The position numbers and the translations under genes were made by a program. This document shows, piece by piece, positions 1 through 47,551 of a stretch of DNA of 47,551 nucleotides (the stretch's first letter is position 1; every line of letters begins with the position of its first letter). This stretch comes from Natronosalvus halobius (GTDB lineage Archaea > Halobacteriota > Halobacteria > Halobacteriales > Natrialbaceae): the NCBI RefSeq assembly GCF_024138145.1, contig NZ_CP099999.1, forward strand, positions 1-47,551, read 5' to 3'. The notes beneath the pieces are model-generated. The model was not told where the DNA came from, ran no database searches, and was given only the letters and a program-made list of their open reading frames with translations.

Positions 1-45
1 GAATACTGATACTGCGTCTGACAAACCTATTTGTATGCCCTATCT

Positions 46-63
46 GTATACAGTATACGTATA
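46..63. promoter_or_regulatory. Left copy of parAB-flanking palindromic repeat (operator or centromere candidate)
   Basis: The 18 bases GTATACAGTATACGTATA lie directly before the ParA gene. The core GTATACAGTATAC is a near-perfect palindrome. The same 18 bases occur in inverted orientation just after the partner gene at 1355-1373. The site sits about where a TATA box for a leaderless start at 75 would be, so bound protein would block transcription. Function as operator and/or parS is inferred from this placement. Confidence 0.6.
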
Positions 64-74
64 TGGAAAACACC

Positions 75-905
75 ATGAGAGCCGCGACGTACGTCCCGAA
101 GGGTGGCGTCGGGAAGACGACGTCAACGGGCCACATCGCCGTTTCGGCGGTGAACCACCACGACCTCGAGGTCGTTGCACTCGACCTCGCCGGCACCCAG
201 AACGACCTGGCGACACAGTTCGGCATCGCCGACGAGGTCGACGACCCCGACGCCCCGATCTCGGCGGTCTTCGGCGAGAACTGGAGTTTCATCCGAGACA
301 ATATCGACGACATCGTCGATCGGATGGTCTTCGAGACCGACGAGGGAGTGGACATCATCCCGGCAGATGAGGGTCTCGGCGGCGCCGACAACAACCTCGC
401 GAACGTCCCACGTGAGGATCGGTACGGAAAACTCGACGCGTTCATCACCGACGAGCTCGCCCCGCGCTACGATCTCGTCCTCCTGGACCTCCCCGGAAAG
501 GAGGACAACATCACGATCAACGGGCTGTTCGCCGCCGAGAACGTCGTCGCGCCGCTGAAACCCGGCGAGTTCGAACGCAACCAGGCGAAGAATCTCGAGA
601 CGGAACTCGAGGCGATCCGCGACGACGCCGATCACGACGCGAGCCCACAACTCCAGCTCGTGTTCGCGACGATGATCGAGAAGGGGACGAACCTCTCGGG
701 TGAGTTCGAAGCCGAACTCGAGAAGGCTTATCCCGACGTCGCCGGTCCGTCGGTGACGAAAGCCCAGGACATCGGGAACGAACAGGCGAGAGGCCGGACG
801 CTGTTCGCGCTCGAGGACGACGAACTGTACGCGACAGGGAAGCGAGCGCGCGACTCGTATCGCAAACTGACCAACGATCTACTCGACCGACTGGAGGCAC
901 GATAA
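75..905 (+). CDS. parA: ParA/MinD-type partition ATPase
   Basis: This is a P-loop ATPase of the ParA/Soj family, which binds DNA as an ATP dimer and positions plasmids before division. The deviant Walker A motif KGGVGKTT is near the N-terminus, and a hydrophobic strand ending LVLLDLPG matches the Walker A-prime/B region. About 276 residues is normal for the short plasmid type without an N-terminal HTH. The ATG at 75 is preferred over the one at 63 because it gives the family-typical short lead before the P-loop and puts the GTATAC repeat upstream; the longer start would add four residues. The next gene begins one base after the stop, as in a parA-parB pair. Confidence 0.9.
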   Translation: MRAATYVPKGGVGKTTSTGHIAVSAVNHHDLEVVALDLAGTQNDLATQFGIADEVDDPDAPISAVFGENWSFIRDNIDDIVDRMVFETDEGVDIIPADEGLGGADNNLANVPREDRYGKLDAFITDELAPRYDLVLLDLPGKEDNITINGLFAAENVVAPLKPGEFERNQAKNLETELEAIRDDADHDASPQLQLVFATMIEKGTNLSGEFEAELEKAYPDVAGPSVTKAQDIGNEQARGRTLFALEDDELYATGKRARDSYRKLTNDLLDRLEAR

Positions 906-906
906 C

Positions 907-1317
907 ATGACCGACGACACATCCAAAGCCGAAGCCCTACTCGAGGAAGCGAAGAGCCAGAAACGCCACGAAACCGAGCCGTCGAACGAACCGACCGACG
1001 ATTCGCCGTCGCTCGAGGGCGCGATCGTCGACGCGTACGCGGCGATCGACGCTGGCGACGCCCACAGCAACCTGACGATTCGGGATTCCGATCTGGCAGC
1101 GCTCGTCGCTGGCCTCGACGAGACGGACGGCCTCGGGGAGATCGTGGCCGACGCCCAGGACGAACTCGACCGTGAGGGAACCGACGCCGACGCGACGAAA
1201 GCGATGGCACTCGGACTCCTGGTACGCGTCGGTCTCTCGGAAGTCGCCCCGGAAGCCGTCGAAACGACGCTCGAGGCGAAGAAACGCCATGCTGTGAATC
1301 AAGCATCCGAAATCTGA
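907..1317 (+). CDS. Small acidic partner of ParA (putative centromere-binding or adaptor protein)
   Basis: This 136-residue acidic protein starts two bases after the ParA stop, so the two are very likely co-transcribed. It has no ParB/Srx domain or clear ribbon-helix-helix that I can see. Residues 1-35 are polar and low in complexity, and the rest is predicted helical with a basic C-terminal patch (EAKKRHAV). In plasmids the gene after parA usually encodes the centromere-binding protein, and the flanking inverted GTATAC repeats would be its natural target. That role is inferred from position, not from a recognised domain. Confidence 0.75.
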   Translation: MTDDTSKAEALLEEAKSQKRHETEPSNEPTDDSPSLEGAIVDAYAAIDAGDAHSNLTIRDSDLAALVAGLDETDGLGEIVADAQDELDREGTDADATKAMALGLLVRVGLSEVAPEAVETTLEAKKRHAVNQASEI

Positions 1318-1354
1318 ATCTGGAAGCGGTATTCGCAGTCTGAATATAGATATT

Positions 1355-1373
1355 GTATACGTATACTGTATAC
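1355..1373. promoter_or_regulatory. Right copy of parAB-flanking palindromic repeat
   Basis: GTATACGTATACTGTATAC begins 38 bp after the partner-gene stop. Its reverse complement contains the same 18 bases found at 46-63, so the parAB pair is bracketed by inverted copies. A centromere or a second operator for the next gene (TATA-like TTTATACC at 1393-1400) are both possible. Confidence 0.6.
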
Positions 1374-1423
1374 GATTACAGTAAGACGATAGTTTATACC
1401 GGAAGAGGCAGCGAACGCCGGCG

Positions 1424-1588
1424 ATGCACCCACAGGACGACCTGTTGATCGTCGAGGCGCTGATCGAATACGCTCGCGAACGCGTACTCCACGACCCCGA
1501 CCGGCGCGATCGGGCGCTGGCGCTCGCCGAGGACGTCGCCGGCGAGCACGGGCTGGGGCTCGAGGACGCGCTGTTTCAGATTGAATGA
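1424..1588 (+). CDS. Small helical hypothetical protein (54 aa)
   Basis: This is an ATG-initiated frame of 54 codons ending at TGA. It has haloarchaeal codon usage (third positions mostly G or C) and an acidic, helical product beginning MHPQDDLLIV. A TATA-like TTTATACC at 1393-1400 lies about 27 nt before the start, consistent with leaderless expression. Small proteins of this style are common in haloarchaea, but I cannot name the family. It may be regulated through the GTATAC repeat just upstream. Confidence 0.6.
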   Translation: MHPQDDLLIVEALIEYARERVLHDPDRRDRALALAEDVAGEHGLGLEDALFQIE

Positions 1589-1631
1589 CGCGCTGGATTT
1601 ATATCACCAGACGTGTCGTTTGAGGTTGATA

Positions 1632-1832
1632 ATGACTCAACCAATCAACACGAGTCCTGTCTGGGGCGTCCCTTCCGGTCTCTTTGTGGCAGGAATCATT
1701 CTCGTAGCAGCAGGTATCGGATTCCTCCACGGTGGCGAATCAATAGGATGGGGCCATCTATTCTTAGGAGCTTTAGCCATGATTGTATCGCCAATTTCTC
1801 TATTCATTTTCTCCCCGAAAGGTACCGTCTGA
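1632..1832 (+). CDS. Two-helix membrane protein (66 aa)
   Basis: The ATG at 1632 gives a 66-residue product with two hydrophobic helices, roughly residues 13-29 (GLFVAGIILVAAGIGFL) and 40-58, joined by a short His/Gly/Glu loop. An upstream in-frame ATG at 1581 would add a polar tail that overlaps the previous gene and lacks support. Codon usage is less GC-rich than its neighbours. Function unknown; similar tiny membrane proteins occur at 8765-8893 and 47314-47490 in this window. Confidence 0.55.
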   Translation: MTQPINTSPVWGVPSGLFVAGIILVAAGIGFLHGGESIGWGHLFLGALAMIVSPISLFIFSPKGTV

Positions 1833-2080
1833 ACCCCTCTGTTTCCTATCCGTCCGCTAACAGGCGTCAGACGTTGATATCCGGGCGATTAGCATCTAGG
1901 ACTAGGGAAGAGCAAAAGATATAGCGACATACAGTATATAAACCCCTAAAACGAGGGTAGAAGACTCGAGACTACCGAGAACACACGCCTCAGACGACTC
2001 GCCTACTACTTTGTTAAACACCAGTTTAACCAAACAGATTTACTAGGGTCGACGCTGTACCCCGCAGGTGTGAACGTACA
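1833..2080. promoter_or_regulatory. Integrase upstream region with inverted repeat
   Basis: This 248-bp gap holds no convincing gene. A perfect inverted repeat, GTTAAAC-ACCA-GTTTAAC, lies at 2013-2030, 50 bp before the recombinase start. A second TATA-like sequence (GTATATAAACCC) lies at about 1935-1946. The inverted repeat is a plausible operator or recombinase-directionality site. Confidence 0.55.
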
Positions 2081-3229
2081 ATGAACGAGAGACCACCTTC
2101 TCGAGGCCGAAACCCCAGGGATTACACCGTCGAAGAGGCGGTCACGCGCTACCTCGATTCACTCAACTCGGACGGCTCGCGCAAAACGATGCGAACGCCA
2201 CTGAATCGATTCGTCGAGTTCTGCGAGCGCCACGAGATCGCGGCGCCGGGCGAGCTCACCTCGGGTGACATCCAGGACTTCGGCTACGAACTGAAAGAGG
2301 ACCACCGAGACGGGAACCTGAAAGCGTCGACGGCGAACACCTACTACGACTACGTCCGGGCGTTCCTCGGGTTCTGTGTCCGAAACGAGATGGCCGACCA
2401 GAACCCTGCGAAAACCGATCGGGGGCAGGAGTACCTCCCCGACGACACCGGCGATCGGGACGCCCAGTACTGGACGACCGAGCAACGCACGCAGATCCTC
2501 AACTACGTCACCCAGCGACTCGACTGGGCGCTCGACGGGAAGATCGACGTCGACCCCGATATCGCGTACCGTGACCGAACAATGGTCGTCCTACTCGCGA
2601 GAACCGGGGCCCGAGGCGCCGAACTTTTTAATGACCTCAAGGATCGGGAACGGACTGGCGTCACCTGGGGCGACGTCGACCTCGAGAACGCGGTCCTGTA
2701 CGTCTTCGGAAAGGGGCGCAAACACAATCAGGAGGTTCCCCTCCCGAAGTCCGCCCGCGAAGTACTGGATCGGTGGCAACGGAAGGCCGACCCGCCGAGT
2801 GACGACTGGCCGATCTTCCCGAGCTGGAGCTACAAGGCTCGACGGAAGAACCTCGAGGACGAAATCGGCTCGAAAGTGGTGTCTCTGCGTTTCGAGGAAC
2901 GGGGCGACGTACTGAAAACCGAGTTTCTCGACGAACTCCTCGAGGAGTATGAGGTGGCGCCACCGGCGATCTCGAAAGAGCGCGCTCGGCAGATCATGAA
3001 ACAACTGACCGACGAGGCGAACATCGACGTCGACGACCGCCACGGCTATCTCACGCCGCACGGCGCCCGCCGCCGTCTCGGGGCCGACCTGTACGCGGCA
3101 GGCGAGTCCGAGCGTGCACAGGATGCACTACGGCACAACTCAATCGAGACGACTCACGAGGCCTACAGCCACCTCAACACGAAAGACACGGCCGACACGA
3201 TCGACGAGGTCCTCGAAGAAATCGAATAG
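2081..3229 (+). CDS. Tyrosine recombinase/integrase (XerC/D type)
   Basis: This 382-residue site-specific recombinase has an N-terminal SAM-like core-binding domain (about residues 15-115) and a catalytic domain. Visible catalytic residues are Arg178 in TGARGAE, a lysine in the beta-hairpin GKGRKHN (211 or 214), His327 and Arg330 in HGARR, His352 in LRHNS and the nucleophile Tyr362 in EAYSHL. The family cuts and rejoins DNA through a 3'-phosphotyrosine. All active-site residues are present, so the enzyme should be active. An inverted repeat lies 50 bp upstream. No att site or tRNA target was recognised beside it, so it may integrate the element or resolve multimers. Confidence 0.93.
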   Translation: MNERPPSRGRNPRDYTVEEAVTRYLDSLNSDGSRKTMRTPLNRFVEFCERHEIAAPGELTSGDIQDFGYELKEDHRDGNLKASTANTYYDYVRAFLGFCVRNEMADQNPAKTDRGQEYLPDDTGDRDAQYWTTEQRTQILNYVTQRLDWALDGKIDVDPDIAYRDRTMVVLLARTGARGAELFNDLKDRERTGVTWGDVDLENAVLYVFGKGRKHNQEVPLPKSAREVLDRWQRKADPPSDDWPIFPSWSYKARRKNLEDEIGSKVVSLRFEERGDVLKTEFLDELLEEYEVAPPAISKERARQIMKQLTDEANIDVDDRHGYLTPHGARRRLGADLYAAGESERAQDALRHNSIETTHEAYSHLNTKDTADTIDEVLEEIE

Positions 3230-3241
3230 CGCCCCACTCCG

Positions 3242-3511
3242 TCAACTGTTCTCGTCTTCTAATTGCTCCCGCAGGTCCTCGACTTCTTCCTCGAGCCGCG
3301 CCAACCTCTCCTCGGTGTCTTCTTCGACGACGGCCTCGCGAAGCTGGTCGTAGAGTTCTGGATCGTGTTCACGCAGTAGACGGGCGTCGGTTTCCATCCG
3401 GTCCATCTTCCCGCGCACTCGAGAACGGTGGCTCGAGCGCACACTAGCGTCCATATCTGGGTCTCCTCGTATTGCATCCCGTTCGCCGTCGGTGAGCAAC
3501 GCCCTCGTCAT
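3242..3511 (-). CDS. Small coiled-coil haloarchaeal protein, possible regulator
   Basis: This 89-residue product begins MTRALLTDGERDAI. A central basic stretch (SSHRSRVRGKMDRM) is followed by a helical region ending in an acidic coiled coil (EERLARLEEEVEDLREQLED). The pattern of LTDxER, a basic segment and a leucine-rich tail recalls a widespread haloarchaeal uncharacterised family. The ATG at 3511 is chosen over 3541 because the CATATATG box at 3540-3547 then lies about 30 bp upstream as a TATA element; the longer frame would start inside that box. Its promoter shares palindromes with the divergent small-gene operon, so it could be the regulator of that operon. Confidence 0.75.
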   Translation of the reverse strand: MTRALLTDGERDAIRGDPDMDASVRSSHRSRVRGKMDRMETDARLLREHDPELYDQLREAVVEEDTEERLARLEEEVEDLREQLEDENS

Positions 3512-3535
3512 TCGTTCGCCGTCTGTGTTGCCGGT

Positions 3536-3630
3536 CAACATATATGGTGTGATCTAACGAGATGCCGTGATAAAAGTATACCGTGCTTATTCAACAGTAT
3601 CTACAGCAGCGCAACATATATGTTGAATAA
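3536..3630. promoter_or_regulatory. Divergent promoter with duplicated palindromic operators
   Basis: CAACATATATGTTG, a perfect 14-bp palindrome, lies at 3612-3625. A copy with one mismatch (CAACATATATGGTG) lies at 3536-3549. Each sits about 28-32 bp before a start codon, one facing left (3511) and one right (3647), so each overlaps a TATA box. In addition, TTATTCAAC (3587-3595) and GTTGAATAA (3622-3630) form an inverted repeat. This is a classic layout for one dimeric repressor controlling both transcripts. Confidence 0.7.
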
Positions 3631-3646
3631 GATAGAAACGTGATGT

Positions 3647-4051
3647 ATGGCACAGAGTCAAGCCGACCGACCCGAATGGCTGCCAGACGAGTACGACGCA
3701 GACGCATCGCTACGCGAACGGCTTCCGATCATGGCCGAGATTGACGGCGGTATCGAACTGCACGTCGGCGACGAGCGCGGCATCGTCGAGATCGTCGGTG
3801 AGCCACTCGAGCTGACCGAGAACGCCGCTGAGTGTTACACGCTGAGAACCGGATCGGCCTCGAAATGGCGCCAGGGAGTCTGGCGGAACGAGATCGTCGT
3901 TCCGAAGGAACACGAGGCCGTGTTGAAATCGGTCGACCCGGAGCAGAGCTTCGAGGACTATGAACGGACGAAGAAAACCGAACTTCGAGGCGTCGACGTT
4001 CGGATTTACGGCATCGATCACGAGCGGCTCGGGCGCGAGGTGCCGGCATGA
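3647..4051 (+). CDS. Hypothetical protein, first gene of the small-gene operon
   Basis: This 134-residue acidic soluble protein starts about 28 bp after a TATA-like palindrome. It has a predicted beta-rich middle (GGIELHVGDERGIVEIVGE) and ends GREVPA. It shows no metal-binding cysteines or membrane segment. The stop overlaps the next start by four bases (ATGA), the arrangement used throughout this operon. I do not recognise the family. Confidence 0.75.
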   Translation: MAQSQADRPEWLPDEYDADASLRERLPIMAEIDGGIELHVGDERGIVEIVGEPLELTENAAECYTLRTGSASKWRQGVWRNEIVVPKEHEAVLKSVDPEQSFEDYERTKKTELRGVDVRIYGIDHERLGREVPA

Positions 4052-4437
4052 GCCTCCCTGACCCCGAAACGACGGAGTGCGAACCGATCGAGATCGACGA
4101 CGACGAAGTCCTCGAGCAGATTCCCGAGGACAACCCGTTCAAGGCGGCGATCGTCGAGATGAAAGACGACGACGCGTCGTGGACCGAGGTGTTGGAACGC
4201 CTCGAGGACGCGTACAACCCGATCGACAAGACGGCCTACAAGGAATCGATGGTCCGAATGCCTGAGTACCGGATTCGGGCGGTCGTCCACTGCGAGCAAT
4301 CGACCTCTGGAGAGCGTTACGAGTCGTTCACCCACGCAGACGAGACCGAAGACGCGGCTATCGAGTGGGCCGAATCAAAACACGACGTTCTGCGCGTCGA
4401 ATCGACCGAGAAGGTCGGAATGGTGACCGTCGGATGA
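4048..4437 (+). CDS. Hypothetical protein of the small-gene operon (129 aa)
   Basis: The N-terminal half is acidic and helical (EDNPFKAAIVEMKDDDASWTEVLERLEDAY). The C-terminal half looks like a small alpha/beta unit (YRIRAVVHCEQ ... DAAIEWAESKHDVLRVESTEKVGMV), a pattern typical of small haloarchaeal modules that repeat strand-helix-strand. Start and stop overlap both neighbours, so translation is probably coupled. Function unknown. Confidence 0.75.
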   Translation: MSLPDPETTECEPIEIDDDEVLEQIPEDNPFKAAIVEMKDDDASWTEVLERLEDAYNPIDKTAYKESMVRMPEYRIRAVVHCEQSTSGERYESFTHADETEDAAIEWAESKHDVLRVESTEKVGMVTVG

Positions 4438-4742
4438 GCGACTTCGAACGAGACGACGTCGACCGAATCGAGGAGTTCTACCGCCTCGAGCACGCCAGCG
4501 GGTGCGTCTACGTCGGTCGGCGCGGCATTACGGCCATCAAAGCCGCCGACTTCGACGAGGACGGCACGATCTTCCCGCTGGGGTACACCAAATCGGAACT
4601 CGAGCGGAAGGTCAACAATCAGGGACTCGAGTCCGTCTCTCGAGAGGACGTCCCCGACCGCGCAGAGAACTACCTCGAGCACCAGTTCTACGCTCGGGCT
4701 GTGAATCTGGGGATGGCCGATATCGCGGGTGAAACGGCATGA
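4434..4742 (+). CDS. Hypothetical protein of the small-gene operon (102 aa)
   Basis: The ATG at 4434 overlaps the upstream stop and gives a 102-residue product beginning MSDFERDDVD. An upstream in-frame start at 4365 would lie inside the previous gene. The middle carries a short beta segment (GCVYVGRRGITAIKA) and the end is helical. No known motif was seen. The stop overlaps the next ATG. Confidence 0.72.
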   Translation: MSDFERDDVDRIEEFYRLEHASGCVYVGRRGITAIKAADFDEDGTIFPLGYTKSELERKVNNQGLESVSREDVPDRAENYLEHQFYARAVNLGMADIAGETA

Positions 4743-4981
4743 GCTTCGAACGCGTCCCCGACGAGCTGCGGAAGAACAACCTCGCCATCCGCTGCATGAT
4801 CGGCGAGGACGACCCCGACCTCTGTGACGGCTGGCTGACGAGCGTCGAGATCGACCCCTCGGACGTCCGAGTGGACGGCTACGACCGACTCCGCTTCGCG
4901 GAGCACGTCCCGACCGAGTGTCCGGAATGTGGCGATCGCGTCCTCGAGTACAACGGTGTGGAGGTGACGTTTCACGCATGA
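4739..4981 (+). CDS. Small zinc-ribbon-like protein (80 aa)
   Basis: The product begins MSFERVPDELRK and has a CPECGD knuckle near residue 60, plus two isolated cysteines near residues 19 and 29. This suggests a partial or single zinc knuckle. It overlaps both neighbours by four bases. Likely a small nucleic-acid- or protein-binding accessory factor, but nothing beyond the cysteine pair supports this. Confidence 0.7.
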   Translation: MSFERVPDELRKNNLAIRCMIGEDDPDLCDGWLTSVEIDPSDVRVDGYDRLRFAEHVPTECPECGDRVLEYNGVEVTFHA

Positions 4982-5172
4982 TCACCGACTTACTCGCCCA
5001 GCTGGCGTTTATTCACCGGGAGATACCGGAGGAAGAGTTCGACCTCGATACCGCTGTGGAAACGGCCATCGACACCGTTGAGAGAGACGTAACTGAGGAA
5101 GAACGCGACGAACTCGACAGTCTCCTCCCGGAGTGGCTAGAGCAGGGCGACGATGAGAGGGCCGCAGCATGA
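4978..5172 (+). CDS. Small acidic helical protein (64 aa)
   Basis: The start at 4978 overlaps the upstream stop (ATGA). The product (MITDLLAQLAFIHREIPEEE...) is almost entirely helical and strongly acidic, with about a third of residues Asp or Glu and no cysteines. The frame could extend upstream to 4918 but only through the previous gene. Function unknown. Confidence 0.65.
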   Translation: MITDLLAQLAFIHREIPEEEFDLDTAVETAIDTVERDVTEEERDELDSLLPEWLEQGDDERAAA

Positions 5173-5339
5173 GCCTCCACGAGTGCCGACGATGCGGGAA
5201 GGAAATCGCAACGAACTCCACGACGGCAGGCGCGTTCGCGATGCCGCCGACGCTGTACTGCGTCCACGACGGAGACGCCGTCGAGATGGATGTCGTTTCG
5301 GAGGCCGACCTCCTTGAGGAGGCGATCGTCCATGAGTAA
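5169..5339 (+). CDS. Small zinc-knuckle protein (56 aa)
   Basis: A 56-codon frame runs from ATG at 5169, overlapping the previous stop, to TAA at 5337-5339. The N-terminus MSLHECRRCGKEI carries a CxxC pair, and a third Cys and a His follow in LYCVHDGD, giving a possible C2CH zinc site. The next gene starts eight bases before its stop. Short but well supported by coupling and codon use. Confidence 0.65.
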   Translation: MSLHECRRCGKEIATNSTTAGAFAMPPTLYCVHDGDAVEMDVVSEADLLEEAIVHE

Positions 5340-5556
5340 CGAGACGGACCACTGGCAGGTCGTCGAAATCACAGGCGTCGGTATCGGCGAGATGTGGTTC
5401 GACGTCGTCGCCGACGAGCTCTCCCAGGACGTCGCCGAACGACGAGCCGGCCAGCGAGATCGCCACGTTGCCGTCCCAATGACCTACGACCCCGGTGAAC
5501 CAGTCGGAATCGGCCAGGTCGTCGACGACTACGACCGGGCGGTGATCGACCGATGA
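5332..5556 (+). CDS. Small hypothetical protein (74 aa)
   Basis: The ATG at 5332 gives MSNETDHWQVVEITGVGIGEMWFDVV and so on. The alternative start at 5290 lies inside the preceding gene and is not preferred. Predicted to be a small beta-rich domain with no cysteines. Its start is in an overlapping GAGTAA junction of a kind repeated along this operon. Function unknown. Confidence 0.68.
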   Translation: MSNETDHWQVVEITGVGIGEMWFDVVADELSQDVAERRAGQRDRHVAVPMTYDPGEPVGIGQVVDDYDRAVIDR

Positions 5557-5855
5557 TCCGACGTTTGTACTGGGGCGTCATGTTCAACCTCTCGAGGGCG
5601 ACAGCGCTCGCGATCTGCGAACCGAAGCTCCGACTCGGGCGTCGGCGCCACGACGGTAACTGCGACGAGTGTGGCGAGCGCTGTTCTCCCTACGCGATGG
5701 AGAAGCTGGACTTCCCGATCGAGAGTCTCGAGCCCGAAGCGACATCGAGTCGCGAAAAGCTCCGGGCGATGTTCAGCGCGGACTACGTCCGGTACTGTCT
5801 CGAGTGCGGTAACGGAATCGAAACCGAGCAAGCAGGGGTGGACGATGCCGAGTAA
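5553..5855 (+). CDS. Zinc-binding hypothetical protein (100 aa)
   Basis: The protein starts with a basic amphipathic segment (MIRRLYWGVMFNLSRATALAI). Two cysteine pairs follow: CDEC with a further Cys in CSPYA, then CLECGNG near the C-terminus. This pattern suits one four-cysteine zinc site with a long insert. Overlaps both neighbours. No catalytic motif was seen. Confidence 0.72.
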   Translation: MIRRLYWGVMFNLSRATALAICEPKLRLGRRRHDGNCDECGERCSPYAMEKLDFPIESLEPEATSSREKLRAMFSADYVRYCLECGNGIETEQAGVDDAE

Positions 5856-6093
5856 CACCTCGAACGGCATCGACCGCTCGAAGGTCGAATACGTCCGCTC
5901 TCAGCACTGGCGATACGAGGGGACCGACTACGTTCTCGGATACATCCCGAGCGAGTGCTCGGAGTGTGGAAAGACCATCCCGGACGACCATGCCGGATAC
6001 ATCCGCGACGGCCCTCGAGCGAACGGCGGAGACGGCGGCATGGACGAACTGTGCTTCGACTGCGGTAATGAGGTGACTGGATTTGCAGACTGA
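5845..6093 (+). CDS. Zinc-ribbon-like protein (82 aa)
   Basis: The ATG at 5845 is chosen because the longer frame from 5671 only shadows the previous gene. Two CxxC knuckles are visible, CSECGK in the middle and CFDCGN near the end, about 35 residues apart and sufficient for a zinc ribbon. The segment between is glycine-rich and aspartate-rich. Probably a small adaptor or nucleic-acid-binding protein. Confidence 0.7.
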   Translation: MPSNTSNGIDRSKVEYVRSQHWRYEGTDYVLGYIPSECSECGKTIPDDHAGYIRDGPRANGGDGGMDELCFDCGNEVTGFAD

Positions 6094-6415
6094 AACAGAA
6101 CAGACGCGGTTAGCGGATGAACTGAGCCGAATCTACGACATCCTGGAGGACGCATCGGAAGAGGCGGAGACACAGCGAGAGAACGCCGTGATCGGCCTGT
6201 TGTTCATCCTGACGGACTACGGGCGCGACGTCGCACTCCAGCGTGAGTATCCAACGCCGAACCAGAAACTCTTCGAGGCGGTCGGCGGGGAGTTATCCGA
6301 GAAACCTTCCGATCCTGGGTTCTGGCCCGACTACGCTGGCGACCACGACGACTTTTCGATGCTCGTGGACTGGACCGATCCGAACCGGCGGACGGAGGGC
6401 GACAATGGCGAGTAA
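6083..6415 (+). CDS. Acidic helical hypothetical protein with TTG start (110 aa)
   Basis: The frame has no ATG or GTG near its 5' end. A TTG at 6083, overlapping the previous stop by 11 bases, is the most likely start (MQTETEQTRLADELSRIYDI). The product is helical, with a short hydrophobic stretch (AVIGLLFILTDYG) too brief and polar for a confident membrane helix, then an Asp/Trp-rich tail. It ends in DNGE at a repeated stop/start junction. Function unknown. Confidence 0.65.
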   Translation: MQTETEQTRLADELSRIYDILEDASEEAETQRENAVIGLLFILTDYGRDVALQREYPTPNQKLFEAVGGELSEKPSDPGFWPDYAGDHDDFSMLVDWTDPNRRTEGDNGE

Positions 6416-6617
6416 CGATCCTCTCTCGGATCTCGAGATCCGCGAACAGTCCCTCGCACACACGCGAGACGCGCTGGCAGCACTCCAGAAGGTGCCGGCC
6501 GCCGGCTTGGACCAGCCGAAACACGAGACGGTGACGGACCTCGTCGACGGGGCGACGTCGCTCGAGCGCCAGCTCGCAAACGAAGTCGAACAGATTCGAG
6601 GTGGCGACGGTGAGTAA
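6405..6617 (+). CDS. Small coiled-coil hypothetical protein (70 aa)
   Basis: The ATG at 6405 overlaps the upstream stop. The product MASNDPLSDLEIREQSLAHT and so on is all-helical with heptad-like leucines. Its N-terminus (MASNDPLSD) and C-terminus (GGDGE) resemble those of neighbouring genes because the start/stop junction is repeated here and at 6601-6621 and 6831-6850. Function unknown. Confidence 0.66.
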   Translation: MASNDPLSDLEIREQSLAHTRDALAALQKVPAAGLDQPKHETVTDLVDGATSLERQLANEVEQIRGGDGE

Positions 6618-6849
6618 CGATCCGCTCCTGGAGGAGTGTCCCGACTGCGAGGGGACGGACCTCGAGCCAGCCGACGAGATCAACGAAATCATGTGGGACG
6701 ATACGATGACGGCGTGTCACGACTGTAAACTCGTCTTCGACGCCCGTGGGCGGACGCAGGGTGGGTTCGATAGCGAGGTCGCTCGCGAACTGCACTCGGC
6801 GGCGGTCGACGCACTGCTCGACTCTCTCGGTGGTGACGATGGCGAGTAA
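6610..6849 (+). CDS. Zinc-ribbon-like protein with GTG start (79 aa)
   Basis: The GTG at 6610 gives a product starting (V)SNDPLLEECPDCEG, closely matching the start of the preceding gene; another GTG at 6601 would add three residues. Two CxxC pairs (CPDC and CHDC) about 30 residues apart make a zinc ribbon. The C-terminal third is helical. Overlaps both neighbours. Confidence 0.7.
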   Translation: MSNDPLLEECPDCEGTDLEPADEINEIMWDDTMTACHDCKLVFDARGRTQGGFDSEVARELHSAAVDALLDSLGGDDGE

Positions 6850-7081
6850 AGCCACCGACCGAAAGGACGCCTACGAGGAAGACGAGTGCCTGCTGTGCGC
6901 TCCGGCGCCGCATCCGAACTGCGAGATGTACACCGTCCTGGAGGTCCTCAATCGCGAGCACGTGCCGCTCGGGGAGGACGAGAGCGACCACCTGATCGAG
7001 ATTCCGGTGTGCCTCGGGCACTACCAGGCGCTCGAGGAGTACCAGAGCGGGAAGAACGTCGCCGAGGTCGACGTGATATGA
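6839..7081 (+). CDS. Cysteine-containing hypothetical protein (80 aa)
   Basis: The ATG at 6839 lies in the third copy of the repeated junction (start MASKAT; upstream gene ends DDGE). CLLC near residue 17, Cys28 and a later Cys/His in CLGHY could form a C3H zinc site. The rest is acidic and helical. Overlaps the next start (ATGA). Function unknown. Confidence 0.7.
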   Translation: MASKATDRKDAYEEDECLLCAPAPHPNCEMYTVLEVLNREHVPLGEDESDHLIEIPVCLGHYQALEEYQSGKNVAEVDVI

Positions 7082-7281
7082 GCGCCGAATACGAACACGC
7101 GGGCGAGTGGGACTGTGATATCTGCGGCCAGTCCTTCGAGGCCGAACGAAAACTCGACGTCCTCGGGCACGTCCTGGCGGGCTGTCCGTCCTGTGGCGCG
7201 CCCGATCGGGCCGGCGGACACGAGGGATACCGGCGGCGAAAGCGTGAACTCGAGGCCGCGAGGGGTGAGGCCTGTGGGTGA
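7078..7281 (+). CDS. C2H2-like zinc-finger protein (67 aa)
   Basis: CDICGQSF followed by a His in VLGHVLAGC resembles a C2H2 finger, and a second CxxC (CPSCGA) follows immediately. The C-terminus is a basic helix (YRRRKRELEAARGE), which would suit DNA or RNA contact. The start at 7078 overlaps the previous stop. Confidence 0.7.
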   Translation: MSAEYEHAGEWDCDICGQSFEAERKLDVLGHVLAGCPSCGAPDRAGGHEGYRRRKRELEAARGEACG

Positions 7282-7468
7282 CGTCTCGTGTGCGGGGTGC
7301 GGGACGGACATCGACACGCTCACCGACACCCACTACCGCGTCGGCGAGGAGGAACGGCCCGTAAAGTCACTCGAGAAGGCCGAAGACGAACTCGAGTTTG
7401 ACGACTTCTTCTCGCGTGGGTGGCTTCTCTGCCCCGGATGTTTCGGTGAGGTGGTCCCGGATGCATAG
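7274..7468 (+). CDS. Small zinc-ribbon protein with GTG start (64 aa)
   Basis: The GTG at 7274 overlaps the preceding stop by eight bases and gives (V)GDVSCAGCGTDID and so on. CAGC near the N-terminus and CPGC near the C-terminus form a complete four-cysteine zinc ribbon around an acidic middle. In-frame sequence further upstream only shadows the previous gene. Confidence 0.68.
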   Translation: MGDVSCAGCGTDIDTLTDTHYRVGEEERPVKSLEKAEDELEFDDFFSRGWLLCPGCFGEVVPDA

Positions 7469-8027
7469 CGAAAAGGCCGCCGACGTCCGGGATGCACTCA
7501 ACGGCCTGCCGTGTGTCGCCTACGACCCCGAACCCTCGGAGAACTATCCCGGCTCGGACGCACTCACGATCACCCGACGGGGCGAGGAGTGGACCCACAC
7601 CGGGCCCTGTGTCAATACGGACGAGTTCACGTTCTCGGCGGCCCGGATTCACGAGGCCGGCCAGATATCCTTCGGGAAAGACGCCCCGATGCGACCGTGC
7701 TACGAGGTCGTTCTCCAGCCACTGACCATCCCGACGCGGCCGCTCCCGTCGATCTCCATCCCGCCGGAGGTCGTCCACGAGGTCGCGAAATACGACTGCC
7801 GGATGCGCGTGAAAGCCGGCTATCGAGGCGAGTGGACGCCCGGAACGATCCACGTTCGCGACGATCTCGCCCACGCCCAGGACCCCGACGCCGACGGCGA
7901 TCGGTGCCCGGACTGTCGGGGAACGCGGTTCAAGCTCAAAAGCGGGGTTCCCGAATGCGTGCGGTGTGGAACGCGTCTCGAGGACGCGGAGACAGAGTAC
8001 ACGCCGACGCTGGGGGATAACGCGTGA
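7461..8027 (+). CDS. Zinc-ribbon hypothetical protein (188 aa), largest in the small-gene operon
   Basis: The ATG at 7461 gives MHSEKAADVRDALNG. The first ~130 residues look like a mixed alpha/beta domain with no recognised motif. Residues ~148-172 carry a textbook zinc ribbon, CPDCRGTRF ... CVRCGTRL. Such C-terminal ribbons often tether small viral or plasmid proteins to nucleic acid. The start overlaps the upstream gene and its end overlaps the next GTG. Confidence 0.75.
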   Translation: MHSEKAADVRDALNGLPCVAYDPEPSENYPGSDALTITRRGEEWTHTGPCVNTDEFTFSAARIHEAGQISFGKDAPMRPCYEVVLQPLTIPTRPLPSISIPPEVVHEVAKYDCRMRVKAGYRGEWTPGTIHVRDDLAHAQDPDADGDRCPDCRGTRFKLKSGVPECVRCGTRLEDAETEYTPTLGDNA

Positions 8028-8239
8028 GCGGTCATCGTATCGGCACGGATCGAAAAGAGACAGTTGTCGTCGCTGGCTGTCCGAATGGTTGTCAGGGCTA
8101 CGAACTCGAGGTCGGGGGCGTGGAGGACTCGGTCGACGAACTCGTCGAGGCGGTGGCGGAGTCCTACGGAGACTGCTCAACCTGTGGCGAGCCGATCGGA
8201 CGGCTTCGAACGGACGAACCGAGCGTCGAACTCGAGTAA
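8024..8239 (+). CDS. Small zinc-binding protein, last gene of the operon (71 aa)
   Basis: The GTG at 8024 overlaps the preceding stop. The product has CPNGC near residue 19 and CSTCGEP near residue 51, consistent with a zinc ribbon around a beta-rich core. It closes a run of 17 overlapping genes that starts at 3647, and several inverted repeats downstream may end the transcript. Confidence 0.7.
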   Translation: MSGHRIGTDRKETVVVAGCPNGCQGYELEVGGVEDSVDELVEAVAESYGDCSTCGEPIGRLRTDEPSVELE

Positions 8240-8375
8240 CTGCTTCTACTGAACCAGGGCGTGAGTTCACCAAAACGGGAAAGGAACCTCTCTATCCCTG
8301 ATGAACACCGAGTATTGAACTCCCGAAAACTTCATATGAACCCCGGTGTTGGTACTGAATGCTTAGTTCCGGAGA

Positions 8376-8399
8376 GGGCGTTGGCTCGTTCTAACGCCC
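8376..8399 (+). terminator. Hairpin downstream of the small-gene operon
   Basis: GGGCGTT and AACGCCC form a perfect 7-bp stem around a 10-nt loop. It lies 137 bp after the operon stop and is not followed by a clear T-run, so terminator function is only probable. Confidence 0.35.
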
Positions 8400-8495
8400 C
8401 CGATCCTCAGACCGGAGAGCGTAGAGCTTGAGACCAACGCTGATCGACAGCAATGCAACCGATGCGACCTGGAGCGTAACATCAACTGGTGGCAT
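8391..8495 (-). CDS. Possible 34-aa single-helix membrane peptide
   Basis: The frame from ATG at 8495 encodes MPPVDVTLQVASVALLSISV and ends RSEDRGR: a single hydrophobic helix with a charged tail, as in many haloarchaeal micropeptides. It lies inside the direct-repeat pair. An upstream ATG at 8585 would give 64 residues. No clear promoter was found, so the call is tentative. Confidence 0.3.
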   Translation of the reverse strand: MPPVDVTLQVASVALLSISVGLKLYALRSEDRGR

Positions 8496-8696
8496 AGATG
8501 TGTCTATGCGCTTGGTCAACCGTCCTCCGAGAATGCTTAGTTCCGGAGAGGGCTGACGTTGCGCGGAAGTTTGGTCTGCTCCCAACCCTATAAAACTACC
8601 TAGGTTGCGTGATTGAAACGTAGAATACGCGCGCAGGACGCGCAGCCCCTCACGGCAGTGCTCGAAATCTTAAAAGAGAACCACCCCCACCCTAGA

Positions 8697-8710
8697 AATT
8701 TATATAAATT
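8697..8710 (+). promoter_or_regulatory. Palindromic TATA promoter
   Basis: AATTTATATAAATT is a perfect 14-bp palindrome centred about 23 bp before the ATG at 8727. It is the best TATA-like element in this stretch, and its symmetry could also serve a dimeric regulator. Confidence 0.6.
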
Positions 8711-8726
8711 CCCGTTGTCGTGTTAG

Positions 8727-8768
8727 ATGGTTGCCAACGAAAAACAGCGCAACCAGAGCACGAAATGA
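8727..8768 (+). CDS. Possible 13-codon leader peptide
   Basis: The ATG at 8727 opens 13 codons (MVANEKQRNQSTK) ending TGA at 8766-8768, and the last four bases (ATGA) contain the start of the next gene. With the strong TATA box upstream, translation of this leader would be leaderless and coupled to the membrane peptide that follows. Too short to be certain. Confidence 0.35.
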   Translation: MVANEKQRNQSTK

Positions 8769-8893
8769 TCGACGTAATCAGCACAATAGCGCTTAGCTAC
8801 AGCACCGAACAGTTCACGAACCACTTCACGATTCTCGTGTACGCAGCGATAATCGCGATGTTCATCGGAGCGGTCCTTCAACTGTTCCGATAG
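8765..8893 (+). CDS. 42-aa single-pass membrane peptide
   Basis: This ATG frame of 42 codons ends TAG. After a polar N-terminal third comes a hydrophobic helix (ILVYAAIIAMFIGAVLQLF). It overlaps a 13-codon leader and sits behind a clear TATA box. Micropeptides like this often regulate membrane complexes or act as toxins, but the sequence gives no specific clue. Confidence 0.5.
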   Translation: MIDVISTIALSYSTEQFTNHFTILVYAAIIAMFIGAVLQLFR

Positions 8894-8932
8894 TAGTTGA
8901 AATTCGGCGGATGGTGCTCCCCCCGGAACCCA

Positions 8933-9304
8933 TTAACCACACTTCTTGAGCACTGCCTCGGCCGTACTCTCCCCGACACCGTGGACGGCCTCGAGTTGCT
9001 CCCGATCGGCGCCGCGCAGCTCGGTCAGCGAGTCGAACTCCTCGGCGATCGCCTTCGACGTCTTCGGTCCGACGTTGTTCACGTCCTCGACGAACGCGCG
9101 GATCTGGTCGTTTCTGCTGTCGAGGTGGAACTCGAGACGACGCTCGAGTTCGTCGGCGTCGATCTCGCCGCGTGCGTACGCCTCTCGAGCCTCTTCAACA
9201 GGGGTCTGCGGGCTCGAAAGACGGTTCCGGACAGTCGCATAGGCGGTGACGCCGAGGACGAGGACGAAAAACGCGGCGTCCAGGAGCGTGGGTTCGGCGG
9301 GCAT
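8933..9304 (-). CDS. Membrane-anchored SHOCT-like plus helix-hairpin-helix protein
   Basis: This 123-residue protein has three parts. Residues ~9-27 are a hydrophobic helix (LLDAAFFVLVLGVTAYATV). Residues ~37-58 resemble the SHOCT oligomerisation motif (EEAREAYARGEIDADELERRL). Residues ~75-123 are a tandem helix-hairpin-helix DNA-binding module with hairpins NNVGPKTSKA and HGVGESTAEAV, as in DNA-repair and replication proteins. A membrane-tethered HhH domain could anchor DNA at the membrane next to the translocase cluster. AT-rich sequence at 9368-9384 (AAATATAAAATAAATCG) is a likely promoter. Confidence 0.75.
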   Translation of the reverse strand: MPAEPTLLDAAFFVLVLGVTAYATVRNRLSSPQTPVEEAREAYARGEIDADELERRLEFHLDSRNDQIRAFVEDVNNVGPKTSKAIAEEFDSLTELRGADREQLEAVHGVGESTAEAVLKKCG

Positions 9305-9492
9305 GATTGATTCTCGTGTGCGTGTGTAGTGTTACCGTCTGTAGCCTTCCCTGACCGGGCAAATCAAATATAAAATAAATCGATCAATTTCTCTATTCTG
9401 TCGTGCGCAACATTAGTATATACGCGGTGGGTAGCGCGGGCGATCCGACCACGACAGGAGTCAGGAAAATCGAAAGACGAAAAGCTGATTCA
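9305..9492. promoter_or_regulatory. AT-rich promoter region of the SHOCT-HhH gene
   Basis: AAATATAAAATAAATCG (9368-9384) is the strongest TATA-like run nearby and reads towards the minus-strand gene ending at 8933. A second TATA-like run, TAGTATATACGC, lies at about 9413-9424. No further gene is seen. Confidence 0.45.
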
Positions 9493-9516
9493 GATGGTCG
9501 CTGGTTGCCGACCATC
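9493..9516 (-). terminator. Stem-loop terminator of the 20.1-9.5 kb cluster
   Basis: GATGGTCG and CGACCATC form a perfect 8-bp stem with an 8-nt loop. It starts at the stop codon of the translocase gene. On the minus strand it is followed within about ten bases by TTTTCGTCTTTC, a pyrimidine/T-rich tail suitable for archaeal termination. Confidence 0.65.
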
Positions 9517-11956
9517 ACTCGAGTTCGTCCCAGGGGAACCCCATCGCTTTCTCCCCGAGAGCCGTGACCGCGTATACACGATCGACCTTTTCGATACACC
9601 TTCCGAGTGGCCCATCGTCGACCATCCAATCAGCGAGAGTCGAATCAGGTATCCCAGTGAACTCGGACAGTGATCGACGGCTCGTAATCTCGTTCTGATC
9701 GATCTCGGTTAGACACTCGAGAAGTCGCTGGCGCTTCTCGTCACCGTAGTCGATCCAGTCACGAATTGCAGCAGGAAGCCGATAGTCCTCGCCGCCCCCA
9801 TCGGTTTGTGCCGTTGCTGCACCGCCGGCCATCACTTCGGCCATTCGCCGTTCCTTCGCTCGCTCGAGACGCTCGAGGCGCATTTCCCGCGACTCGCCCG
9901 CAACTGCCGTCGGCTGGAATCGGAGATCGTTCACCACCGGATACTCCTGTCGCCACTGGCTGAAGCGATACACGCTCTCCTCGTCGAGCGTTTCCGGGCG
10001 GACGCACGCGGGCACGTCACGAGAGGTGAGATACCACCGATCGACTTCGGGCGGTTCGTCAGTCGGGTAAGCCGTCCCGTCGACGTCACACCACCACTCG
10101 CAGTCGTTGAACGCCGAGCGCCAGCGGTCGTCGGTGTGGCTTCGAACGCGGTACCCGAGTGCCTGCCCGTAGCGTCTCTCGAAGGGAACGTCACCGTCTC
10201 CGAGTCCACAGGGCGCTCCACGCCACCAGATCGGCCAATAGAAGTTTTCGTCGACCTTGAGTGCGCCCTGCCCTGGATCGAATCCTTTCAGTTGCTCTTT
10301 CAGTGCCCTGGGGAAGTGCATCTCATCGTCCATATCGTAAATGAGCCCGTTATCGAGTTTTAGGAAGATTTTGTACGGCATGTTCGACCGGACGGGTTTC
10401 GCGACGTCGTTGAGCTTCTGGGTCGACCCGGCCATCATGATTCGACGCGAGCCACCCTGGGTGGCGATCTCGTAAAGCGTCTGGCGAAGCGGGCGGGCCT
10501 CGTCCGGGTAGGGGACGAGCGTCATCTTCGACGGAGCGATCTGTTTCAGCTCCCGAACCTCGAGGGCGACGCGGGGGAGGGACTTATCCTCGTCCCGAAC
10601 CCGGAGCAAGAGCCGAAGCCAGAGGTTCGCGATGACGTATTTCAGCGGCTCGTTCCGGTCCTCGAGATAGTTACAGTTGAGCGTCGCCACCCGGTCGTTT
10701 CGGCGTACGACCTCGGCCATATCGAGATTCGTCGACGCGTCGGAATCCGCCAGCAATCCCTCACCGGCCAGATGGAGGACGGTCTGGGCGCACTCGCGGA
10801 GGACGTCGTCGGCATCCATCTGATACCGGATCTCGGTCGCCCCATGGTCGTCCTCCCGGACCTCCACGTCACCATCGGCGTCCTCGCGATCGAAATCGTC
10901 GTCAGCGAGCTGGCGAATGGTGACTGTCGCTTCGACGTTTTCGGCGTATTTCTCGAGTCGGTCGACGAGGACGGCCACCTGGTCGGTTGATGCCTGTTTC
11001 GCTTCCTTGAGCGCTTGTTCGACCCGGTTGATGGTGTTCCGGTCGGCAGTGAAGCCACCGAGACGGAGAATCAACTTCCCGGTGAGGTCGTCGACGCCGA
11101 TCGTGAACGGCTCGAAGTTCCCCGGGAGTTCACGCGGGAGCCCGGACATCGCGGGCACGTACACCTGCGTATCGTAGGCCGTCGGCTCCTGGCCCATCTC
11201 CTCGAGGTTCTCCTGAATCGGCTCCTCGTCGTTAGGGATGGCGATCATGTTCGTCTCGTCGCGGCCGTCGTCCCACAGGCTAATCCACTTGTACTGGTGC
11301 TCCTCTTTCAGATTCGCACACAGCGAGACGTTCGTCGAGTCCTTTCCCTGCCTCGGAAGAGCAACCGTCAGAACGTGCTCGCACGACTTGTGCTCGATCA
11401 CGGGCCGGCGGTCGCCCGGGCCGATCGGCTCGTCGGCACCGATACGAATCCTCCCGATTGGCGTCAGTGGTCCCGGAGTACTCGCCTTTCCCGGCGCGGG
11501 ATCGATACGTGAAAACCGGACGGGCTCGTACCAGGTCATGTCCCCAGCGCTGTAGATCAACTCGAGGGCTTCGGCGACCTCGAGGAGCGTCACCAGTTCG
11601 TGTTTCGGTGAGTCCGGCGGGAGGCCCTTATCCCGGAGTGCGCGGTGATCCTGAAAGAGTGTCTTCGCCCGCCCGCTGAGGTCGTCATACCCGGGACGAA
11701 GGACGGACCCGAGGTCGTCGTGGTCACGAATTAGCCAGTGGGCGGCGTGGAGGAGTTCGTCGACCTCGTGATCGGACGCCCCCGCGAGTGCCTTCCGGGC
11801 TTGCTCGAGGAGTTTCCGTATCGTGGCGTTCTGTTCGGCCTGTTTGGTGTGACGCTGGCGCTTTTCGTAATGCGTCGCCAGTTCCGAGACCGTCTCGGAG
11901 ACGTGGTCGTCATCGCGACTCTGGATACTCTCAACGAGCCGGTGTTCGTTTTTCAT
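9515..11956 (-). CDS. VirD4/HerA-like ATPase with degenerate Walker motifs and C-terminal winged helix
   Basis: This 813-residue cytoplasmic protein is the largest of the cluster. After a helical N-terminus, a P-loop-like VALPRQGKDS lies at ~198-207; the first glycine is Ala and the Ser/Thr after GK is Asp. Much later a Walker-B-like strand (RVALEVRELKQI) precedes GGSRRIMMAGSTQKLNDVA, which matches the motif III ATQ region of VirD4/TrwB coupling proteins and HerA pumps, there used to reject 'wrong' substrates. The last ~90 residues form a winged-helix domain (RRSLSEFTGIPDSTLADWM). Overall it suggests a DNA or protein translocation motor with altered nucleotide chemistry. It is last in the operon and followed by a stem-loop. 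Confidence 0.7.
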   Translation of the reverse strand: MKNEHRLVESIQSRDDDHVSETVSELATHYEKRQRHTKQAEQNATIRKLLEQARKALAGASDHEVDELLHAAHWLIRDHDDLGSVLRPGYDDLSGRAKTLFQDHRALRDKGLPPDSPKHELVTLLEVAEALELIYSAGDMTWYEPVRFSRIDPAPGKASTPGPLTPIGRIRIGADEPIGPGDRRPVIEHKSCEHVLTVALPRQGKDSTNVSLCANLKEEHQYKWISLWDDGRDETNMIAIPNDEEPIQENLEEMGQEPTAYDTQVYVPAMSGLPRELPGNFEPFTIGVDDLTGKLILRLGGFTADRNTINRVEQALKEAKQASTDQVAVLVDRLEKYAENVEATVTIRQLADDDFDREDADGDVEVREDDHGATEIRYQMDADDVLRECAQTVLHLAGEGLLADSDASTNLDMAEVVRRNDRVATLNCNYLEDRNEPLKYVIANLWLRLLLRVRDEDKSLPRVALEVRELKQIAPSKMTLVPYPDEARPLRQTLYEIATQGGSRRIMMAGSTQKLNDVAKPVRSNMPYKIFLKLDNGLIYDMDDEMHFPRALKEQLKGFDPGQGALKVDENFYWPIWWRGAPCGLGDGDVPFERRYGQALGYRVRSHTDDRWRSAFNDCEWWCDVDGTAYPTDEPPEVDRWYLTSRDVPACVRPETLDEESVYRFSQWRQEYPVVNDLRFQPTAVAGESREMRLERLERAKERRMAEVMAGGAATAQTDGGGEDYRLPAAIRDWIDYGDEKRQRLLECLTEIDQNEITSRRSLSEFTGIPDSTLADWMVDDGPLGRCIEKVDRVYAVTALGEKAMGFPWDELE

Positions 11957-11962
11957 GTGTGG

Positions 11963-13798
11963 TTAGTCACTGTTCGGCATTGCCGTTGCCCCGTTGAACC
12001 GGGCAGCGGCCTGTGGCGATGGGACGAGCCCGCGAAGGCTGTCCCGTGGGTCGACGTCGGGGAGTTTGTAGACCGGCTCGCCCTTCTTGTCCGTGAATCG
12101 ATTCGAGAACTGCGAGTGACGTTCGGAGACGTCGGGGAGTCGGCGTTTGTCCGCCGGGAAGACGATCGTCAACGACTGCTCGTCGCCCGAGGAGTCGGTG
12201 AACGCCACCTCGCGCTCGTCGAGGACGTGTGCCTCTTCGACGAGGTACTGGTACTCCTCGCAGACGAGTTCCGGGTCGTAGCCAATCGACGTCCGAATCT
12301 TGGAGTTTGTCGGCTGTTCGATCACCAACCAGGCGAGCTCGGCTTTCGGGATAATCTCGTCTTCCGAGGACCGGACCAGTTCATCGAGATCGTGCATGAT
12401 CTGCGACCGGAGTACGTTCTTTCGGTGACCGTCGAGATTCGGCTTCATCTGAGCCAGACACCGGGCGTAGTGCTCGAGTTCTGACGGCGCGACACACTCG
12501 TCGGTGACGTGCTGATGCATCGTCTCGCTCGTCTTCCGGACGAACTCTCGCCGATCGTAGGCCGCGTACCGCCGACCGGCAATGAATCCGACGTACGCGG
12601 TCACGTCGGCCGTCTCGACGGTCTTGAACTGTCCGGCACAATCGAGCCAGTACTCGTCACTCGCTCGAGTTCGGTGGCGCCGTAGTCGGCGCTGGCGGCG
12701 CCGTTTGCCGACCCAGTACCACGTCAGGCCGACGAACGCACTCGTCGCGATGAACAGCGCGTAGACTGGAAGCGTCGTCCACAGCCCGATCGCGAACAGT
12801 TGAATCGTGAAGGCCACGCCGAAGGGGACGCCGAAGCGGATTGCCGCTTCGCCCGTTCGAAACCCACTTTGGAGGTCGAGCCAGAGGTGTTTGACCTCCT
12901 CAAGGAAGCGAACCTTCCACGGAACGTCCCGCTCGTCTCGAGTCGACACTTCGGTTTCCGGTCGATCACCACTCGATACGGCGTCGAGAAACCAACGAAC
13001 GATCCAGCGAGTTACCGAGACGACCGCCCGAATGGGGAACGTGAGTACCGTCCATAGCGTCACGAACGGCCATGTGACTACCTTCCAGAGCCGTTGTTTA
13101 AGCGAGGTCGACTCATCGACATCGGATTCCGAGCAGGTCTTTTGGGATAGGGATACATCCGCGTCGTCGACGGCCTCCTCTACTGCAACCCCGGCCGCGT
13201 GACCACGTTGAATCGACTCTTGAAGAACCGTCGCATCGACTGTGGGAACATCGGTCGGTCGGGAATCGGCTCGAGTTGGTTCGGCACCGTCTTCCGGCGG
13301 CGTCCAGTAGTCGACCGTGTCATCGTCGGAGTCCCCTCCGAGGGCAGAATCGATCCGCTGTGCAATGGTTTCTCGCGTATCGTCCGTCGAGGCGATGACA
13401 CGCGTACACCCATCGGTCGATCGGACCTCGTCCCAGAGCTGGTAAATCGTCTGGACCGTCCAGCCAGTCACGTCCGCCGCCTTATTCGCGTACTGCTTCC
13501 GGCGGAAGAACACCCAGCGCCGAGTGAGCCACGCGGCCAGCACCGGCACGATCGCCCAGTGGGTGAGAATGCTGGCAGCGGGGCCGACGAGCGGGGCCGA
13601 GGACCCAGAGGTATCGATCCGAGCGTTCATCAGCATCCAAATACCGACGCAGATGAACGCAAATAGCGAGAAGACGAACAACGTCGCAATCCGGCGGGGC
13701 GCCTTCGTCGGATCCCCCAGCACGATATTCGAGAGGCGGGTGAACAGCGACGGTTCGTCCGGGTGTTCCGGGTCGGCGTCAGTGAGTGATAGCGACAC
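11963..13798 (-). CDS. Large polytopic membrane protein of the translocation cluster (611 aa)
   Basis: Two N-terminal membrane helices (~39-57 IATLFVFSLFAFICVGIWM and ~75-92) are followed by a polar cytoplasmic-looking stretch, a tryptophan-rich amphipathic segment (~240-270) and two more helices (~330-375). A ~220-residue soluble C-terminal domain ends NGATAMPNSD. It sits between the ATPase and a sensor-like membrane protein with gaps of only 2-6 bases. By layout it resembles the inner-membrane scaffold of a conjugation or secretion system, but I recognise no named family. Confidence 0.75.
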   Translation of the reverse strand: MSLSLTDADPEHPDEPSLFTRLSNIVLGDPTKAPRRIATLFVFSLFAFICVGIWMLMNARIDTSGSSAPLVGPAASILTHWAIVPVLAAWLTRRWVFFRRKQYANKAADVTGWTVQTIYQLWDEVRSTDGCTRVIASTDDTRETIAQRIDSALGGDSDDDTVDYWTPPEDGAEPTRADSRPTDVPTVDATVLQESIQRGHAAGVAVEEAVDDADVSLSQKTCSESDVDESTSLKQRLWKVVTWPFVTLWTVLTFPIRAVVSVTRWIVRWFLDAVSSGDRPETEVSTRDERDVPWKVRFLEEVKHLWLDLQSGFRTGEAAIRFGVPFGVAFTIQLFAIGLWTTLPVYALFIATSAFVGLTWYWVGKRRRQRRLRRHRTRASDEYWLDCAGQFKTVETADVTAYVGFIAGRRYAAYDRREFVRKTSETMHQHVTDECVAPSELEHYARCLAQMKPNLDGHRKNVLRSQIMHDLDELVRSSEDEIIPKAELAWLVIEQPTNSKIRTSIGYDPELVCEEYQYLVEEAHVLDEREVAFTDSSGDEQSLTIVFPADKRRLPDVSERHSQFSNRFTDKKGEPVYKLPDVDPRDSLRGLVPSPQAAARFNGATAMPNSD

Positions 13799-13800
13799 GG

Positions 13801-15135
13801 TCAGTCACCTCCAGCCGCAGAGCCGCCGTAGTGATGAGTCGTCCCTCGAGCGGCGTTCGAGGACGTCTCGGCGTGTTCGTAGTCACGCTCACCCGAGAGT
13901 CGAGCGACGAGTTCCGAGACCGTCCGCCGGGCATCGCGGACCTCGTTGCCTCGGTTGTAGTCCTTCTCGGCGACGAGTAGTGCCGCCTCGATATTCGAGA
14001 GGGCGGTCGTCGCTGCGAGCCGTCCCTCGTAAATGAGCGGCCCGAGCCACGTCTGCTCGCGAAGTTGTTCGGTGGTCAGGGGATCGACCGCCGCGAGGTC
14101 GTCGACGCCGTGGTGAGCGAACACTACCTGGCCGTCATCATCGTAGACAATGTTGCCGTACTGGTCGGTTTTGACGATACCCTTACAGGCGACCTCGATC
14201 ATGTCATCGACGGTTTCGACGTCTTGCTCACGCCAGTAGCGGGCGGCGTTCGTCCCGATCTCGGTAACGTCCTCGAGCGGGTGTTTCGCTGCCGCGTTTC
14301 GGAACTCCTCGTAGTCCTGGCGGATCGCCTCGCGCATCAATTCGGCGCGGCTTTCGGCGAGTTGCTGCAACTCGAGAATCCAGCCGTGTTTGCGCTGGAA
14401 GTAGATGGCGAGGCCAGCGATCAACCCGATGGCGACGACCCAGGAGACGAAGTTCTGGGCGTCCATGATCCGCATCGTGATGAACATCTGGACCTGCTCG
14501 GAGAACAGGTGATCGAACAGGTCGGCTCGGTCTTCGGTATCTTCGATATAGTCTTGAGCGCCGTCAGGCGTCTCCTCGTATCCGTTGTCACCGGCCTGGT
14601 CTTTCAGGTAGTCGATGACACCGCTATACTCGGTGTACTCGGCGGCCTCGACCGACACGTCGGTGTTGGTCGCATAGAGGTCGACCGTGTAGCTCGAGCC
14701 ATCGGCAAAGAACAACTCGAGATCGTACAGCGACCCCTCCGATCCAGCCGCGTCGTCGGCGTACTCGACGCGAACCACGGATCCATCGCCCATTACGCGG
14801 GCGTCCGCGTTCGGCTGGCCGACGCGGGCGCTTTCGACCGGCTGTGAAAGCGAGAACGTCGCGAACGGTCCCGAGGTGTTGAACGCCTTATCCGATTGCT
14901 CGGTCGATATCTCGAGGTAGTCTTCATCGTAGTCCTCGGGCGTAATCCGGACGCGTTCAGCCTGCGAAGGCGTTTCGGAATCGTTGGCACTCTCATTCAG
15001 TGTAATCGTCTGTGCTGACGGGCCGGTGTCGGCGGCCGCCAGCCCGATCGCCCCGGCGGCCCCTACGGTGAGGAGGGCCACGAGAGCGATAATCAAAAGC
15101 CGAAACCACGGGCTCTGTCGGTGTGTGTCCGTCAT
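13801..15135 (-). CDS. Bitopic membrane protein with outer beta domain and inner helical domain
   Basis: This 444-residue protein begins with a signal peptide or anchor (FRLLIIALVALLTVGAAGAI). An exported Thr/Asp-rich beta domain (~37-215) follows, then a membrane helix (~230-247, VSWVVAIGLIAGLAIYF) and a ~195-residue cytoplasmic region that is helical and ends in Gly/His (THHYGGSAAGGD). This topology would connect the outside to the ATPase side. It is co-directional with its neighbours with very small gaps. Family unknown. Confidence 0.75.
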   Translation of the reverse strand: MTDTHRQSPWFRLLIIALVALLTVGAAGAIGLAAADTGPSAQTITLNESANDSETPSQAERVRITPEDYDEDYLEISTEQSDKAFNTSGPFATFSLSQPVESARVGQPNADARVMGDGSVVRVEYADDAAGSEGSLYDLELFFADGSSYTVDLYATNTDVSVEAAEYTEYSGVIDYLKDQAGDNGYEETPDGAQDYIEDTEDRADLFDHLFSEQVQMFITMRIMDAQNFVSWVVAIGLIAGLAIYFQRKHGWILELQQLAESRAELMREAIRQDYEEFRNAAAKHPLEDVTEIGTNAARYWREQDVETVDDMIEVACKGIVKTDQYGNIVYDDDGQVVFAHHGVDDLAAVDPLTTEQLREQTWLGPLIYEGRLAATTALSNIEAALLVAEKDYNRGNEVRDARRTVSELVARLSGERDYEHAETSSNAARGTTHHYGGSAAGGD

Positions 15136-15150
15136 GTGAATCGTCTCTGG

Positions 15151-16131
15151 TTAGTCGCTCGTGGACGCCGTCTTCTGTCGGTCGCGTTCGTCGTATCGGT
15201 GGCCGTTCTCCTCGGGTTCAAACAGGTCTTTGGCCTGTTCGAGGCGCTGGAAAATGGCCTGTTCCTCGTTCGTGAGGACGTCTTCGATTTCCGAGAGTTG
15301 TTCCGAGAGGATAGCGTTCAGAACGCGCTCGGATTTCAGTTCCTCCTCGAGTTCGGTCTTATCGTTCTCGAGTTGTCGAATCTCGGATTTGCTCTTTCGC
15401 TCCGAGGGGACGATCTCGTAGTCGGCCACTCGACCAGGGTTGTTTACCTCGCGGATTTCAGAGGCCCGAACCGAGACTTCGCCCGTGAGTTCGTCCCAGA
15501 CAGCAGAATCGTCGTCTGGCACCTCCCAGAAAATTAGGTCATCGGGGAGTCGGTGATCGGCGTCTCGACGCTTCGGGTCGTCCGCGTTGAGTTTTGGCCG
15601 CCAGAACAGCCCGAGGGCCTGGTGATCTTTCAGTTGGGGGACGAGCGTCGTCCCGTCGTCGGTGAGCTGTGTATTCGATCGGTCGAATCGAACGACACGG
15701 CGTTTGTTGCCTTCCTCACGCTCGAGCGTGATCTGTATCTCGCCCGATTTCGCGTCCTGTTTCGCCTTGAACCAGACGCCGCCAGTCACGCAGACGAGGC
15801 CGAACCCGGCCCACTCTGCGTACTCGGCGTAGATGGCTTCAGTCGGTCGGCCGGTCGCCGCTACCTGGTAGATCGCCACGGCGAGATACACTGCGAGAAC
15901 GACGACCGAGGCGAGCACCGCTTTCGTCATCGGTGTCTGCCTCGAGACGCGCCCCCGGAAGCCGACTCGACGATGACGCGGGTCCGAGCCGACGGACAGG
16001 CGGTCGTCAGTGCTTTCGGTATCGTGAGGGTCGTCTCCTGCCGATGTGAACTTGAGGATCGCCCAGTAGAGGATGCCGAGACCGATGAGGAACGCCAATC
16101 CACCTGCAACCCCAGAGAGGACGTCGATCAC
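15151..16131 (-). CDS. Membrane protein with cytoplasmic coiled coil (326 aa)
   Basis: Three hydrophobic helices are visible near residues 7-27, 70-90 and 107-122. A mixed soluble domain (~125-235) follows, then a long charged coiled coil (~238-300, SEIRQLENDKTELEEELKSE) and a basic/acidic tail. The start codon overlaps the previous gene's stop (ATGA-type). Likely a structural component that oligomerises through its coiled coil. No named family recognised. Confidence 0.75.
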   Translation of the reverse strand: MIDVLSGVAGGLAFLIGLGILYWAILKFTSAGDDPHDTESTDDRLSVGSDPRHRRVGFRGRVSRQTPMTKAVLASVVVLAVYLAVAIYQVAATGRPTEAIYAEYAEWAGFGLVCVTGGVWFKAKQDAKSGEIQITLEREEGNKRRVVRFDRSNTQLTDDGTTLVPQLKDHQALGLFWRPKLNADDPKRRDADHRLPDDLIFWEVPDDDSAVWDELTGEVSVRASEIREVNNPGRVADYEIVPSERKSKSEIRQLENDKTELEEELKSERVLNAILSEQLSEIEDVLTNEEQAIFQRLEQAKDLFEPEENGHRYDERDRQKTASTSD

Positions 16132-16793
16132 AAGTCATCACCGTCCTCGTCGTCGTTCATGACGGCCTCGACGGTCGCTTCGACCTGTGCCTGTGCTTCC
16201 GGCGGTGGGCCGTCGTCGTAGTTCGCGAAGTCGTACTCGGTCGCGTCGGGATCCTCGCCGGCCAGCACCGCCTGTGCTCGCGAGTGGAGTTCGTAGCCGC
16301 GTTTCAGGAACTCGCCGTAGGAGTCCTGGTAGGCGTCGAGTTCCTCGAGGACGACGTGACAGTCGTGTTCGATCGCCAGATCCGAGAGCTGGTCGACGAG
16401 GTCGTCGTCGGTCTCGGCGGTCTTGATAATTCGCTCGAGGGTTTTCGTCACCGAGTGACGCTTGAGCATCGGACAGGCGACGCCATAATGCGGGCACTGC
16501 TCGCAGTCTTCGGGGAAGGCCGCCTCGCCGTTATCGACCCCCCGGTGGTTCCGCATCTTGTGTTTCTTTTTCAGCGACCGGAGTCGGGATTTGACGGCCG
16601 ACCCCACGTTGCCGTCGGGCAGGGTGACGCTCTCGGTGAGCCACGCGTCGATCTCGGCGTGGAGTTCGGGTGCGTCGTCGCGAAGGTATTCGTATTTGTT
16701 GAACAGCCGCGTCCGAAGTTCGGACAGTTCCGTCCGCTGTTGCTCGGTTGGGCTGGCGTCGGTACGACTCGTCGGGTGGGTGTAGGTACTCAT
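16128..16793 (-). CDS. Soluble cysteine-cluster protein of the translocation cluster (221 aa)
   Basis: No membrane segment is present. A central CEQCPHYGVACPMLKRH segment (residues ~97-113) holds three cysteines and two histidines and should bind zinc. The flanks are helical, and a basic patch just before it (RLRSLKKKHKMRNHR) could touch nucleic acid. The C-terminus is very acidic. It overlaps both neighbouring genes by four bases, so it is made with the membrane proteins. Possibly a substrate adaptor. Confidence 0.7.
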   Translation of the reverse strand: MSTYTHPTSRTDASPTEQQRTELSELRTRLFNKYEYLRDDAPELHAEIDAWLTESVTLPDGNVGSAVKSRLRSLKKKHKMRNHRGVDNGEAAFPEDCEQCPHYGVACPMLKRHSVTKTLERIIKTAETDDDLVDQLSDLAIEHDCHVVLEELDAYQDSYGEFLKRGYELHSRAQAVLAGEDPDATEYDFANYDDGPPPEAQAQVEATVEAVMNDDEDGDDL

Positions 16794-17011
16794 AGGTCGA
16801 GTGTTGTTGGTGGTGTTACCTCGAGCGGGAACGCCGGGGCGTCGTCGACGGGCACGACGACGATTGCGCCCGAGTCGCAGAAGGCGACGAACTCCTCGAC
16901 GCCGCGAAGCGGGTTCGACGGCGATCGGGAGAATCGGACGGGAAAATACAGTTGGATCGATCGTTTGTTTCGGGTGACGGTGCCTGTGGTGTGGTCGGTG
17001 TACTGTCTCAT
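16790..17011 (-). CDS. Small hypothetical protein (73 aa)
   Basis: The ATG at 17011 gives MRQYTDHTTGTVTRNKRSIQ and so on. The longer frame starting at 17245 runs across the oppositely phased neighbouring gene and is not believed. The product looks beta-rich with one free Cys and no membrane helix. Its stop overlaps the next start. A 47-bp gap separates it from the upstream gene. Confidence 0.55.
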   Translation of the reverse strand: MRQYTDHTTGTVTRNKRSIQLYFPVRFSRSPSNPLRGVEEFVAFCDSGAIVVVPVDDAPAFPLEVTPPTTLDL

Positions 17012-17058
17012 GTCATCGTTCAGTGGGGAGTTATAACCGCTCTCGAAAGGAAAATCGG

Positions 17059-17373
17059 TCAACCTGAGCGATTGACGGGTGACCAATTGGCCGCGCGCTT
17101 GCGCCATCCACCGGTCTCTTCCCGAAGGTCTGACTCGTCGATACGCCGGGCGTTCGAGAACGCGAAGTACGAGCCTGCCGCGAGGACCATGACACCGGCG
17201 ACGGTGTAGCCTCCGATAATCATGAACGAACCGATGAGCACCCACGTGAGGTTCATCGGAATCCGGACCATCGACTCGAGGCAGCGCGACTCGCTGTAGA
17301 AGTGCCGGCTCAACAGCAATCCGAGGGCGAGCCCTCCAAAGATAATCACGCCCGCAACGGCCATCTCACTCAT
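17059..17373 (-). CDS. Two-helix membrane protein (104 aa)
   Basis: Hydrophobic helices lie at ~4-22 (MAVAGVIIFGGLALGLLL) and ~42-70 (LTWVLIGSFMIIGGYTVAGV), followed by a basic soluble tail rich in Arg and Trp. Size and topology resemble the small VirB3-like or pilin-like subunits of secretion systems, but this is analogy only. Overlaps the gene upstream by eight bases. Confidence 0.7.
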   Translation of the reverse strand: MSEMAVAGVIIFGGLALGLLLSRHFYSESRCLESMVRIPMNLTWVLIGSFMIIGGYTVAGVMVLAAGSYFAFSNARRIDESDLREETGGWRKRAANWSPVNRSG

Positions 17374-17653
17374 CGTTGTTCACCTCTCGCGTGTTGTCGG
17401 TTCGCGTCTCCCGTTTCGACGTCCGGCTGAACGGGTTGAGTCCTCGCGAACGCCGACGTCGGCGCTTGTCCTTCCGGGCGTTTTTCCCCTGGTTCGTGAC
17501 GAGGATGTACTCCGGGAAGAACTCGATAGCGGCGTAGACCGTGAGGATAATGAACGCGATCGTCAGTGCGAGAACCCAGCCACCCGGGTTCAGTAAGCTC
17601 ACTGCGAGGACTGTCAGGATTAGAATCGCCGTAATCGTCTGTCCAAGATTCAT
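17366..17653 (-). CDS. Small membrane protein with basic tail (95 aa)
   Basis: The ATG at 17653 is chosen (MNLGQTITAILILTVLAVSL); it overlaps the preceding stop, whereas a start at 17740 would lie inside that gene. Two hydrophobic helices are followed by a strongly basic tail (KDKRRRRRSRGLNPFSRTSK), so the tail should be cytoplasmic by the positive-inside rule. Probably a small structural partner of the cluster. Confidence 0.7.
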   Translation of the reverse strand: MNLGQTITAILILTVLAVSLLNPGGWVLALTIAFIILTVYAAIEFFPEYILVTNQGKNARKDKRRRRRSRGLNPFSRTSKRETRTDNTREVNNDE

Positions 17654-18909
17654 AGCCGGACCCCCGCGAGCGGCGTGAGCCAGAGCAAGTCGAAGTTGAA
17701 GTTGAACAGGTCCGACCAGCTCGAGGCGTACGAGCGCCACTCGTGTTTCGCCTTGTCGATCGAGTTCGGGTTCGCCGTGAACTCGACCTCAATGTCTCCC
17801 TTGTCGTAGCCATCCGTATCGAAGTGGAACTGGACGGCCGCCCCACCGTCGACGGTTCGGTAAAACGCTGGGTCGGCACTGTCGGTCGTGATTGGGCGCC
17901 ACTCACCGTCGTTGATCTGGTAGACGGCAGTCCACTCGTCGATCGACTGTCCATCGCTGTGTTCGAGCGGGACGGTGACGATCGACCCCTCGCTCGAGTT
18001 GATCTGATAGGTTCGTTGCTCGAGCGAGTCGTCTTTCAGCGGCGCCGTAATTCGATCGAGGACACCGCCACTGGTCTGCTCGTCTTTCCAGGCGATGCCG
18101 AGGACGCGCATCCGGTTCGGTGCGAACGTCAACTCGTCTTCGGCGTCGATCCGGAACGTGATCTCCGTGTAGGACTGGTCGGTGTCGAAATCGTGGACGT
18201 TTCGCCACATTGAGTCAGTGTCACCGTCAGCGGCCGAGACCTCGCCGACCTCTGCGGGCGGAATGGTCTCAGGATGGACTTTGACGGTCATGTCGACACA
18301 GTAGTTGTTGGGGTTCTCGACCGACAGGCGGACGAACGCGTCCGTCTCCTCGAGCGTCGTCTTCACGTTCCGGTCAGTCGATTCGATGACGCCGTGTTCC
18401 TCGAAGTCGGTCGCGTAGCTATCGTCGGAGAGGTAGTCGTGGGTGACGTCGGCGCAGATCCGTTCCTCGTCGTCCTCCTGGGCGAACGCCGTTCCGGCGA
18501 CGAACACCACACTCGAGAGGAGACAGACCGTCAGTCCCAGTACTACGAGGCCGCGAACCGAGACGAGGCCGCGTCGTCGTTCCGAAGGCGAGCGCCCCGG
18601 GATGAGGCGGAGATACAGACCGTGAACCCACTCGCCGAACTTCCCCGACCAGAGCCACGACATGCCGTCACGGAGGTCCTCAACGGGGAGGATGACGCTC
18701 GCCACGATGAACGCTCCGACGCCCGCGAGGGCGGCGATCACCCATGCGTCGCTTGCCGCAGAGGCGATGGCGAACAGGAAAAACAGCGCTACGACGAGCA
18801 CCTTCCCGATCACGACGAACACCGACCGCTCGGCTCGGCGGATGGCGTTCGCAATATCAGTTCGCCGGCCACGGCCTCGAGGACCGCTCCCCGATCCTTT
18901 CCAGGGCAT
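17650..18909 (-). CDS. Membrane protein with large exported beta domain (419 aa)
   Basis: Residues ~1-27 are basic. Helices follow at ~30-52, ~57-75 and ~118-140 (GLVVLGLTVCLLSSVVFVAG), the last ending in an AFAQ signal-peptidase-like site. About 275 residues of beta-rich, Asp/Glu-rich extracellular sequence follow, with two cysteines (ERICADV, NYCVDM) that could form a disulfide, and the end is hydrophobic (FDLLWLTPLAGVRL). This would be a surface-exposed part of the machine. Family unknown. Overlaps genes on both sides. Confidence 0.75.
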   Translation of the reverse strand: MPWKGSGSGPRGRGRRTDIANAIRRAERSVFVVIGKVLVVALFFLFAIASAASDAWVIAALAGVGAFIVASVILPVEDLRDGMSWLWSGKFGEWVHGLYLRLIPGRSPSERRRGLVSVRGLVVLGLTVCLLSSVVFVAGTAFAQEDDEERICADVTHDYLSDDSYATDFEEHGVIESTDRNVKTTLEETDAFVRLSVENPNNYCVDMTVKVHPETIPPAEVGEVSAADGDTDSMWRNVHDFDTDQSYTEITFRIDAEDELTFAPNRMRVLGIAWKDEQTSGGVLDRITAPLKDDSLEQRTYQINSSEGSIVTVPLEHSDGQSIDEWTAVYQINDGEWRPITTDSADPAFYRTVDGGAAVQFHFDTDGYDKGDIEVEFTANPNSIDKAKHEWRSYASSWSDLFNFNFDLLWLTPLAGVRL

Positions 18910-19268
18910 TAGTCATCCCCTCGACGAATGCGGTACTTTCCACTCTTTTTCATTCCCGGGAGCGATGCTGATTTGGCCCGGTCGTATTTGTTGCCGAACC
19001 ACTCGTTCCACCGGAGGATGCCAATCAACAGGAAGATTCCCCAGAAGAACACGAACACGGCCGTCACGAGGCCGGTGAACAGGCCCGTGAAGATCGACCA
19101 CCCGATGAGGATGATCGATCCTTTGACCTGTTCTTCGGCGGTCCCGAACCCCAGCGCCTGGGGGAGTGCCCTGACTGTGAGGTCGAGGAACCAGTCCGGA
19201 AGGAAGTCTGACAGCGATACCTCACCGATGAATTTGCGTGCGTTTTTGATGATTCCCATGTTGGTCAC
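18909..19268 (-). CDS. Small membrane protein (119 aa)
   Basis: After an amphipathic N-terminus come two hydrophobic helices (~50-66 GSIILIGWSIFTGLFTG and ~68-86 VTAVFVFFWGIFLLIGIL), then a basic tail (MKKSGKYRIRRGDD). An internal ATG four codons in is an alternative start. It overlaps neighbours on both sides by one to four bases. Likely a structural subunit of the membrane complex. Confidence 0.72.
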   Translation of the reverse strand: MTNMGIIKNARKFIGEVSLSDFLPDWFLDLTVRALPQALGFGTAEEQVKGSIILIGWSIFTGLFTGLVTAVFVFFWGIFLLIGILRWNEWFGNKYDRAKSASLPGMKKSGKYRIRRGDD

Positions 19269-19456
19269 CTCTTTTTTCGCGGTCCCGGAGATCCCCGCCC
19301 TCGACCGGGGATGAGCTTGCCGAGGAACCAGCGAAGTCGCCGGAATTGTGTCTGAAACCAGTTCTCATGTGCGCGATGGCCGTGGTCGGCCTGTTCCCGG
19401 TAATCGAGTTTCGAGAACCGCCCCTCGCGATCGCGCTTACGTCGCTTCCGGGCCAT
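19265..19456 (-). CDS. Small very basic protein (63 aa)
   Basis: MARKRRKRDREGRFSKLDYR and so on is rich in Arg and Lys, unusual for haloarchaea, whose proteins are normally acidic. It ends GSPGPRKKR. The charge suggests binding to nucleic acid or to the negatively charged membrane or acidic partner proteins. Start and stop overlap both neighbours, so it is a genuine member of the operon. Confidence 0.65.
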   Translation of the reverse strand: MARKRRKRDREGRFSKLDYREQADHGHRAHENWFQTQFRRLRWFLGKLIPGRGRGSPGPRKKR

Positions 19457-20130
19457 TAGTTCCCGAGAAGGAGCTGGAGGACGTGTTCGGCATCCTCGCC
19501 GAAACGCAGGTAGTTGAAGTACTTCCCCTGGAGTTCGCTGATATACTCCTGGTCGGGGAGTTCGTGTCCCTCGCCGTCCTCGCCGATGAACGTCTGGCGG
19601 AACTCGAGGAGTTCGTCCGGCGCCGACTCAGCAGCCTGGTTCCGGATTTCGAGGTGGTAGTCGGCGTCGTCGACTTCGCCATCGTGCCACTCGAGGTGGT
19701 CGAACGTCTCCGTCTCGTCGTCATACCCGACCTCGATATGGGTCTCGTACGGCTCGAACGGATCTGGAAGAACACGCCGCGTCTGTGCGACCGTGACGTT
19801 GATGTTCGCCGCCCCGATCGGCTGGACGTCGTACTCGTCGGTGAGCCAGTTCCCATACGAGACCCACGCGTCGGCATTCGCGTTGAACTCGTTTTGCATC
19901 GCCCCGGCTAGTCGTTCCGGGTCCTCTCGGCGCCCGATCGTCCCGAACGCCGAGGACATCATTCCGGAAAAAAACGCCCAGTTATCCCCGCCTTCTGCGA
20001 CGCCGTCGGCGAGGATACCCTGTCTCGATTCGGTCTCGGTCTGTGCGCTAACCGGCGTCGCGAAGCCTGCGGAAGCCACCGCAAGTCCGGACAACCGGAG
20101 GAACCGTCGTCTGCTGGTGTTGGGTTTCAT
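19456..20130 (-). CDS. Tat-exported protein of unknown function (224 aa)
   Basis: The N-terminus SRRRFLRLSGLAVASAG is a clear twin-arginine signal, with a cleavage-like PVSAQ near residue 29. The mature part is acidic, with a mixed beta/helical pattern and no cysteines. It is the first gene of the tightly packed cluster that runs to 9515, so the exported protein is probably a component or substrate of the machine. A tRNA-like minihelix lies eight bases upstream. Family not recognised. Confidence 0.78.
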   Translation of the reverse strand: MKPNTSRRRFLRLSGLAVASAGFATPVSAQTETESRQGILADGVAEGGDNWAFFSGMMSSAFGTIGRREDPERLAGAMQNEFNANADAWVSYGNWLTDEYDVQPIGAANINVTVAQTRRVLPDPFEPYETHIEVGYDDETETFDHLEWHDGEVDDADYHLEIRNQAAESAPDELLEFRQTFIGEDGEGHELPDQEYISELQGKYFNYLRFGEDAEHVLQLLLGN

Positions 20131-20137
20131 TGTGGTA

Positions 20138-20175
20138 TGCGCCCGGCGGGATTTGAACCCGCTCCTGCGGGGCGC
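20138..20175 (-). other. tRNA-like minihelix (acceptor plus T arm only)
   Basis: On the minus strand GCGCCCC, a 6-nt linker, the T arm GCGGG-TTCAAAT-CCCGC, then CGGGCGC and A follow each other. This is a tRNA T arm with canonical TTCAAAT loop and a 7-nt acceptor of which six pairs form; D and anticodon arms are missing. It lies just before the start of the exported-protein gene. It could be a processing signal, an att remnant or a degenerate tRNA. No complete tRNA could be folded from the surrounding sequence. Confidence 0.5.
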
Positions 20176-20236
20176 GAAAGGTACGGAAGAGGTGAGTGGT
20201 GAGCAGTCGGCGGGAGCCGGTCGTCGAAGGTGGAAA

Positions 20237-20257
20237 CGCCCTGTGAAAAGCAGGGCG
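20237..20257 (-). terminator. Stem-loop terminator
   Basis: CGCCCTG and CAGGGCG form a perfect 7-bp stem with a 7-nt loop, followed on the minus strand by TTTCC. It lies 63 bp after the stop of the 134-aa gene and would separate it from the translocation cluster. Confidence 0.5.
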
Positions 20258-20319
20258 GGCCAACACCACCCCCAAGCCCCGATACTTAGAGCGCGCCTCG
20301 AGACGAGGGCGCGGACTAT

Positions 20320-20724
20320 CTACTCCGAGGCACGGCCGGTCCGGCACTCGACTGGAACGCGATCGAGATCGGCGGCCAGCCGTTCGGCCTCCTCGAAGGC
20401 TGCCTCCCGCTCGAGAGGCGCCTCCGTGACTCGTCGGGAGCGGCCGTCAGGCGTCTGGTGGTGAACGTGCCAGCCAGCCGTGAGCGACGTTGAGCGGGCG
20501 ACGACGCGCTCTTCCGTCTCCTTGCCGTCGGCACGCGTCCAGATTTTGCGGAAGACGCTGTTTTCGTCACGAACAAAGTCGCCGTCTACCTCAAGCGGGT
20601 CGATCGTCGGGAAGCCGATCTGCTCGGAGACCGTGTTGACGAGCTCGGCGAGTGCGTCCGATTTGGTCCGCTCGGTCGTTCGGGAAACGGTACTGTGCTG
20701 CCGGGTGGCTGGCTGGGTAGCCAT
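20320..20724 (-). CDS. Hypothetical protein (134 aa)
   Basis: MATQPATRQHSTVSRTTERT begins a soluble protein. The first ~25 residues look disordered, the centre is beta-rich (DGDFVRDENSVFRKIWTRAD) and the C-terminal part is helical (EREAAFEEAERLAADLD). It has no cysteine pair or membrane helix. It stands alone between longer gaps, unlike the overlapping genes on either side. Not recognised. Confidence 0.65.
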   Translation of the reverse strand: MATQPATRQHSTVSRTTERTKSDALAELVNTVSEQIGFPTIDPLEVDGDFVRDENSVFRKIWTRADGKETEERVVARSTSLTAGWHVHHQTPDGRSRRVTEAPLEREAAFEEAERLAADLDRVPVECRTGRASE

Positions 20725-20804
20725 AGGCGCTCTCGAGGAGTCGAACCTCTAACTCGGCCTGAGTACCGAAAGAACGCGTTCCGCTGGTGGTCGTGAGTCT
20801 GTGC

Positions 20805-21869
20805 TTAGGCCGAGAGTCGGCGCCGCGAGACGACGAGGCCGCCCGCGATGAGCGCCCCACCGAAGCCGCCGGTGAGGAAGCCGCCCAGGTACGGCACGTT
20901 GTGCATCGAGATGCCGTAGGACTGGAGCATCGAGTAGCCCAGGTCCTGGAGCGTGCTGGCGTCGACGTCCTGGCCGGAGATGAGCGAGACGTCGACGGTC
21001 TCCTCGCCTTCGTGGTCGTCGCCGAGGTTGACGTCCATCTCTCCGCCCTCGTGGGCGACGATGTAGCTGTCGTTCTCGTCGACCTCGTCGCCGGTGATCT
21101 TCTCACCGGCTTCGCCCTTGAAGACGTAGACGGGCTCATCGTCGAGGCTCGAGAGCATCAGGAGGCCGACGCGGTCGCCGTCCTCGGCGTTCTCGAGTGA
21201 GGCGTCCAGCACGTCCGCGACGTCGCCGTCAGCGTAGACCTTGACGTCGGTGTTCTGGCCGTCGATGCCGATCTCGTCCTCGATCTCGGCCTGGTCCTCG
21301 AGGTCGTTGTTCCAGAGCGCGAGACTGGAGAGTGAGAACCAGCCGTCGTCTTCTTCCGCCTGCTCGAACTCGGTCAGGAGCGTGCTGTCGCTCGAGTCGA
21401 TGTGGCGAACCGCGTGCGTGTTCGCGAACTCGAGGTCGACGGTGAACGTCTCCATCGCCGTCGTCTCGTTGCCGTCGGCGTCTTCTCCCCAGACGTTGAC
21501 CGTGATGGTCGTGTTCTGGAGGGCGTCACCGGGCAACTTTTCGAGCTCGTCGTGGCTCAGGTTGAGCGTCTGGCTCGTTGCCGTGCCGTTGTCGATCGCG
21601 TCCTCGAGGGCGGCGTACTCAGTTCCGTCGTACGTGACGTTGAGGTGTGCCGTATCGGTTCCGTCGGTGTCGAAGTCGGTCCCGTCGGCCGTGATATCGT
21701 ACTCGAGGTGATCAGATTCGTTCGCCTCGAAGCCGGTGACGAGATCGGTGTCGTCGCCGGCGAGGGTGGTTGTTTCTGCTGCTGCGAAGCCTGCGAACGC
21801 TACCATGCCGCCCGTGATAACCGATAGGACGAGCAGGAGCGTTGCGAGTCGCTTGAAGGTTGCTCTCAT
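20805..21869 (-). CDS. Secreted, C-terminally anchored acidic surface protein (354 aa)
   Basis: An N-terminal Sec-type signal (LATLLLVLSVITGGMVAFAG then FAAAE) is followed by a very acidic Asp/Thr-rich ectodomain with several Asn-X-Ser/Thr sequons. The C-terminus is a glycine-rich hydrophobic helix (GGFLTGGFGGALIAGGLVV) and RRRLSA. This is the architecture of haloarchaeal S-layer-like or viral envelope proteins: exported, glycosylated and membrane-anchored at the C-terminus. No strict sortase/PGF motif is visible. It could be the main envelope protein if the element makes particles. Confidence 0.78.
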   Translation of the reverse strand: MRATFKRLATLLLVLSVITGGMVAFAGFAAAETTTLAGDDTDLVTGFEANESDHLEYDITADGTDFDTDGTDTAHLNVTYDGTEYAALEDAIDNGTATSQTLNLSHDELEKLPGDALQNTTITVNVWGEDADGNETTAMETFTVDLEFANTHAVRHIDSSDSTLLTEFEQAEEDDGWFSLSSLALWNNDLEDQAEIEDEIGIDGQNTDVKVYADGDVADVLDASLENAEDGDRVGLLMLSSLDDEPVYVFKGEAGEKITGDEVDENDSYIVAHEGGEMDVNLGDDHEGEETVDVSLISGQDVDASTLQDLGYSMLQSYGISMHNVPYLGGFLTGGFGGALIAGGLVVSRRRLSA

Positions 21870-21923
21870 TGGAGTGTTGTGAAGGAAGGGTGTAGTTGGA
21901 AGTCGGTGCTCGAGTGGGTGTCT

Positions 21924-21944
21924 CGCCTCAGCCGTACGGAGGCG
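21924..21944. terminator. Stem-loop after the Tat-exported 255-aa gene
   Basis: CGCCTC and GAGGCG form a stem (extended by TC/GA across one mismatch) with a 9-nt loop. It lies about 30 bp beyond the stop of the gene that ends at 21975 (minus strand). No strong T-run follows, so it may be an attenuator rather than a terminator. Confidence 0.35.
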
Positions 21945-21974
21945 GGACCCCTCCAGACTGGTAATTGAGTGGTG

Positions 21975-22742
21975 TCATGCTCGGATCAACTCGTCGTGGT
22001 CGCTGTCCCGCCAGTCGAGCGCGACTCGAAGCCATGCCATCCGGGCATCTCTCGTGCCGTCTTTCCACCAGTATCCCCGTTCTTCGGCGTGCCACGGGTC
22101 GGTGACGGATTCGAGATCCGCATTTCGCCAGACGTCGCGATCGCGCCATCGGGGATGGGCCTCGAGAAACGACTCCAGGCCAGTGAACGTCGACGGAAGC
22201 ACGCCCCGATCCTCGTGCACGAGTTGGTAGTGGTGGTGAGGAGAGACGACATCGAGGACCGGGTGGGTCTCGGCGGCCGTCGCGTCGGCCACGAGTTCGA
22301 TTTCATCTTTGGATTTCGAGACGCCGTAGTGGTGGTATCCCGAGTACAGGATACGTTTCACCTCGCCAGTCTGTCGATCGGCGAACAACGCGTAGGGCTC
22401 GTGGTCGCCCAGGTGGCTGTCCCTCGCGAAGATATCGCCGAGAAACGGGATGGCGTCGATGCTCGAGTCCTGGTGGGTGTATCTGGCCCAGAACAAATAG
22501 ACGCGTTCGTCGTATTCGGCGCTGTCCATCCAACACCCATAGAACCCGAGCAATGCCGCCCGGTCGGCGGGCGTCGTGACGAGCTTCGGCTGATAGGGCT
22601 CGAGGGACTCGACATCGTCACCGGCGGCGACGACGTGATCCGGGAGCCAGTCACCCTCTTGAGCCGACGCCGTCGACCCGACGAGTGCGGTCCCGACGAG
22701 CGCGGCGCCCGCAGTGAGGATCTGGCGGCGTGTGCGTGACAT
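21975..22742 (-). CDS. Tat-exported His-rich protein, NPP1/Vps62-like at low confidence
   Basis: The Tat signal is TRRQILTAGAALVGTALVG with cleavage near STASA. The mature chain (~225 aa) is rich in Trp, His and Asp. The segment HLGDHEPYALFADRQTGEVK, followed by ILYSGYHHYG and SPHHHYQLVHED, recalls the His/Asp-centred metal site of necrosis-inducing-protein/Vps62-like beta-sandwiches, but the resemblance is weak. The gene sits four bases from a subtilase gene and the two are surely co-expressed. Possibly a secreted metal-dependent factor. Confidence 0.7.
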   Translation of the reverse strand: MSRTRRQILTAGAALVGTALVGSTASAQEGDWLPDHVVAAGDDVESLEPYQPKLVTTPADRAALLGFYGCWMDSAEYDERVYLFWARYTHQDSSIDAIPFLGDIFARDSHLGDHEPYALFADRQTGEVKRILYSGYHHYGVSKSKDEIELVADATAAETHPVLDVVSPHHHYQLVHEDRGVLPSTFTGLESFLEAHPRWRDRDVWRNADLESVTDPWHAEERGYWWKDGTRDARMAWLRVALDWRDSDHDELIRA

Positions 22743-22745
22743 GGA

Positions 22746-24263
22746 TTAGAATCGCTGTTGGGCGCTCGCGAGTAGTCGCGGGTACATCCCGCCCGAGAGC
22801 GTCGAGTACGCGACGCCTCGAGTCTCGGCCTCGTCGGTCATGGCCTCTGCCTGTGGCGTGTCGGGTTCGGTGCCCGCGAGGAGTGCTTCGGCGTCGGGCA
22901 TCCCGTGGCCGATCTCCTCTTCGGCGGCGTTCGGGATGGGTGCGGCCGTCCGGTGGAGGCCCTCGCGCACGGTCTCGAAGTCCGTTCCCGGATTTTCGGC
23001 CAGGTAAAGACCGATCACGCCCGCGACGACCGGCGCCGCCATCGACGTCCCGGTCAGCGTCTCGAGTGAGTCGCTTCCGGACGGTTGTGGGACCTGCGCC
23101 GTGAGCTTGCAGCCCGGGGCGCCAATGTCGGGCATCGCGCCTTGCGTCTCGCCACCGGAGTTGTCCGATATTCCGTTGTGAGGTCCGATGTTCGAGTAGT
23201 ACGCCGACCGGGACTCGCTGGGGAGCGCTGCCGTCGTCGATCCGACGGCGATCGTCTGCTCGCTCGAGGCCGGATGAGAGAGCCATCGGGACATCTGACG
23301 GTCGTTGCCGTTCGCTGCGACCGGGATAGTTCCCTGTTCGACGGCGTACTCGAGGGCGTTCTGGATAGCCTGGGAGAACTGGAACGATCCGAGTGAGAGG
23401 CACATCACGTCCGCGCCTTCGTCGGCGGCGTGTCGGATGCCGGCCGCGATATCGTCGATCGTTCCCTGTCCGTCCTCGAGCGCCTTACACCCGAGGACGT
23501 CGGCAGCGGGAAGGAAGCCCGCGTAGTCGCCCGTGAGTTCCGAGGCCATACAGGAAGCGACCCAGCTACCGTGTCCGTCAGTGTCCTCGACGGCATCGGT
23601 TCCGGTCGCGTCGCCGTCCGTGAAGTCCGTCGAGGTCGAGAGTAACCGACTCTCGGGGATGGCCTCGCCGTAGTTGACGCCGGTGTCGACCACGCCGATC
23701 GTGAGGCCCGAGGTATCCACGGTGACCGCGTCCGCCCGCGTGTGCGTGTGAACGTTGCCGATCGGGCCTTCCTGCATGTCCGAGTCGAAGGCGACGCCTG
23801 ACTTCGAGAGCGCGCCCTCGCCGAAGACCTTGAGGTAATTCTGGGTGCCGAACCCGGTTCCCGACCAGGCGTTCGAGCCCGCTGGTTCGATCGGGTCCGC
23901 CAGCGAGATCGTCCGGTTGAGTTCGACGCTTTCGACGTAGCTCAGATGCGCGAGGCCGTTTCCGAAGGCCCGGTCGCGCTGCCGGATGCCGATATCGCCC
24001 GGAGGGGCGACGATCGTGACCGTCCCCGAGGCCGCGTGTTCTCGAGACTCGAGCCACGAGACGTTGTCGTAGCCTTCGACGTCCTCTCTGAACTCCTCGA
24101 GGCTGTCGGGTTCGACCGAGACGATGAACCCGTAACGCCCCTCGGAGTAGCTCACGGCATCGTCCGGCGGTGACCACCAGAGTTCGCGGTCGGCCGGTGC
24201 GATGCTGGCGAGTGGGAGTGTTCCGACTCCGAGGAGATACTGTCTGCGAGTGTACTGAGTCAT
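22746..24263 (-). CDS. Tat-exported subtilisin-like serine protease (halolysin type)
   Basis: This 505-residue S8 peptidase has a Tat signal (YTRRQYLLG), an I9-like propeptide region (~45-117) and a catalytic domain. Asp193 (GVVDTGVNYG), His231 (DGHGSWVAS), the oxyanion Asn318 (VAANGND) and Ser407 (GTSMAAPVVAG) are all present, so it should be active. A ~80-residue C-terminal extension is shorter than that of typical halolysins. Halolysins fold before export, in keeping with the Tat signal. Its stop is four bases from the next gene, and its start overlaps the stop of the giant surface protein, a possible substrate. Confidence 0.93.
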   Translation of the reverse strand: MTQYTRRQYLLGVGTLPLASIAPADRELWWSPPDDAVSYSEGRYGFIVSVEPDSLEEFREDVEGYDNVSWLESREHAASGTVTIVAPPGDIGIRQRDRAFGNGLAHLSYVESVELNRTISLADPIEPAGSNAWSGTGFGTQNYLKVFGEGALSKSGVAFDSDMQEGPIGNVHTHTRADAVTVDTSGLTIGVVDTGVNYGEAIPESRLLSTSTDFTDGDATGTDAVEDTDGHGSWVASCMASELTGDYAGFLPAADVLGCKALEDGQGTIDDIAAGIRHAADEGADVMCLSLGSFQFSQAIQNALEYAVEQGTIPVAANGNDRQMSRWLSHPASSEQTIAVGSTTAALPSESRSAYYSNIGPHNGISDNSGGETQGAMPDIGAPGCKLTAQVPQPSGSDSLETLTGTSMAAPVVAGVIGLYLAENPGTDFETVREGLHRTAAPIPNAAEEEIGHGMPDAEALLAGTEPDTPQAEAMTDEAETRGVAYSTLSGGMYPRLLASAQQRF

Positions 24264-27200
24264 GCGGTCACCCCCTGTGTCGCGGTAGGCTCGAGGCCAA
24301 CCGTCGGCGCCGTCGTCGTGGTCGCGGATGTCTGGACGACTTCGGCGGCGATCGTCACGCCGCTATCGACGAGCGAGCCGAGGAAGCCGAGGAACGGAAT
24401 CGAAATCCCGTGCGTGTAGCGACTCATCCGGTGGAACGCCCGGTCGAGCAGATTCGGATCGGTGTTCGCCTCGAGGGAGAGCTGGCCCGAGTCGTCGGTG
24501 TGAGTCACCAGGATGGCTTTCCCGTCGCGTTCGGTCACCTCGCCGTAGCGGGTATCGCCATCCCAGGTGATCGGGCCGTTGCCGGTGAACAGCGTCCCCT
24601 CTGGCAAGTTGTTGAGGTGCCAGTAGACCTGGACGTGCTTTCCGATCTGGCGTTCATCGCCCTCCGTCACGACCGAGAGGTCGACGTTGTGCGTATCGCC
24701 CTCGAGCGCGTTGTCCAGTCGGAGGTGGATCTCGGCGGGCGTGCTATCGGAATCCTCGACGAACGCGTCGATCTGGAGTCCGTCACTGTCGTCGATTCGC
24801 GCACTCGAGAGGTGCTCGCCCACGACGGCGTGTTTGCCCATCGGTGAGTCGCCAATCCGGATCGTTGCCGGGTCCGAGTGTGGGTTCTGTCCCGCGCGGA
24901 CGCGCTCGGCGACGACGAACGTATCACCGGTCGTGCTCTCGAGCGTGAACCGGACGAGATGCGTGCCTTTGCCGGCGGTCTTGAACCGGGCGCGGTTCCC
25001 GTCGATCTCGCTCTCGAGTTGGTTGCCTTCGGGACCGAAGACCTCGACTGACTGGATGCCCGCGTACTCGCTGTCGGGTGCGGGATTTACGCCTGCCGAG
25101 ATTCGTTCATCGGGGCCGGGGCTAAGAGTCGACCACTGGACCGACTCGATCGTCGGGAGCGTGCCGTCAAAGGCCGGGTTCTGGATCGGCGTCGAGCCGC
25201 TGCCGACGCCTTCCGAGCCCGCGAGTTCGATCTCGAGGTCGCCAGCCGAGAAGTCCTCGGCGACCGGATATCCGTCGACTACGACCGCCTGGCTGCCGAT
25301 GCCGGTCGACTCCATCGAGATGTACTCCTCGCCGATCGGGACGCGCTCGCCGTCGGCGTTGCGCACCAGGAGGACGACGTCGTCTTCGTCGGCCCAGCTC
25401 GGGACCGGGATTTCCGCGAAGAGTTCGCCATCCTCGATCTCGCCGTTGCCGCCACCGAGATTGATCTCGTTCTGGTTGTTGAGTTCCTCGCGGATCGCCT
25501 CCAGCTCCTCACGGAGTTCCTCGTTCGTGAGGTTCTCATCGGGGTCCGAGAGGTCACGTCCGAGCGCTTCCTCGATCGCATCCCGGAGGTCCTCGTTGTC
25601 CTCGATTATCCTCTGGTATTCCTCGTGTATCTGCTCGAGGCGTTCCTCGTTCATCTCGGTCAGCATCTCTTCCCACTGGTTCATCAACTCCGTCGAAGAC
25701 TGGTTCAGATACTGCTCGAAGAGTTCCTGGAGGCGTTTCTCGTATTCCTCCATGTCCTCGAGCGGGAGGCCATCGACGCGATGGACCGTCACATCCGCGT
25801 CGGGGTTCTCCTGCGTTGTGTCGACGCGATTGGTCTCCATCGGGAGGTAGTATGTCCCGTTGTAGCCGTCGAGGCGGTACTGACGGAGATCGTCGATCGT
25901 CACGTCCGCGAATGATGGATTGGTCGTGTCACTCTGAGACTCGAGCATCTGTAGGATTCCGTCGTCGGCCCTGTACGCCTGGACGTTGTACGTGCGTACG
26001 CTCGAGTCGGCTTCGATTGTATAGTGGCCGGTCGCGTTGGTCGTGGTCTTCTGTCGGACAGCGACACCTTCGTTCACGAGGTGCTGGAAGTCGGCGTTCT
26101 CGCGAAGGTCGATCTCGCTCGAGAGGACGTCGGATCGTTCTTGGAGGTTGGCAATCGTCTGCTCGACGTCCTGTCGGTAGGAGTCGAAGACTTCCTCGGA
26201 ATTTCCGACCATGAACGTGTACGCGGCCGCGCGGTTGTCCTCGGGGTAGGCCTGATAGACGCCTGGCGGAAGTTGCGTGCGGACGGCGTGGTGTTCTATA
26301 TCGCCGGTGAGTCGGTTTTCCTTGAAGATGACCTCCGTCTCGAGGGTTTTCGTGTCGAACGTTCCACTCGGGCCGATCTGTTCGATCGTCACTTCGCCCG
26401 AAACGGGCTCGCCGTGGAACGAGTTTCGAACTGGGCCACGCGTCGGCCGAAGTCGGTTCTCGTCGGGGTCCCACAGCGAGATGATGACCGGCTCGTCTTT
26501 CTCGACTTGGACTCTCGGCTGGTCGATCTCCGAGGAGACCCACGTTGTTCCGAAGCCACCTGATGCGGACCAGTCTTCGGGCGCGTGAACGAGTGGGTAC
26601 GTGACGTCGCCGAGGTCCGATCGGTAGGCGTCCGTGTCGAGTAAGCCGGTTGCGCTGCCGTCCTGAAACTCGTCGCGGAACTGCTGCCACTCGCTCGGTT
26701 CGACATCTTCGAGCTCCCGCTCGAGTGAGCCGATCTCGTTCTCGAGGTCGTTAACGTCCTCTACCGTGAACTGTGAGTCGGATATCCCCCAGTACTCCAC
26801 GGTTGCGTTTTGGACGGGGTCGCCGTGTTGATCGGTGACCCGGCCGGTGAGTGGGACACCAGTCGACCCTGTCCCAGCCGCAATAGTAATATTGCTCGTT
26901 TTCTCTGATGTTGAGATCAAATCGCCACTTGACGAATAGTAATGGATTGTCGACCCTACGGCTGCTATTATTGTTCCATCCTCATTGACAGACACCATAT
27001 CCTTGTCCGATGTCGAAGATGTAGTCGAGAACTGGTCAAATTGGGAGAGAGTATTACCAGTACCGGGGTCAATCTCCAGAATCCGATTATCTACTTCGGA
27101 GGCAACATAGACACTCCCCTCGTAATGAGCCACGCCAAGAACGGCCCCTGACCCGAAGTCTCTATCCCAAGCGACATTTAGATCCTCGTCAAATGCCTGT

Positions 27201-27940
27201 AGTATATCGGACGTGACAAACCAATACTCATCATTTGAGTCGATTCCATACATTCCGCCAGCGGGCCGATCATCACCACTATCGATTAACCCAATTTCAG
27301 TCCCATCAGTCGTATACGCCCCAAATTCGGGTAACGTTGATCCGTATCCAACGTATCCATCCCCCTTCTCTAGATTAGAGATGAATTGAGTGGTTCCACT
27401 GGTGCCAAATTCGTTCAAAACAGACTGATCGTCGGCCGATATGATCGTGACATGGTTATTGTAGCCGCCCCCAACATAGATCGCTTTCTGCCCATCATAA
27501 TTCCCAATATCAAGACCCCCATAGCTATCGTCGGTTGTTTGGAGGTTAGATGAATCAACTCGCCATTGTTCACCTCCCTCATAATTTAGACTAATTAAAT
27601 CATCGGTCAATACGTAAATCCCATCTTCGTCAGCAGCAAGCCCGCTATCATGTATCTCGGTTGCTAGGCTATATGTCCAAACTTCTTCGCCGTCTTCCTC
27701 GTATATGACTTCCCCGTTTGATTCGTAAACGACGCCCCCAACACTAACGCCGGTTTGTGAGGTTGTCGACGTTGACGCCGTCGTGATTGTCCCCACCGCC
27801 ATCGCCGGCATGCTCGATACAATCAATACAGCGAAAATCACGGCGAGAAACTGCTTTCTTCCGATAGACAGCATGGATGCGTTGATCATTCCGCGAAGGC
27901 GCCTGACGCGCGATTCGTCTCTCGAGTCTGAGTTTGTCAT
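24260..27940 (-). CDS. Giant surface protein: beta-propeller, peptidase-regulatory-like domain, coiled coil, C-terminal hydrophobic segment
   Basis: This 1226-residue protein starts with a basic segment and export helix (KQFLAVIFAVLIVSS). Residues ~50-350 look like a PQQ-like/WD-type propeller with repeated VxW/YSL and DGIYV-type strands. Residues ~366-390 (GRVTDQHGDPVQNATVEYWG) begin a CarboxypepD-regulatory-like beta-sandwich. A Glu-rich coiled coil lies at ~730-840 (EEMLTEMNEERLEQIHEEYQ). Further beta domains precede a hydrophobic C-terminus (ISIPFLGFLGSLVDSGVTI). The propeller part is encoded by much more AT-rich DNA than the rest, pointing to domain acquisition. Probable adhesin or spike; it overlaps the protease gene. 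Confidence 0.8.
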   Translation of the reverse strand: MTNSDSRDESRVRRLRGMINASMLSIGRKQFLAVIFAVLIVSSMPAMAVGTITTASTSTTSQTGVSVGGVVYESNGEVIYEEDGEEVWTYSLATEIHDSGLAADEDGIYVLTDDLISLNYEGGEQWRVDSSNLQTTDDSYGGLDIGNYDGQKAIYVGGGYNNHVTIISADDQSVLNEFGTSGTTQFISNLEKGDGYVGYGSTLPEFGAYTTDGTEIGLIDSGDDRPAGGMYGIDSNDEYWFVTSDILQAFDEDLNVAWDRDFGSGAVLGVAHYEGSVYVASEVDNRILEIDPGTGNTLSQFDQFSTTSSTSDKDMVSVNEDGTIIAAVGSTIHYYSSSGDLISTSEKTSNITIAAGTGSTGVPLTGRVTDQHGDPVQNATVEYWGISDSQFTVEDVNDLENEIGSLERELEDVEPSEWQQFRDEFQDGSATGLLDTDAYRSDLGDVTYPLVHAPEDWSASGGFGTTWVSSEIDQPRVQVEKDEPVIISLWDPDENRLRPTRGPVRNSFHGEPVSGEVTIEQIGPSGTFDTKTLETEVIFKENRLTGDIEHHAVRTQLPPGVYQAYPEDNRAAAYTFMVGNSEEVFDSYRQDVEQTIANLQERSDVLSSEIDLRENADFQHLVNEGVAVRQKTTTNATGHYTIEADSSVRTYNVQAYRADDGILQMLESQSDTTNPSFADVTIDDLRQYRLDGYNGTYYLPMETNRVDTTQENPDADVTVHRVDGLPLEDMEEYEKRLQELFEQYLNQSSTELMNQWEEMLTEMNEERLEQIHEEYQRIIEDNEDLRDAIEEALGRDLSDPDENLTNEELREELEAIREELNNQNEINLGGGNGEIEDGELFAEIPVPSWADEDDVVLLVRNADGERVPIGEEYISMESTGIGSQAVVVDGYPVAEDFSAGDLEIELAGSEGVGSGSTPIQNPAFDGTLPTIESVQWSTLSPGPDERISAGVNPAPDSEYAGIQSVEVFGPEGNQLESEIDGNRARFKTAGKGTHLVRFTLESTTGDTFVVAERVRAGQNPHSDPATIRIGDSPMGKHAVVGEHLSSARIDDSDGLQIDAFVEDSDSTPAEIHLRLDNALEGDTHNVDLSVVTEGDERQIGKHVQVYWHLNNLPEGTLFTGNGPITWDGDTRYGEVTERDGKAILVTHTDDSGQLSLEANTDPNLLDRAFHRMSRYTHGISIPFLGFLGSLVDSGVTIAAEVVQTSATTTTAPTVGLEPTATQGVTA

Positions 27941-27955
27941 TGTGATGAGTCTCCG

Positions 27956-28702
27956 TTAGTTATCCGCCTGGCGAAAAATCCGGAACAGTACCTGCGTCAG
28001 GATGTCCTGGTCTGAATTGTCTGACTCTTTTTTCATCGATCGGGACTGGTCGCGCCACTTGTTGAGTTTCGAGCGCCGGAAGCCGTACCGCACGTCGAGA
28101 TCTCCGAGTAGGTCCTCGACGAGTTGCATGAACTCCGAAATGGGTAGCGGCTCGAAAGCAACGCCGCCGATGTAGCCGTGTTCGGGGTCGTACCGTCGTC
28201 GGAATCGGTTCTGTCCGTACTCCGTCTCTCCCCACTGCGTCGACGAATGCTTCGGGACATGGAGACACGGATCGGTCAGCGGGACCGTACACCGCTCGGT
28301 GTGGGTTGCAAGTGGATCGTGGTCGAGCAGGTCCCCAGGATCGTCGGCGAAGAGCCACGCGAAGCCGGCCTGAATCGGTCGGTTCGGGGCGCCGAACTTC
28401 GCGGTCGCCGAGACCGGATCGGCGCGCTTTCGGAGCTCGGTGTGAGCTTTCCAGCGCGCTCGCTCGAGGTTCGTGACCGCCCCGGTCGCCTTCGAACTCC
28501 CCGATCGGAGGTCTCGGAGGTAGCTCCGAAGTTCTTGCTCGGTCATGTGCTCGAGGGCGAGGTTGAAATCGATCTCGTGTTCGATCACCCGTTTGAGATC
28601 CGTCTTCGAGAGGTCGGCGACGTCGACCTCGAGGAGGTCCTCGACGGGTCGTTCTCCCCACCAGTTCTCCCGGTTTCCGAGTGCTGCGGCTTGTGTGCTC
28701 AT
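27956..28702 (-). CDS. Hypothetical cytoplasmic protein (248 aa)
   Basis: MSTQAAALGNRENWWGERPV begins a soluble protein. Its first ~90 residues are helical with heptad-like spacing, and the middle has conserved-looking Trp/Asp/Pro/His residues (AWLFADDPGDLLDHDPLATH). The C-terminus is helical and basic. It precedes the giant surface protein by 15 bases, so it is first in that operon. I do not recognise a family. Confidence 0.7.
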   Translation of the reverse strand: MSTQAAALGNRENWWGERPVEDLLEVDVADLSKTDLKRVIEHEIDFNLALEHMTEQELRSYLRDLRSGSSKATGAVTNLERARWKAHTELRKRADPVSATAKFGAPNRPIQAGFAWLFADDPGDLLDHDPLATHTERCTVPLTDPCLHVPKHSSTQWGETEYGQNRFRRRYDPEHGYIGGVAFEPLPISEFMQLVEDLLGDLDVRYGFRRSKLNKWRDQSRSMKKESDNSDQDILTQVLFRIFRQADN

Positions 28703-28965
28703 GGTTATCGCTAGAAGTAACTACTGCCCGATACCGTGAGGCACCTGCTTAGGGCCGCGCCCATATCCGACGCGCGTCGGGGCAGGTCCGGTTTGGGTTA
28801 ATGGATACATACACGCGCGCTAATATAATCCTTGCGGGGTAATTCGCAGGAATACGAGTATCTGTTCTATTTTGTGCAAAAGTATGATTATACTCGCGAT
28901 AAATCGTTTTCACGCAGTGCAACGGAATAGCCTAGATTATTGGCCCGTCGGTGAGTGGTCAGGGT
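28703..28965. promoter_or_regulatory. Divergent intergenic region with GC-rich palindrome
   Basis: CCGACGCGCGTCGG, a perfect 14-bp palindrome, lies at 28767-28780 inside the wider inverted repeat ACCTGC (28743-28748) / GCAGGT (28782-28787). Several TATA-like runs follow (for example CTAATATAATCC near 28818 and TAGATTATT near 28934). The last sits about 28 bp before the ribbon-helix-helix gene. This suits a bidirectional control region. Confidence 0.55.
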
Positions 28966-29163
28966 ATGGGCGACGAGCCCGATGGTGACGACTCGTCGGA
29001 AAAGACGCGATTGAGTCTCTCGCTGCCGCAGGCGACGATCGACAGGTTGCTTGAGAACTCGCCTGTCTGTGATGATCCACAGGATGCGATCAAGCGGGCG
29101 ATCTGGACACAGATCGAACTCGACGAAGCCGACGAGTACGCCGTCGTGAAAAACCGAGAGTAA
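28966..29163 (+). CDS. Ribbon-helix-helix-like DNA-binding protein (65 aa)
   Basis: After a short acidic N-terminus, TRLSLSLPQATIDRLLENSP followed by DDPQDAIKRAIWTQIE fits the strand-helix-helix pattern of MetJ/Arc (CopG-type) repressors. The ATG at 28966 lies about 28 bp after a TATA-like element and is preferred to the GTG at 28951. It is probably a local repressor of the divergent surface-protein operon or of itself. An inverted repeat GCCCGT/ACGGGC just after the stop may terminate it. Confidence 0.7.
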   Translation: MGDEPDGDDSSEKTRLSLSLPQATIDRLLENSPVCDDPQDAIKRAIWTQIELDEADEYAVVKNRE

Positions 29164-29543
29164 GCCGAGCCCGTGACCTGCCAGGGAGACGGGCCTCGCC
29201 AGTGGCTACGCTCTCGAAGACCAAAGCCGTTCGGACATCGAACTGGTTAGTGGCGAAATCGCCAGACGCGAACGTTTCAAGAGGGCGTTGTAAGTCTTCT
29301 GTGGGTCGCTGATTATCAATTTTGAAACCGTCTAAGAATCCATGAATGTCGTTTATTCAGACCGGGCCACAGGGTTTATTATACAGCCGTTAGGTGTGAC
29401 TATCAGCACAGGTGCGACGCGAAGAAGCTGACGGCGTGGGTGTGGTTGACTTTCCCCCATCCCTATCCGCCGGTTGGTCCGATGCCGGACCAGTCAATAA
29501 AGTTTCTGACCGTTCACGCACGGTGCGCACAAGAAGATCAATC
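29164..29543. promoter_or_regulatory. Leader/promoter region of the pilin gene
   Basis: There is no gene. TTTATTATAC near 29379-29388 is the best TATA box, implying a leader of about 130 nt. Near the start codon, ACCGTTCAC (29509-29517) and GGTGCGC (29522-29528) resemble a pair of elements found upstream of the signal peptidase gene at 30535-30551. GGCGAAATCGCC at 29253-29264 is a small palindrome. Confidence 0.45.
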
Positions 29544-29990
29544 ATGGATCTAAAGAAATACAGAAGCAAACTGATCGGAAACGAATCGGAACGGGCAGTA
29601 TCTCCTGTCATCGGAGTTATACTCATGGTCGCCATTACGGTGATTCTCGCTGCCGTCATCGCGGCGTTCGTGCTGGATCTCGGCGGTAACATGGGCAGCT
29701 CCGGTGTGAACGCAGTCGTCGGAGCGGATGTTCAGAATGATGATGAAAATGTCAGCGTAACGGTCGAGAACATGGGAGACGCGAACAGCTTCGCTGTCCG
29801 TGGCGACGTGACCTCTGATGGTGAGGATCTCGTTTCTGACGGTCTAAAAAACACTGGAGACAAAGTTGTGTTAGAATACAACTCCAGCGGCACTGACCAC
29901 CTGTCTAGCGATTCGGGAGAAATTCGAATCGTTGCGATCAACGGTGACGACGAGTCTGTCATCAAGACGGTTGATTACGACTTTAGCTAA
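29544..29990 (+). CDS. Archaeal type IV pilin-like protein
   Basis: This 148-residue protein has a short basic leader then RAVSPVIGVILMVAITVILA, the classic haloarchaeal class III (prepilin peptidase) signal with cleavage expected just before or after the Ala-Val-Ser-Pro. The hydrophobic helix forms the pilus core, and the ~100-residue acidic head is beta-rich with two Asn-X-Ser/Thr sequons (NVSVTVENMG, NSSGTDH). The longer frame from 29412 adds implausible sequence, so the ATG at 29544 is used. It is next to a signal peptidase, and the two may share a regulator. Confidence 0.88.
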   Translation: MDLKKYRSKLIGNESERAVSPVIGVILMVAITVILAAVIAAFVLDLGGNMGSSGVNAVVGADVQNDDENVSVTVENMGDANSFAVRGDVTSDGEDLVSDGLKNTGDKVVLEYNSSGTDHLSSDSGEIRIVAINGDDESVIKTVDYDFS

Positions 29991-30000
29991 CTGACGAACG

Positions 30001-30456
30001 TCAGTTTTGCGCCTTTTCAGTTTCTCGTTTTTGCCATACTCCGAGGACCCCGTAGACCACTAATAGAGCCGCAGTTGGCGACAGTACCTCAAAAACCCCC
30101 ATTCGGATCAGAACGACACCTACCATGTTCTCACTTGTTACGTAATCGACGCCTGCCACCTCTTGGTCGGTATACGGATTCGCATCACCTTTCGTAACGA
30201 ACCCGTGCTCGGTTTCGTCGACGACGCGATGGGCGACGCGATCGTTGCTCAACTGGCCGTTCTGTTCAAAGATTACGACGTCCCCCATTTCCGGTTCGCC
30301 GTCGTACCAGATATTGAGGACCGGACCTTCATCTCCCATCGATGCACCAGTGGCCGCATTCAATCCAAACGGGAGGCCGAGTACTGGCGCGAGAAATACC
30401 CATGAGACGAGAAAAACCGTTACCACCGCTGTTATCACCATCGGCCGGGCATCCAT
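30001..30456 (-). CDS. Archaeal/eukaryotic-type signal peptidase I (S26B, Sec11-like)
   Basis: This 151-residue membrane protease has an N-terminal helix (~7-30). Ser39 in ATGASMGD is the usual catalytic serine position, and the Lys of bacterial enzymes is replaced by His76 in DRVAHRVVD, as in Sec11. TKGDANPYTDQ (88-98) is the conserved substrate-site box, and a second hydrophobic helix lies at ~125-142. It is smaller than typical haloarchaeal chromosomal copies. It converges with the pilin gene and could process exported proteins of the element; archaeal pilins themselves need a different peptidase. Confidence 0.88.
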   Translation of the reverse strand: MDARPMVITAVVTVFLVSWVFLAPVLGLPFGLNAATGASMGDEGPVLNIWYDGEPEMGDVVIFEQNGQLSNDRVAHRVVDETEHGFVTKGDANPYTDQEVAGVDYVTSENMVGVVLIRMGVFEVLSPTAALLVVYGVLGVWQKRETEKAQN

Positions 30457-30523
30457 TGTTCAGAATATCAGCAATGGCAACTAAAATGATTTCGCCGCTG
30501 TTGCTCGCCGTGTTCTGAAAACC

Positions 30524-30543
30524 GTGAACGGAGAACCGTTCAC
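30524..30543. promoter_or_regulatory. Inverted repeat upstream of the signal peptidase gene
   Basis: GTGAACGG-AGAA-CCGTTCAC is a perfect 8-bp inverted repeat 68 bp upstream of the start at 30456. The half-site ACCGTTCAC followed by GGTGCGC recurs before the pilin gene (29509-29528). Probable operator. Confidence 0.55.
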
Positions 30544-30660
30544 TGGTGCGCGAATCGGGGCCAGATGGACCTCCGGCCCGGCCAGGTGGCCGTATTACCC
30601 GCCTCGATAGTACCCTCGAGGTATCCTAGTCGTTCGTCCCAGAAACAATGACTCTTGTGG

Positions 30661-30936
30661 TTACACAGACCGATCGACGACCGTCGCACCCGAGAGGACT
30701 AACCTCGAGCGCCCGCTCGGCGAGATCGACGGCGCGAGCTGGCCCTCGACGAGCCAGCCGTCGCCATCGTGGGCGTGTTCGTGACACCCGAAACAGCGTG
30801 TCGCCTCGAGCGTGCCGTCCTCCAGGAGGACACACTCCACGAGCGCGTTCGGTCGGAGGGTCGTTCCACACTCGGTACACCGCGTCGACTGGCCGGCGTC
30901 GACGACGGCCTCGAGCACGGCGCGTTCGGGCGTCAT
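30661..30936 (-). CDS. Zinc-binding hypothetical protein (91 aa)
   Basis: CTECGTTL (residues ~20-27) and CFGCHEHAH (~48-56) supply four cysteines and nearby histidines for a zinc ribbon. The remainder is beta-rich. Its start overlaps the end of the upstream gene, so the two form one transcript. An alternative reading frame covers the same DNA but lacks such motifs. Confidence 0.68.
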   Translation of the reverse strand: MTPERAVLEAVVDAGQSTRCTECGTTLRPNALVECVLLEDGTLEATRCFGCHEHAHDGDGWLVEGQLAPSISPSGRSRLVLSGATVVDRSV

Positions 30937-31349
30937 CGATACTGCTCGAGGCGCGCTTTCGCGTCCTCGAGTCGGCAGAACTCCGGGTGCGGGTCGTTCG
31001 GCTGGAAGAACGTCAGGCCGTCCTCGACGTCCCAGCGCGGGCGCTTACTACTGTTGAACCCGAGGCGCTCGTCGTAGCTCGCCGAGGCGACCCACAGCCC
31101 CGACTCGTCGAGTCCTTTCACTGACGCTCCGTAGCGGTTCTCCGAGAACAGGACAAGATCGACGCCCGTCTCGTCGCGAACGTGCTCGATGGTCGAAAAC
31201 CAGTCTCCCTGTTTGATGGTCGAAACACAGCGATCGCCCTCGAGAAGCTCGCGGATGCGCCGGACGGTCGTTCGTGATTTCTCGGCGCGGCGGATCAACT
31301 CGAGAGGTTCGACGTCGATACCTTTTTCTGCCGTCTGAATCGTAGACAT
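30933..31349 (-). CDS. Hypothetical protein behind a structured leader (138 aa)
   Basis: The ATG at 31349 (MSTIQTAEKGIDVEPLELIR) is chosen; it is preceded by GGTGATG, a possible ribosome-binding site, and by a strong stem-loop. A start at 31424 would read through that stem-loop. The N-terminal third is helical and basic (RRAEKSRTTVRRIRELLEGD) and could be an HTH. The rest is an alpha/beta domain with no motif I can name (LVLFSENRYGASVKGLDESG). Translationally linked to the zinc protein downstream. Confidence 0.65.
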   Translation of the reverse strand: MSTIQTAEKGIDVEPLELIRRAEKSRTTVRRIRELLEGDRCVSTIKQGDWFSTIEHVRDETGVDLVLFSENRYGASVKGLDESGLWVASASYDERLGFNSSKRPRWDVEDGLTFFQPNDPHPEFCRLEDAKARLEQYR

Positions 31350-31373
31350 TCTTGCATCACCTTTCCGGGTGAG

Positions 31374-31432
31374 CACGTTGGCCGGGCGTTGCACCGCCCG
31401 GCCGGGATTCTCCCAGCGAACCAACGTTGCTC
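31374..31432 (-). promoter_or_regulatory. Structured 5' leader (nested stem-loop)
   Basis: A perfect 9-bp stem, GGCCGGGCG (31380-31388) with CGCCCGGCC (31395-31403), loops over 6 nt. Outside it GAGCACGTTGG (31371-31381) can pair with CCAACGTTGCTC (31421-31432) around one bulged base. The structure ends about 25 nt before the start codon of the 138-aa gene on the minus strand. It could be a regulatory leader, a protein-binding site or an attenuator. Confidence 0.6.
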
Positions 31433-31714
31433 AGCTAGTGCCTAGTGCTATTACCACATAAATATTGGTATTCCCCTCTTGTTTCTGTCATAGTTATCCG
31501 AGGCTATCGGGTGCCAGATATTAGTTAGTCATACCAGAACGCATATCTATTTTCGTGGTAGTCATCGCGAACAGCGCTCGAGCGCCGGCTGGCGGCCACA
31601 GGTCGGCCGTGAATCGACTCGAGTCACAGCCGAATACCTATCCGCGCCCGAGGGAACGAAACGTACGAAACCGGACCCCTATCTATTTCAGACTGTCACG
31701 ACCACCAACACAGT
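31433..31714. promoter_or_regulatory. AT-rich region before the Orc1/Cdc6 gene
   Basis: No gene is supported. AT-rich stretches (for example CATAAATATTGG near 31458 and GCATATCTATTTTCG near 31540) contrast with the GC-rich surroundings. Such regions next to orc/cdc6 genes often hold replication origins, but I could not identify a convincing origin-recognition box. Two CTAG tetramers lie at 31434-31445. Confidence 0.35.
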
Positions 31715-32758
31715 ATGATTACCGATCACGCGGTCCTTCAGCCGGACGTCCAGCCCGATCGGGAGGTGGTCGTCCATCGCGACGGCGAAATCTCACACCT
31801 TACCTCGGTGCTCGAGCCCCTCACACACGGCTACTCCACCACGGGCGCGTTCATCCACGGGCCATCGGGTGCCGGGAAGACCTGCACGACGCGCTGTGTC
31901 CTCGAGGACCTCGAGCGCGTCGCCGGCATCCCGGTCGCGTTTCTCGATTGTCTCTCGATCCATAGCCGGAGAGACGTTCTGAATCACGTCCTCGCCGAGC
32001 TGGGCGATGGGTCGACACTCGAACGCCGGTCGGTCGGCCCGGCCGATATGGCCGTCCGCATTCGCGAAATCGTCGACGAACCGACCGTCGTTGTCCTCGA
32101 CGAGGCCGACCAGATCGACGAGCTTCGCGTGCTCCAGGAACTGTACGAAGTGCCGGATCTGACACCGATTCTCATCGCCAACCAGCCCTGGAGAAAGTTC
32201 GACCGGGCCGATATCCGTCTGGATTCGAGAATCGGGTCGTTTCCGAGCATCGAGTTCGACGCCTACGACGAGTCGGAGTTGGTGGAGATCCTTCGAGAGC
32301 GCGCGTCGATCGGCCTCGAGCCCGGCGCCGTCGAGGCGGGTGTGCTCGAGTATATCTCCGAGTGTGCGGAGCGAAACGACTGTCGCCGGGCGATTTCGTT
32401 GCTTTTCGAGTCGGTGAAGCGGGCGCGTCGCGATGGTGAGGAGTCGGTCACACGCGCGGTCGTCGACGCCTCCAGGACGGATGCCGATCGCCAGGTGATT
32501 CGGTCGCGGTTGTCGTCGCTCTCGAGACAGCAACGGATCGGCCTCGAGGCGATTGGGGAAGTCGGCCCGGCGACGTCGACGCCGTTGCACGAGTGTTACG
32601 AGAAGCGCTCCGATGATCCGGTCGGGAAACAGGCGTTCCGGAAGTGGCTGCCGAAGTTTGCTGAATACGAGTTAATCGAAAAACACGAGAAGAAGGTCGC
32701 GCCCGAATACGAGATCCGAGAGATAGTGCTCGAAGAACTCGGCGCCCAGGTGGCGTAG
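31715..32758 (+). CDS. cdc6: Orc1/Cdc6-type replication initiator (AAA+ ATPase)
   Basis: This 347-residue AAA+ protein carries Walker A GPSGAGKT (49-56), Walker B VVVLDEAD (~125-132), a sensor-I-like strand (TPILIANQPW) and a lid region. Its C-terminal winged helix (~270-347, QQRIGLEAIGEVGPATST ... YELIEKHEKK) would bind origin DNA. Archaeal Orc1/Cdc6 proteins mark origins and load MCM. This copy is shorter than chromosomal ones (about 400 aa), as is common on plasmids and viruses. Together with the nearby MCM it suggests element-specific replication. It converges with a repressor-like gene three bases downstream. Confidence 0.9.
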   Translation: MITDHAVLQPDVQPDREVVVHRDGEISHLTSVLEPLTHGYSTTGAFIHGPSGAGKTCTTRCVLEDLERVAGIPVAFLDCLSIHSRRDVLNHVLAELGDGSTLERRSVGPADMAVRIREIVDEPTVVVLDEADQIDELRVLQELYEVPDLTPILIANQPWRKFDRADIRLDSRIGSFPSIEFDAYDESELVEILRERASIGLEPGAVEAGVLEYISECAERNDCRRAISLLFESVKRARRDGEESVTRAVVDASRTDADRQVIRSRLSSLSRQQRIGLEAIGEVGPATSTPLHECYEKRSDDPVGKQAFRKWLPKFAEYELIEKHEKKVAPEYEIREIVLEELGAQVA

Positions 32759-32761
32759 GAC

Positions 32762-33043
32762 TCAGTCGTCTTCGTCGTCTTCCGGTTCGACGTCGTTCGC
32801 GTCGACTTTCCCCTGGAGATATCCCCGGCCCAGGTCCGTGATCCGATAGTGAGTCGTGTAATCGTCGTCGGGTTCGATGAAACCGCGTGACTCGAGTTCG
32901 GGAATCGCTCGCGTAATCGACGACCTCGATACGTCGAGTTCTATGTCCAGCACGGATACCGGCGCCGCGATGTCCTTTTCCTCAAGGAACTCAAGGACGG
33001 GATTACTGGCTTTATTCATCCAGAGACCCCGCTTGCGGCGCAT
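32762..33043 (-). CDS. PhiH-repressor-like winged-helix regulator
   Basis: This 93-residue protein (MRRKRGLWMNKASNPVLEFL) shows the helix-turn-helix pattern VSVLDIELDVSRSSITRAIP, then a wing (ELESRGFIEPDDDYTTHYRI) and an acidic tail. The opening RGLWM and ILE/VLEFLEE pattern matches the winged-helix family that includes the repressor of halovirus PhiH. Such proteins keep prophage or plasmid genes silent. It faces the structured RNA region at 33.1-34.1 kb across a TATA-containing gap, so it may control those transcripts. Confidence 0.75.
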   Translation of the reverse strand: MRRKRGLWMNKASNPVLEFLEEKDIAAPVSVLDIELDVSRSSITRAIPELESRGFIEPDDDYTTHYRITDLGRGYLQGKVDANDVEPEDDEDD

Positions 33044-33102
33044 TATCGGAGGGTGCCATGCTGTGCACTTGTTTCATCCGATTTATTAGCACGTAGACAA
33101 AA

Positions 33103-33125
33103 ATATGAGCCATACTGACTCATAT
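33103..33125. promoter_or_regulatory. Inverted repeat between repressor gene and RNA candidate
   Basis: ATATGAG (33103-33109) and CTCATAT (33119-33125) form a perfect 7-bp inverted repeat with a 9-bp spacer. It lies between the start of the PhiH-like repressor gene and the promoter of the first RNA candidate, a natural operator position. Confidence 0.5.
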
Positions 33126-33163
33126 CTACGCCAAGGTTTAAGTGTACCGGACATTAACAGGGT

Positions 33164-33252
33164 GTTGTCAACGGTAGGGACTCATTGGCGATTCGAATCG
33201 TCAGGAGATTTGACCCCCTGTGGCTGCACACAGGGAGCGACCACTGTTGACA
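33164..33252 (+). ncRNA. Candidate structured RNA with three-way junction
   Basis: TGTCAACGGT (33166-33175) pairs with ACTGTTGACA (33243-33252), ten pairs including one G-U. Inside are two hairpins: GGCGAT/ATCGTC (33187-33202, one G-U) and CCCTGTG/CACAGGG (33216-33235, 6-nt loop). Both G-U pairs work only if the plus strand is the RNA. A TATA-like GGTTTAAG (33135-33142) is about 27 nt before the outer stem, predicting transcription start there. Further hairpins follow at 33313-33335 and 33338-33351. The frame 33105-33302 that covers it looks non-coding. Confidence 0.55.
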
Positions 33253-33390
33253 GACTAAGAGGCCAACACCATGCACAACGGGACCCAACCACAAAACTAT
33301 GATGGTGGTAAAACCGCCAGACGGCAAAGGGCGGTACGGGTGGTAACACCCCCATGTTCACTTATTGGTAAACGCCCCGTTGAGTTTGGT
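33253..33390 (+). promoter_or_regulatory. Hairpin-rich spacer and promoter of the 102-aa gene
   Basis: ACCGCC (33313-33318) / GGCGGT (33330-33335) and GGGTG-GTAA-CACCC (33338-33351) are short hairpins that may extend or terminate the upstream RNA candidate. CTTATTGG near 33361-33368 is placed as a TATA box for a leaderless start at 33391. Confidence 0.4.
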
Positions 33391-33699
33391 ATGGCCGTTC
33401 AAAGCTCACACGCACGCCAGACGAATACGCGAGTTGACACGGTCGACCTTCGCGACCTCGGTTCGGATGTGCTCCCACCGGAAGCGAGTCACGTCCAGGT
33501 CACGATCGCGGGTGACGTCCCCCACGATGGCACGCTCGTTTTCGAGCTCAAGCGCCGGTGGGAACTCGACGTCGCCCTGGGCGATGCCGAGATCGTCTCG
33601 GTCTACGACGACTCGGCGCTGCTCGAGAAGCCGGCCACGATTCCCTCGTGGGTCAGCGTGCTGTGTTCTGAGTTCGGGATTGATGAGGTGACGTTGTAG
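33391..33699 (+). CDS. Hypothetical protein (102 aa)
   Basis: MAVQSSHARQTNTRVDTVDL begins an acidic protein. It has a beta-rich centre (ASHVQVTIAGDVPHDGTLVF) followed by ELKRRWELDVALGDAEIVSV, and a C-terminal segment with one cysteine. GC-rich third positions support coding, and a TATA-like element lies about 27 bp upstream. It stands alone within the structured replication region. Function unknown; possibly linked to origin control by position. Confidence 0.62.
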   Translation: MAVQSSHARQTNTRVDTVDLRDLGSDVLPPEASHVQVTIAGDVPHDGTLVFELKRRWELDVALGDAEIVSVYDDSALLEKPATIPSWVSVLCSEFGIDEVTL

Positions 33700-33724
33700 C
33701 GATGAGCGGCTGTATCGGAACCCC

Positions 33725-33790
33725 GCCGACACGCGTGTTAGAGCACGCTACGGCAGGCGCAACAGCATTTGCGGTTAGCACGGATGGAAC
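33725..33790 (+). repeat. Hairpin with TTAGAG loop plus GCACGGATGGAAC box (copy A)
   Basis: GCGTG-TTAGAG-CACGC (33734-33749) is nested in GCCG/CGGC, and the box GCACGGATGGAAC lies at 33778-33790. The same loop and box, with a different but still paired stem, recur at 37543-37585, and the box alone at 34159-34175. The stem changes preserve pairing. Confidence 0.55.
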
Positions 33791-33840
33791 ACACAATTCA
33801 ATTATCTCACAACGATAGCCGACCGTCGGCACCCGGCTCG

Positions 33841-34135
33841 AGGACGTCCTTGAGTCAGACACACGTCAGACAGCCTGTGTCTAGAGGTTTTAAGACGGTC
33901 GGATACGTCCGAACACAGTATGGACTGACGAAAGCGCAAAACCCGAAGAAGTGGGTTCCACAGATCCGAGGTGCGACCAACACCGATGATGGATCTGTGT
34001 CGTTCGGTATTCACTTCTTCGCTGGAATGGGAGTTAAGTCTATCGGAGAGAGCCACTGCTCTGTCCCTTCCCTTTCTGGCGACGTCGTCGTTCGGCGTCG
34101 GGTCAGCACACCAGCTCGACTCGAATGAACGATAC
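33841..34135 (+). ncRNA. Candidate structured RNA with long nested hairpin
   Basis: CGAAGAAGTG (33944-33953) pairs with CACTTCTTCG (34012-34021), ten pairs. Inside it CACAGATCC (33959-33967) pairs with GGATCTGTG (33991-33999), nine pairs, and within that GGTG/CACC (33970-33984). A further hairpin AGAGC-CACT-GCTCT follows near 34051-34064. Upstream are AGACACA/TGTGTCT (33857-33882), a palindrome AGGACGTCCT (33841-33850) and a TATA-like GGTTTTAAG (33886-33894). The covering frame 33769-34128 has weak codon bias. Strand and exact ends are uncertain. Confidence 0.5.
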
Positions 34136-34158
34136 CTACAGCACGATCGCGACGGCAC

Positions 34159-34175
34159 GCACGGATGGAACCAGC
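34159..34175 (+). repeat. GCACGGATGGAAC box (copy B)
   Basis: GCACGGATGGAACCAGC lies 14 bp before the first TTCTAGAA palindrome. It matches copy A (33778) over 13 bases and copy C (37572) over all 17 apart from one extra A. The three boxes bracket the iteron/MCM cassette. Confidence 0.55.
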
Positions 34176-34188
34176 AAAAGCACCCGCG

Positions 34189-34451
34189 TTCTAGAAGGGT
34201 CCTGCCTTTCTAGAAAGGGCAGTCTTCTAGAAAACCCCGTCCTTTCTAGAAAGGCAGGTCTTCTAGAAAGGCAGCCGGTTTCTAGAATACCTACCAGAAA
34301 CCAGTTAGGAAACCAGGTTTTCCACAGGATGAGTCACCAATTTGAAGATAGAACCGGACCGGAACGAACGGCAGTATATAAAGGAGGGTCTGAAAACGCC
34401 TCTAGAAGCGCGAGGTTTCTAGAATCTAGAAAGGCTACTAGGATTCTAGAA
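34189..34451. repeat. TTCTAGAA iteron array, candidate replication origin and operator
   Basis: Eight perfect TTCTAGAA palindromes start at 34189, 34208, 34225, 34244, 34261, 34280, 34417 and 34444, and 7-of-8 copies at 34400 and 34424. The first six alternate 19, 17, 19, 17, 19 bp, that is three 36-bp units with two sites each. Several extend to CCTTTCTAGAAAGG. A TATA box (TATATAAA, 34375-34382) sits between the two groups, so the second group overlaps the transcription start of the next operon. This fits iterons that also repress the downstream rep/MCM genes. Confidence 0.75.
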
Positions 34452-34510
34452 AGCAGATCGCTACTAGAGGGATATCTCCAGTCGATCCAGATGAAACGGG
34501 GGTTCTGTCA

Positions 34511-35128
34511 ATGACCTCCCGGAAAGGGCGGAAGACCTGGGCCGGGGAACTCCCGGTGGAGACTCGCAACGCCATCAAAAAGGAGGCGAAAGAGACCGGC
34601 AAACCGCAGTGGCAGGTCGTTGACCAGGCCGTCCGTCTGGCTCTCGGTCTCGACGAGGGTTCCACCGAAGCGGCTCTCGAACGCCAGCTCGAGGAACACC
34701 GAGAAGAGGCCGAGGACTTCAAGGAGAAAGCCGAAGAGTTCTCCTCGAAGGCCGAAGACCGTCTCGAGAACATCGACCGGCTCCAGGAACAACTCGAGGA
34801 GATTCGCGAATCGAAAGCGAGCTACCGCGAGCAACTGGACGAGGTTCTCGATTCACTCCTCGAGAACCCGAACACGACGGTCATGGCGTACTCGTCCGAG
34901 ATCCAGCAAGCAGCGATCGACGAGTACGGGCGTGATACGAAGGACAATATCTCCCGCGTAGTGGCTGACCTTCACGATCGGCGCGATAAACGTGACCTTC
35001 AACTGGAGGATCACCGCTTCAAGCGCTCCAGCATGAACGTCTCGACTAATCAATCTGCGACCGCTGACGGTGGAAACAACACGCCGAACCTTCGAATCCT
35101 CTCTGACGAGGATGGTGATTCTGAATGA
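34511..35128 (+). CDS. Ribbon-helix-helix plus coiled-coil protein, candidate iteron-binding Rep
   Basis: This 205-residue protein starts with an RHH-like segment (~12-47, GELPVETRNAIKKEAKETGK then PQWQVVDQAVRLALGL). A long acidic coiled coil follows (~52-115), then a helical domain (~118-160) and a polar tail. An RHH dimer reads short palindromes, and 10 TTCTAGAA sites lie directly upstream, so it is the best candidate to bind them. Its stop overlaps the MCM start, so both are made together. Role as origin-binding protein and autorepressor is inferred from this layout. Confidence 0.75.
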   Translation: MTSRKGRKTWAGELPVETRNAIKKEAKETGKPQWQVVDQAVRLALGLDEGSTEAALERQLEEHREEAEDFKEKAEEFSSKAEDRLENIDRLQEQLEEIRESKASYREQLDEVLDSLLENPNTTVMAYSSEIQQAAIDEYGRDTKDNISRVVADLHDRRDKRDLQLEDHRFKRSSMNVSTNQSATADGGNNTPNLRILSDEDGDSE

Positions 35129-37194
35129 GTGCCCAACAAATCCCCGAAGTAATGGAATCGTGCGAAGAATTCCTCAAGAAGTACTACAAAGAGGAAGTGC
35201 TTCGCCTAGCGAACCGGTTCCCAAATGACCAAAAGTCGCTGGTGATCGACTGGAACGACCTGTTCAAGTACGACCCCCGGCTCGCTGACGACTATCTCGA
35301 CCAGCCGAAGATCGTCCTCCGGCACCTCAAGGAGGCGCTCCGGACCTACGACCTCCCGGCAGATATCGACCTCTCGGCCGCGAACGTACGCATCGAGAAC
35401 CTCGAGGACGCCCGGACGGTCCACATCAACGAGTACCGACCCGAGCAGATCGGCCAGGCACTCGGGATTCGCGGCCAGGTCACACAGCTATCGGAACCGA
35501 AACCGCAGATCGATGAGGCGGCTTTCGAGTGTACGCTCTGTGGAACACTTCACCGGATTCCACAGTCCGGCGGCGACGAGATGCAGGAACCGCACGAATG
35601 CCAGGGCTGTGAGCGACAGGGTCCGTTCCAACTGAACACCGAGCAGACGGTCTTCCAGCAGTATCAGGTCGCACGTCTCGAGATGCCGCCTGAGCGCTCG
35701 AACACCGGGCAGGCACACATCGACGTCCGAATGTACGACGACCTCGCCGGGAAGTCTCTCGAGGGCAACGAACGCCTCACGGCGAACGGTATCCTGTCGA
35801 TTGATGACGACGACCTCGAATCGCGTACGTTCGACTACCACCTCGAGACCGAGGGCGGATCGTTCGAGATTGAGGACGGCGGTTTCGAGGACATCGACTA
35901 CGAGGAACACATGGACGACATTCGGGCGATCGCCGAGAGCGGCGATCCGATCGGGATGCTCGTCGACTCACTGGCGCCGCAACTCTCTCGGGATGAGCGC
36001 CTCGAGCAGATCATGACCGCGATGGTCCTCCAGCTCGTCGGCGCCGGTCGGAAGGACCTCGAGGACGGGCCGACCTTCCGGGGCGACTTCCACGTCCTCA
36101 TCCTCTCGGACCCCGGAATGGGAAAGTCCGAACTCCTGGGCGAGGTCGAAGATATCTCGCCGATCGGCCGCTACGTCAGCGGGAAGGGGCTCTCGAAAGC
36201 CGGCGCGACGGCCGCTGCCGTGAAAGACGACTTCGGCGGCTCGGAGTACACGCTCAAGGCTGGTATCCTGGTCCTCGCGAACGACGGAATCGCGTGCATT
36301 GACGAGATCGACAAGGTCCAGCCGAACGCCGTCCAGGCGATGCACGGGGCGCTCGAGCGTCAGCGCGTCGACGTCATGAAGGCGGGCATCTCCTCGAAGC
36401 TCCCGGCGAAGACGTCGCTACTGGCGGCCGGAAATCCGAAGTACGGCCGGTTCGACCGCCACCAGCCGATCTCGGAACAGATAGACCTCGCACCATCGCT
36501 CATGTCCCGATTCGACCTCATGTTCATGATGTCGGACACGCCCGACGAGGAACGCGACCGCGAGGTCGCCGAACACATCGTCCAGTCGTGGGACGAGGCC
36601 GCGAGATCGGCCTACCGTGGCGAAGGCGACGGCACGATCGTCGAGCGAGAGATTCCGACCGAAGTCCTCCGGGCGTACATCGCCTACGCGAAAGAGACGG
36701 TCAAACCGGTATTCGCGAATGCAGATATCTGGAACCGGTTCATCGACCACTACGTAAAGATCCGATCGAAGGGCGTCGACGAGGACTCCCCCGTCCCGGT
36801 GACGGCCCGCAAACTTCAGGCCTTCCTCCGACTCGCGGAAGCGTCGGCTCGAGCTCGTCTCTCGGACACGATCGAACACGAGGACGTCACGCGGTCGATC
36901 GAACTCATCATGCGGTCGCTCAACGACGTCGGAATCGACCCCGAAAGCGGAGAGTTCGACGCCGATATTGTCGAAGCAGGCACCTCGAAAAGCCAGCGCG
37001 ACCGCGTGAAAGGCGTGAAGGCGTGCATCCTGGACGTCGAGGAAGAGTACGACAGGGGCGCACCCATCGACGTGGTCCTCGAGCGCTGTAATTCGATCGG
37101 CATCGACACGGACAAAGCCGAGTCTGAAATCGAGAAACTGAAACAGAAAGGCGAACTCTACGAACCGTCTGAGGGGGTCTTCCTAACTACCTGA
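35125..37194 (+). CDS. mcm: MCM replicative helicase
   Basis: This 689-residue AAA+ helicase has an N-terminal domain (to ~250) with a zinc site formed by CTLCGTLH (~136) and CQGC (~159). Walker A DPGMGKSELL lies at ~331, Walker B ACIDEIDKV at ~389, sensor 1 AAGNPKYGRFD at ~434 and the arginine finger SRFDLMF at ~461. A C-terminal winged helix starts at ~630. All catalytic parts are intact and length matches archaeal MCMs. It unwinds DNA at the fork. Several haloarchaeal plasmids and viruses carry their own MCM. Here it follows an iteron array and an RHH protein in one operon. Confidence 0.96.
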   Translation: MSAQQIPEVMESCEEFLKKYYKEEVLRLANRFPNDQKSLVIDWNDLFKYDPRLADDYLDQPKIVLRHLKEALRTYDLPADIDLSAANVRIENLEDARTVHINEYRPEQIGQALGIRGQVTQLSEPKPQIDEAAFECTLCGTLHRIPQSGGDEMQEPHECQGCERQGPFQLNTEQTVFQQYQVARLEMPPERSNTGQAHIDVRMYDDLAGKSLEGNERLTANGILSIDDDDLESRTFDYHLETEGGSFEIEDGGFEDIDYEEHMDDIRAIAESGDPIGMLVDSLAPQLSRDERLEQIMTAMVLQLVGAGRKDLEDGPTFRGDFHVLILSDPGMGKSELLGEVEDISPIGRYVSGKGLSKAGATAAAVKDDFGGSEYTLKAGILVLANDGIACIDEIDKVQPNAVQAMHGALERQRVDVMKAGISSKLPAKTSLLAAGNPKYGRFDRHQPISEQIDLAPSLMSRFDLMFMMSDTPDEERDREVAEHIVQSWDEAARSAYRGEGDGTIVEREIPTEVLRAYIAYAKETVKPVFANADIWNRFIDHYVKIRSKGVDEDSPVPVTARKLQAFLRLAEASARARLSDTIEHEDVTRSIELIMRSLNDVGIDPESGEFDADIVEAGTSKSQRDRVKGVKACILDVEEEYDRGAPIDVVLERCNSIGIDTDKAESEIEKLKQKGELYEPSEGVFLTT

Positions 37195-37417
37195 CCGACC
37201 AGACTAGGGCGTTCCCAACCGACCGACTCTCGAGATCGCCGCTCTCCTCGAGCTGGGTCAGGCGCCGATGGGCGGTCGCTCGCTTGCATCCGACCTCTCG
37301 GGCGATGTCGCCGGTGGTCGGCAACTCCAACTCGGCAACGGCCTGACGGAAATCTACATCAGAATAAGCCACATTTGAATCAAACCGTCCTTTCTCGTCT
37401 CTCGAACGCTCATTCAT
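37187..37417 (-). CDS. Winged-helix DNA-binding protein (76 aa)
   Basis: MNERSRDEKGRFDSNVAYSD is a motif-like opening seen in a common haloarchaeal HTH family. TTGDIAREVGCKRATAHRRL is the helix-turn-helix, and a wing (ESGDLESRSVGNALVWSV) follows. It converges with MCM, overlapping its last codons by eight bases. It faces the leader of the long plus-strand operon across a ~90-bp gap containing promoters, so it probably regulates itself and/or that operon. Confidence 0.8.
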   Translation of the reverse strand: MNERSRDEKGRFDSNVAYSDVDFRQAVAELELPTTGDIAREVGCKRATAHRRLTQLEESGDLESRSVGNALVWSVR

Positions 37418-37506
37418 ACTCTACACTGCGTAAGCCTGCCGTAAAACCCTATCGGACATACGTCTCATGGGAAAACTATAAGTCAGTGTGAACGAAAAGG
37501 CGAAGT
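37418..37506. promoter_or_regulatory. Divergent promoter of the long plus-strand operon
   Basis: ACTATAAGTC near 37476-37485 is a TATA box that places transcription start near 37506, exactly at the first base of a stem in the leader. The minus-strand winged-helix gene starts at 37417 on the other side. Confidence 0.55.
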
Positions 37507-37590
37507 AAGCACTCCAGGCGTGATCTACGTTCGGAGAACGCCCTGGTGTTAGAGCACCAGTGCGAGTGCTTGCACGGATGGAAACCAGCA
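37507..37590 (+). promoter_or_regulatory. Structured leader with TTAGAG hairpin and GCACGGATGG box (copy C)
   Basis: AAGCACT (37507-37513) pairs with AGTGCTT (37565-37571). Within it CCAGGCGT (37514-37521) pairs with ACGCCCTGG (37538-37546, one bulge). CTGGTG-TTAGAG-CACCAG (37543-37560) competes for the same bases, so two hairpins are mutually exclusive. The box GCACGGATGGAAACCAGC follows at 37572-37589, immediately before the ATG at 37594. Possible riboregulator; shared with copies A and B. Confidence 0.55.
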
Positions 37591-37593
37591 AGC

Positions 37594-38169
37594 ATGACTC
37601 AGTTACACCAGCGTCCTAATAAATCCGACGCACCGTCCCAACCCGAATCGCACGACGCCTGTCCGACGTGCGGACAGCCCGCCGCCATCAAAGCAACCTG
37701 CACCGCGAGCGGCCACGACTACCGCCTCGAGTGCTCGAACTGTCCCTGGTTCGTCCCGATCCACCGGCCACAACAACCAACGCTCGTCACCGACGGCGGC
37801 ACGATCGCGACCCAACCGACGACCGACGACAACTCAGCCCGAGACATCCTGGACGACCTCCACTACGACGAGAGCGTCGCACGCCTGTGTGAACACCTCG
37901 CGACCGGTGACTCTGACCTCTCGGGCGAGGACTGCCGCCGAGCGCTGTCGAAGGCCACTGACCTCTGTCTCGTCTTCGAACACCGCTCGAAAACGGAGTT
38001 CGTCACGATCTCGGACGGCGACCTCCAGGCGGCGTACTACCGCGCGGGCGACGCACACGTCTGTGGCCCGATGACGCTCGAGGCCGACCACCTGGAGTCG
38101 CGCCTCCCGGCGCTGGCGGACGTCTGTCTCCTCGAGGACGCACCAGCGGCAATCGGGGGTGGCCGATGA
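37594..38169 (+). CDS. Zinc-binding hypothetical protein (191 aa), first gene of the long operon
   Basis: The ATG at 37594 is chosen because the in-frame TTG at 37546 lies inside the leader hairpin. CPTCGQPAAIKATC and LECSNCPW (residues ~23-52) form a zinc ribbon. The second half is an alpha/beta domain (SVARLCEHLATGDSDLSGED and AYYRAGDAHVCGPMTLEAD) without a known motif. The stop overlaps the next start. Role unknown. Confidence 0.72.
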   Translation: MTQLHQRPNKSDAPSQPESHDACPTCGQPAAIKATCTASGHDYRLECSNCPWFVPIHRPQQPTLVTDGGTIATQPTTDDNSARDILDDLHYDESVARLCEHLATGDSDLSGEDCRRALSKATDLCLVFEHRSKTEFVTISDGDLQAAYYRAGDAHVCGPMTLEADHLESRLPALADVCLLEDAPAAIGGGR

Positions 38170-38474
38170 ATCCCGCCGACTACCCCGGAACGGGAGCGCT
38201 TCCGGACGCCCTCGCGTTCGTGAAACCGAACCGCTCCGAGTTCTGGATTCACCTCGAGAGCTGCGACGAGCCCCAGACGGCGGGCGAACTCGAGGACGCG
38301 GTCGAGTGGTCCGGGGCGACCATCTACCGGATGCTAGCCGATCTCGAGGCGATCGGACTCGTCGAGACGGCGATGAAGATGACTGACGCCGGCCCGCGTG
38401 ACGCCTACCAGGCGGCGACGCCCGAGAAACGGCCGGTGTGGGAGCGCCAGGCGGCCGAAGGGGTGGTTCGATGA
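38166..38474 (+). CDS. Winged-helix protein (102 aa)
   Basis: FWIHLESCDEPQTAGELEDA then VEWSGATIYRMLADLEAIGL forms a three-helix HTH, followed by a wing ending VETAMKMTDAGPRDAYQA. It resembles ArsR/MarR-like regulators and the haloarchaeal family in which a substrate label DAYxA follows the wing. It overlaps both neighbours. Probable transcription regulator or replication accessory protein. Confidence 0.72.
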   Translation: MNPADYPGTGALPDALAFVKPNRSEFWIHLESCDEPQTAGELEDAVEWSGATIYRMLADLEAIGLVETAMKMTDAGPRDAYQAATPEKRPVWERQAAEGVVR

Positions 38475-38839
38475 GCATTTTCGACGACCACACCGACGAG
38501 ATCCTCGCGTACGTGCGTCGCCGCAAGCGCAACGGCCAGTCGTTCGTGACGACGACGCAGGTCAAACACGACCTCGACATCGACGGCCACATCGCGGGCC
38601 GCGTGCTCGCGCGTCTCGAAGACCAAGGCCACCTCGATCGCTGGGGCGGCTCGTCGTGTGCGACCTACCGGATCACGATCGAGGAGAAGCCGGTCGCGAC
38701 CGACGGCGGCCACCGGATCACCTGCGAGGAGTGCGACCTCGAGGAGGACTACTACAACGAGGGCACGGCACGGCGACGAAAACTTGAGCACTACGAAACG
38801 TGGGGCCACCGCGTCGACTACCAGGGTGAGTCGCGATGA
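38471..38839 (+). CDS. Winged-helix plus zinc-knuckle protein (122 aa)
   Basis: The ATG at 38471 gives MSIFDDHTDEILAYVRRRKR. A winged helix (SFVTTTQVKHDLDIDGHIAG then RVLARLEDQGHLDRW) is followed by a CEEC zinc knuckle and a conserved-looking YYNEGTARRRKLEHYETWGH stretch, rich in residues that may coordinate metal or DNA. Overlaps both neighbours. Function unknown, DNA-binding likely. Confidence 0.72.
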   Translation: MSIFDDHTDEILAYVRRRKRNGQSFVTTTQVKHDLDIDGHIAGRVLARLEDQGHLDRWGGSSCATYRITIEEKPVATDGGHRITCEECDLEEDYYNEGTARRRKLEHYETWGHRVDYQGESR

Positions 38840-39279
38840 CCGACGACGAACACCCGCTCGAGGAACTCCTCACGAATGCCGACGAGGAACTCGAGCTCGA
38901 GGACGTCACAATCGACACGGAGCAGTTCCACGCCGATCTCGTCAAGGTGGCCCAGGCCGCTGAGTCGATCGAGACGCTCGCGACGGATCTCCGAGCGCTG
39001 CGGCGAAGCGGCCTGACCGACGAGGACGTGGTCGCGCTGCTCTACGGTCGGAACGCGAGTCTCAACAAGTCCACCATCGAGACGGCACTCGAGACCATCG
39101 ACGAGACGATCGCCGACTTCGAGAGCGGGAAGCGCAAACCGAAACGCGACCTCCTGGTCCGACTCGTTTACGACTTGTCGGGCCTGGGAAAACAGGAGAC
39201 CGAGACGGTCGTCGACGAGCTCGAGGCGCTGGTGGAGCGCTATGGGTACGACGACCTCCAGGAGGGCGACGATGTCTGA
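38836..39279 (+). CDS. Helical acidic protein (147 aa)
   Basis: The product (MTDDEHPLEELLTNADEELE and so on) is nearly all helix, with several regions of coiled-coil character. It contains a sequence resembling a small HTH (SGLTDEDVVALLYGRNASLN then KSTIETALETI). There are no cysteines. The next gene, a DNA methyltransferase, starts eight bases before its stop, so the pair may act together, for example as a methyltransferase partner or regulator. That link is positional only. Confidence 0.7.
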   Translation: MTDDEHPLEELLTNADEELELEDVTIDTEQFHADLVKVAQAAESIETLATDLRALRRSGLTDEDVVALLYGRNASLNKSTIETALETIDETIADFESGKRKPKRDLLVRLVYDLSGLGKQETETVVDELEALVERYGYDDLQEGDDV

Positions 39280-40828
39280 GGACTCCCTCACCGTCGTGGA
39301 TCTCTTCGCAGGCGCGGGCGGGATCTCGACGGGTGCCGTCGACGCCGCGAAGAACCTCGGCTACACGCCCGGCCAGGACTTCCATCTCACGGCGATCAAC
39401 CACAACGAACACGCGATCGCGACCCACGAGGAAAATCACCCGTGGGCCGACCACTACCATGCAAAGGTTGAGGCGATCTTCCCGCCAGACGTCGCCGAAC
39501 CCGGTACGGTCGACCTGCTGACGGCTGGGCCTTCGTGTACGCACTTTTCGAACGCGAGAGGCGGCAAGCCCGTGAAAGAACAGGAACGGGCGTCGCCGTG
39601 GCACGTCCTCCGGTGGGTCGAACTCCTGCGACCGAAACACCTGCTCATCGAGAACGTCGGCGAGCTCCGGTCGTGGGGGCCGGTCGAAGACGACGGGACA
39701 CCGTCGCGCGACGGCTCGATCTTCGTGCGTTGGGTCGAGATGCTTCAGGCACTGGGCTACACCGTCGTCCGTGACGACAAAGACCGCTACGGCGTCAAAC
39801 TCCGGGCCGCCGACTACGGCGACCCGACGACGCGACAGCGACTGTTCGTAATCGCGTCACGAACGAACCGCCCAACTCCACCACAACCAACCCACTCGAG
39901 CGACCCGGCCGACGACCTCGAGGACTGGGTGCCAGCGAGCGAGATAATCGACTGGAGCGACCGGGGCGAGTCGATGTTCACCCGCTCGAAGGCGCTCGCA
40001 AGCAAGACGATGGACCGCATCGCGAAGGGCATCCGCGACCACTGTGACGACCGACTGGCGCCCTACGCGGCGGCACTCGAGCGAATGGACGAGGCCGATA
40101 TATACGCACTCCAGGACGACGTCGTCCCGATCGAAGAGATCGAGACGGCGATAGACGAGCGGACGGAACCGTTCCTGGTTCGTGGCGAGGTCGCCGTCGA
40201 CGACGAACCAGCGTCGACGCCGATGGTGATGGGCCAGCACGGCGGAGCGTACCCACGCGATGCGGACACGGAACCGGTGTCGACCATCACGACACGCGGC
40301 GCTATCCACTTCATCGAAGCCCAGGCGTTCGTCCTGCCACGGAACGGTTCGGCTCGAGGCAAGCACTCGAACCCGGCCTACAATCCCGACGAGAGGCCGT
40401 TTCACACGGTGACGGCCCGTAATCACGACGGTCGGCTGTTCTCGCCGTTCCTGGTCCAGTACAACGGCACGCCAGAACACTCGGTGAAGTCGATCGACGA
40501 CCCGCTCCCGACGCTCACCAAACGCGCTCGGTACGCGCTGGCCGATCCGGAAGTCTACCCGTTCGGTATCGATCTCCGATACCGGATGCTCGACCCGCCG
40601 GAGACCAAACAAGCGCAGGGGTTCCCGGCGGACTACGAGATCACGGGCGACACGAAGAAAGACCGCCGCGCACAGATCGGGAACGCGGTTCCGGTCGGGA
40701 TGGCCCGAGCGCTCTGTGAGCACATTCTCGCGACGGAGGCGCCGACGCTGTCGACCTACGGCGCCGGGTTCCCCGACGACGCCGACGTGGAGATCCCGGC
40801 GTACGAGGAGGTGGTCTCGGATGACTAA
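39272..40828 (+). CDS. C5-cytosine DNA methyltransferase
   Basis: This 518-residue enzyme has motif I DLFAGAGGIS (10-19), the catalytic loop GPSCTHFS with nucleophile Cys89 (GPSC replaces the usual GPPC), motif VI ENV (127-129) and motif VIII TRQRLFVIA (187-195). C-terminal motifs IX/X are QAQGFPADY and QIGNAVPVGMARAL. It transfers a methyl group from S-adenosylmethionine to C5 of cytosine in DNA. No restriction endonuclease is nearby, so it is an orphan, probably for self-protection or regulation. Target sequence cannot be read from the gene. Starts at ATG 39272, overlapping the previous stop. Confidence 0.93.
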   Translation: MSEDSLTVVDLFAGAGGISTGAVDAAKNLGYTPGQDFHLTAINHNEHAIATHEENHPWADHYHAKVEAIFPPDVAEPGTVDLLTAGPSCTHFSNARGGKPVKEQERASPWHVLRWVELLRPKHLLIENVGELRSWGPVEDDGTPSRDGSIFVRWVEMLQALGYTVVRDDKDRYGVKLRAADYGDPTTRQRLFVIASRTNRPTPPQPTHSSDPADDLEDWVPASEIIDWSDRGESMFTRSKALASKTMDRIAKGIRDHCDDRLAPYAAALERMDEADIYALQDDVVPIEEIETAIDERTEPFLVRGEVAVDDEPASTPMVMGQHGGAYPRDADTEPVSTITTRGAIHFIEAQAFVLPRNGSARGKHSNPAYNPDERPFHTVTARNHDGRLFSPFLVQYNGTPEHSVKSIDDPLPTLTKRARYALADPEVYPFGIDLRYRMLDPPETKQAQGFPADYEITGDTKKDRRAQIGNAVPVGMARALCEHILATEAPTLSTYGAGFPDDADVEIPAYEEVVSDD

Positions 40829-40931
40829 GACGAAAGGCTCGCTCTGGCACTGCACGTGCGGTCGTCTCGTCTCGAGGCACATCTACGGCGAGACGTGTCC
40901 AAACTGCGGACTCCCGGAGGAACGGCCATGA
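40821..40931 (+). CDS. 36-aa zinc-ribbon micropeptide
   Basis: The ATG at 40821 overlaps the methyltransferase stop. The product MTKTKGSLWHCTCGRLVSRH and so on has CTC and CPNC pairs, a compact zinc ribbon with almost no other sequence. It overlaps the next ATG. Coupling on both sides supports it despite its size. Confidence 0.6.
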   Translation: MTKTKGSLWHCTCGRLVSRHIYGETCPNCGLPEERP

Positions 40932-41137
40932 GCACTGAAATTCCGACGGTCTACGGCGCCGACACTATCGGGAACCGCTGTCTCAACTGCGGGAATCGGG
41001 TCCTCGAGGGGACGGTCGGCGTCTACGGCGACAACGACGGAAACCTCCACGCGTGCCCGGAGTGCTCGACGTACCGACACCTCAAGCAGGGCGCTGGCTG
41101 GAATCCCGACTTCGAACCGGGGGTGAACGGCGAATGA
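40928..41137 (+). CDS. Zinc-ribbon protein (69 aa)
   Basis: The ATG at 40928 gives MSTEIPTVYGADTIGNRCLN. CLNCGNRV and CPECSTYRH form a four-cysteine ribbon around a short beta segment (VGVYGDNDGNLHA). The ribbon pattern is similar to small haloarchaeal rubredoxin-like proteins. Overlaps both neighbours. Confidence 0.7.
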   Translation: MSTEIPTVYGADTIGNRCLNCGNRVLEGTVGVYGDNDGNLHACPECSTYRHLKQGAGWNPDFEPGVNGE

Positions 41138-41367
41138 TAGTGTGCGAGCACCATCAGCGCCCTGAGTGCCTCGAGATCGTCGATGCGACTCTCGAGCGCG
41201 ACGGTGATGACATCGAGGTAAAAGAGCACTACGAGTGCCGCCTCGAGGGACTCGAAGGGACCTACCACTACCTCCGGGGCGTCGAGACCGTCCGGGGCTC
41301 GATCGTCGCGACGGGCGAACTCCCGCGTACCATCCACCGCGCGAAACGCGAGGGGATTCGCCGATGA
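41134..41367 (+). CDS. Small hypothetical protein (77 aa)
   Basis: The ATG at 41134 overlaps the upstream stop. The product (MIVCEHHQRPECLEIVDATL) is acidic with a beta-rich centre (DDIEVKEHYECRLEGLEGTY); three cysteines and two histidines near the N-terminus could bind a metal. Ends in a basic helix (HRAKREGIRR). Unknown function. Confidence 0.66.
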   Translation: MIVCEHHQRPECLEIVDATLERDGDDIEVKEHYECRLEGLEGTYHYLRGVETVRGSIVATGELPRTIHRAKREGIRR

Positions 41368-41642
41368 GACGCGTTATCGACGGCGGTGTTCGCTACGACT
41401 GGCAACTCGCCGTGATCGGATCGGACGTCGTCGCCTCGGTCCACTATCCTGGCGGGCCGTCGATCACCTACTCCACCGAACGGCTCCCGAACAAGGTGCG
41501 CGACCCCAGCGAGTTCGGTCTGCTCCCGCTCGAGGTGATCGAGCGGTATCACCGCAAATCGCAGACGGATACGCCGATGGGCGAGCTCGCCCGGAAGGTC
41601 CAGGCGGCCGTCCACGACGACGCCAGCGAGGTGCCAGCATGA
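41364..41642 (+). CDS. Small hypothetical protein (92 aa)
   Basis: The ATG at 41364 overlaps the previous stop and gives MRRVIDGGVRYDWQLAVIGS. The first ~45 residues are beta-rich and the remainder helical and polar. No cysteines. The stop overlaps a 28-codon gene. Not recognised. Confidence 0.66.
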   Translation: MRRVIDGGVRYDWQLAVIGSDVVASVHYPGGPSITYSTERLPNKVRDPSEFGLLPLEVIERYHRKSQTDTPMGELARKVQAAVHDDASEVPA

Positions 41643-41725
41643 GCGACGGACTCCCGGAGGCGACTCAGCGCGACGTCGAACAGGCCATCGAACAACTCGA
41701 AACGGAGGACGACGATGCACGATAG
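41639..41725 (+). CDS. 28-aa acidic micropeptide
   Basis: ATG at 41639 (overlapping the previous stop) to TAG at 41723-41725 gives 28 residues (MSDGLPEATQRDVEQAIEQL and so on), a single acidic amphipathic helix. The next ATG lies 11 bases before its stop. It may serve mainly to couple translation. Confidence 0.45.
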   Translation: MSDGLPEATQRDVEQAIEQLETEDDDAR

Positions 41726-42002
41726 AATCCCACTTGACGATCTGGACCGCGAACTGACCGAAGAAACACTCACCGAGCTGTGCGCCCGGCGACTCACCAT
41801 CGAGGAGATCGCCGAGTTCGTCGACGAACGCGAGCACCACGTCGAGCGGGCGTTGGGACAGTACGGCCTCGAGGCGACGGGCTACCGGCCGCCCTCGGGG
41901 ACAGTGGCGGCGACGTTGCTCGCGACCGATCCGGACGTAACCGAGAGCGAGACAGAGCCACAGTCAACGACCCTCGAGAAATTTGCAGGTGGTCAGGCAT
42001 GA
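41715..42002 (+). CDS. Helix-turn-helix-like protein (95 aa)
   Basis: MHDRIPLDDLDRELTEETLT begins an acidic helical protein. LCARRLTIEEIAEFVDEREH then HVERALGQYGLEATGYRP reads as a compact HTH of the type 'IAEFVDxxEHHVERAL', followed by a disordered acidic tail. Probably DNA-binding. Overlaps both neighbours. Confidence 0.68.
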   Translation: MHDRIPLDDLDRELTEETLTELCARRLTIEEIAEFVDEREHHVERALGQYGLEATGYRPPSGTVAATLLATDPDVTESETEPQSTTLEKFAGGQA

Positions 42003-42256
42003 ACGAAGAGTGTCAGTCCTCGAGCGGTGTTGACCGTTTCCACGGCCCGTGTACGGTTCCACGAATCGAGTGCAACAAGTGCGGAACCGGACACCACCCA
42101 GACGCAGCAAACGGCGAGTATATCGGTCACTGCCGGGAATGTTCCGCGTTCCTACCACGACCGACCGAGAAACAGGAACGGCGATTCACGCAATTTATCG
42201 GCTGGAAAGACCGATACATTCGGCCGGAAACTGAGCGAGGTGAGAGCGATGAGTAA
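41999..42256 (+). CDS. Zinc-ribbon protein (85 aa)
   Basis: The ATG at 41999 gives MNEECQSSSGVDRFHGPCTV. CNKCGTGHH and CRECSAF form a zinc ribbon near the middle, with an additional Cys and His at the N-terminus. The C-terminal segment (RRFTQFIGWKDRYIRPETER) is basic and aromatic, good for nucleic-acid contact. Codon use is slightly less GC-biased than in neighbouring genes. Confidence 0.68.
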   Translation: MNEECQSSSGVDRFHGPCTVPRIECNKCGTGHHPDAANGEYIGHCRECSAFLPRPTEKQERRFTQFIGWKDRYIRPETERGESDE

Positions 42257-42362
42257 GAACGATACACAACAGAACGGGACTGAGCGCGAAGTTGAATTAC
42301 TCCCACTGTTATCACAGGACCCGTGCCTGTGGTGGTGGATCGACGGGAAGGTGGTCGCATGA
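42249..42362 (+). CDS. 37-aa Trp-rich micropeptide
   Basis: ATG at 42249, overlapping the previous stop, to TGA at 42360-42362. The product MSKNDTQQNGTEREVELLPL then LSQDPCLWWWIDGKVVA has three consecutive tryptophans. Coupled on both sides (ATGA). Function unknown. Confidence 0.5.
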   Translation: MSKNDTQQNGTEREVELLPLLSQDPCLWWWIDGKVVA

Positions 42363-42463
42363 CCGACGAGTGCGACCACGAATGGGTAGAGATAGCCCAC
42401 TATCCAAGCGGCCAGGCCTGCCGCTGGCAGTGCATTAACTGCCTCATGGAGAACGGACCATGA
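42359..42463 (+). CDS. 34-aa zinc-knuckle micropeptide
   Basis: ATG 42359 to TGA 42461-42463. The product MTDECDHEWVEIAHYPSGQA then CRWQCINCLMENGP contains Cys5, His7 and a C-x3-C-x2-C cluster, the pattern 'CxHxW...C..C' seen in small haloarchaeal and phage zinc peptides. Overlaps the next start by four bases. Confidence 0.55.
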   Translation: MTDECDHEWVEIAHYPSGQACRWQCINCLMENGP

Positions 42464-42912
42464 CGGTGCGGTGTGACGTTTGCGGTGTCGTTGCGAAGCT
42501 CGAGAAACACGATGGCGAATGGCTGTGCCCCGACTGCATTCAGTGCAACGTACAGCCGGACGGTGGTCGCGTGAGTGGTATTGAGCGATTCGAGGCTCCG
42601 CCAACGAACCAGATCACGACCTTCGAGACGGCCGAACTCACGGCACTCTGCCCGTTCGACTTCGGCGGCCCGGATCACTACGACCTAACGATCAAATACG
42701 AACCAGACGGTCACTGTCTCGAATCACGCTCGCTCAAACTCTGGCTCGAATCCTACCGCGACGAAGAAATCACTGCCGAACGGCTGGCAGACGAACTCTA
42801 TCGAGACATTTCGCGGTCCATCGAACCGGCGCGTCTTTACGTCCGACTCGAGCAGGCACGCCGTGGAGGAATCGAGGAGACTGTGGAGGTAGGTGAACGT
42901 GCCCTCTGTTGA
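42460..42912 (+). CDS. queF: QueF-family 7-deazaguanine enzyme with N-terminal zinc knuckles
   Basis: Residues 1-30 carry CDVC and CPDC knuckles. Residues ~55-145 match the QueF T-fold. ALCPFD has the substrate-binding nucleophile Cys64, PD at 71-72 the acid (Asp72), ESRSLKLW (88-95) fits the NADPH motif ESKSLK, Glu107 aligns with the base-binding Glu, and RRGGIEETVEVG is the C-terminal strand pair. QueF reduces preQ0 to preQ1; the related QueF-like enzymes add ammonia to make archaeosine. The ESRSLK motif favours reductase here, but His before the base-binding Glu is Ala. The gene overlaps the transglycosylase gene by 20 bases, so the product base is likely meant for DNA. Confidence 0.82.
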   Translation: MTVRCDVCGVVAKLEKHDGEWLCPDCIQCNVQPDGGRVSGIERFEAPPTNQITTFETAELTALCPFDFGGPDHYDLTIKYEPDGHCLESRSLKLWLESYRDEEITAERLADELYRDISRSIEPARLYVRLEQARRGGIEETVEVGERALC

Positions 42913-43633
42913 TATAATCACGACAGGGCGGCCTGATTTGACAGCCTACGCGGGCGAGTATGGATACCTTCGCGGTACCCGCCTCGATGACGAACCACGA
43001 TACCGACGCGAGAACGTTCGCGTGGAGTTTCTCGATCTCCACTGGGAAGAACCGGATTTTGAGGGCCTACTCGAGGCTGCGGAGTGGCACCGGCCAAAGT
43101 ACGCGGTCGCCGGGGATTACGATGGCTCGAATTACGAGAAGGTCAACGACCGAGCCCGGCAGCTCGCTGAGTACGCCGAGAACGTTATCGTCGTCCCACA
43201 TCACGACGGCGATCTCGAGCACGCTCCCGAGTGGTGCGTCGTCGGTTACTCGACGCCGTCGGAGTATGCCGCGACGGAGATACCGATTCGGGAGTATCGA
43301 GAAACGAGCCACGACCTCCACATCCTCGGAGGGACGCCGCATTTGCAACACGAGTTGCTCGGACGTCTGTGGGTCGAGAACGTCGTCTCGATGGACTGCA
43401 ACAGCCACCACAAGGCAGCAACCATCGGCGCGAAGGCGTGGTATCCTGACCGGCCACACTGGCGAAAGATCGGCCCGGAGGGTATGGAGAACGCGGTCGA
43501 ATCCGCATACAAGATTTCGGTTACGAACCTGAATATGGATCACCAACGACGGGGTTTATTCCCAGCGACGGACGGAGGAAGCAGCCGCTACATAGAGACG
43601 GGGACTGAGCGTTCAGGGGGTGACGACCGATGA
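42893..43633 (+). CDS. TGT/DpdA-like base transglycosylase
   Basis: This 246-residue protein shows the tRNA-guanine-transglycosylase signature: DLHILGGTPHLQHELL (141-156) aligns with the TGT 'YLMGVGTPEDLLEAV' helix start, and NVVSMDCNSHHKAA (163-176) with 'DMFDCVxPTRxAR', making Asp168 the candidate nucleophile. AVAGDYDGS (71-79) provides another acidic active-site position, and VVGYSTPSEY recalls the GxxV strand. TGT enzymes swap guanine for a 7-deazaguanine; the DpdA branch, known in viruses and islands, does so in DNA. It lacks the PUA domain of archaeal tRNA enzymes, favouring DpdA. It begins at GTG 42893 inside a queF gene. Confidence 0.78.
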   Translation: MNVPSVDIITTGRPDLTAYAGEYGYLRGTRLDDEPRYRRENVRVEFLDLHWEEPDFEGLLEAAEWHRPKYAVAGDYDGSNYEKVNDRARQLAEYAENVIVVPHHDGDLEHAPEWCVVGYSTPSEYAATEIPIREYRETSHDLHILGGTPHLQHELLGRLWVENVVSMDCNSHHKAATIGAKAWYPDRPHWRKIGPEGMENAVESAYKISVTNLNMDHQRRGLFPATDGGSSRYIETGTERSGGDDR

Positions 43634-44448
43634 CGGACACGGCCCAGGAGACGATCGTCGACGAGGAAGCGTTCGAGGCGACTGTCACTCGAGGTGACCT
43701 CGTCCGCATCGCCGACGCCCTCGAGCCGGTCGTGGACGAAGCGCGACTCCACTTCACGACCTCGGAACTGCACGCGAGTGCGGTCGACCCCGCGAACGTC
43801 ATGGCGGTCGACAGTGGTCGGTACGAGATCGAGGCGAACCAGCCGGCGGTCATCGGCATCGACGTCGAGGAACTGCACGAAACACTCCATTTCCTCGCCT
43901 CGTCGGACGAGGAGGTCACGCTTCGGTACGAAGACGGCGATGACGAGCTCACCATCTTAGACAACAACTGGTTCGACACCGCCTCCGTGGTCGACGAGGA
44001 GTACATCCGCGACGACCGCGACCTCGATGACATCCTCGAGCGGATAGACTTCGAGGTGGTGGGGACGGCCGAATCCTGGGAGTTCGCCGGTTCGATCAAC
44101 AAGGTGGCGCTGGCAGCCTCGAGAGGGATACGGTTCCTTCCGGTCGCAGATGGCGTCCTGACCGAGGGAGACCGAAAGGAGTTCAACGAGGACGACGGGG
44201 GGTTCGAACGCGTCTGGGGCTACCAGGACGAATTCGATGCCGACCTCGAGCGCCGACCGGCCACCTACGACGGTGCGGTGTCGGTCTACTCGCCCGACTA
44301 TCTCGAGGACCTGGCTCAGGCACTCCCAACGGAGGGAACGGTCACATTCTACACGGGCGATAACATCCCGCTCATCGCCGAGTCCAGCGAAGGACCTCGA
44401 GTTGTGGTCGCCCCGCGTCTGAAAAATCCCGTGGAGGACGACCGATGA
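43630..44448 (+). CDS. pcn: PCNA-like DNA sliding clamp
   Basis: This 272-residue protein has the PCNA opening pattern (LVRIADALEPVVDEARLHFT), the signature HASAVDPANVMAV near 48-60, an interdomain-like segment and the closing strand VVVAPRLKN in place of the usual YMLAPRI. PCNA forms a trimeric ring that tethers polymerases and repair enzymes. A longer acidic C-terminus and several inserts separate it from chromosomal halophile PCNAs (about 247 aa). Its presence with Orc1/Cdc6 and MCM completes a partly autonomous replication kit. Overlaps both neighbours. Confidence 0.9.
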   Translation: MTDTAQETIVDEEAFEATVTRGDLVRIADALEPVVDEARLHFTTSELHASAVDPANVMAVDSGRYEIEANQPAVIGIDVEELHETLHFLASSDEEVTLRYEDGDDELTILDNNWFDTASVVDEEYIRDDRDLDDILERIDFEVVGTAESWEFAGSINKVALAASRGIRFLPVADGVLTEGDRKEFNEDDGGFERVWGYQDEFDADLERRPATYDGAVSVYSPDYLEDLAQALPTEGTVTFYTGDNIPLIAESSEGPRVVVAPRLKNPVEDDR

Positions 44449-44771
44449 CGGACGGTCTCCACGAACACACGATCGAACTTCGAGAGGAGTACCCCGACCG
44501 ACTCTATCCACTCCTCATCGAGCTGGCCGAGTACAATCGCGAGGAGTGGCTCGAGGGGCCGAAGGACAACACGATCGGCGCCGACGAGGTCCGCAAAACC
44601 GGGCTCACGGGGATGCAAAAAGAACTCGCCGACATGGTCAAAGAGCGCCTCGAGCGCTACGAAGAGTGGGCGTGTGACTGGTGTGGCGTCAATCAATCAA
44701 CGTGCACGAAAGGCGTCGGTGGCCCGTCGCTGTGTAACGAGTGCGCCTTCGGGGACGGTGATTCCGAATGA
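44445..44771 (+). CDS. Zinc-ribbon hypothetical protein (108 aa)
   Basis: The N-terminal 80 residues are helical and acidic, with ELREEYPDRLYPLLIELAEY reminiscent of small haloarchaeal coupling domains. The end carries CDWCGVNQSTC and CNEC, enough for a zinc ribbon. Overlaps the PCNA stop and the next start. Unknown role; position suggests a replication accessory protein. Confidence 0.7.
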   Translation: MTDGLHEHTIELREEYPDRLYPLLIELAEYNREEWLEGPKDNTIGADEVRKTGLTGMQKELADMVKERLERYEEWACDWCGVNQSTCTKGVGGPSLCNECAFGDGDSE

Positions 44772-45070
44772 TGGTCAACCGAGCCATCTGCGAGGAGTGT
44801 AACAACCGGATCGACTACCTCTCTCGCGATGGGCCGATCCGCTGTGACTGCGGCGACGAGATGGAGTTCGCGGGGAAGGTCGGATGCGTTCGCGGACTCT
44901 CCGAAGGACAGACGGCGAACGACGACCTCCAGGACCTGATCGATGAGTGGCTCGAGTACGCGTCGCAGTACGGCCACCACCAAACGGACACGTTCAACGC
45001 ACGGTGTGAGACGTGGGAAAGTGCGGCCGACCAGCTCGAGGATATCGTGACGGAGGAATCGGATCGATGA
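44768..45070 (+). CDS. Zinc-binding hypothetical protein (100 aa)
   Basis: The ATG at 44768 (or the adjacent ATG at 44771) begins MMVNRAICEECNNRIDYLSR. CEEC and CDCG make a zinc site, and the rest is an acidic helix bundle (DLQDLIDEWLEYASQYGHHQ). Overlaps both neighbours by four bases. Confidence 0.7.
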   Translation: MMVNRAICEECNNRIDYLSRDGPIRCDCGDEMEFAGKVGCVRGLSEGQTANDDLQDLIDEWLEYASQYGHHQTDTFNARCETWESAADQLEDIVTEESDR

Positions 45071-45336
45071 ACGAAGCCGAACCAAAGCCGTGTCGCCACT
45101 GCGGGACGGAAACCACCCAGCGCGCGTCGGGAATCCCCTACTGCTCGATGGACTGCATCGGCGCCCGCCGACGCGAGAAAGATAACGAGGTCCTCGAGTG
45201 CCCGTATCCCGACTGTGACTGGAAACAGGTGTACGATCCAGAGAACGGCCTCTCGAGGTCGATCGCCTACACGAACGCCGAAGAGCATCGCGAAGAGCAC
45301 CGGTCGGCGTTGGCTGCAGGAGGTGACGAACAGTGA
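45067..45336 (+). CDS. Double zinc-finger protein (89 aa)
   Basis: The ATG at 45067 gives MNEAEPKPCRHCGTETTQRA. CRHC with CSMDC forms a first knuckle resembling C4 fingers of ribosomal or MYND type, and CPYPDCDWK with later histidines (EEHREEH) a second C2H2-like finger. Such proteins bind nucleic acid. Overlaps both neighbours. Confidence 0.7.
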   Translation: MNEAEPKPCRHCGTETTQRASGIPYCSMDCIGARRREKDNEVLECPYPDCDWKQVYDPENGLSRSIAYTNAEEHREEHRSALAAGGDEQ

Positions 45337-46232
45337 CCGACGTCGATCGAACCCCGACGCCGCGCGAACACGAGCTCTCGAACGGTGACCTCGCGGTCTC
45401 GAGTCATTGGGTCTGGGGCGTTCGCGACGCGACCGTCGTCCCCAACACGAAGCGGCCACTGTACCGACTCCTCATGCGCGTGCTCGAGGACGCCCCTGTT
45501 CCCGACTGTATGCCCGCCCGACTCGCCACTGCCTGCACGGATCTCGTCGACGTCAAAGACGCTGTCGAGAACATTGATCGAGGCAGCGCCGATATCGGTG
45601 GCGTCGGCTGGGGGATGGGCCACTGTTACCGCGTCCGCGACGCGATCGAGGCCCACCGCGACCGCGACCCGATCACGCTCGTGGCCGTCGGCTGTTCCGG
45701 GACGAAAGACCACGCCGACGAGCCACTCCCGTCGAAAGAGCGCTACGCGGGCGGCTACTGGACGAACAAACGCCAGTACGGTGAGACGGTCGGCGACGAC
45801 TGGCGGGTTATCTCTGCCGAACACGCACTGCTCGAGCCCGACGCGCCGATCGAGTACTACGAAACGCACGTCACCGATCTCGATGGCATCCCGGTCGATC
45901 ACGACGGTCGCCTGCCGAACGGCGAGCCTGTCACGACGCTCGTGGACCTGTGGGCGTACAACGTCCACAACGAACTCGCACGCTGGCTCGAGGACGCCGC
46001 CGGTGGCATTGATCCGCGTGACGTTCGACTGGAGGTCCTCCTGGGGAAAGACTACGAGAACCGCCTTCGCGAGCGGGACGTCTTCGACGTGCTTCGAATC
46101 CGGGGCGACCTCGAGGTCGCGTTCCCGTTCCGAGAGGTCGAGGGGCTGACCGGCATCGGGAAGCAACGACAGTGGATGGCCGGCGAGGTCGCGGCGTCGG
46201 CGCTCGCGACCGACGGAGGTGAGCCACAGTGA
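45333..46232 (+). CDS. DUF6884-like protein (299 aa)
   Basis: The GTG at 45333 overlaps the previous stop. Residues ~111-178 match the DUF6884 pattern: LVAVGCSGTKDH, then SKERYAGGYWTNKRQYGETV, then WRVISAEHALLEPDAPIEYY. Families with a GCxxxK, LY, SAxxGL order (also YaaA-type) recur in viral DNA-modification and base-swapping gene neighbourhoods. This one lies 1.7 kb after the transglycosylase in the same operon. The N-terminal 100 residues (EHELSNGDLAVSSHWVWGVR) are unassigned. I infer a role linked to modified bases but cannot name the reaction. Confidence 0.7.
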   Translation: MTDVDRTPTPREHELSNGDLAVSSHWVWGVRDATVVPNTKRPLYRLLMRVLEDAPVPDCMPARLATACTDLVDVKDAVENIDRGSADIGGVGWGMGHCYRVRDAIEAHRDRDPITLVAVGCSGTKDHADEPLPSKERYAGGYWTNKRQYGETVGDDWRVISAEHALLEPDAPIEYYETHVTDLDGIPVDHDGRLPNGEPVTTLVDLWAYNVHNELARWLEDAAGGIDPRDVRLEVLLGKDYENRLRERDVFDVLRIRGDLEVAFPFREVEGLTGIGKQRQWMAGEVAASALATDGGEPQ

Positions 46233-46462
46233 CCGAAGACGAACCCTGTCCGGTCTGTGGCTGGGGCGTGATCCGCACCGAACACATCCCGGAGAACCCG
46301 AGCCCGGACCACGAACCGCACGCACCCGGAACACAGTACGTCCACTCGATCGAGGCGACTGGAAACGGCCGCTTCCAGATAGGCGGCTGTTGCGTCTACG
46401 AGAACGGCGAAACCGATCCGTGGACGCCGCCAGATACCCCGCGCCTCAAGCCGAGTCCCTAA
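46229..46462 (+). CDS. Small zinc-binding protein, last of the long operon (77 aa)
   Basis: The GTG at 46229 overlaps the previous stop. CPVCGWG at the N-terminus and GGCCVYEN near the end supply four cysteines, with histidines between (EHIPENPSPDHEPHAPG). It closes the run of overlapping genes that starts at 37594. Confidence 0.66.
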   Translation: MTEDEPCPVCGWGVIRTEHIPENPSPDHEPHAPGTQYVHSIEATGNGRFQIGGCCVYENGETDPWTPPDTPRLKPSP

Positions 46463-46737
46463 CCGCGACAGTACCCACGCTGACCTCGAGTGCAAGTTCT
46501 CGATCGCGGTCCTCGGCGCGTCGGCTCGAGCGCCGATTCACCGGCCACGACTGACGTCACGAAACGACGTCCGGAGGCGCGAAGTCGCCCACGTTCGACC
46601 CCTGGCCGCGCTGTAGGTACGGTCCTATCATGCACCATCACACCAAATCGGGCCAGCATGGTCTCCCACCGTTGCCTGTTACCTCCACTTTCGCACCGAG
46701 GCGGACTGTTTCTATCCAGTGAAGCGAACGACCGCGT
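46463..46737. other. Intergenic region without a clear gene
   Basis: Open frames exist on both strands here, but neither has acidic haloarchaeal composition or coupling to neighbours. No strong TATA box or hairpin is visible until just before the gene at 46738. The segment may be the decayed remains of a gene. Confidence 0.4.
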
Positions 46738-46905
46738 ATGAAATGCGACCGGTGTGAGCGCTGGTCGGACTACCGATTCAACGTCAAACTCTGGCATCGG
46801 ATGAACCAGCGGTCGGAGTACTACTGCGAGCGTCACGCCCTCGACCGGATCGACGAGGCGAGCCGAGACCCTAATATCGAGATCATGTCGAAGACGAAGC
46901 GGTAA
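46738..46905 (+). CDS. Small zinc-finger protein (55 aa)
   Basis: ATG 46738 to TAA 46903-46905. MKCDRCERWSDYRFNVKLWH opens with CDRC, followed later by CERHAL, giving a C3H or C2CH zinc site. The product is basic, unusual here. It is isolated from the long operon by 275 bp and may have its own promoter. Confidence 0.55.
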   Translation: MKCDRCERWSDYRFNVKLWHRMNQRSEYYCERHALDRIDEASRDPNIEIMSKTKR

Positions 46906-46949
46906 GGACTCGGACCAGATTTATCTAGGAGTGCCCGGAACACCAACGC

Positions 46950-47126
46950 ATGGGAATTCATTACACGGCCGTCTGTTGCGACTGTCGGTTCCGAGAGAGC
47001 GGATCTGAGAAAGCGGATGCGCAGGGCCACCTCGAGGATCACCGGTCGGACCACCCGACTCACAACGTCGTCGTGAAAGAGGCGCCGGTCGGTGGGGCCG
47101 CAGAGTACCCCGATCGCCGACCATGA
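46950..47126 (+). CDS. Small C2H2-like zinc protein (58 aa)
   Basis: ATG 46950 to TGA 47124-47126. MGIHYTAVCCDCRFRESGSE carries CxC, and His residues follow in GHLEDHRSDHPTH, matching the haloarchaeal small C2H2 type (C-x2-C ... H-x4-H). The stop overlaps the next start. TTTATCTAG at 46920-46928 is a plausible TATA box about 25 bp upstream. Confidence 0.62.
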   Translation: MGIHYTAVCCDCRFRESGSEKADAQGHLEDHRSDHPTHNVVVKEAPVGGAAEYPDRRP

Positions 47127-47302
47127 CACCACGATCGTTCGTCTGTCCATCACCGGACTGTTCGCACTCGACTGGCGGCGCTGCCGAGCTGGCCGAGCAT
47201 GTCAACACCGAACATCCTGGCGAGTTCCGACGAAAGGACTGGCCGGCGACCGACGCAGGCCGGGCGACGCGGTCTCGAGATCGGGCCGTCGATGAGGAGT
47301 AA
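47123..47302 (+). CDS. Small C2H2 zinc-finger protein (59 aa)
   Basis: ATG 47123 overlaps the previous stop. FVCPSPDCSHSTGGAAELAE then HVNTEHPGEF shows a classic Cys-x4-Cys ... His-x4-His finger, followed by a basic tail (FRRKDW, RATRSRDR). Archaeal C2H2 proteins of this size include regulators of surface structures and viral genes. TAA stop at 47300-47302. Confidence 0.65.
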   Translation: MTPRSFVCPSPDCSHSTGGAAELAEHVNTEHPGEFRRKDWPATDAGRATRSRDRAVDEE

Positions 47303-47313
47303 TCGCTACCGTC

Positions 47314-47490
47314 TTACAGGCGACTTGCCACGAGGCCAAGAACGCCGATAGCGAGAACACCTAACGCAATGATGGGCGTCCATGAATCAATCGCAACTGA
47401 TGGGCTTATTCCATTGATCCCCGCGTAGAGGGTCGAAAGCACGAGGAATCCGGCAACCACTGCCAGCAACATTCCACCTGGGTTTGACAT
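47314..47490 (-). CDS. Two-helix membrane protein (58 aa)
   Basis: The ATG at 47490 is favoured over 47550 because GAGCTATTAAAC (47510-47521, minus-strand TTTAATAG) then lies 27 bp upstream as a TATA box for a leaderless transcript. The product MSNPGGMLLAVVAGFLVLST has one hydrophobic helix at ~5-24 and another at ~38-57 (IIALGVLAIGVLGLVASRL). It resembles the 66-aa two-helix protein near the start of the window in size and topology. Function unknown. Confidence 0.6.
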   Translation of the reverse strand: MSNPGGMLLAVVAGFLVLSTLYAGINGISPSVAIDSWTPIIALGVLAIGVLGLVASRL

Positions 47491-47551
47491 GAAACCCGCG
47501 TCTCGATTGGAGCTATTAAACCTACTCCCTCCAACGACGCTTACGTTCACT

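Follow-up and report, generated by a model that had tools for sequence, protein, structure and literature searches.

A candidate three-way-junction leader RNA in the replication modules of haloarchaeal plasmids and PhiH-like viruses

The locus and its fold

The window analysed here is a whole contig of 47,551 bases from a haloarchaeal genome. Its replication region had been predicted to encode a previously unannotated three-way-junction RNA next to a PhiH-like repressor gene. The gene content agrees with this placement, as a gene resembling repR of the halovirus PhiH is located at 32762-33043, in the company of genes for Orc1/Cdc6 and MCM. The order of the replication genes is matched in the Natronosalvus plasmid NZ_CP101158. 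The features of the region are as follows.

31715-32758, plus strand: Orc1/Cdc6 gene, upstream of the cassette (Pfam AAA_16, Cdc6_lid)
32762-33043, minus strand: divergent winged-helix (PhiH RepR-like) regulator gene (Pfam HVO_A0261_N, below the gathering score; blastp to PhiH RepR, E 3e-4)
33103-33125, no strand assigned: inverted repeat ATATGAG (33103-33109) / CTCATAT (33119-33125) with a spacer of 9 nt, upstream of the leader TATA box; possible operator for the divergent RepR-like regulator
33137-33142, plus strand: TATA box TTTAAG, putative leader promoter
33164-33252, plus strand: three-way-junction leader RNA, with a predicted +1 at about 33164-33166 and pairing constraint from the first base of P1
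33166-33175, plus strand: 5' arm of the outer stem P1, 10 pairs with 33243-33252, one of them G-U (33173/33245)
33181-33207, plus strand: hairpin Pa, CUC/GAG plus an 8-pair stem, with G-U pairs 33185/33204 and 33188/33201; positional counterpart of P2/P3 of the plasmid type described below
33216-33235, plus strand: hairpin Pb, 7 pairs, loop 33223-33228; positional counterpart of plasmid-type P4
33243-33252, plus strand: 3' arm of P1, partner of 33166-33175
33259-33262, plus strand: GAGG, resembling a Shine-Dalgarno sequence, 8 nt ahead of the ATG; GAGGCCAACACCATG is kept in a relative of the same genus (G114)
33271-33699, plus strand: small open reading frame (ORF), 142 aa long when counted from the first ATG past the RNA; annotations in plasmid relatives cover its 102-aa core, which starts at 33391
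33310-33353, plus strand: second conserved nucleotide block, inside the 5' part of the small ORF
34511-37194, plus strand: downstream replication genes, namely a coiled-coil protein (34511-35128) and MCM (35125-37194)

Many TTCTAGAA/TCTAGAAAGG repeats occupy 34180-34470, past the small ORF and ahead of the replication genes, about 1 kb downstream of the leader; these are possibly origin iterons.

The three-way junction at 33164-33252 is present on the plus strand, both in the sequence itself and in its RNAfold prediction. Indeed, the predicted 10-pair outer stem around two hairpins is the minimum-energy structure of this strand (-39.4 kcal/mol, z -4.31), and none of 200 shuffles folded as well; the minus strand at the same site gave -32.6 kcal/mol with a z of -3.21. 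One detail of the original prediction needs to be amended. It correctly noted G-U pairs but counted two, while there are three in the P1, Pa and Pb helices and a fourth in the minimum-energy structure. The TATA-like element TTTAAG starts 29 nt before the outer stem. The architecture by itself is weak evidence, because a pattern scan (an outer stem with 10 or more pairs, G-U allowed, and two enclosed hairpins with 6 or more, all within 101 nt) detected it at 16 places when both strands of the 47.5 kb window were covered, 33164-33252 among them. The case is therefore carried by comparison with relatives. No Rfam match was obtained for the window at the gathering threshold or for 16 loci at E values up to 1, and ARAGORN identified no tRNA or tmRNA genes in 11 loci.

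Related leaders and compensated pairing

A DNA search of 125 genomes of the family returned a low-E-value match in a genome of the same genus (G114), which starts just past the RNA at GAGGCCAACACCATG, and a short match in another genome (G066). Upstream of the former match is a leader whose outer stem and second hairpin are the same. Sixteen relatives within the Natrialbaceae have in common a TATA box, an outer stem with inner hairpins, and a start codon close by. When 11 leaders were aligned with MAFFT, they displayed an arrangement, here called the plasmid type, with P1 outermost, followed by an internal loop, P2, and then a junction with P3 and P4. In this alignment 87.1% of 349 cells were paired and 11 pairs had changed on both sides, and the paired percentage, pairs, cells and covariation score were matched in none of 500 shuffles. 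The count of pair types was unremarkable, the observed value being reached in 69 of the 500 shuffles.

These 11 seed leaders were used to build a covariance model (R1), of which R2 is an enlarged version. Over the 125 family genomes, R1 detected 15 places with at least 36 bits in 14 genomes, and the next best match had 29.1 bits. Ten of the 15 places were seeds. The five others (G043, G077, G064, G024 and G105) all had a TATA box upstream and a winged-helix gene in divergent orientation, and four of them were followed by the small ORF, which was clear in G043, G077 and G024, represented by a weak relative in G064, and absent from G105. In these five held-out sequences 135 of 153 cells were paired, and 13 cells had pair types that do not occur in the seed. 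A search with R2 over 391 genomes of the class gave 15 places with at least 54 bits in 14 genomes, all Natrialbaceae, followed by a gap to 29.9 bits. Matches to either model below about 30 bits, in this and other families, are regarded as chance; among the matches listed, those inspected were ordinary chromosomal or coding sequence. Pattern matches in the viral contigs L356-L361 and in G181 had no R2 match and were also rejected.

In an alignment of all 16 leaders, 87.9% of 505 cells across 32 pairs were paired, as compared with 32-43% when one side was slid; these values are biased towards the model structure, since this alignment was fitted to the covariance model. Two-sided changes were observed in 14 of the 32 pairs (37 cells), and no shuffle out of 500 was as high in any of the five measures. 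Under a tree-aware substitution null, two-sided cells had a mean of 10.8 and a maximum of 25 in 1000 simulations, so that the 37 observed were never reached. Covariation, which the original prediction had proposed as a check, is thus seen for the structure as a whole, but a per-pair tree-aware test in the manner of R-scape marked only 1 of the 32 pairs, and none outside the structure, at the little power that 16 sequences provide. Homologues breaking both sides of the stems independently were also looked for, and the stems held. The view that the plus-strand RNA is the relevant form is supported by an excess of G-U over A-C among the 505 paired cells of the 16 relatives (55 versus 22) and by a lower folding z on the plus strand in 18 of 20 leaders.

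The genes around the leader are partly constant. A divergent winged-helix gene was present upstream in all 12 genome stretches that were compared, with replication proteins of differing groups. The annotated plasmids mostly carry Orc1/Cdc6, the divergent winged-helix gene, the small ORF and a replication gene (MCM or large winged-helix proteins) in this arrangement, and in some plasmid records no winged-helix gene is annotated at the expected place. A separate set of 83 loci of MCM relatives consisted of other elements, in none of which the small protein was found. The position of the RNA, with replication genes on both sides and the repeats downstream, could be taken to mean that it serves as a replication primer or origin RNA. 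We consider this very unlikely, as the leader is kept alongside unrelated replication proteins (RepH-like, a Rep of about 400 aa, and MCM) and is then followed by a start codon.

The leader of the window itself differs from the plasmid type. Its match to R1 has 11.1 bits and covers only 33199-33252, the P1-P4 sequence and structure of the plasmid type are not seen in it, and its genome has no R2 match at E 0.001. All positional features of the plasmid type are present, namely the TATA box, P1 at the predicted +1, a close in-frame ATG, the divergent winged-helix gene and the small ORF. RNAalifold applied to the window together with two relatives from the same genus (G114 and G111) yielded the junction of the window, with P1, Pa and Pb, in which 6 of 24 pairs have a two-sided change; one pair of Pb is U-A in the window and C-G in both relatives. 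The distal half of P1 is missing in G111. Because the R1 score is low but the junction is compensated within its own genus, we treat the window as a putative shorter variant of the plasmid-type leader, joined to it by P1, the promoter, the start codon and the gene context.

A generic three-way-junction scan of other RepH plasmid leaders proved non-discriminating, often picked other stretches, and is not used as evidence. It gave junction-like folds near the expected place in pHTUR03 (L353) and in Halalkalicoccus FCH27 (L354), the latter being equalled by 41 of 100 shuffles, and no junction in the leader of Halococcus dombrowskii (L346).

Transcript start and the small ORF

Each of the 20 aligned leaders has, as read by eye, an AT-rich box at a distance of 27-31 nt upstream of P1. 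In 19 loci the arms of P1 paired better with each other than with arms swapped between loci (mean of -10.7 versus -7.9 kcal/mol; none of 5000 permutations as good). The same was not true for a rejected helix, P0, in which the bases just before P1 would pair with those preceding the ATG. This helix was seen in several folds of single sequences, but its own arms gave -4.87 and swapped arms -5.02 kcal/mol in 19 loci (3116 of 5000 permutations as good). Since the P1 arms prefer their own partner and the bases just before P1 do not, the pairing constraint appears to start at the transcript start predicted from the TATA box. Spacing and constraint together support the start near 33164-33166 that had been expected.

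This boundary also bears on whether the element acts as DNA, either as a cruciform or as paired operator half-sites for the RepR-like protein. The cores of the plasmid-type P1 arms, TGTCA/TGACA, are nearly constant, as operator half-sites might be. However, the pairs change by compensation rather than keeping their sequence, the preponderance of G-U over A-C described above is that of an RNA, and there is no reason why the complementarity of a DNA palindrome should end at the predicted +1. A DNA element is therefore very unlikely.

The first ATG is found 4-21 nt past the RNA, and in 18 of 20 loci it is in frame and continuous with the small protein. In one of the two others the first ATG is out of frame (L122), and in the second (L121) the protein start was not located by the script and was counted as out. 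Because a conserved ORF begins so soon after the stem, and mostly in frame, we regard the RNA as probably the conserved 5' leader of an mRNA that would start at about 33164-33166, code for the small ORF at 33271, and be transcribed away from the RepR-like gene. The original prediction had instead suggested a free-standing copy-control or immunity RNA, which would act in trans or as an antisense RNA. Its position in a replication-control cassette would suit such an RNA, and PhiH has an antisense RNA, T(ant), annotated nearby, opposite the T1 leader. On the other hand, the downstream start codon argues against a free RNA, T(ant) is located elsewhere in PhiH, no T-run was seen by eye after P1, and a non-systematic look by eye found no complementary target or antisense promoter. 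A free-standing RNA is thus quite unlikely. Sequence comparison gives good support to two points, namely that the RNA is under selection and that it lies at the 5' end of an mRNA.

The small ORF of the window had matches in 17 of 391 genomes. A profile of 16 core proteins detected 32 of the 391 genomes at E 0.001, and 17 places in 16 genomes, all Natrialbaceae, had at least 68 bits. Among plasmid records there were 8 matches with the window ORF, of which a bacterial one (Embleya) was set aside, and 7 with a second family member. No convincing family assignment for the 16 members came from Pfam, NCBIfam or PHROGs, and the 102-aa core of the window, modelled alone with AlphaFold2, had a mean pLDDT of 45.6. 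In 12 of the 17 strong places a match to the leader model is found just upstream. Such an association would be expected if, as a special case of the leader reading, the RNA were an autoregulatory site bound by the protein of the small ORF itself. We consider this unlikely, as the PhiH leader has no recognisable relative of the protein, G105 has the RNA but not the protein, and the RepR-like neighbour varies less than the small protein among the loci that were inspected.

In the plasmid annotations (L257-L266), the small ORF mostly starts at an inner methionine. Since the first ATG past the leader lies upstream and in frame in most loci, the annotated proteins are probably too short, which suggests that, for most of these plasmids, the start should be shifted upstream by about 40-75 codons. 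A second conserved block, about AAATCGCMAGACGGCAGAGGGTGGAACGGGTGGAANCACCCCC, follows the first ATG and precedes the protein core in the window (33310-33353) and in L116, L117, L118, L122, L127, L128, L132 and L274. Because its reading frame differs between relatives, giving KTARRQR in the window, KNRPTAEGG in L118 and KSPDG in L116, this block may act as a nucleic-acid element and not as coding sequence; a hairpin is possible in its 3' half. Distant relatives of the small protein in another haloarchaeal family (L330, L331 and L333) are preceded by AAATCGCCAGACGRCAGCACTTCCGTTCACTTCCGTTC or similar, in which short direct repeats come after the same word AAATCGCCAGACGGC; L324, L325 and L327 have repeated TTTCCGGCCA-like words.

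We infer that the leader affects its mRNA, be it through translation, stability or a ligand, and it would do so in cis. When P1 is closed, the first nucleotides of the mRNA would be paired and its 5' end would be held beside the ribosome-loading site. For this reason, the fold would most likely set the lifetime and translation efficiency of an early message of the replication module, adding RNA-level control on top of repression by the RepR-like protein.

The haloviruses PhiH and phiCh1 and other known systems

The record of PhiH (MK002701) shows a comparable arrangement. Its repR gene is divergent from T4, an annotated early lytic transcript that starts at 34556 and is followed by small ORFs and repH. 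The PhiH transcript corresponding to ours is thus annotated as early lytic rather than as one of immunity. Base 34556 is also the first base of an outer stem around two hairpins, and TATAAG is positioned 31 nt before it. PhiH RepH has relatives among the large replication proteins of plasmids (E 1e-48 and 3e-55), whereas the relation of RepR to the regulator of the window is weak; the small ORFs of PhiH have no recognisable relation to the plasmid small protein. With R2, the PhiH leader scored 11.1 bits at the right place, which is not significant and ranked third in the 12 kb searched.

In phiCh1 (AF440695), the intergenic region between ORF48 and ORF49 has the PhiH fold, with 43 common pairs; 3 of them have a two-sided change, and there are no one-sided changes or broken pairs. 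This record gives no transcript start. A third virus contig fits as well: all three viruses retain 23 of 26 pairs, 2 pairs are gapped, and one in the outer stem has a one-sided mismatch in phiCh1. A second strong hairpin is found past the junction in PhiH (L344, 34657-34697) and in phiCh1, with an A-U to G-C compensated pair between the two viruses.

Many haloarchaeal mRNAs have no leader and, to our knowledge, conserved structured 5' leaders have rarely been described in archaea. In bacteria, structured 5' leaders such as riboswitches and ribosomal-protein leaders form a conserved fold at the 5' end of the mRNA, close to the start codon. The RNA described here, which matches no Rfam family, resembles them in having such a fold in the same place. 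No description of it was found in the literature searched, which included passages of PMC6210493 and PMC11431627 and, for the original transcription work on PhiH, reference lists and the record annotation; together with the Rfam result, this agrees with the prediction that the RNA was previously unannotated.

The annotated antisense RNA of PhiH is a regulatory RNA of the same phage region, but it is a minus-strand RNA from 38732, whereas ours would be the sense leader of another transcript. The closest known counterpart is the 5' leader of PhiH T4 (34556-34729), which shares with the plasmid-type leaders the divergent winged-helix repressor gene, a TATA box some 30 nt upstream of the stem, an outer stem with two hairpins at the 5' end, and small ORFs and a replication gene downstream. 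In addition, its P4 (CGUG-7 nt-CACG) matches that of the plasmid type. The PhiH leader differs in its longer continuous outer stem, the extra hairpin past the junction, its length of 174 nt, its unrelated small ORFs and the presence of RepH in place of MCM, and sequence similarity alone is not significant; the phiCh1 leader differs from ours in the same ways. The link between viruses and plasmids rests on topology, position and the P4 hairpin. For the window, topology and context agree with the T4-type leader, its start being predicted and its sequence match not significant. Whether these leaders represent a new class of archaeal regulatory RNA seems to us evenly balanced. In such a class, a three-way junction of the first transcribed nucleotides would bring the mRNA 5' end to the start codon and control the early replication transcript of PhiH-like viruses and plasmids, as a cassette swapped among unrelated replication proteins. 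If this is true, archaeal viruses and plasmids would have a family of structured 5' leaders in common. With the leader fold kept between both and the transcript start annotated in PhiH, RNA-level control of an archaeal replicon would be directly testable in a classic system.

Follow-up and report, generated by a model that had tools for sequence, protein, structure and literature searches.

The analysed stretch of DNA, hereafter the window, comprises contig C3 in full (47,551 bp) and most likely represents a complete plasmid of a Natronosalvus species, with genes that include parA, an integrase, orc1/cdc6 and mcm. The genes and elements around the palindrome array are as follows (positions in the window).

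31715–32758, + strand: gene of an orc1/cdc6 family initiator, upstream (TIGR02928, E 1.8e-41, below the cut-off)
32762–33043, − strand: small winged-helix regulator (PF25213, E 9e-7, below the cut-off); a winged-helix gene takes the same position in the N. amylolyticus plasmid
34189–34287, no strand: distal cluster of six perfect TTCTAGAA sites (group 1), in steps of 19-17-19-17-19 (N. amylolyticus counterpart, 19-17-19-17-21-19)
34288–34321, no strand: conserved block ACCTACCAGAAACCAGTTAGGAAACCAGGT between group 1 and the promoter, identified from alignments
34375–34382, + strand: TATA box of the rhh-mcm operon, TATATAAA, identified from the sequence and from an alignment in which the N. amylolyticus plasmid keeps it
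34400–34469, no strand: promoter-proximal cluster of six CTAG-centred sites (group 2; 34400, 34417, 34424, 34436, 34444 and 34462), in steps of 17-7-12-8-18
34417–34431, no strand: 15-bp odd-centred palindrome TTCTAGAATCTAGAA, 94 bp upstream of the rhh start codon
34486–34502, + strand: single ORB-like sequence in the leader, TCCAGATGAAACGGGGG, with 2 mismatches; the N. amylolyticus counterpart TCCACTGGAAACGGAGG is perfect (0 mismatches) and unique in 100 kb of that plasmid
34511–35128, + strand: rhh, 205 aa, with RHH at about residues 8–45, a coiled coil at 53–118 and a C-terminal helical domain at 124–170
35125–37194, + strand: mcm, replicative helicase (Pfam MCM, E 1.2e-71), overlapping the end of rhh by 4 bases (ATGA)
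37187–37417, − strand: small HTH protein, a conserved backbone gene convergent with mcm (69% identity in N. amylolyticus, 59% in Halopiger pHALXA03)

The rhh-mcm operon and its palindromes

The MCM encoded in the window is 61% identical to that of the N. amylolyticus plasmid and about 51% identical to haloarchaeal chromosomal MCM, and the ATGA overlap of rhh and mcm recurs in the N. amylolyticus plasmid and in a distant form of the operon (L013). The parA gene (63–905) lies about 13 kb away from the operon. An Rfam search of the window and the N. amylolyticus plasmid returned no RNA family. Between the small gene and the array, both plasmids contain a long stem-loop (33930–34034; N. amylolyticus plasmid 8392–8500) with compensatory changes (AAGAAGTGGG/CACTTCTTCG versus AAGAAATGGG/CATTTCTTCG), z-scores of about −2 and no Rfam match, which is possibly a regulatory RNA. 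The N. amylolyticus plasmid also carries, at 3913–5348, genes annotated as the exodeoxyribonuclease VII subunits xseA and xseB, unexpected on an archaeal plasmid.

The rhh product was modelled by AlphaFold2 (pLDDT 77, 11 sequences) as an N-terminal RHH-like segment, in which helices are predicted at residues 16–29 and 33–44 after a short segment, followed by a coiled coil of 66 residues and, at the C-terminus, a helical domain. All of the highest-probability Foldseek matches were RHH proteins (VapB 1.00, AvtR 0.72, Arc 0.60 and CopG 0.51), with E-values above 0.5 that are not significant, as expected because the RHH domain is so short. Residues 4–43 matched phrog_3887, a transcriptional regulator (E 6.8e-4), and the Pfam search of the product found no RHH domain at the cut-off. 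With these caveats on the Pfam and Foldseek E-values, the protein is predicted to possess an RHH DNA-binding domain; the initial annotation had named an RHH protein as the first downstream gene, an assignment supported by structure comparison and not by Pfam at its cut-off.

Upstream of this gene, 34189–34451 contains eight perfect TTCTAGAA sites (starting at 34189, 34208, 34225, 34244, 34261, 34280, 34417 and 34444) and two one-mismatch variants (CTCTAGAA at 34400 and ATCTAGAA at 34424). Two of the group 2 sites overlap to form the perfect 15-bp palindrome TTCTAGAATCTAGAA. Twelve CTAG tetramers fall between 34191 and 34467 (277 bp), with centre-to-centre steps of 19,17,19,17,19,[120],17,7,12,8,18, and the 120-bp gap between the two groups contains the TATA box. 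A recount thus agreed in full with the initial annotation on site numbers, coordinates, the 19-17-19-17-19 spacing and a TATA box placed between the groups.

The whole genome (3.85 Mb) contains TTCTAGAA 10 times, and 8 of these copies lie inside the 263-bp array (binomial P ~2e-32). CTAG had also been described as avoided in haloarchaeal genomes, and this holds here: 340 kb of chromosome give an observed/expected ratio of 0.44, and the window, with the array set aside, gives 0.43. The array, with twelve CTAG against about 0.1 expected, is exceptional, every other 280-bp stretch in the 400 kb sampled (twenty 20-kb pieces) holding at most three. Chance or compositional artefact as the origin of the array is ruled out by the TTCTAGAA and CTAG counts.

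From archaeal promoter spacing relative to the TATA box, we infer that transcription starts at about 34403–34406, on the first group 2 site, which would place group 2 at and just past the start. Scans for sigma-70 promoters and terminators are uninformative for archaea. The block 34288–34321 (N. amylolyticus plasmid 8780–8810) includes two AAACCRG-like repeats and may be a site for another protein.

Conservation of geometry across rhh-mcm operons

The N. amylolyticus plasmid NZ_CP101158.1 (104,885 bp) has the array in the same place, upstream of rhh and mcm, with steps of 19,17,19,17,21,19,[120],17,7,12, so that both plasmids have a common layout including the 120-bp gap and the 17-7-12 run, with RHH proteins that are about 48% identical. 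In the aligned region, 89 of 93 octamer positions are identical, compared with 105 of 186 positions outside the octamers (Fisher P 3e-13). Among 391 Halobacteria genomes, closely spaced TTCTAGAA pairs occur in two, exactly those carrying this RHH protein. A search of 257 Gb of genomes and IMG/VR for the TTCTAGAA triple-site pattern gave bacterial or AT-rich viral repeats only and no haloarchaeal match. Four Bacillus/Neobacillus loci (L068, L069, L070 and L094), which are not haloarchaeal, carry 8 to 14 TTCTAGAA, mostly at an exact 18-bp pitch.

From cdc6 onwards, plasmid pHALXA03 of Halopiger xanaduensis matches the window in gene order (regulator, small gene, coiled-coil protein, mcm, HTH and C5 methylase following in turn), but the coiled-coil protein before mcm is a different one and there is no array. 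As this backbone exists without the array, it is the RHH gene that the array accompanies and neither orc1 nor mcm, and it was this comparison, together with that of the operon family below, that led us to choose the RHH protein and not Orc1 as the reader of the sites. Between a coiled-coil gene and mcm, other haloarchaeal mobile mcm loci (L113 3269–3482; L114 3284–3494; L115 3245–3500; L117 3269–3470; L014 960–1200) have a conserved intergenic element of GATTAGC and repeated CGCTCGCA-like words in 9–11-bp steps, a candidate for another helicase-linked array.

A profile built from three sequences and searched against the 391 Halobacteria genomes identified six further RHH-coiled-coil genes directly before an MCM gene (G391, G267, G257, G036, G205 and G279). 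Searches with the RHH protein in IMG/VR and phages, and with its distant L013 form in plasmids, gave no matches, and a protein scan of genome contigs confirmed no relatives. The RHH-coiled-coil homologues L186–L189 (G195, G044, G216 and G060), some with a longer N-terminus, have no mcm after them in the examined DNA.

Five of the six further operons have palindromes of their own upstream, with letters unlike those of the window:

G267: TTGTACAA
G391: TTACACAA/TTGTGTAA, and TTGTGTA.TACACAA
G257 and G036: TGGCACC-A-GGTGCCA, with a near copy 19 bp on
G205: CCCTATA-A-TATAGGG

In G279, no such palindrome was found in the 375 bp of upstream sequence available. The G267 word TTGTACAA differs from TTCTAGAA by an exchange of C and G and is otherwise identical. 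Seven of the 8 rhh-mcm operons are preceded by a perfect palindrome of 15 bp built around one central base, versus 1 of 8 control mcm loci, which have another or no upstream protein, and the background rate of such palindromes is 0.15–0.30 per kb.

Position and spacing recur along with the palindrome itself. Counted from the rhh start codon, the 15-bp palindrome begins at −94 in the window, N. amylolyticus and G036 and at −93 in G257. Steps are shared as well: the window and N. amylolyticus have 7-12, G391 has 7-12-7, G257 and G036 have 19, and G267 has 7-12 at one end, 12-7 at the other and a 19. This spacing comparison is post hoc and carries no formal P-value or correction, the eight operons amount to at most six independent lineages, and the repeat statistic of G036 is weak alone (reached by 43 of 500 shuffles). 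A second, distal cluster is present in G257 (about −547, resembling a duplicate of the proximal cluster), G036 (about −1115) and G267 (about −949 to −522). The letters follow the RHH strand: G257 and G036 have the identical strand KNLRLTED and the identical operator, the window and N. amylolyticus, with one operator, have KTWAGELP and KLWSGEIP, and differing strands go with differing palindromes among family members. The CTAG cluster is absent from the distant operons, which have GTAC, ACAC, GGCACC or CCTATA palindromes instead; only N. amylolyticus keeps CTAG.

Candidate functions of the array

Our interpretation starts from what is seen in the sequence, namely the sites, their spacing and conservation, the gene overlap and the counterpart palindromes of distant rhh-mcm operons. 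The palindromes are best explained as binding sites of the RHH protein that serve autoregulation, a second array and coupling to copy number, and we consider this explanation as a whole reasonably probable. That the RHH protein reads the sites appears very probable from the comparisons above, and that it represses rhh-mcm is hardly less so. The RHH gene is the first of a replication-gene operon and has palindromic sites at its own promoter (34400–34469). An operator function had been proposed in the initial annotation; phylogenetic footprinting supports it well, and so does the agreement in layout among the distant operons.

In mechanistic terms, each 8-bp TTCTAGAA site would hold an RHH dimer, with dimers pairing across steps of 7 bp and of 12/17/19 bp; bound to the proximal cluster at the transcription start, they would repress rhh-mcm, and translation of mcm would be coupled to that of rhh via the ATGA overlap. 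The distal cluster with its RHH protein would form a second nucleoprotein array, which exceeds the need of a repressor and for which autoregulation alone may be an insufficient explanation. The long coiled coil could join the two clusters, looping the 120-bp promoter segment or pairing plasmid copies, although we rate such bridging at somewhat below an even chance. The supply of helicase, and possibly its loading at a nearby Orc1-dependent origin, would thereby be tied to copy number; the chances that the RHH array acts directly on initiation or copy number seem to us about balanced. On this account, CTAG supplies the specificity letters in this lineage, within a word so rare that the genome offers few decoys.

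The strongest alternative assigns initiation to the array itself: the RHH-coiled-coil protein would be an initiator that acts on the distal array as Rep does on iterons and, with Orc1 or on its own, brings in the MCM translated along with it, while the proximal cluster serves as operator. Iterons have a range of pitches that includes 17–19 bp, and the tandem 17/19-bp steps beside a replication gene agree with the 17–22-bp pitch of iteron-type plasmid origins. The distal cluster lies outside the promoter in the window, N. amylolyticus, G257, G036 and G267, mcm is translationally coupled to rhh, and tblastn with the window Orc1 finds no relative in the 4–10 kb around the other rhh-mcm operons. 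Against this reading, orc1/cdc6 lies nearby in both array-bearing plasmids, the G257 distal cluster resembles a duplicated proximal cluster, and no strongly AT-rich unwinding element adjoins the array, the best 60-bp stretch (33080–33139, 63% AT) being 1.1 kb away. We consider it unlikely, and slightly more so a bolder version in which the protein is a non-Orc archaeal initiator that loads MCM directly from a palindromic iteron array, and in which rhh-mcm plus array form a portable, self-contained replicon module whose letters evolve while the 7/12/19-bp geometry stays fixed. For the iteron origin proposed in the initial annotation, orc1/cdc6 upstream, mcm downstream and a distal cluster outside the promoter are compatible with it, whereas the single weak ORB-like box and the lack of a strong AT-rich element are not in its favour.

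An origin near the array is plausible. The cumulative GC skew peaks at about 29–30 kb, but this skew may track gene orientation and no origin was called from it. Like the Orc1/Cdc6-ORB origins of haloarchaea (PMC3528665, PMC4010727), the window has orc1/cdc6 (31715–32758) and mcm nearby and one ORB-like box; unlike them, it has no clear AT-rich element, and no inverted ORB pair with G-string flanking an AT-rich region was found near the array, ORB families of other sequence being possible. Nor was an ORB common to the window, N. amylolyticus and Halopiger plasmids found. On present evidence, the array is not assignable to the iteron or the ORB class of origin.

The initial annotation further suggested that methylation of CTAG could time initiation in the manner of GATC/SeqA. 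In such a scheme, m4C placed on the twelve CTAG by an orphan methylase of the host would gate binding of the initiator or of the RHH protein. The enrichment of CTAG fits this idea, and the host probably carries a CTAG methylase gene beside mutY, a PF01555 methylase that is 77–96% conserved in 7 of 8 genus genomes and, judged from its description, fits the CTAG orphan family of HVO_0794 (PMC6471742). Blow et al. proposed in 2016 that CTAG clusters, found upstream of orc1/cdc6, mark haloarchaeal origins (PMC4752239), and on the 294-kb contig C2 of the same genome an orc1/cdc6 gene is preceded by 5 CTAG in 205 bp (L145 1224–1432). That cluster is irregular, of the kind described by Blow et al., and adjoins ORB-like GGAAAC/GTTTCC and G-runs. 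The methylase encoded on the plasmid itself (C5 methylase, 39242–40828) is disfavoured as CTAG methylase, the array-less Halopiger plasmid having a C5 methylase in the same place.

Several observations make such a timer very improbable. Related rhh-mcm operons keep a similar geometry with GTAC, ACAC or GGCACC palindromes in place of the CTAG cluster, the sites are 8–15-bp words and not bare CTAG, just 1 of 6 main orc1 genes inspected on other replicons of the host has clustered CTAG, and no hemimethyl-binding protein is known. A study of Hfx. volcanii likewise questioned the role of CTAG clusters and could not generalise it (PMC5867850). The window resembles the clusters at haloarchaeal orc1/cdc6 (PMC4752239) in its dense CTAG by a replication gene and its probable CTAG-methylase host, and differs from them in that its CTAG sit inside larger conserved palindromes at fixed steps. 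As a general mechanism, methylation timing is unsupported, and for the window and N. amylolyticus plasmids it keeps a small probability. Since the relatives keep the geometry without CTAG, methylation would be at best an added layer in the window, where m4C could modulate RHH binding in this lineage because it sits in the major groove, which is read by the RHH strand.

A partition complex of RHH protein and split array, as in ParR/parC of plasmid R1, is a shade less probable still. In R1, two RHH-bound clusters flank a promoter that the centromere-binding protein represses (PMC5016525), and in the window two clusters of putative RHH sites likewise flank the promoter of the RHH operon, with the TATA box between them. 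Unlike the R1 system, the second gene of the window operon is MCM and no ParM/ParA motor is present, the steps are 17/19 bp, and each plasmid has its own parA elsewhere (in the window about 13 kb away; in N. amylolyticus also away from the rhh-mcm operon). Because the motor gene is absent, the operon is not a member of the partition family. Least probable of all is that the Orc1 of 31715–32758 recognises the palindromes as ORBs of an unusual kind. Its gene lies near the array, and haloarchaea have diverse Orc1-ORB pairs (PMC3528665), but the sites have no following G-string, a Halopiger plasmid with a similar cdc6-mcm backbone has no array, and equivalent palindromes occur at rhh-mcm operons with no Orc1 detected in the 4–10 kb around them.

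Relation to known plasmid control systems

Numerous plasmids and viruses of haloarchaea encode an MCM helicase themselves, and in the literature searched we found no account of how such a helicase is controlled. The rhh-mcm family revealed by the comparison, which spans several families of Halobacteria with matching palindromes in nearly every operon (7/8), opens the control of helicases on archaeal plasmids to direct tests and offers candidate orthogonal protein-operator pairs. The comparison also cautions that a dense CTAG cluster by a replication gene need not signal epigenetic timing, as in this family it is the geometry that is kept and CTAG that is exchanged. Distant relatives follow the spacing rules with other letters, so the methylation motif within the sites probably matters little.

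By analogy, the RHH array probably controls plasmid copy number as CopG does for RepB. As in the CopG-RepB system of pMV158 (PMC7848731), a replication operon opens with an RHH gene, whose own promoter carries sites; unlike that system, the second gene encodes an MCM helicase, the protein adds a long coiled coil and a C-terminal domain, and about twelve sites in two clusters take the place of one operator. The PrpA antitoxin of pMBL6842 is an RHH protein that represses its own promoter and binds iterons (PMC7848731). The window would resemble it in having a single RHH protein on both a promoter and a repeat array for the control of copy number, but PrpA is one partner of a toxin-antitoxin pair and acts in competition with a separate RepB, whereas the window operon contains no toxin gene.
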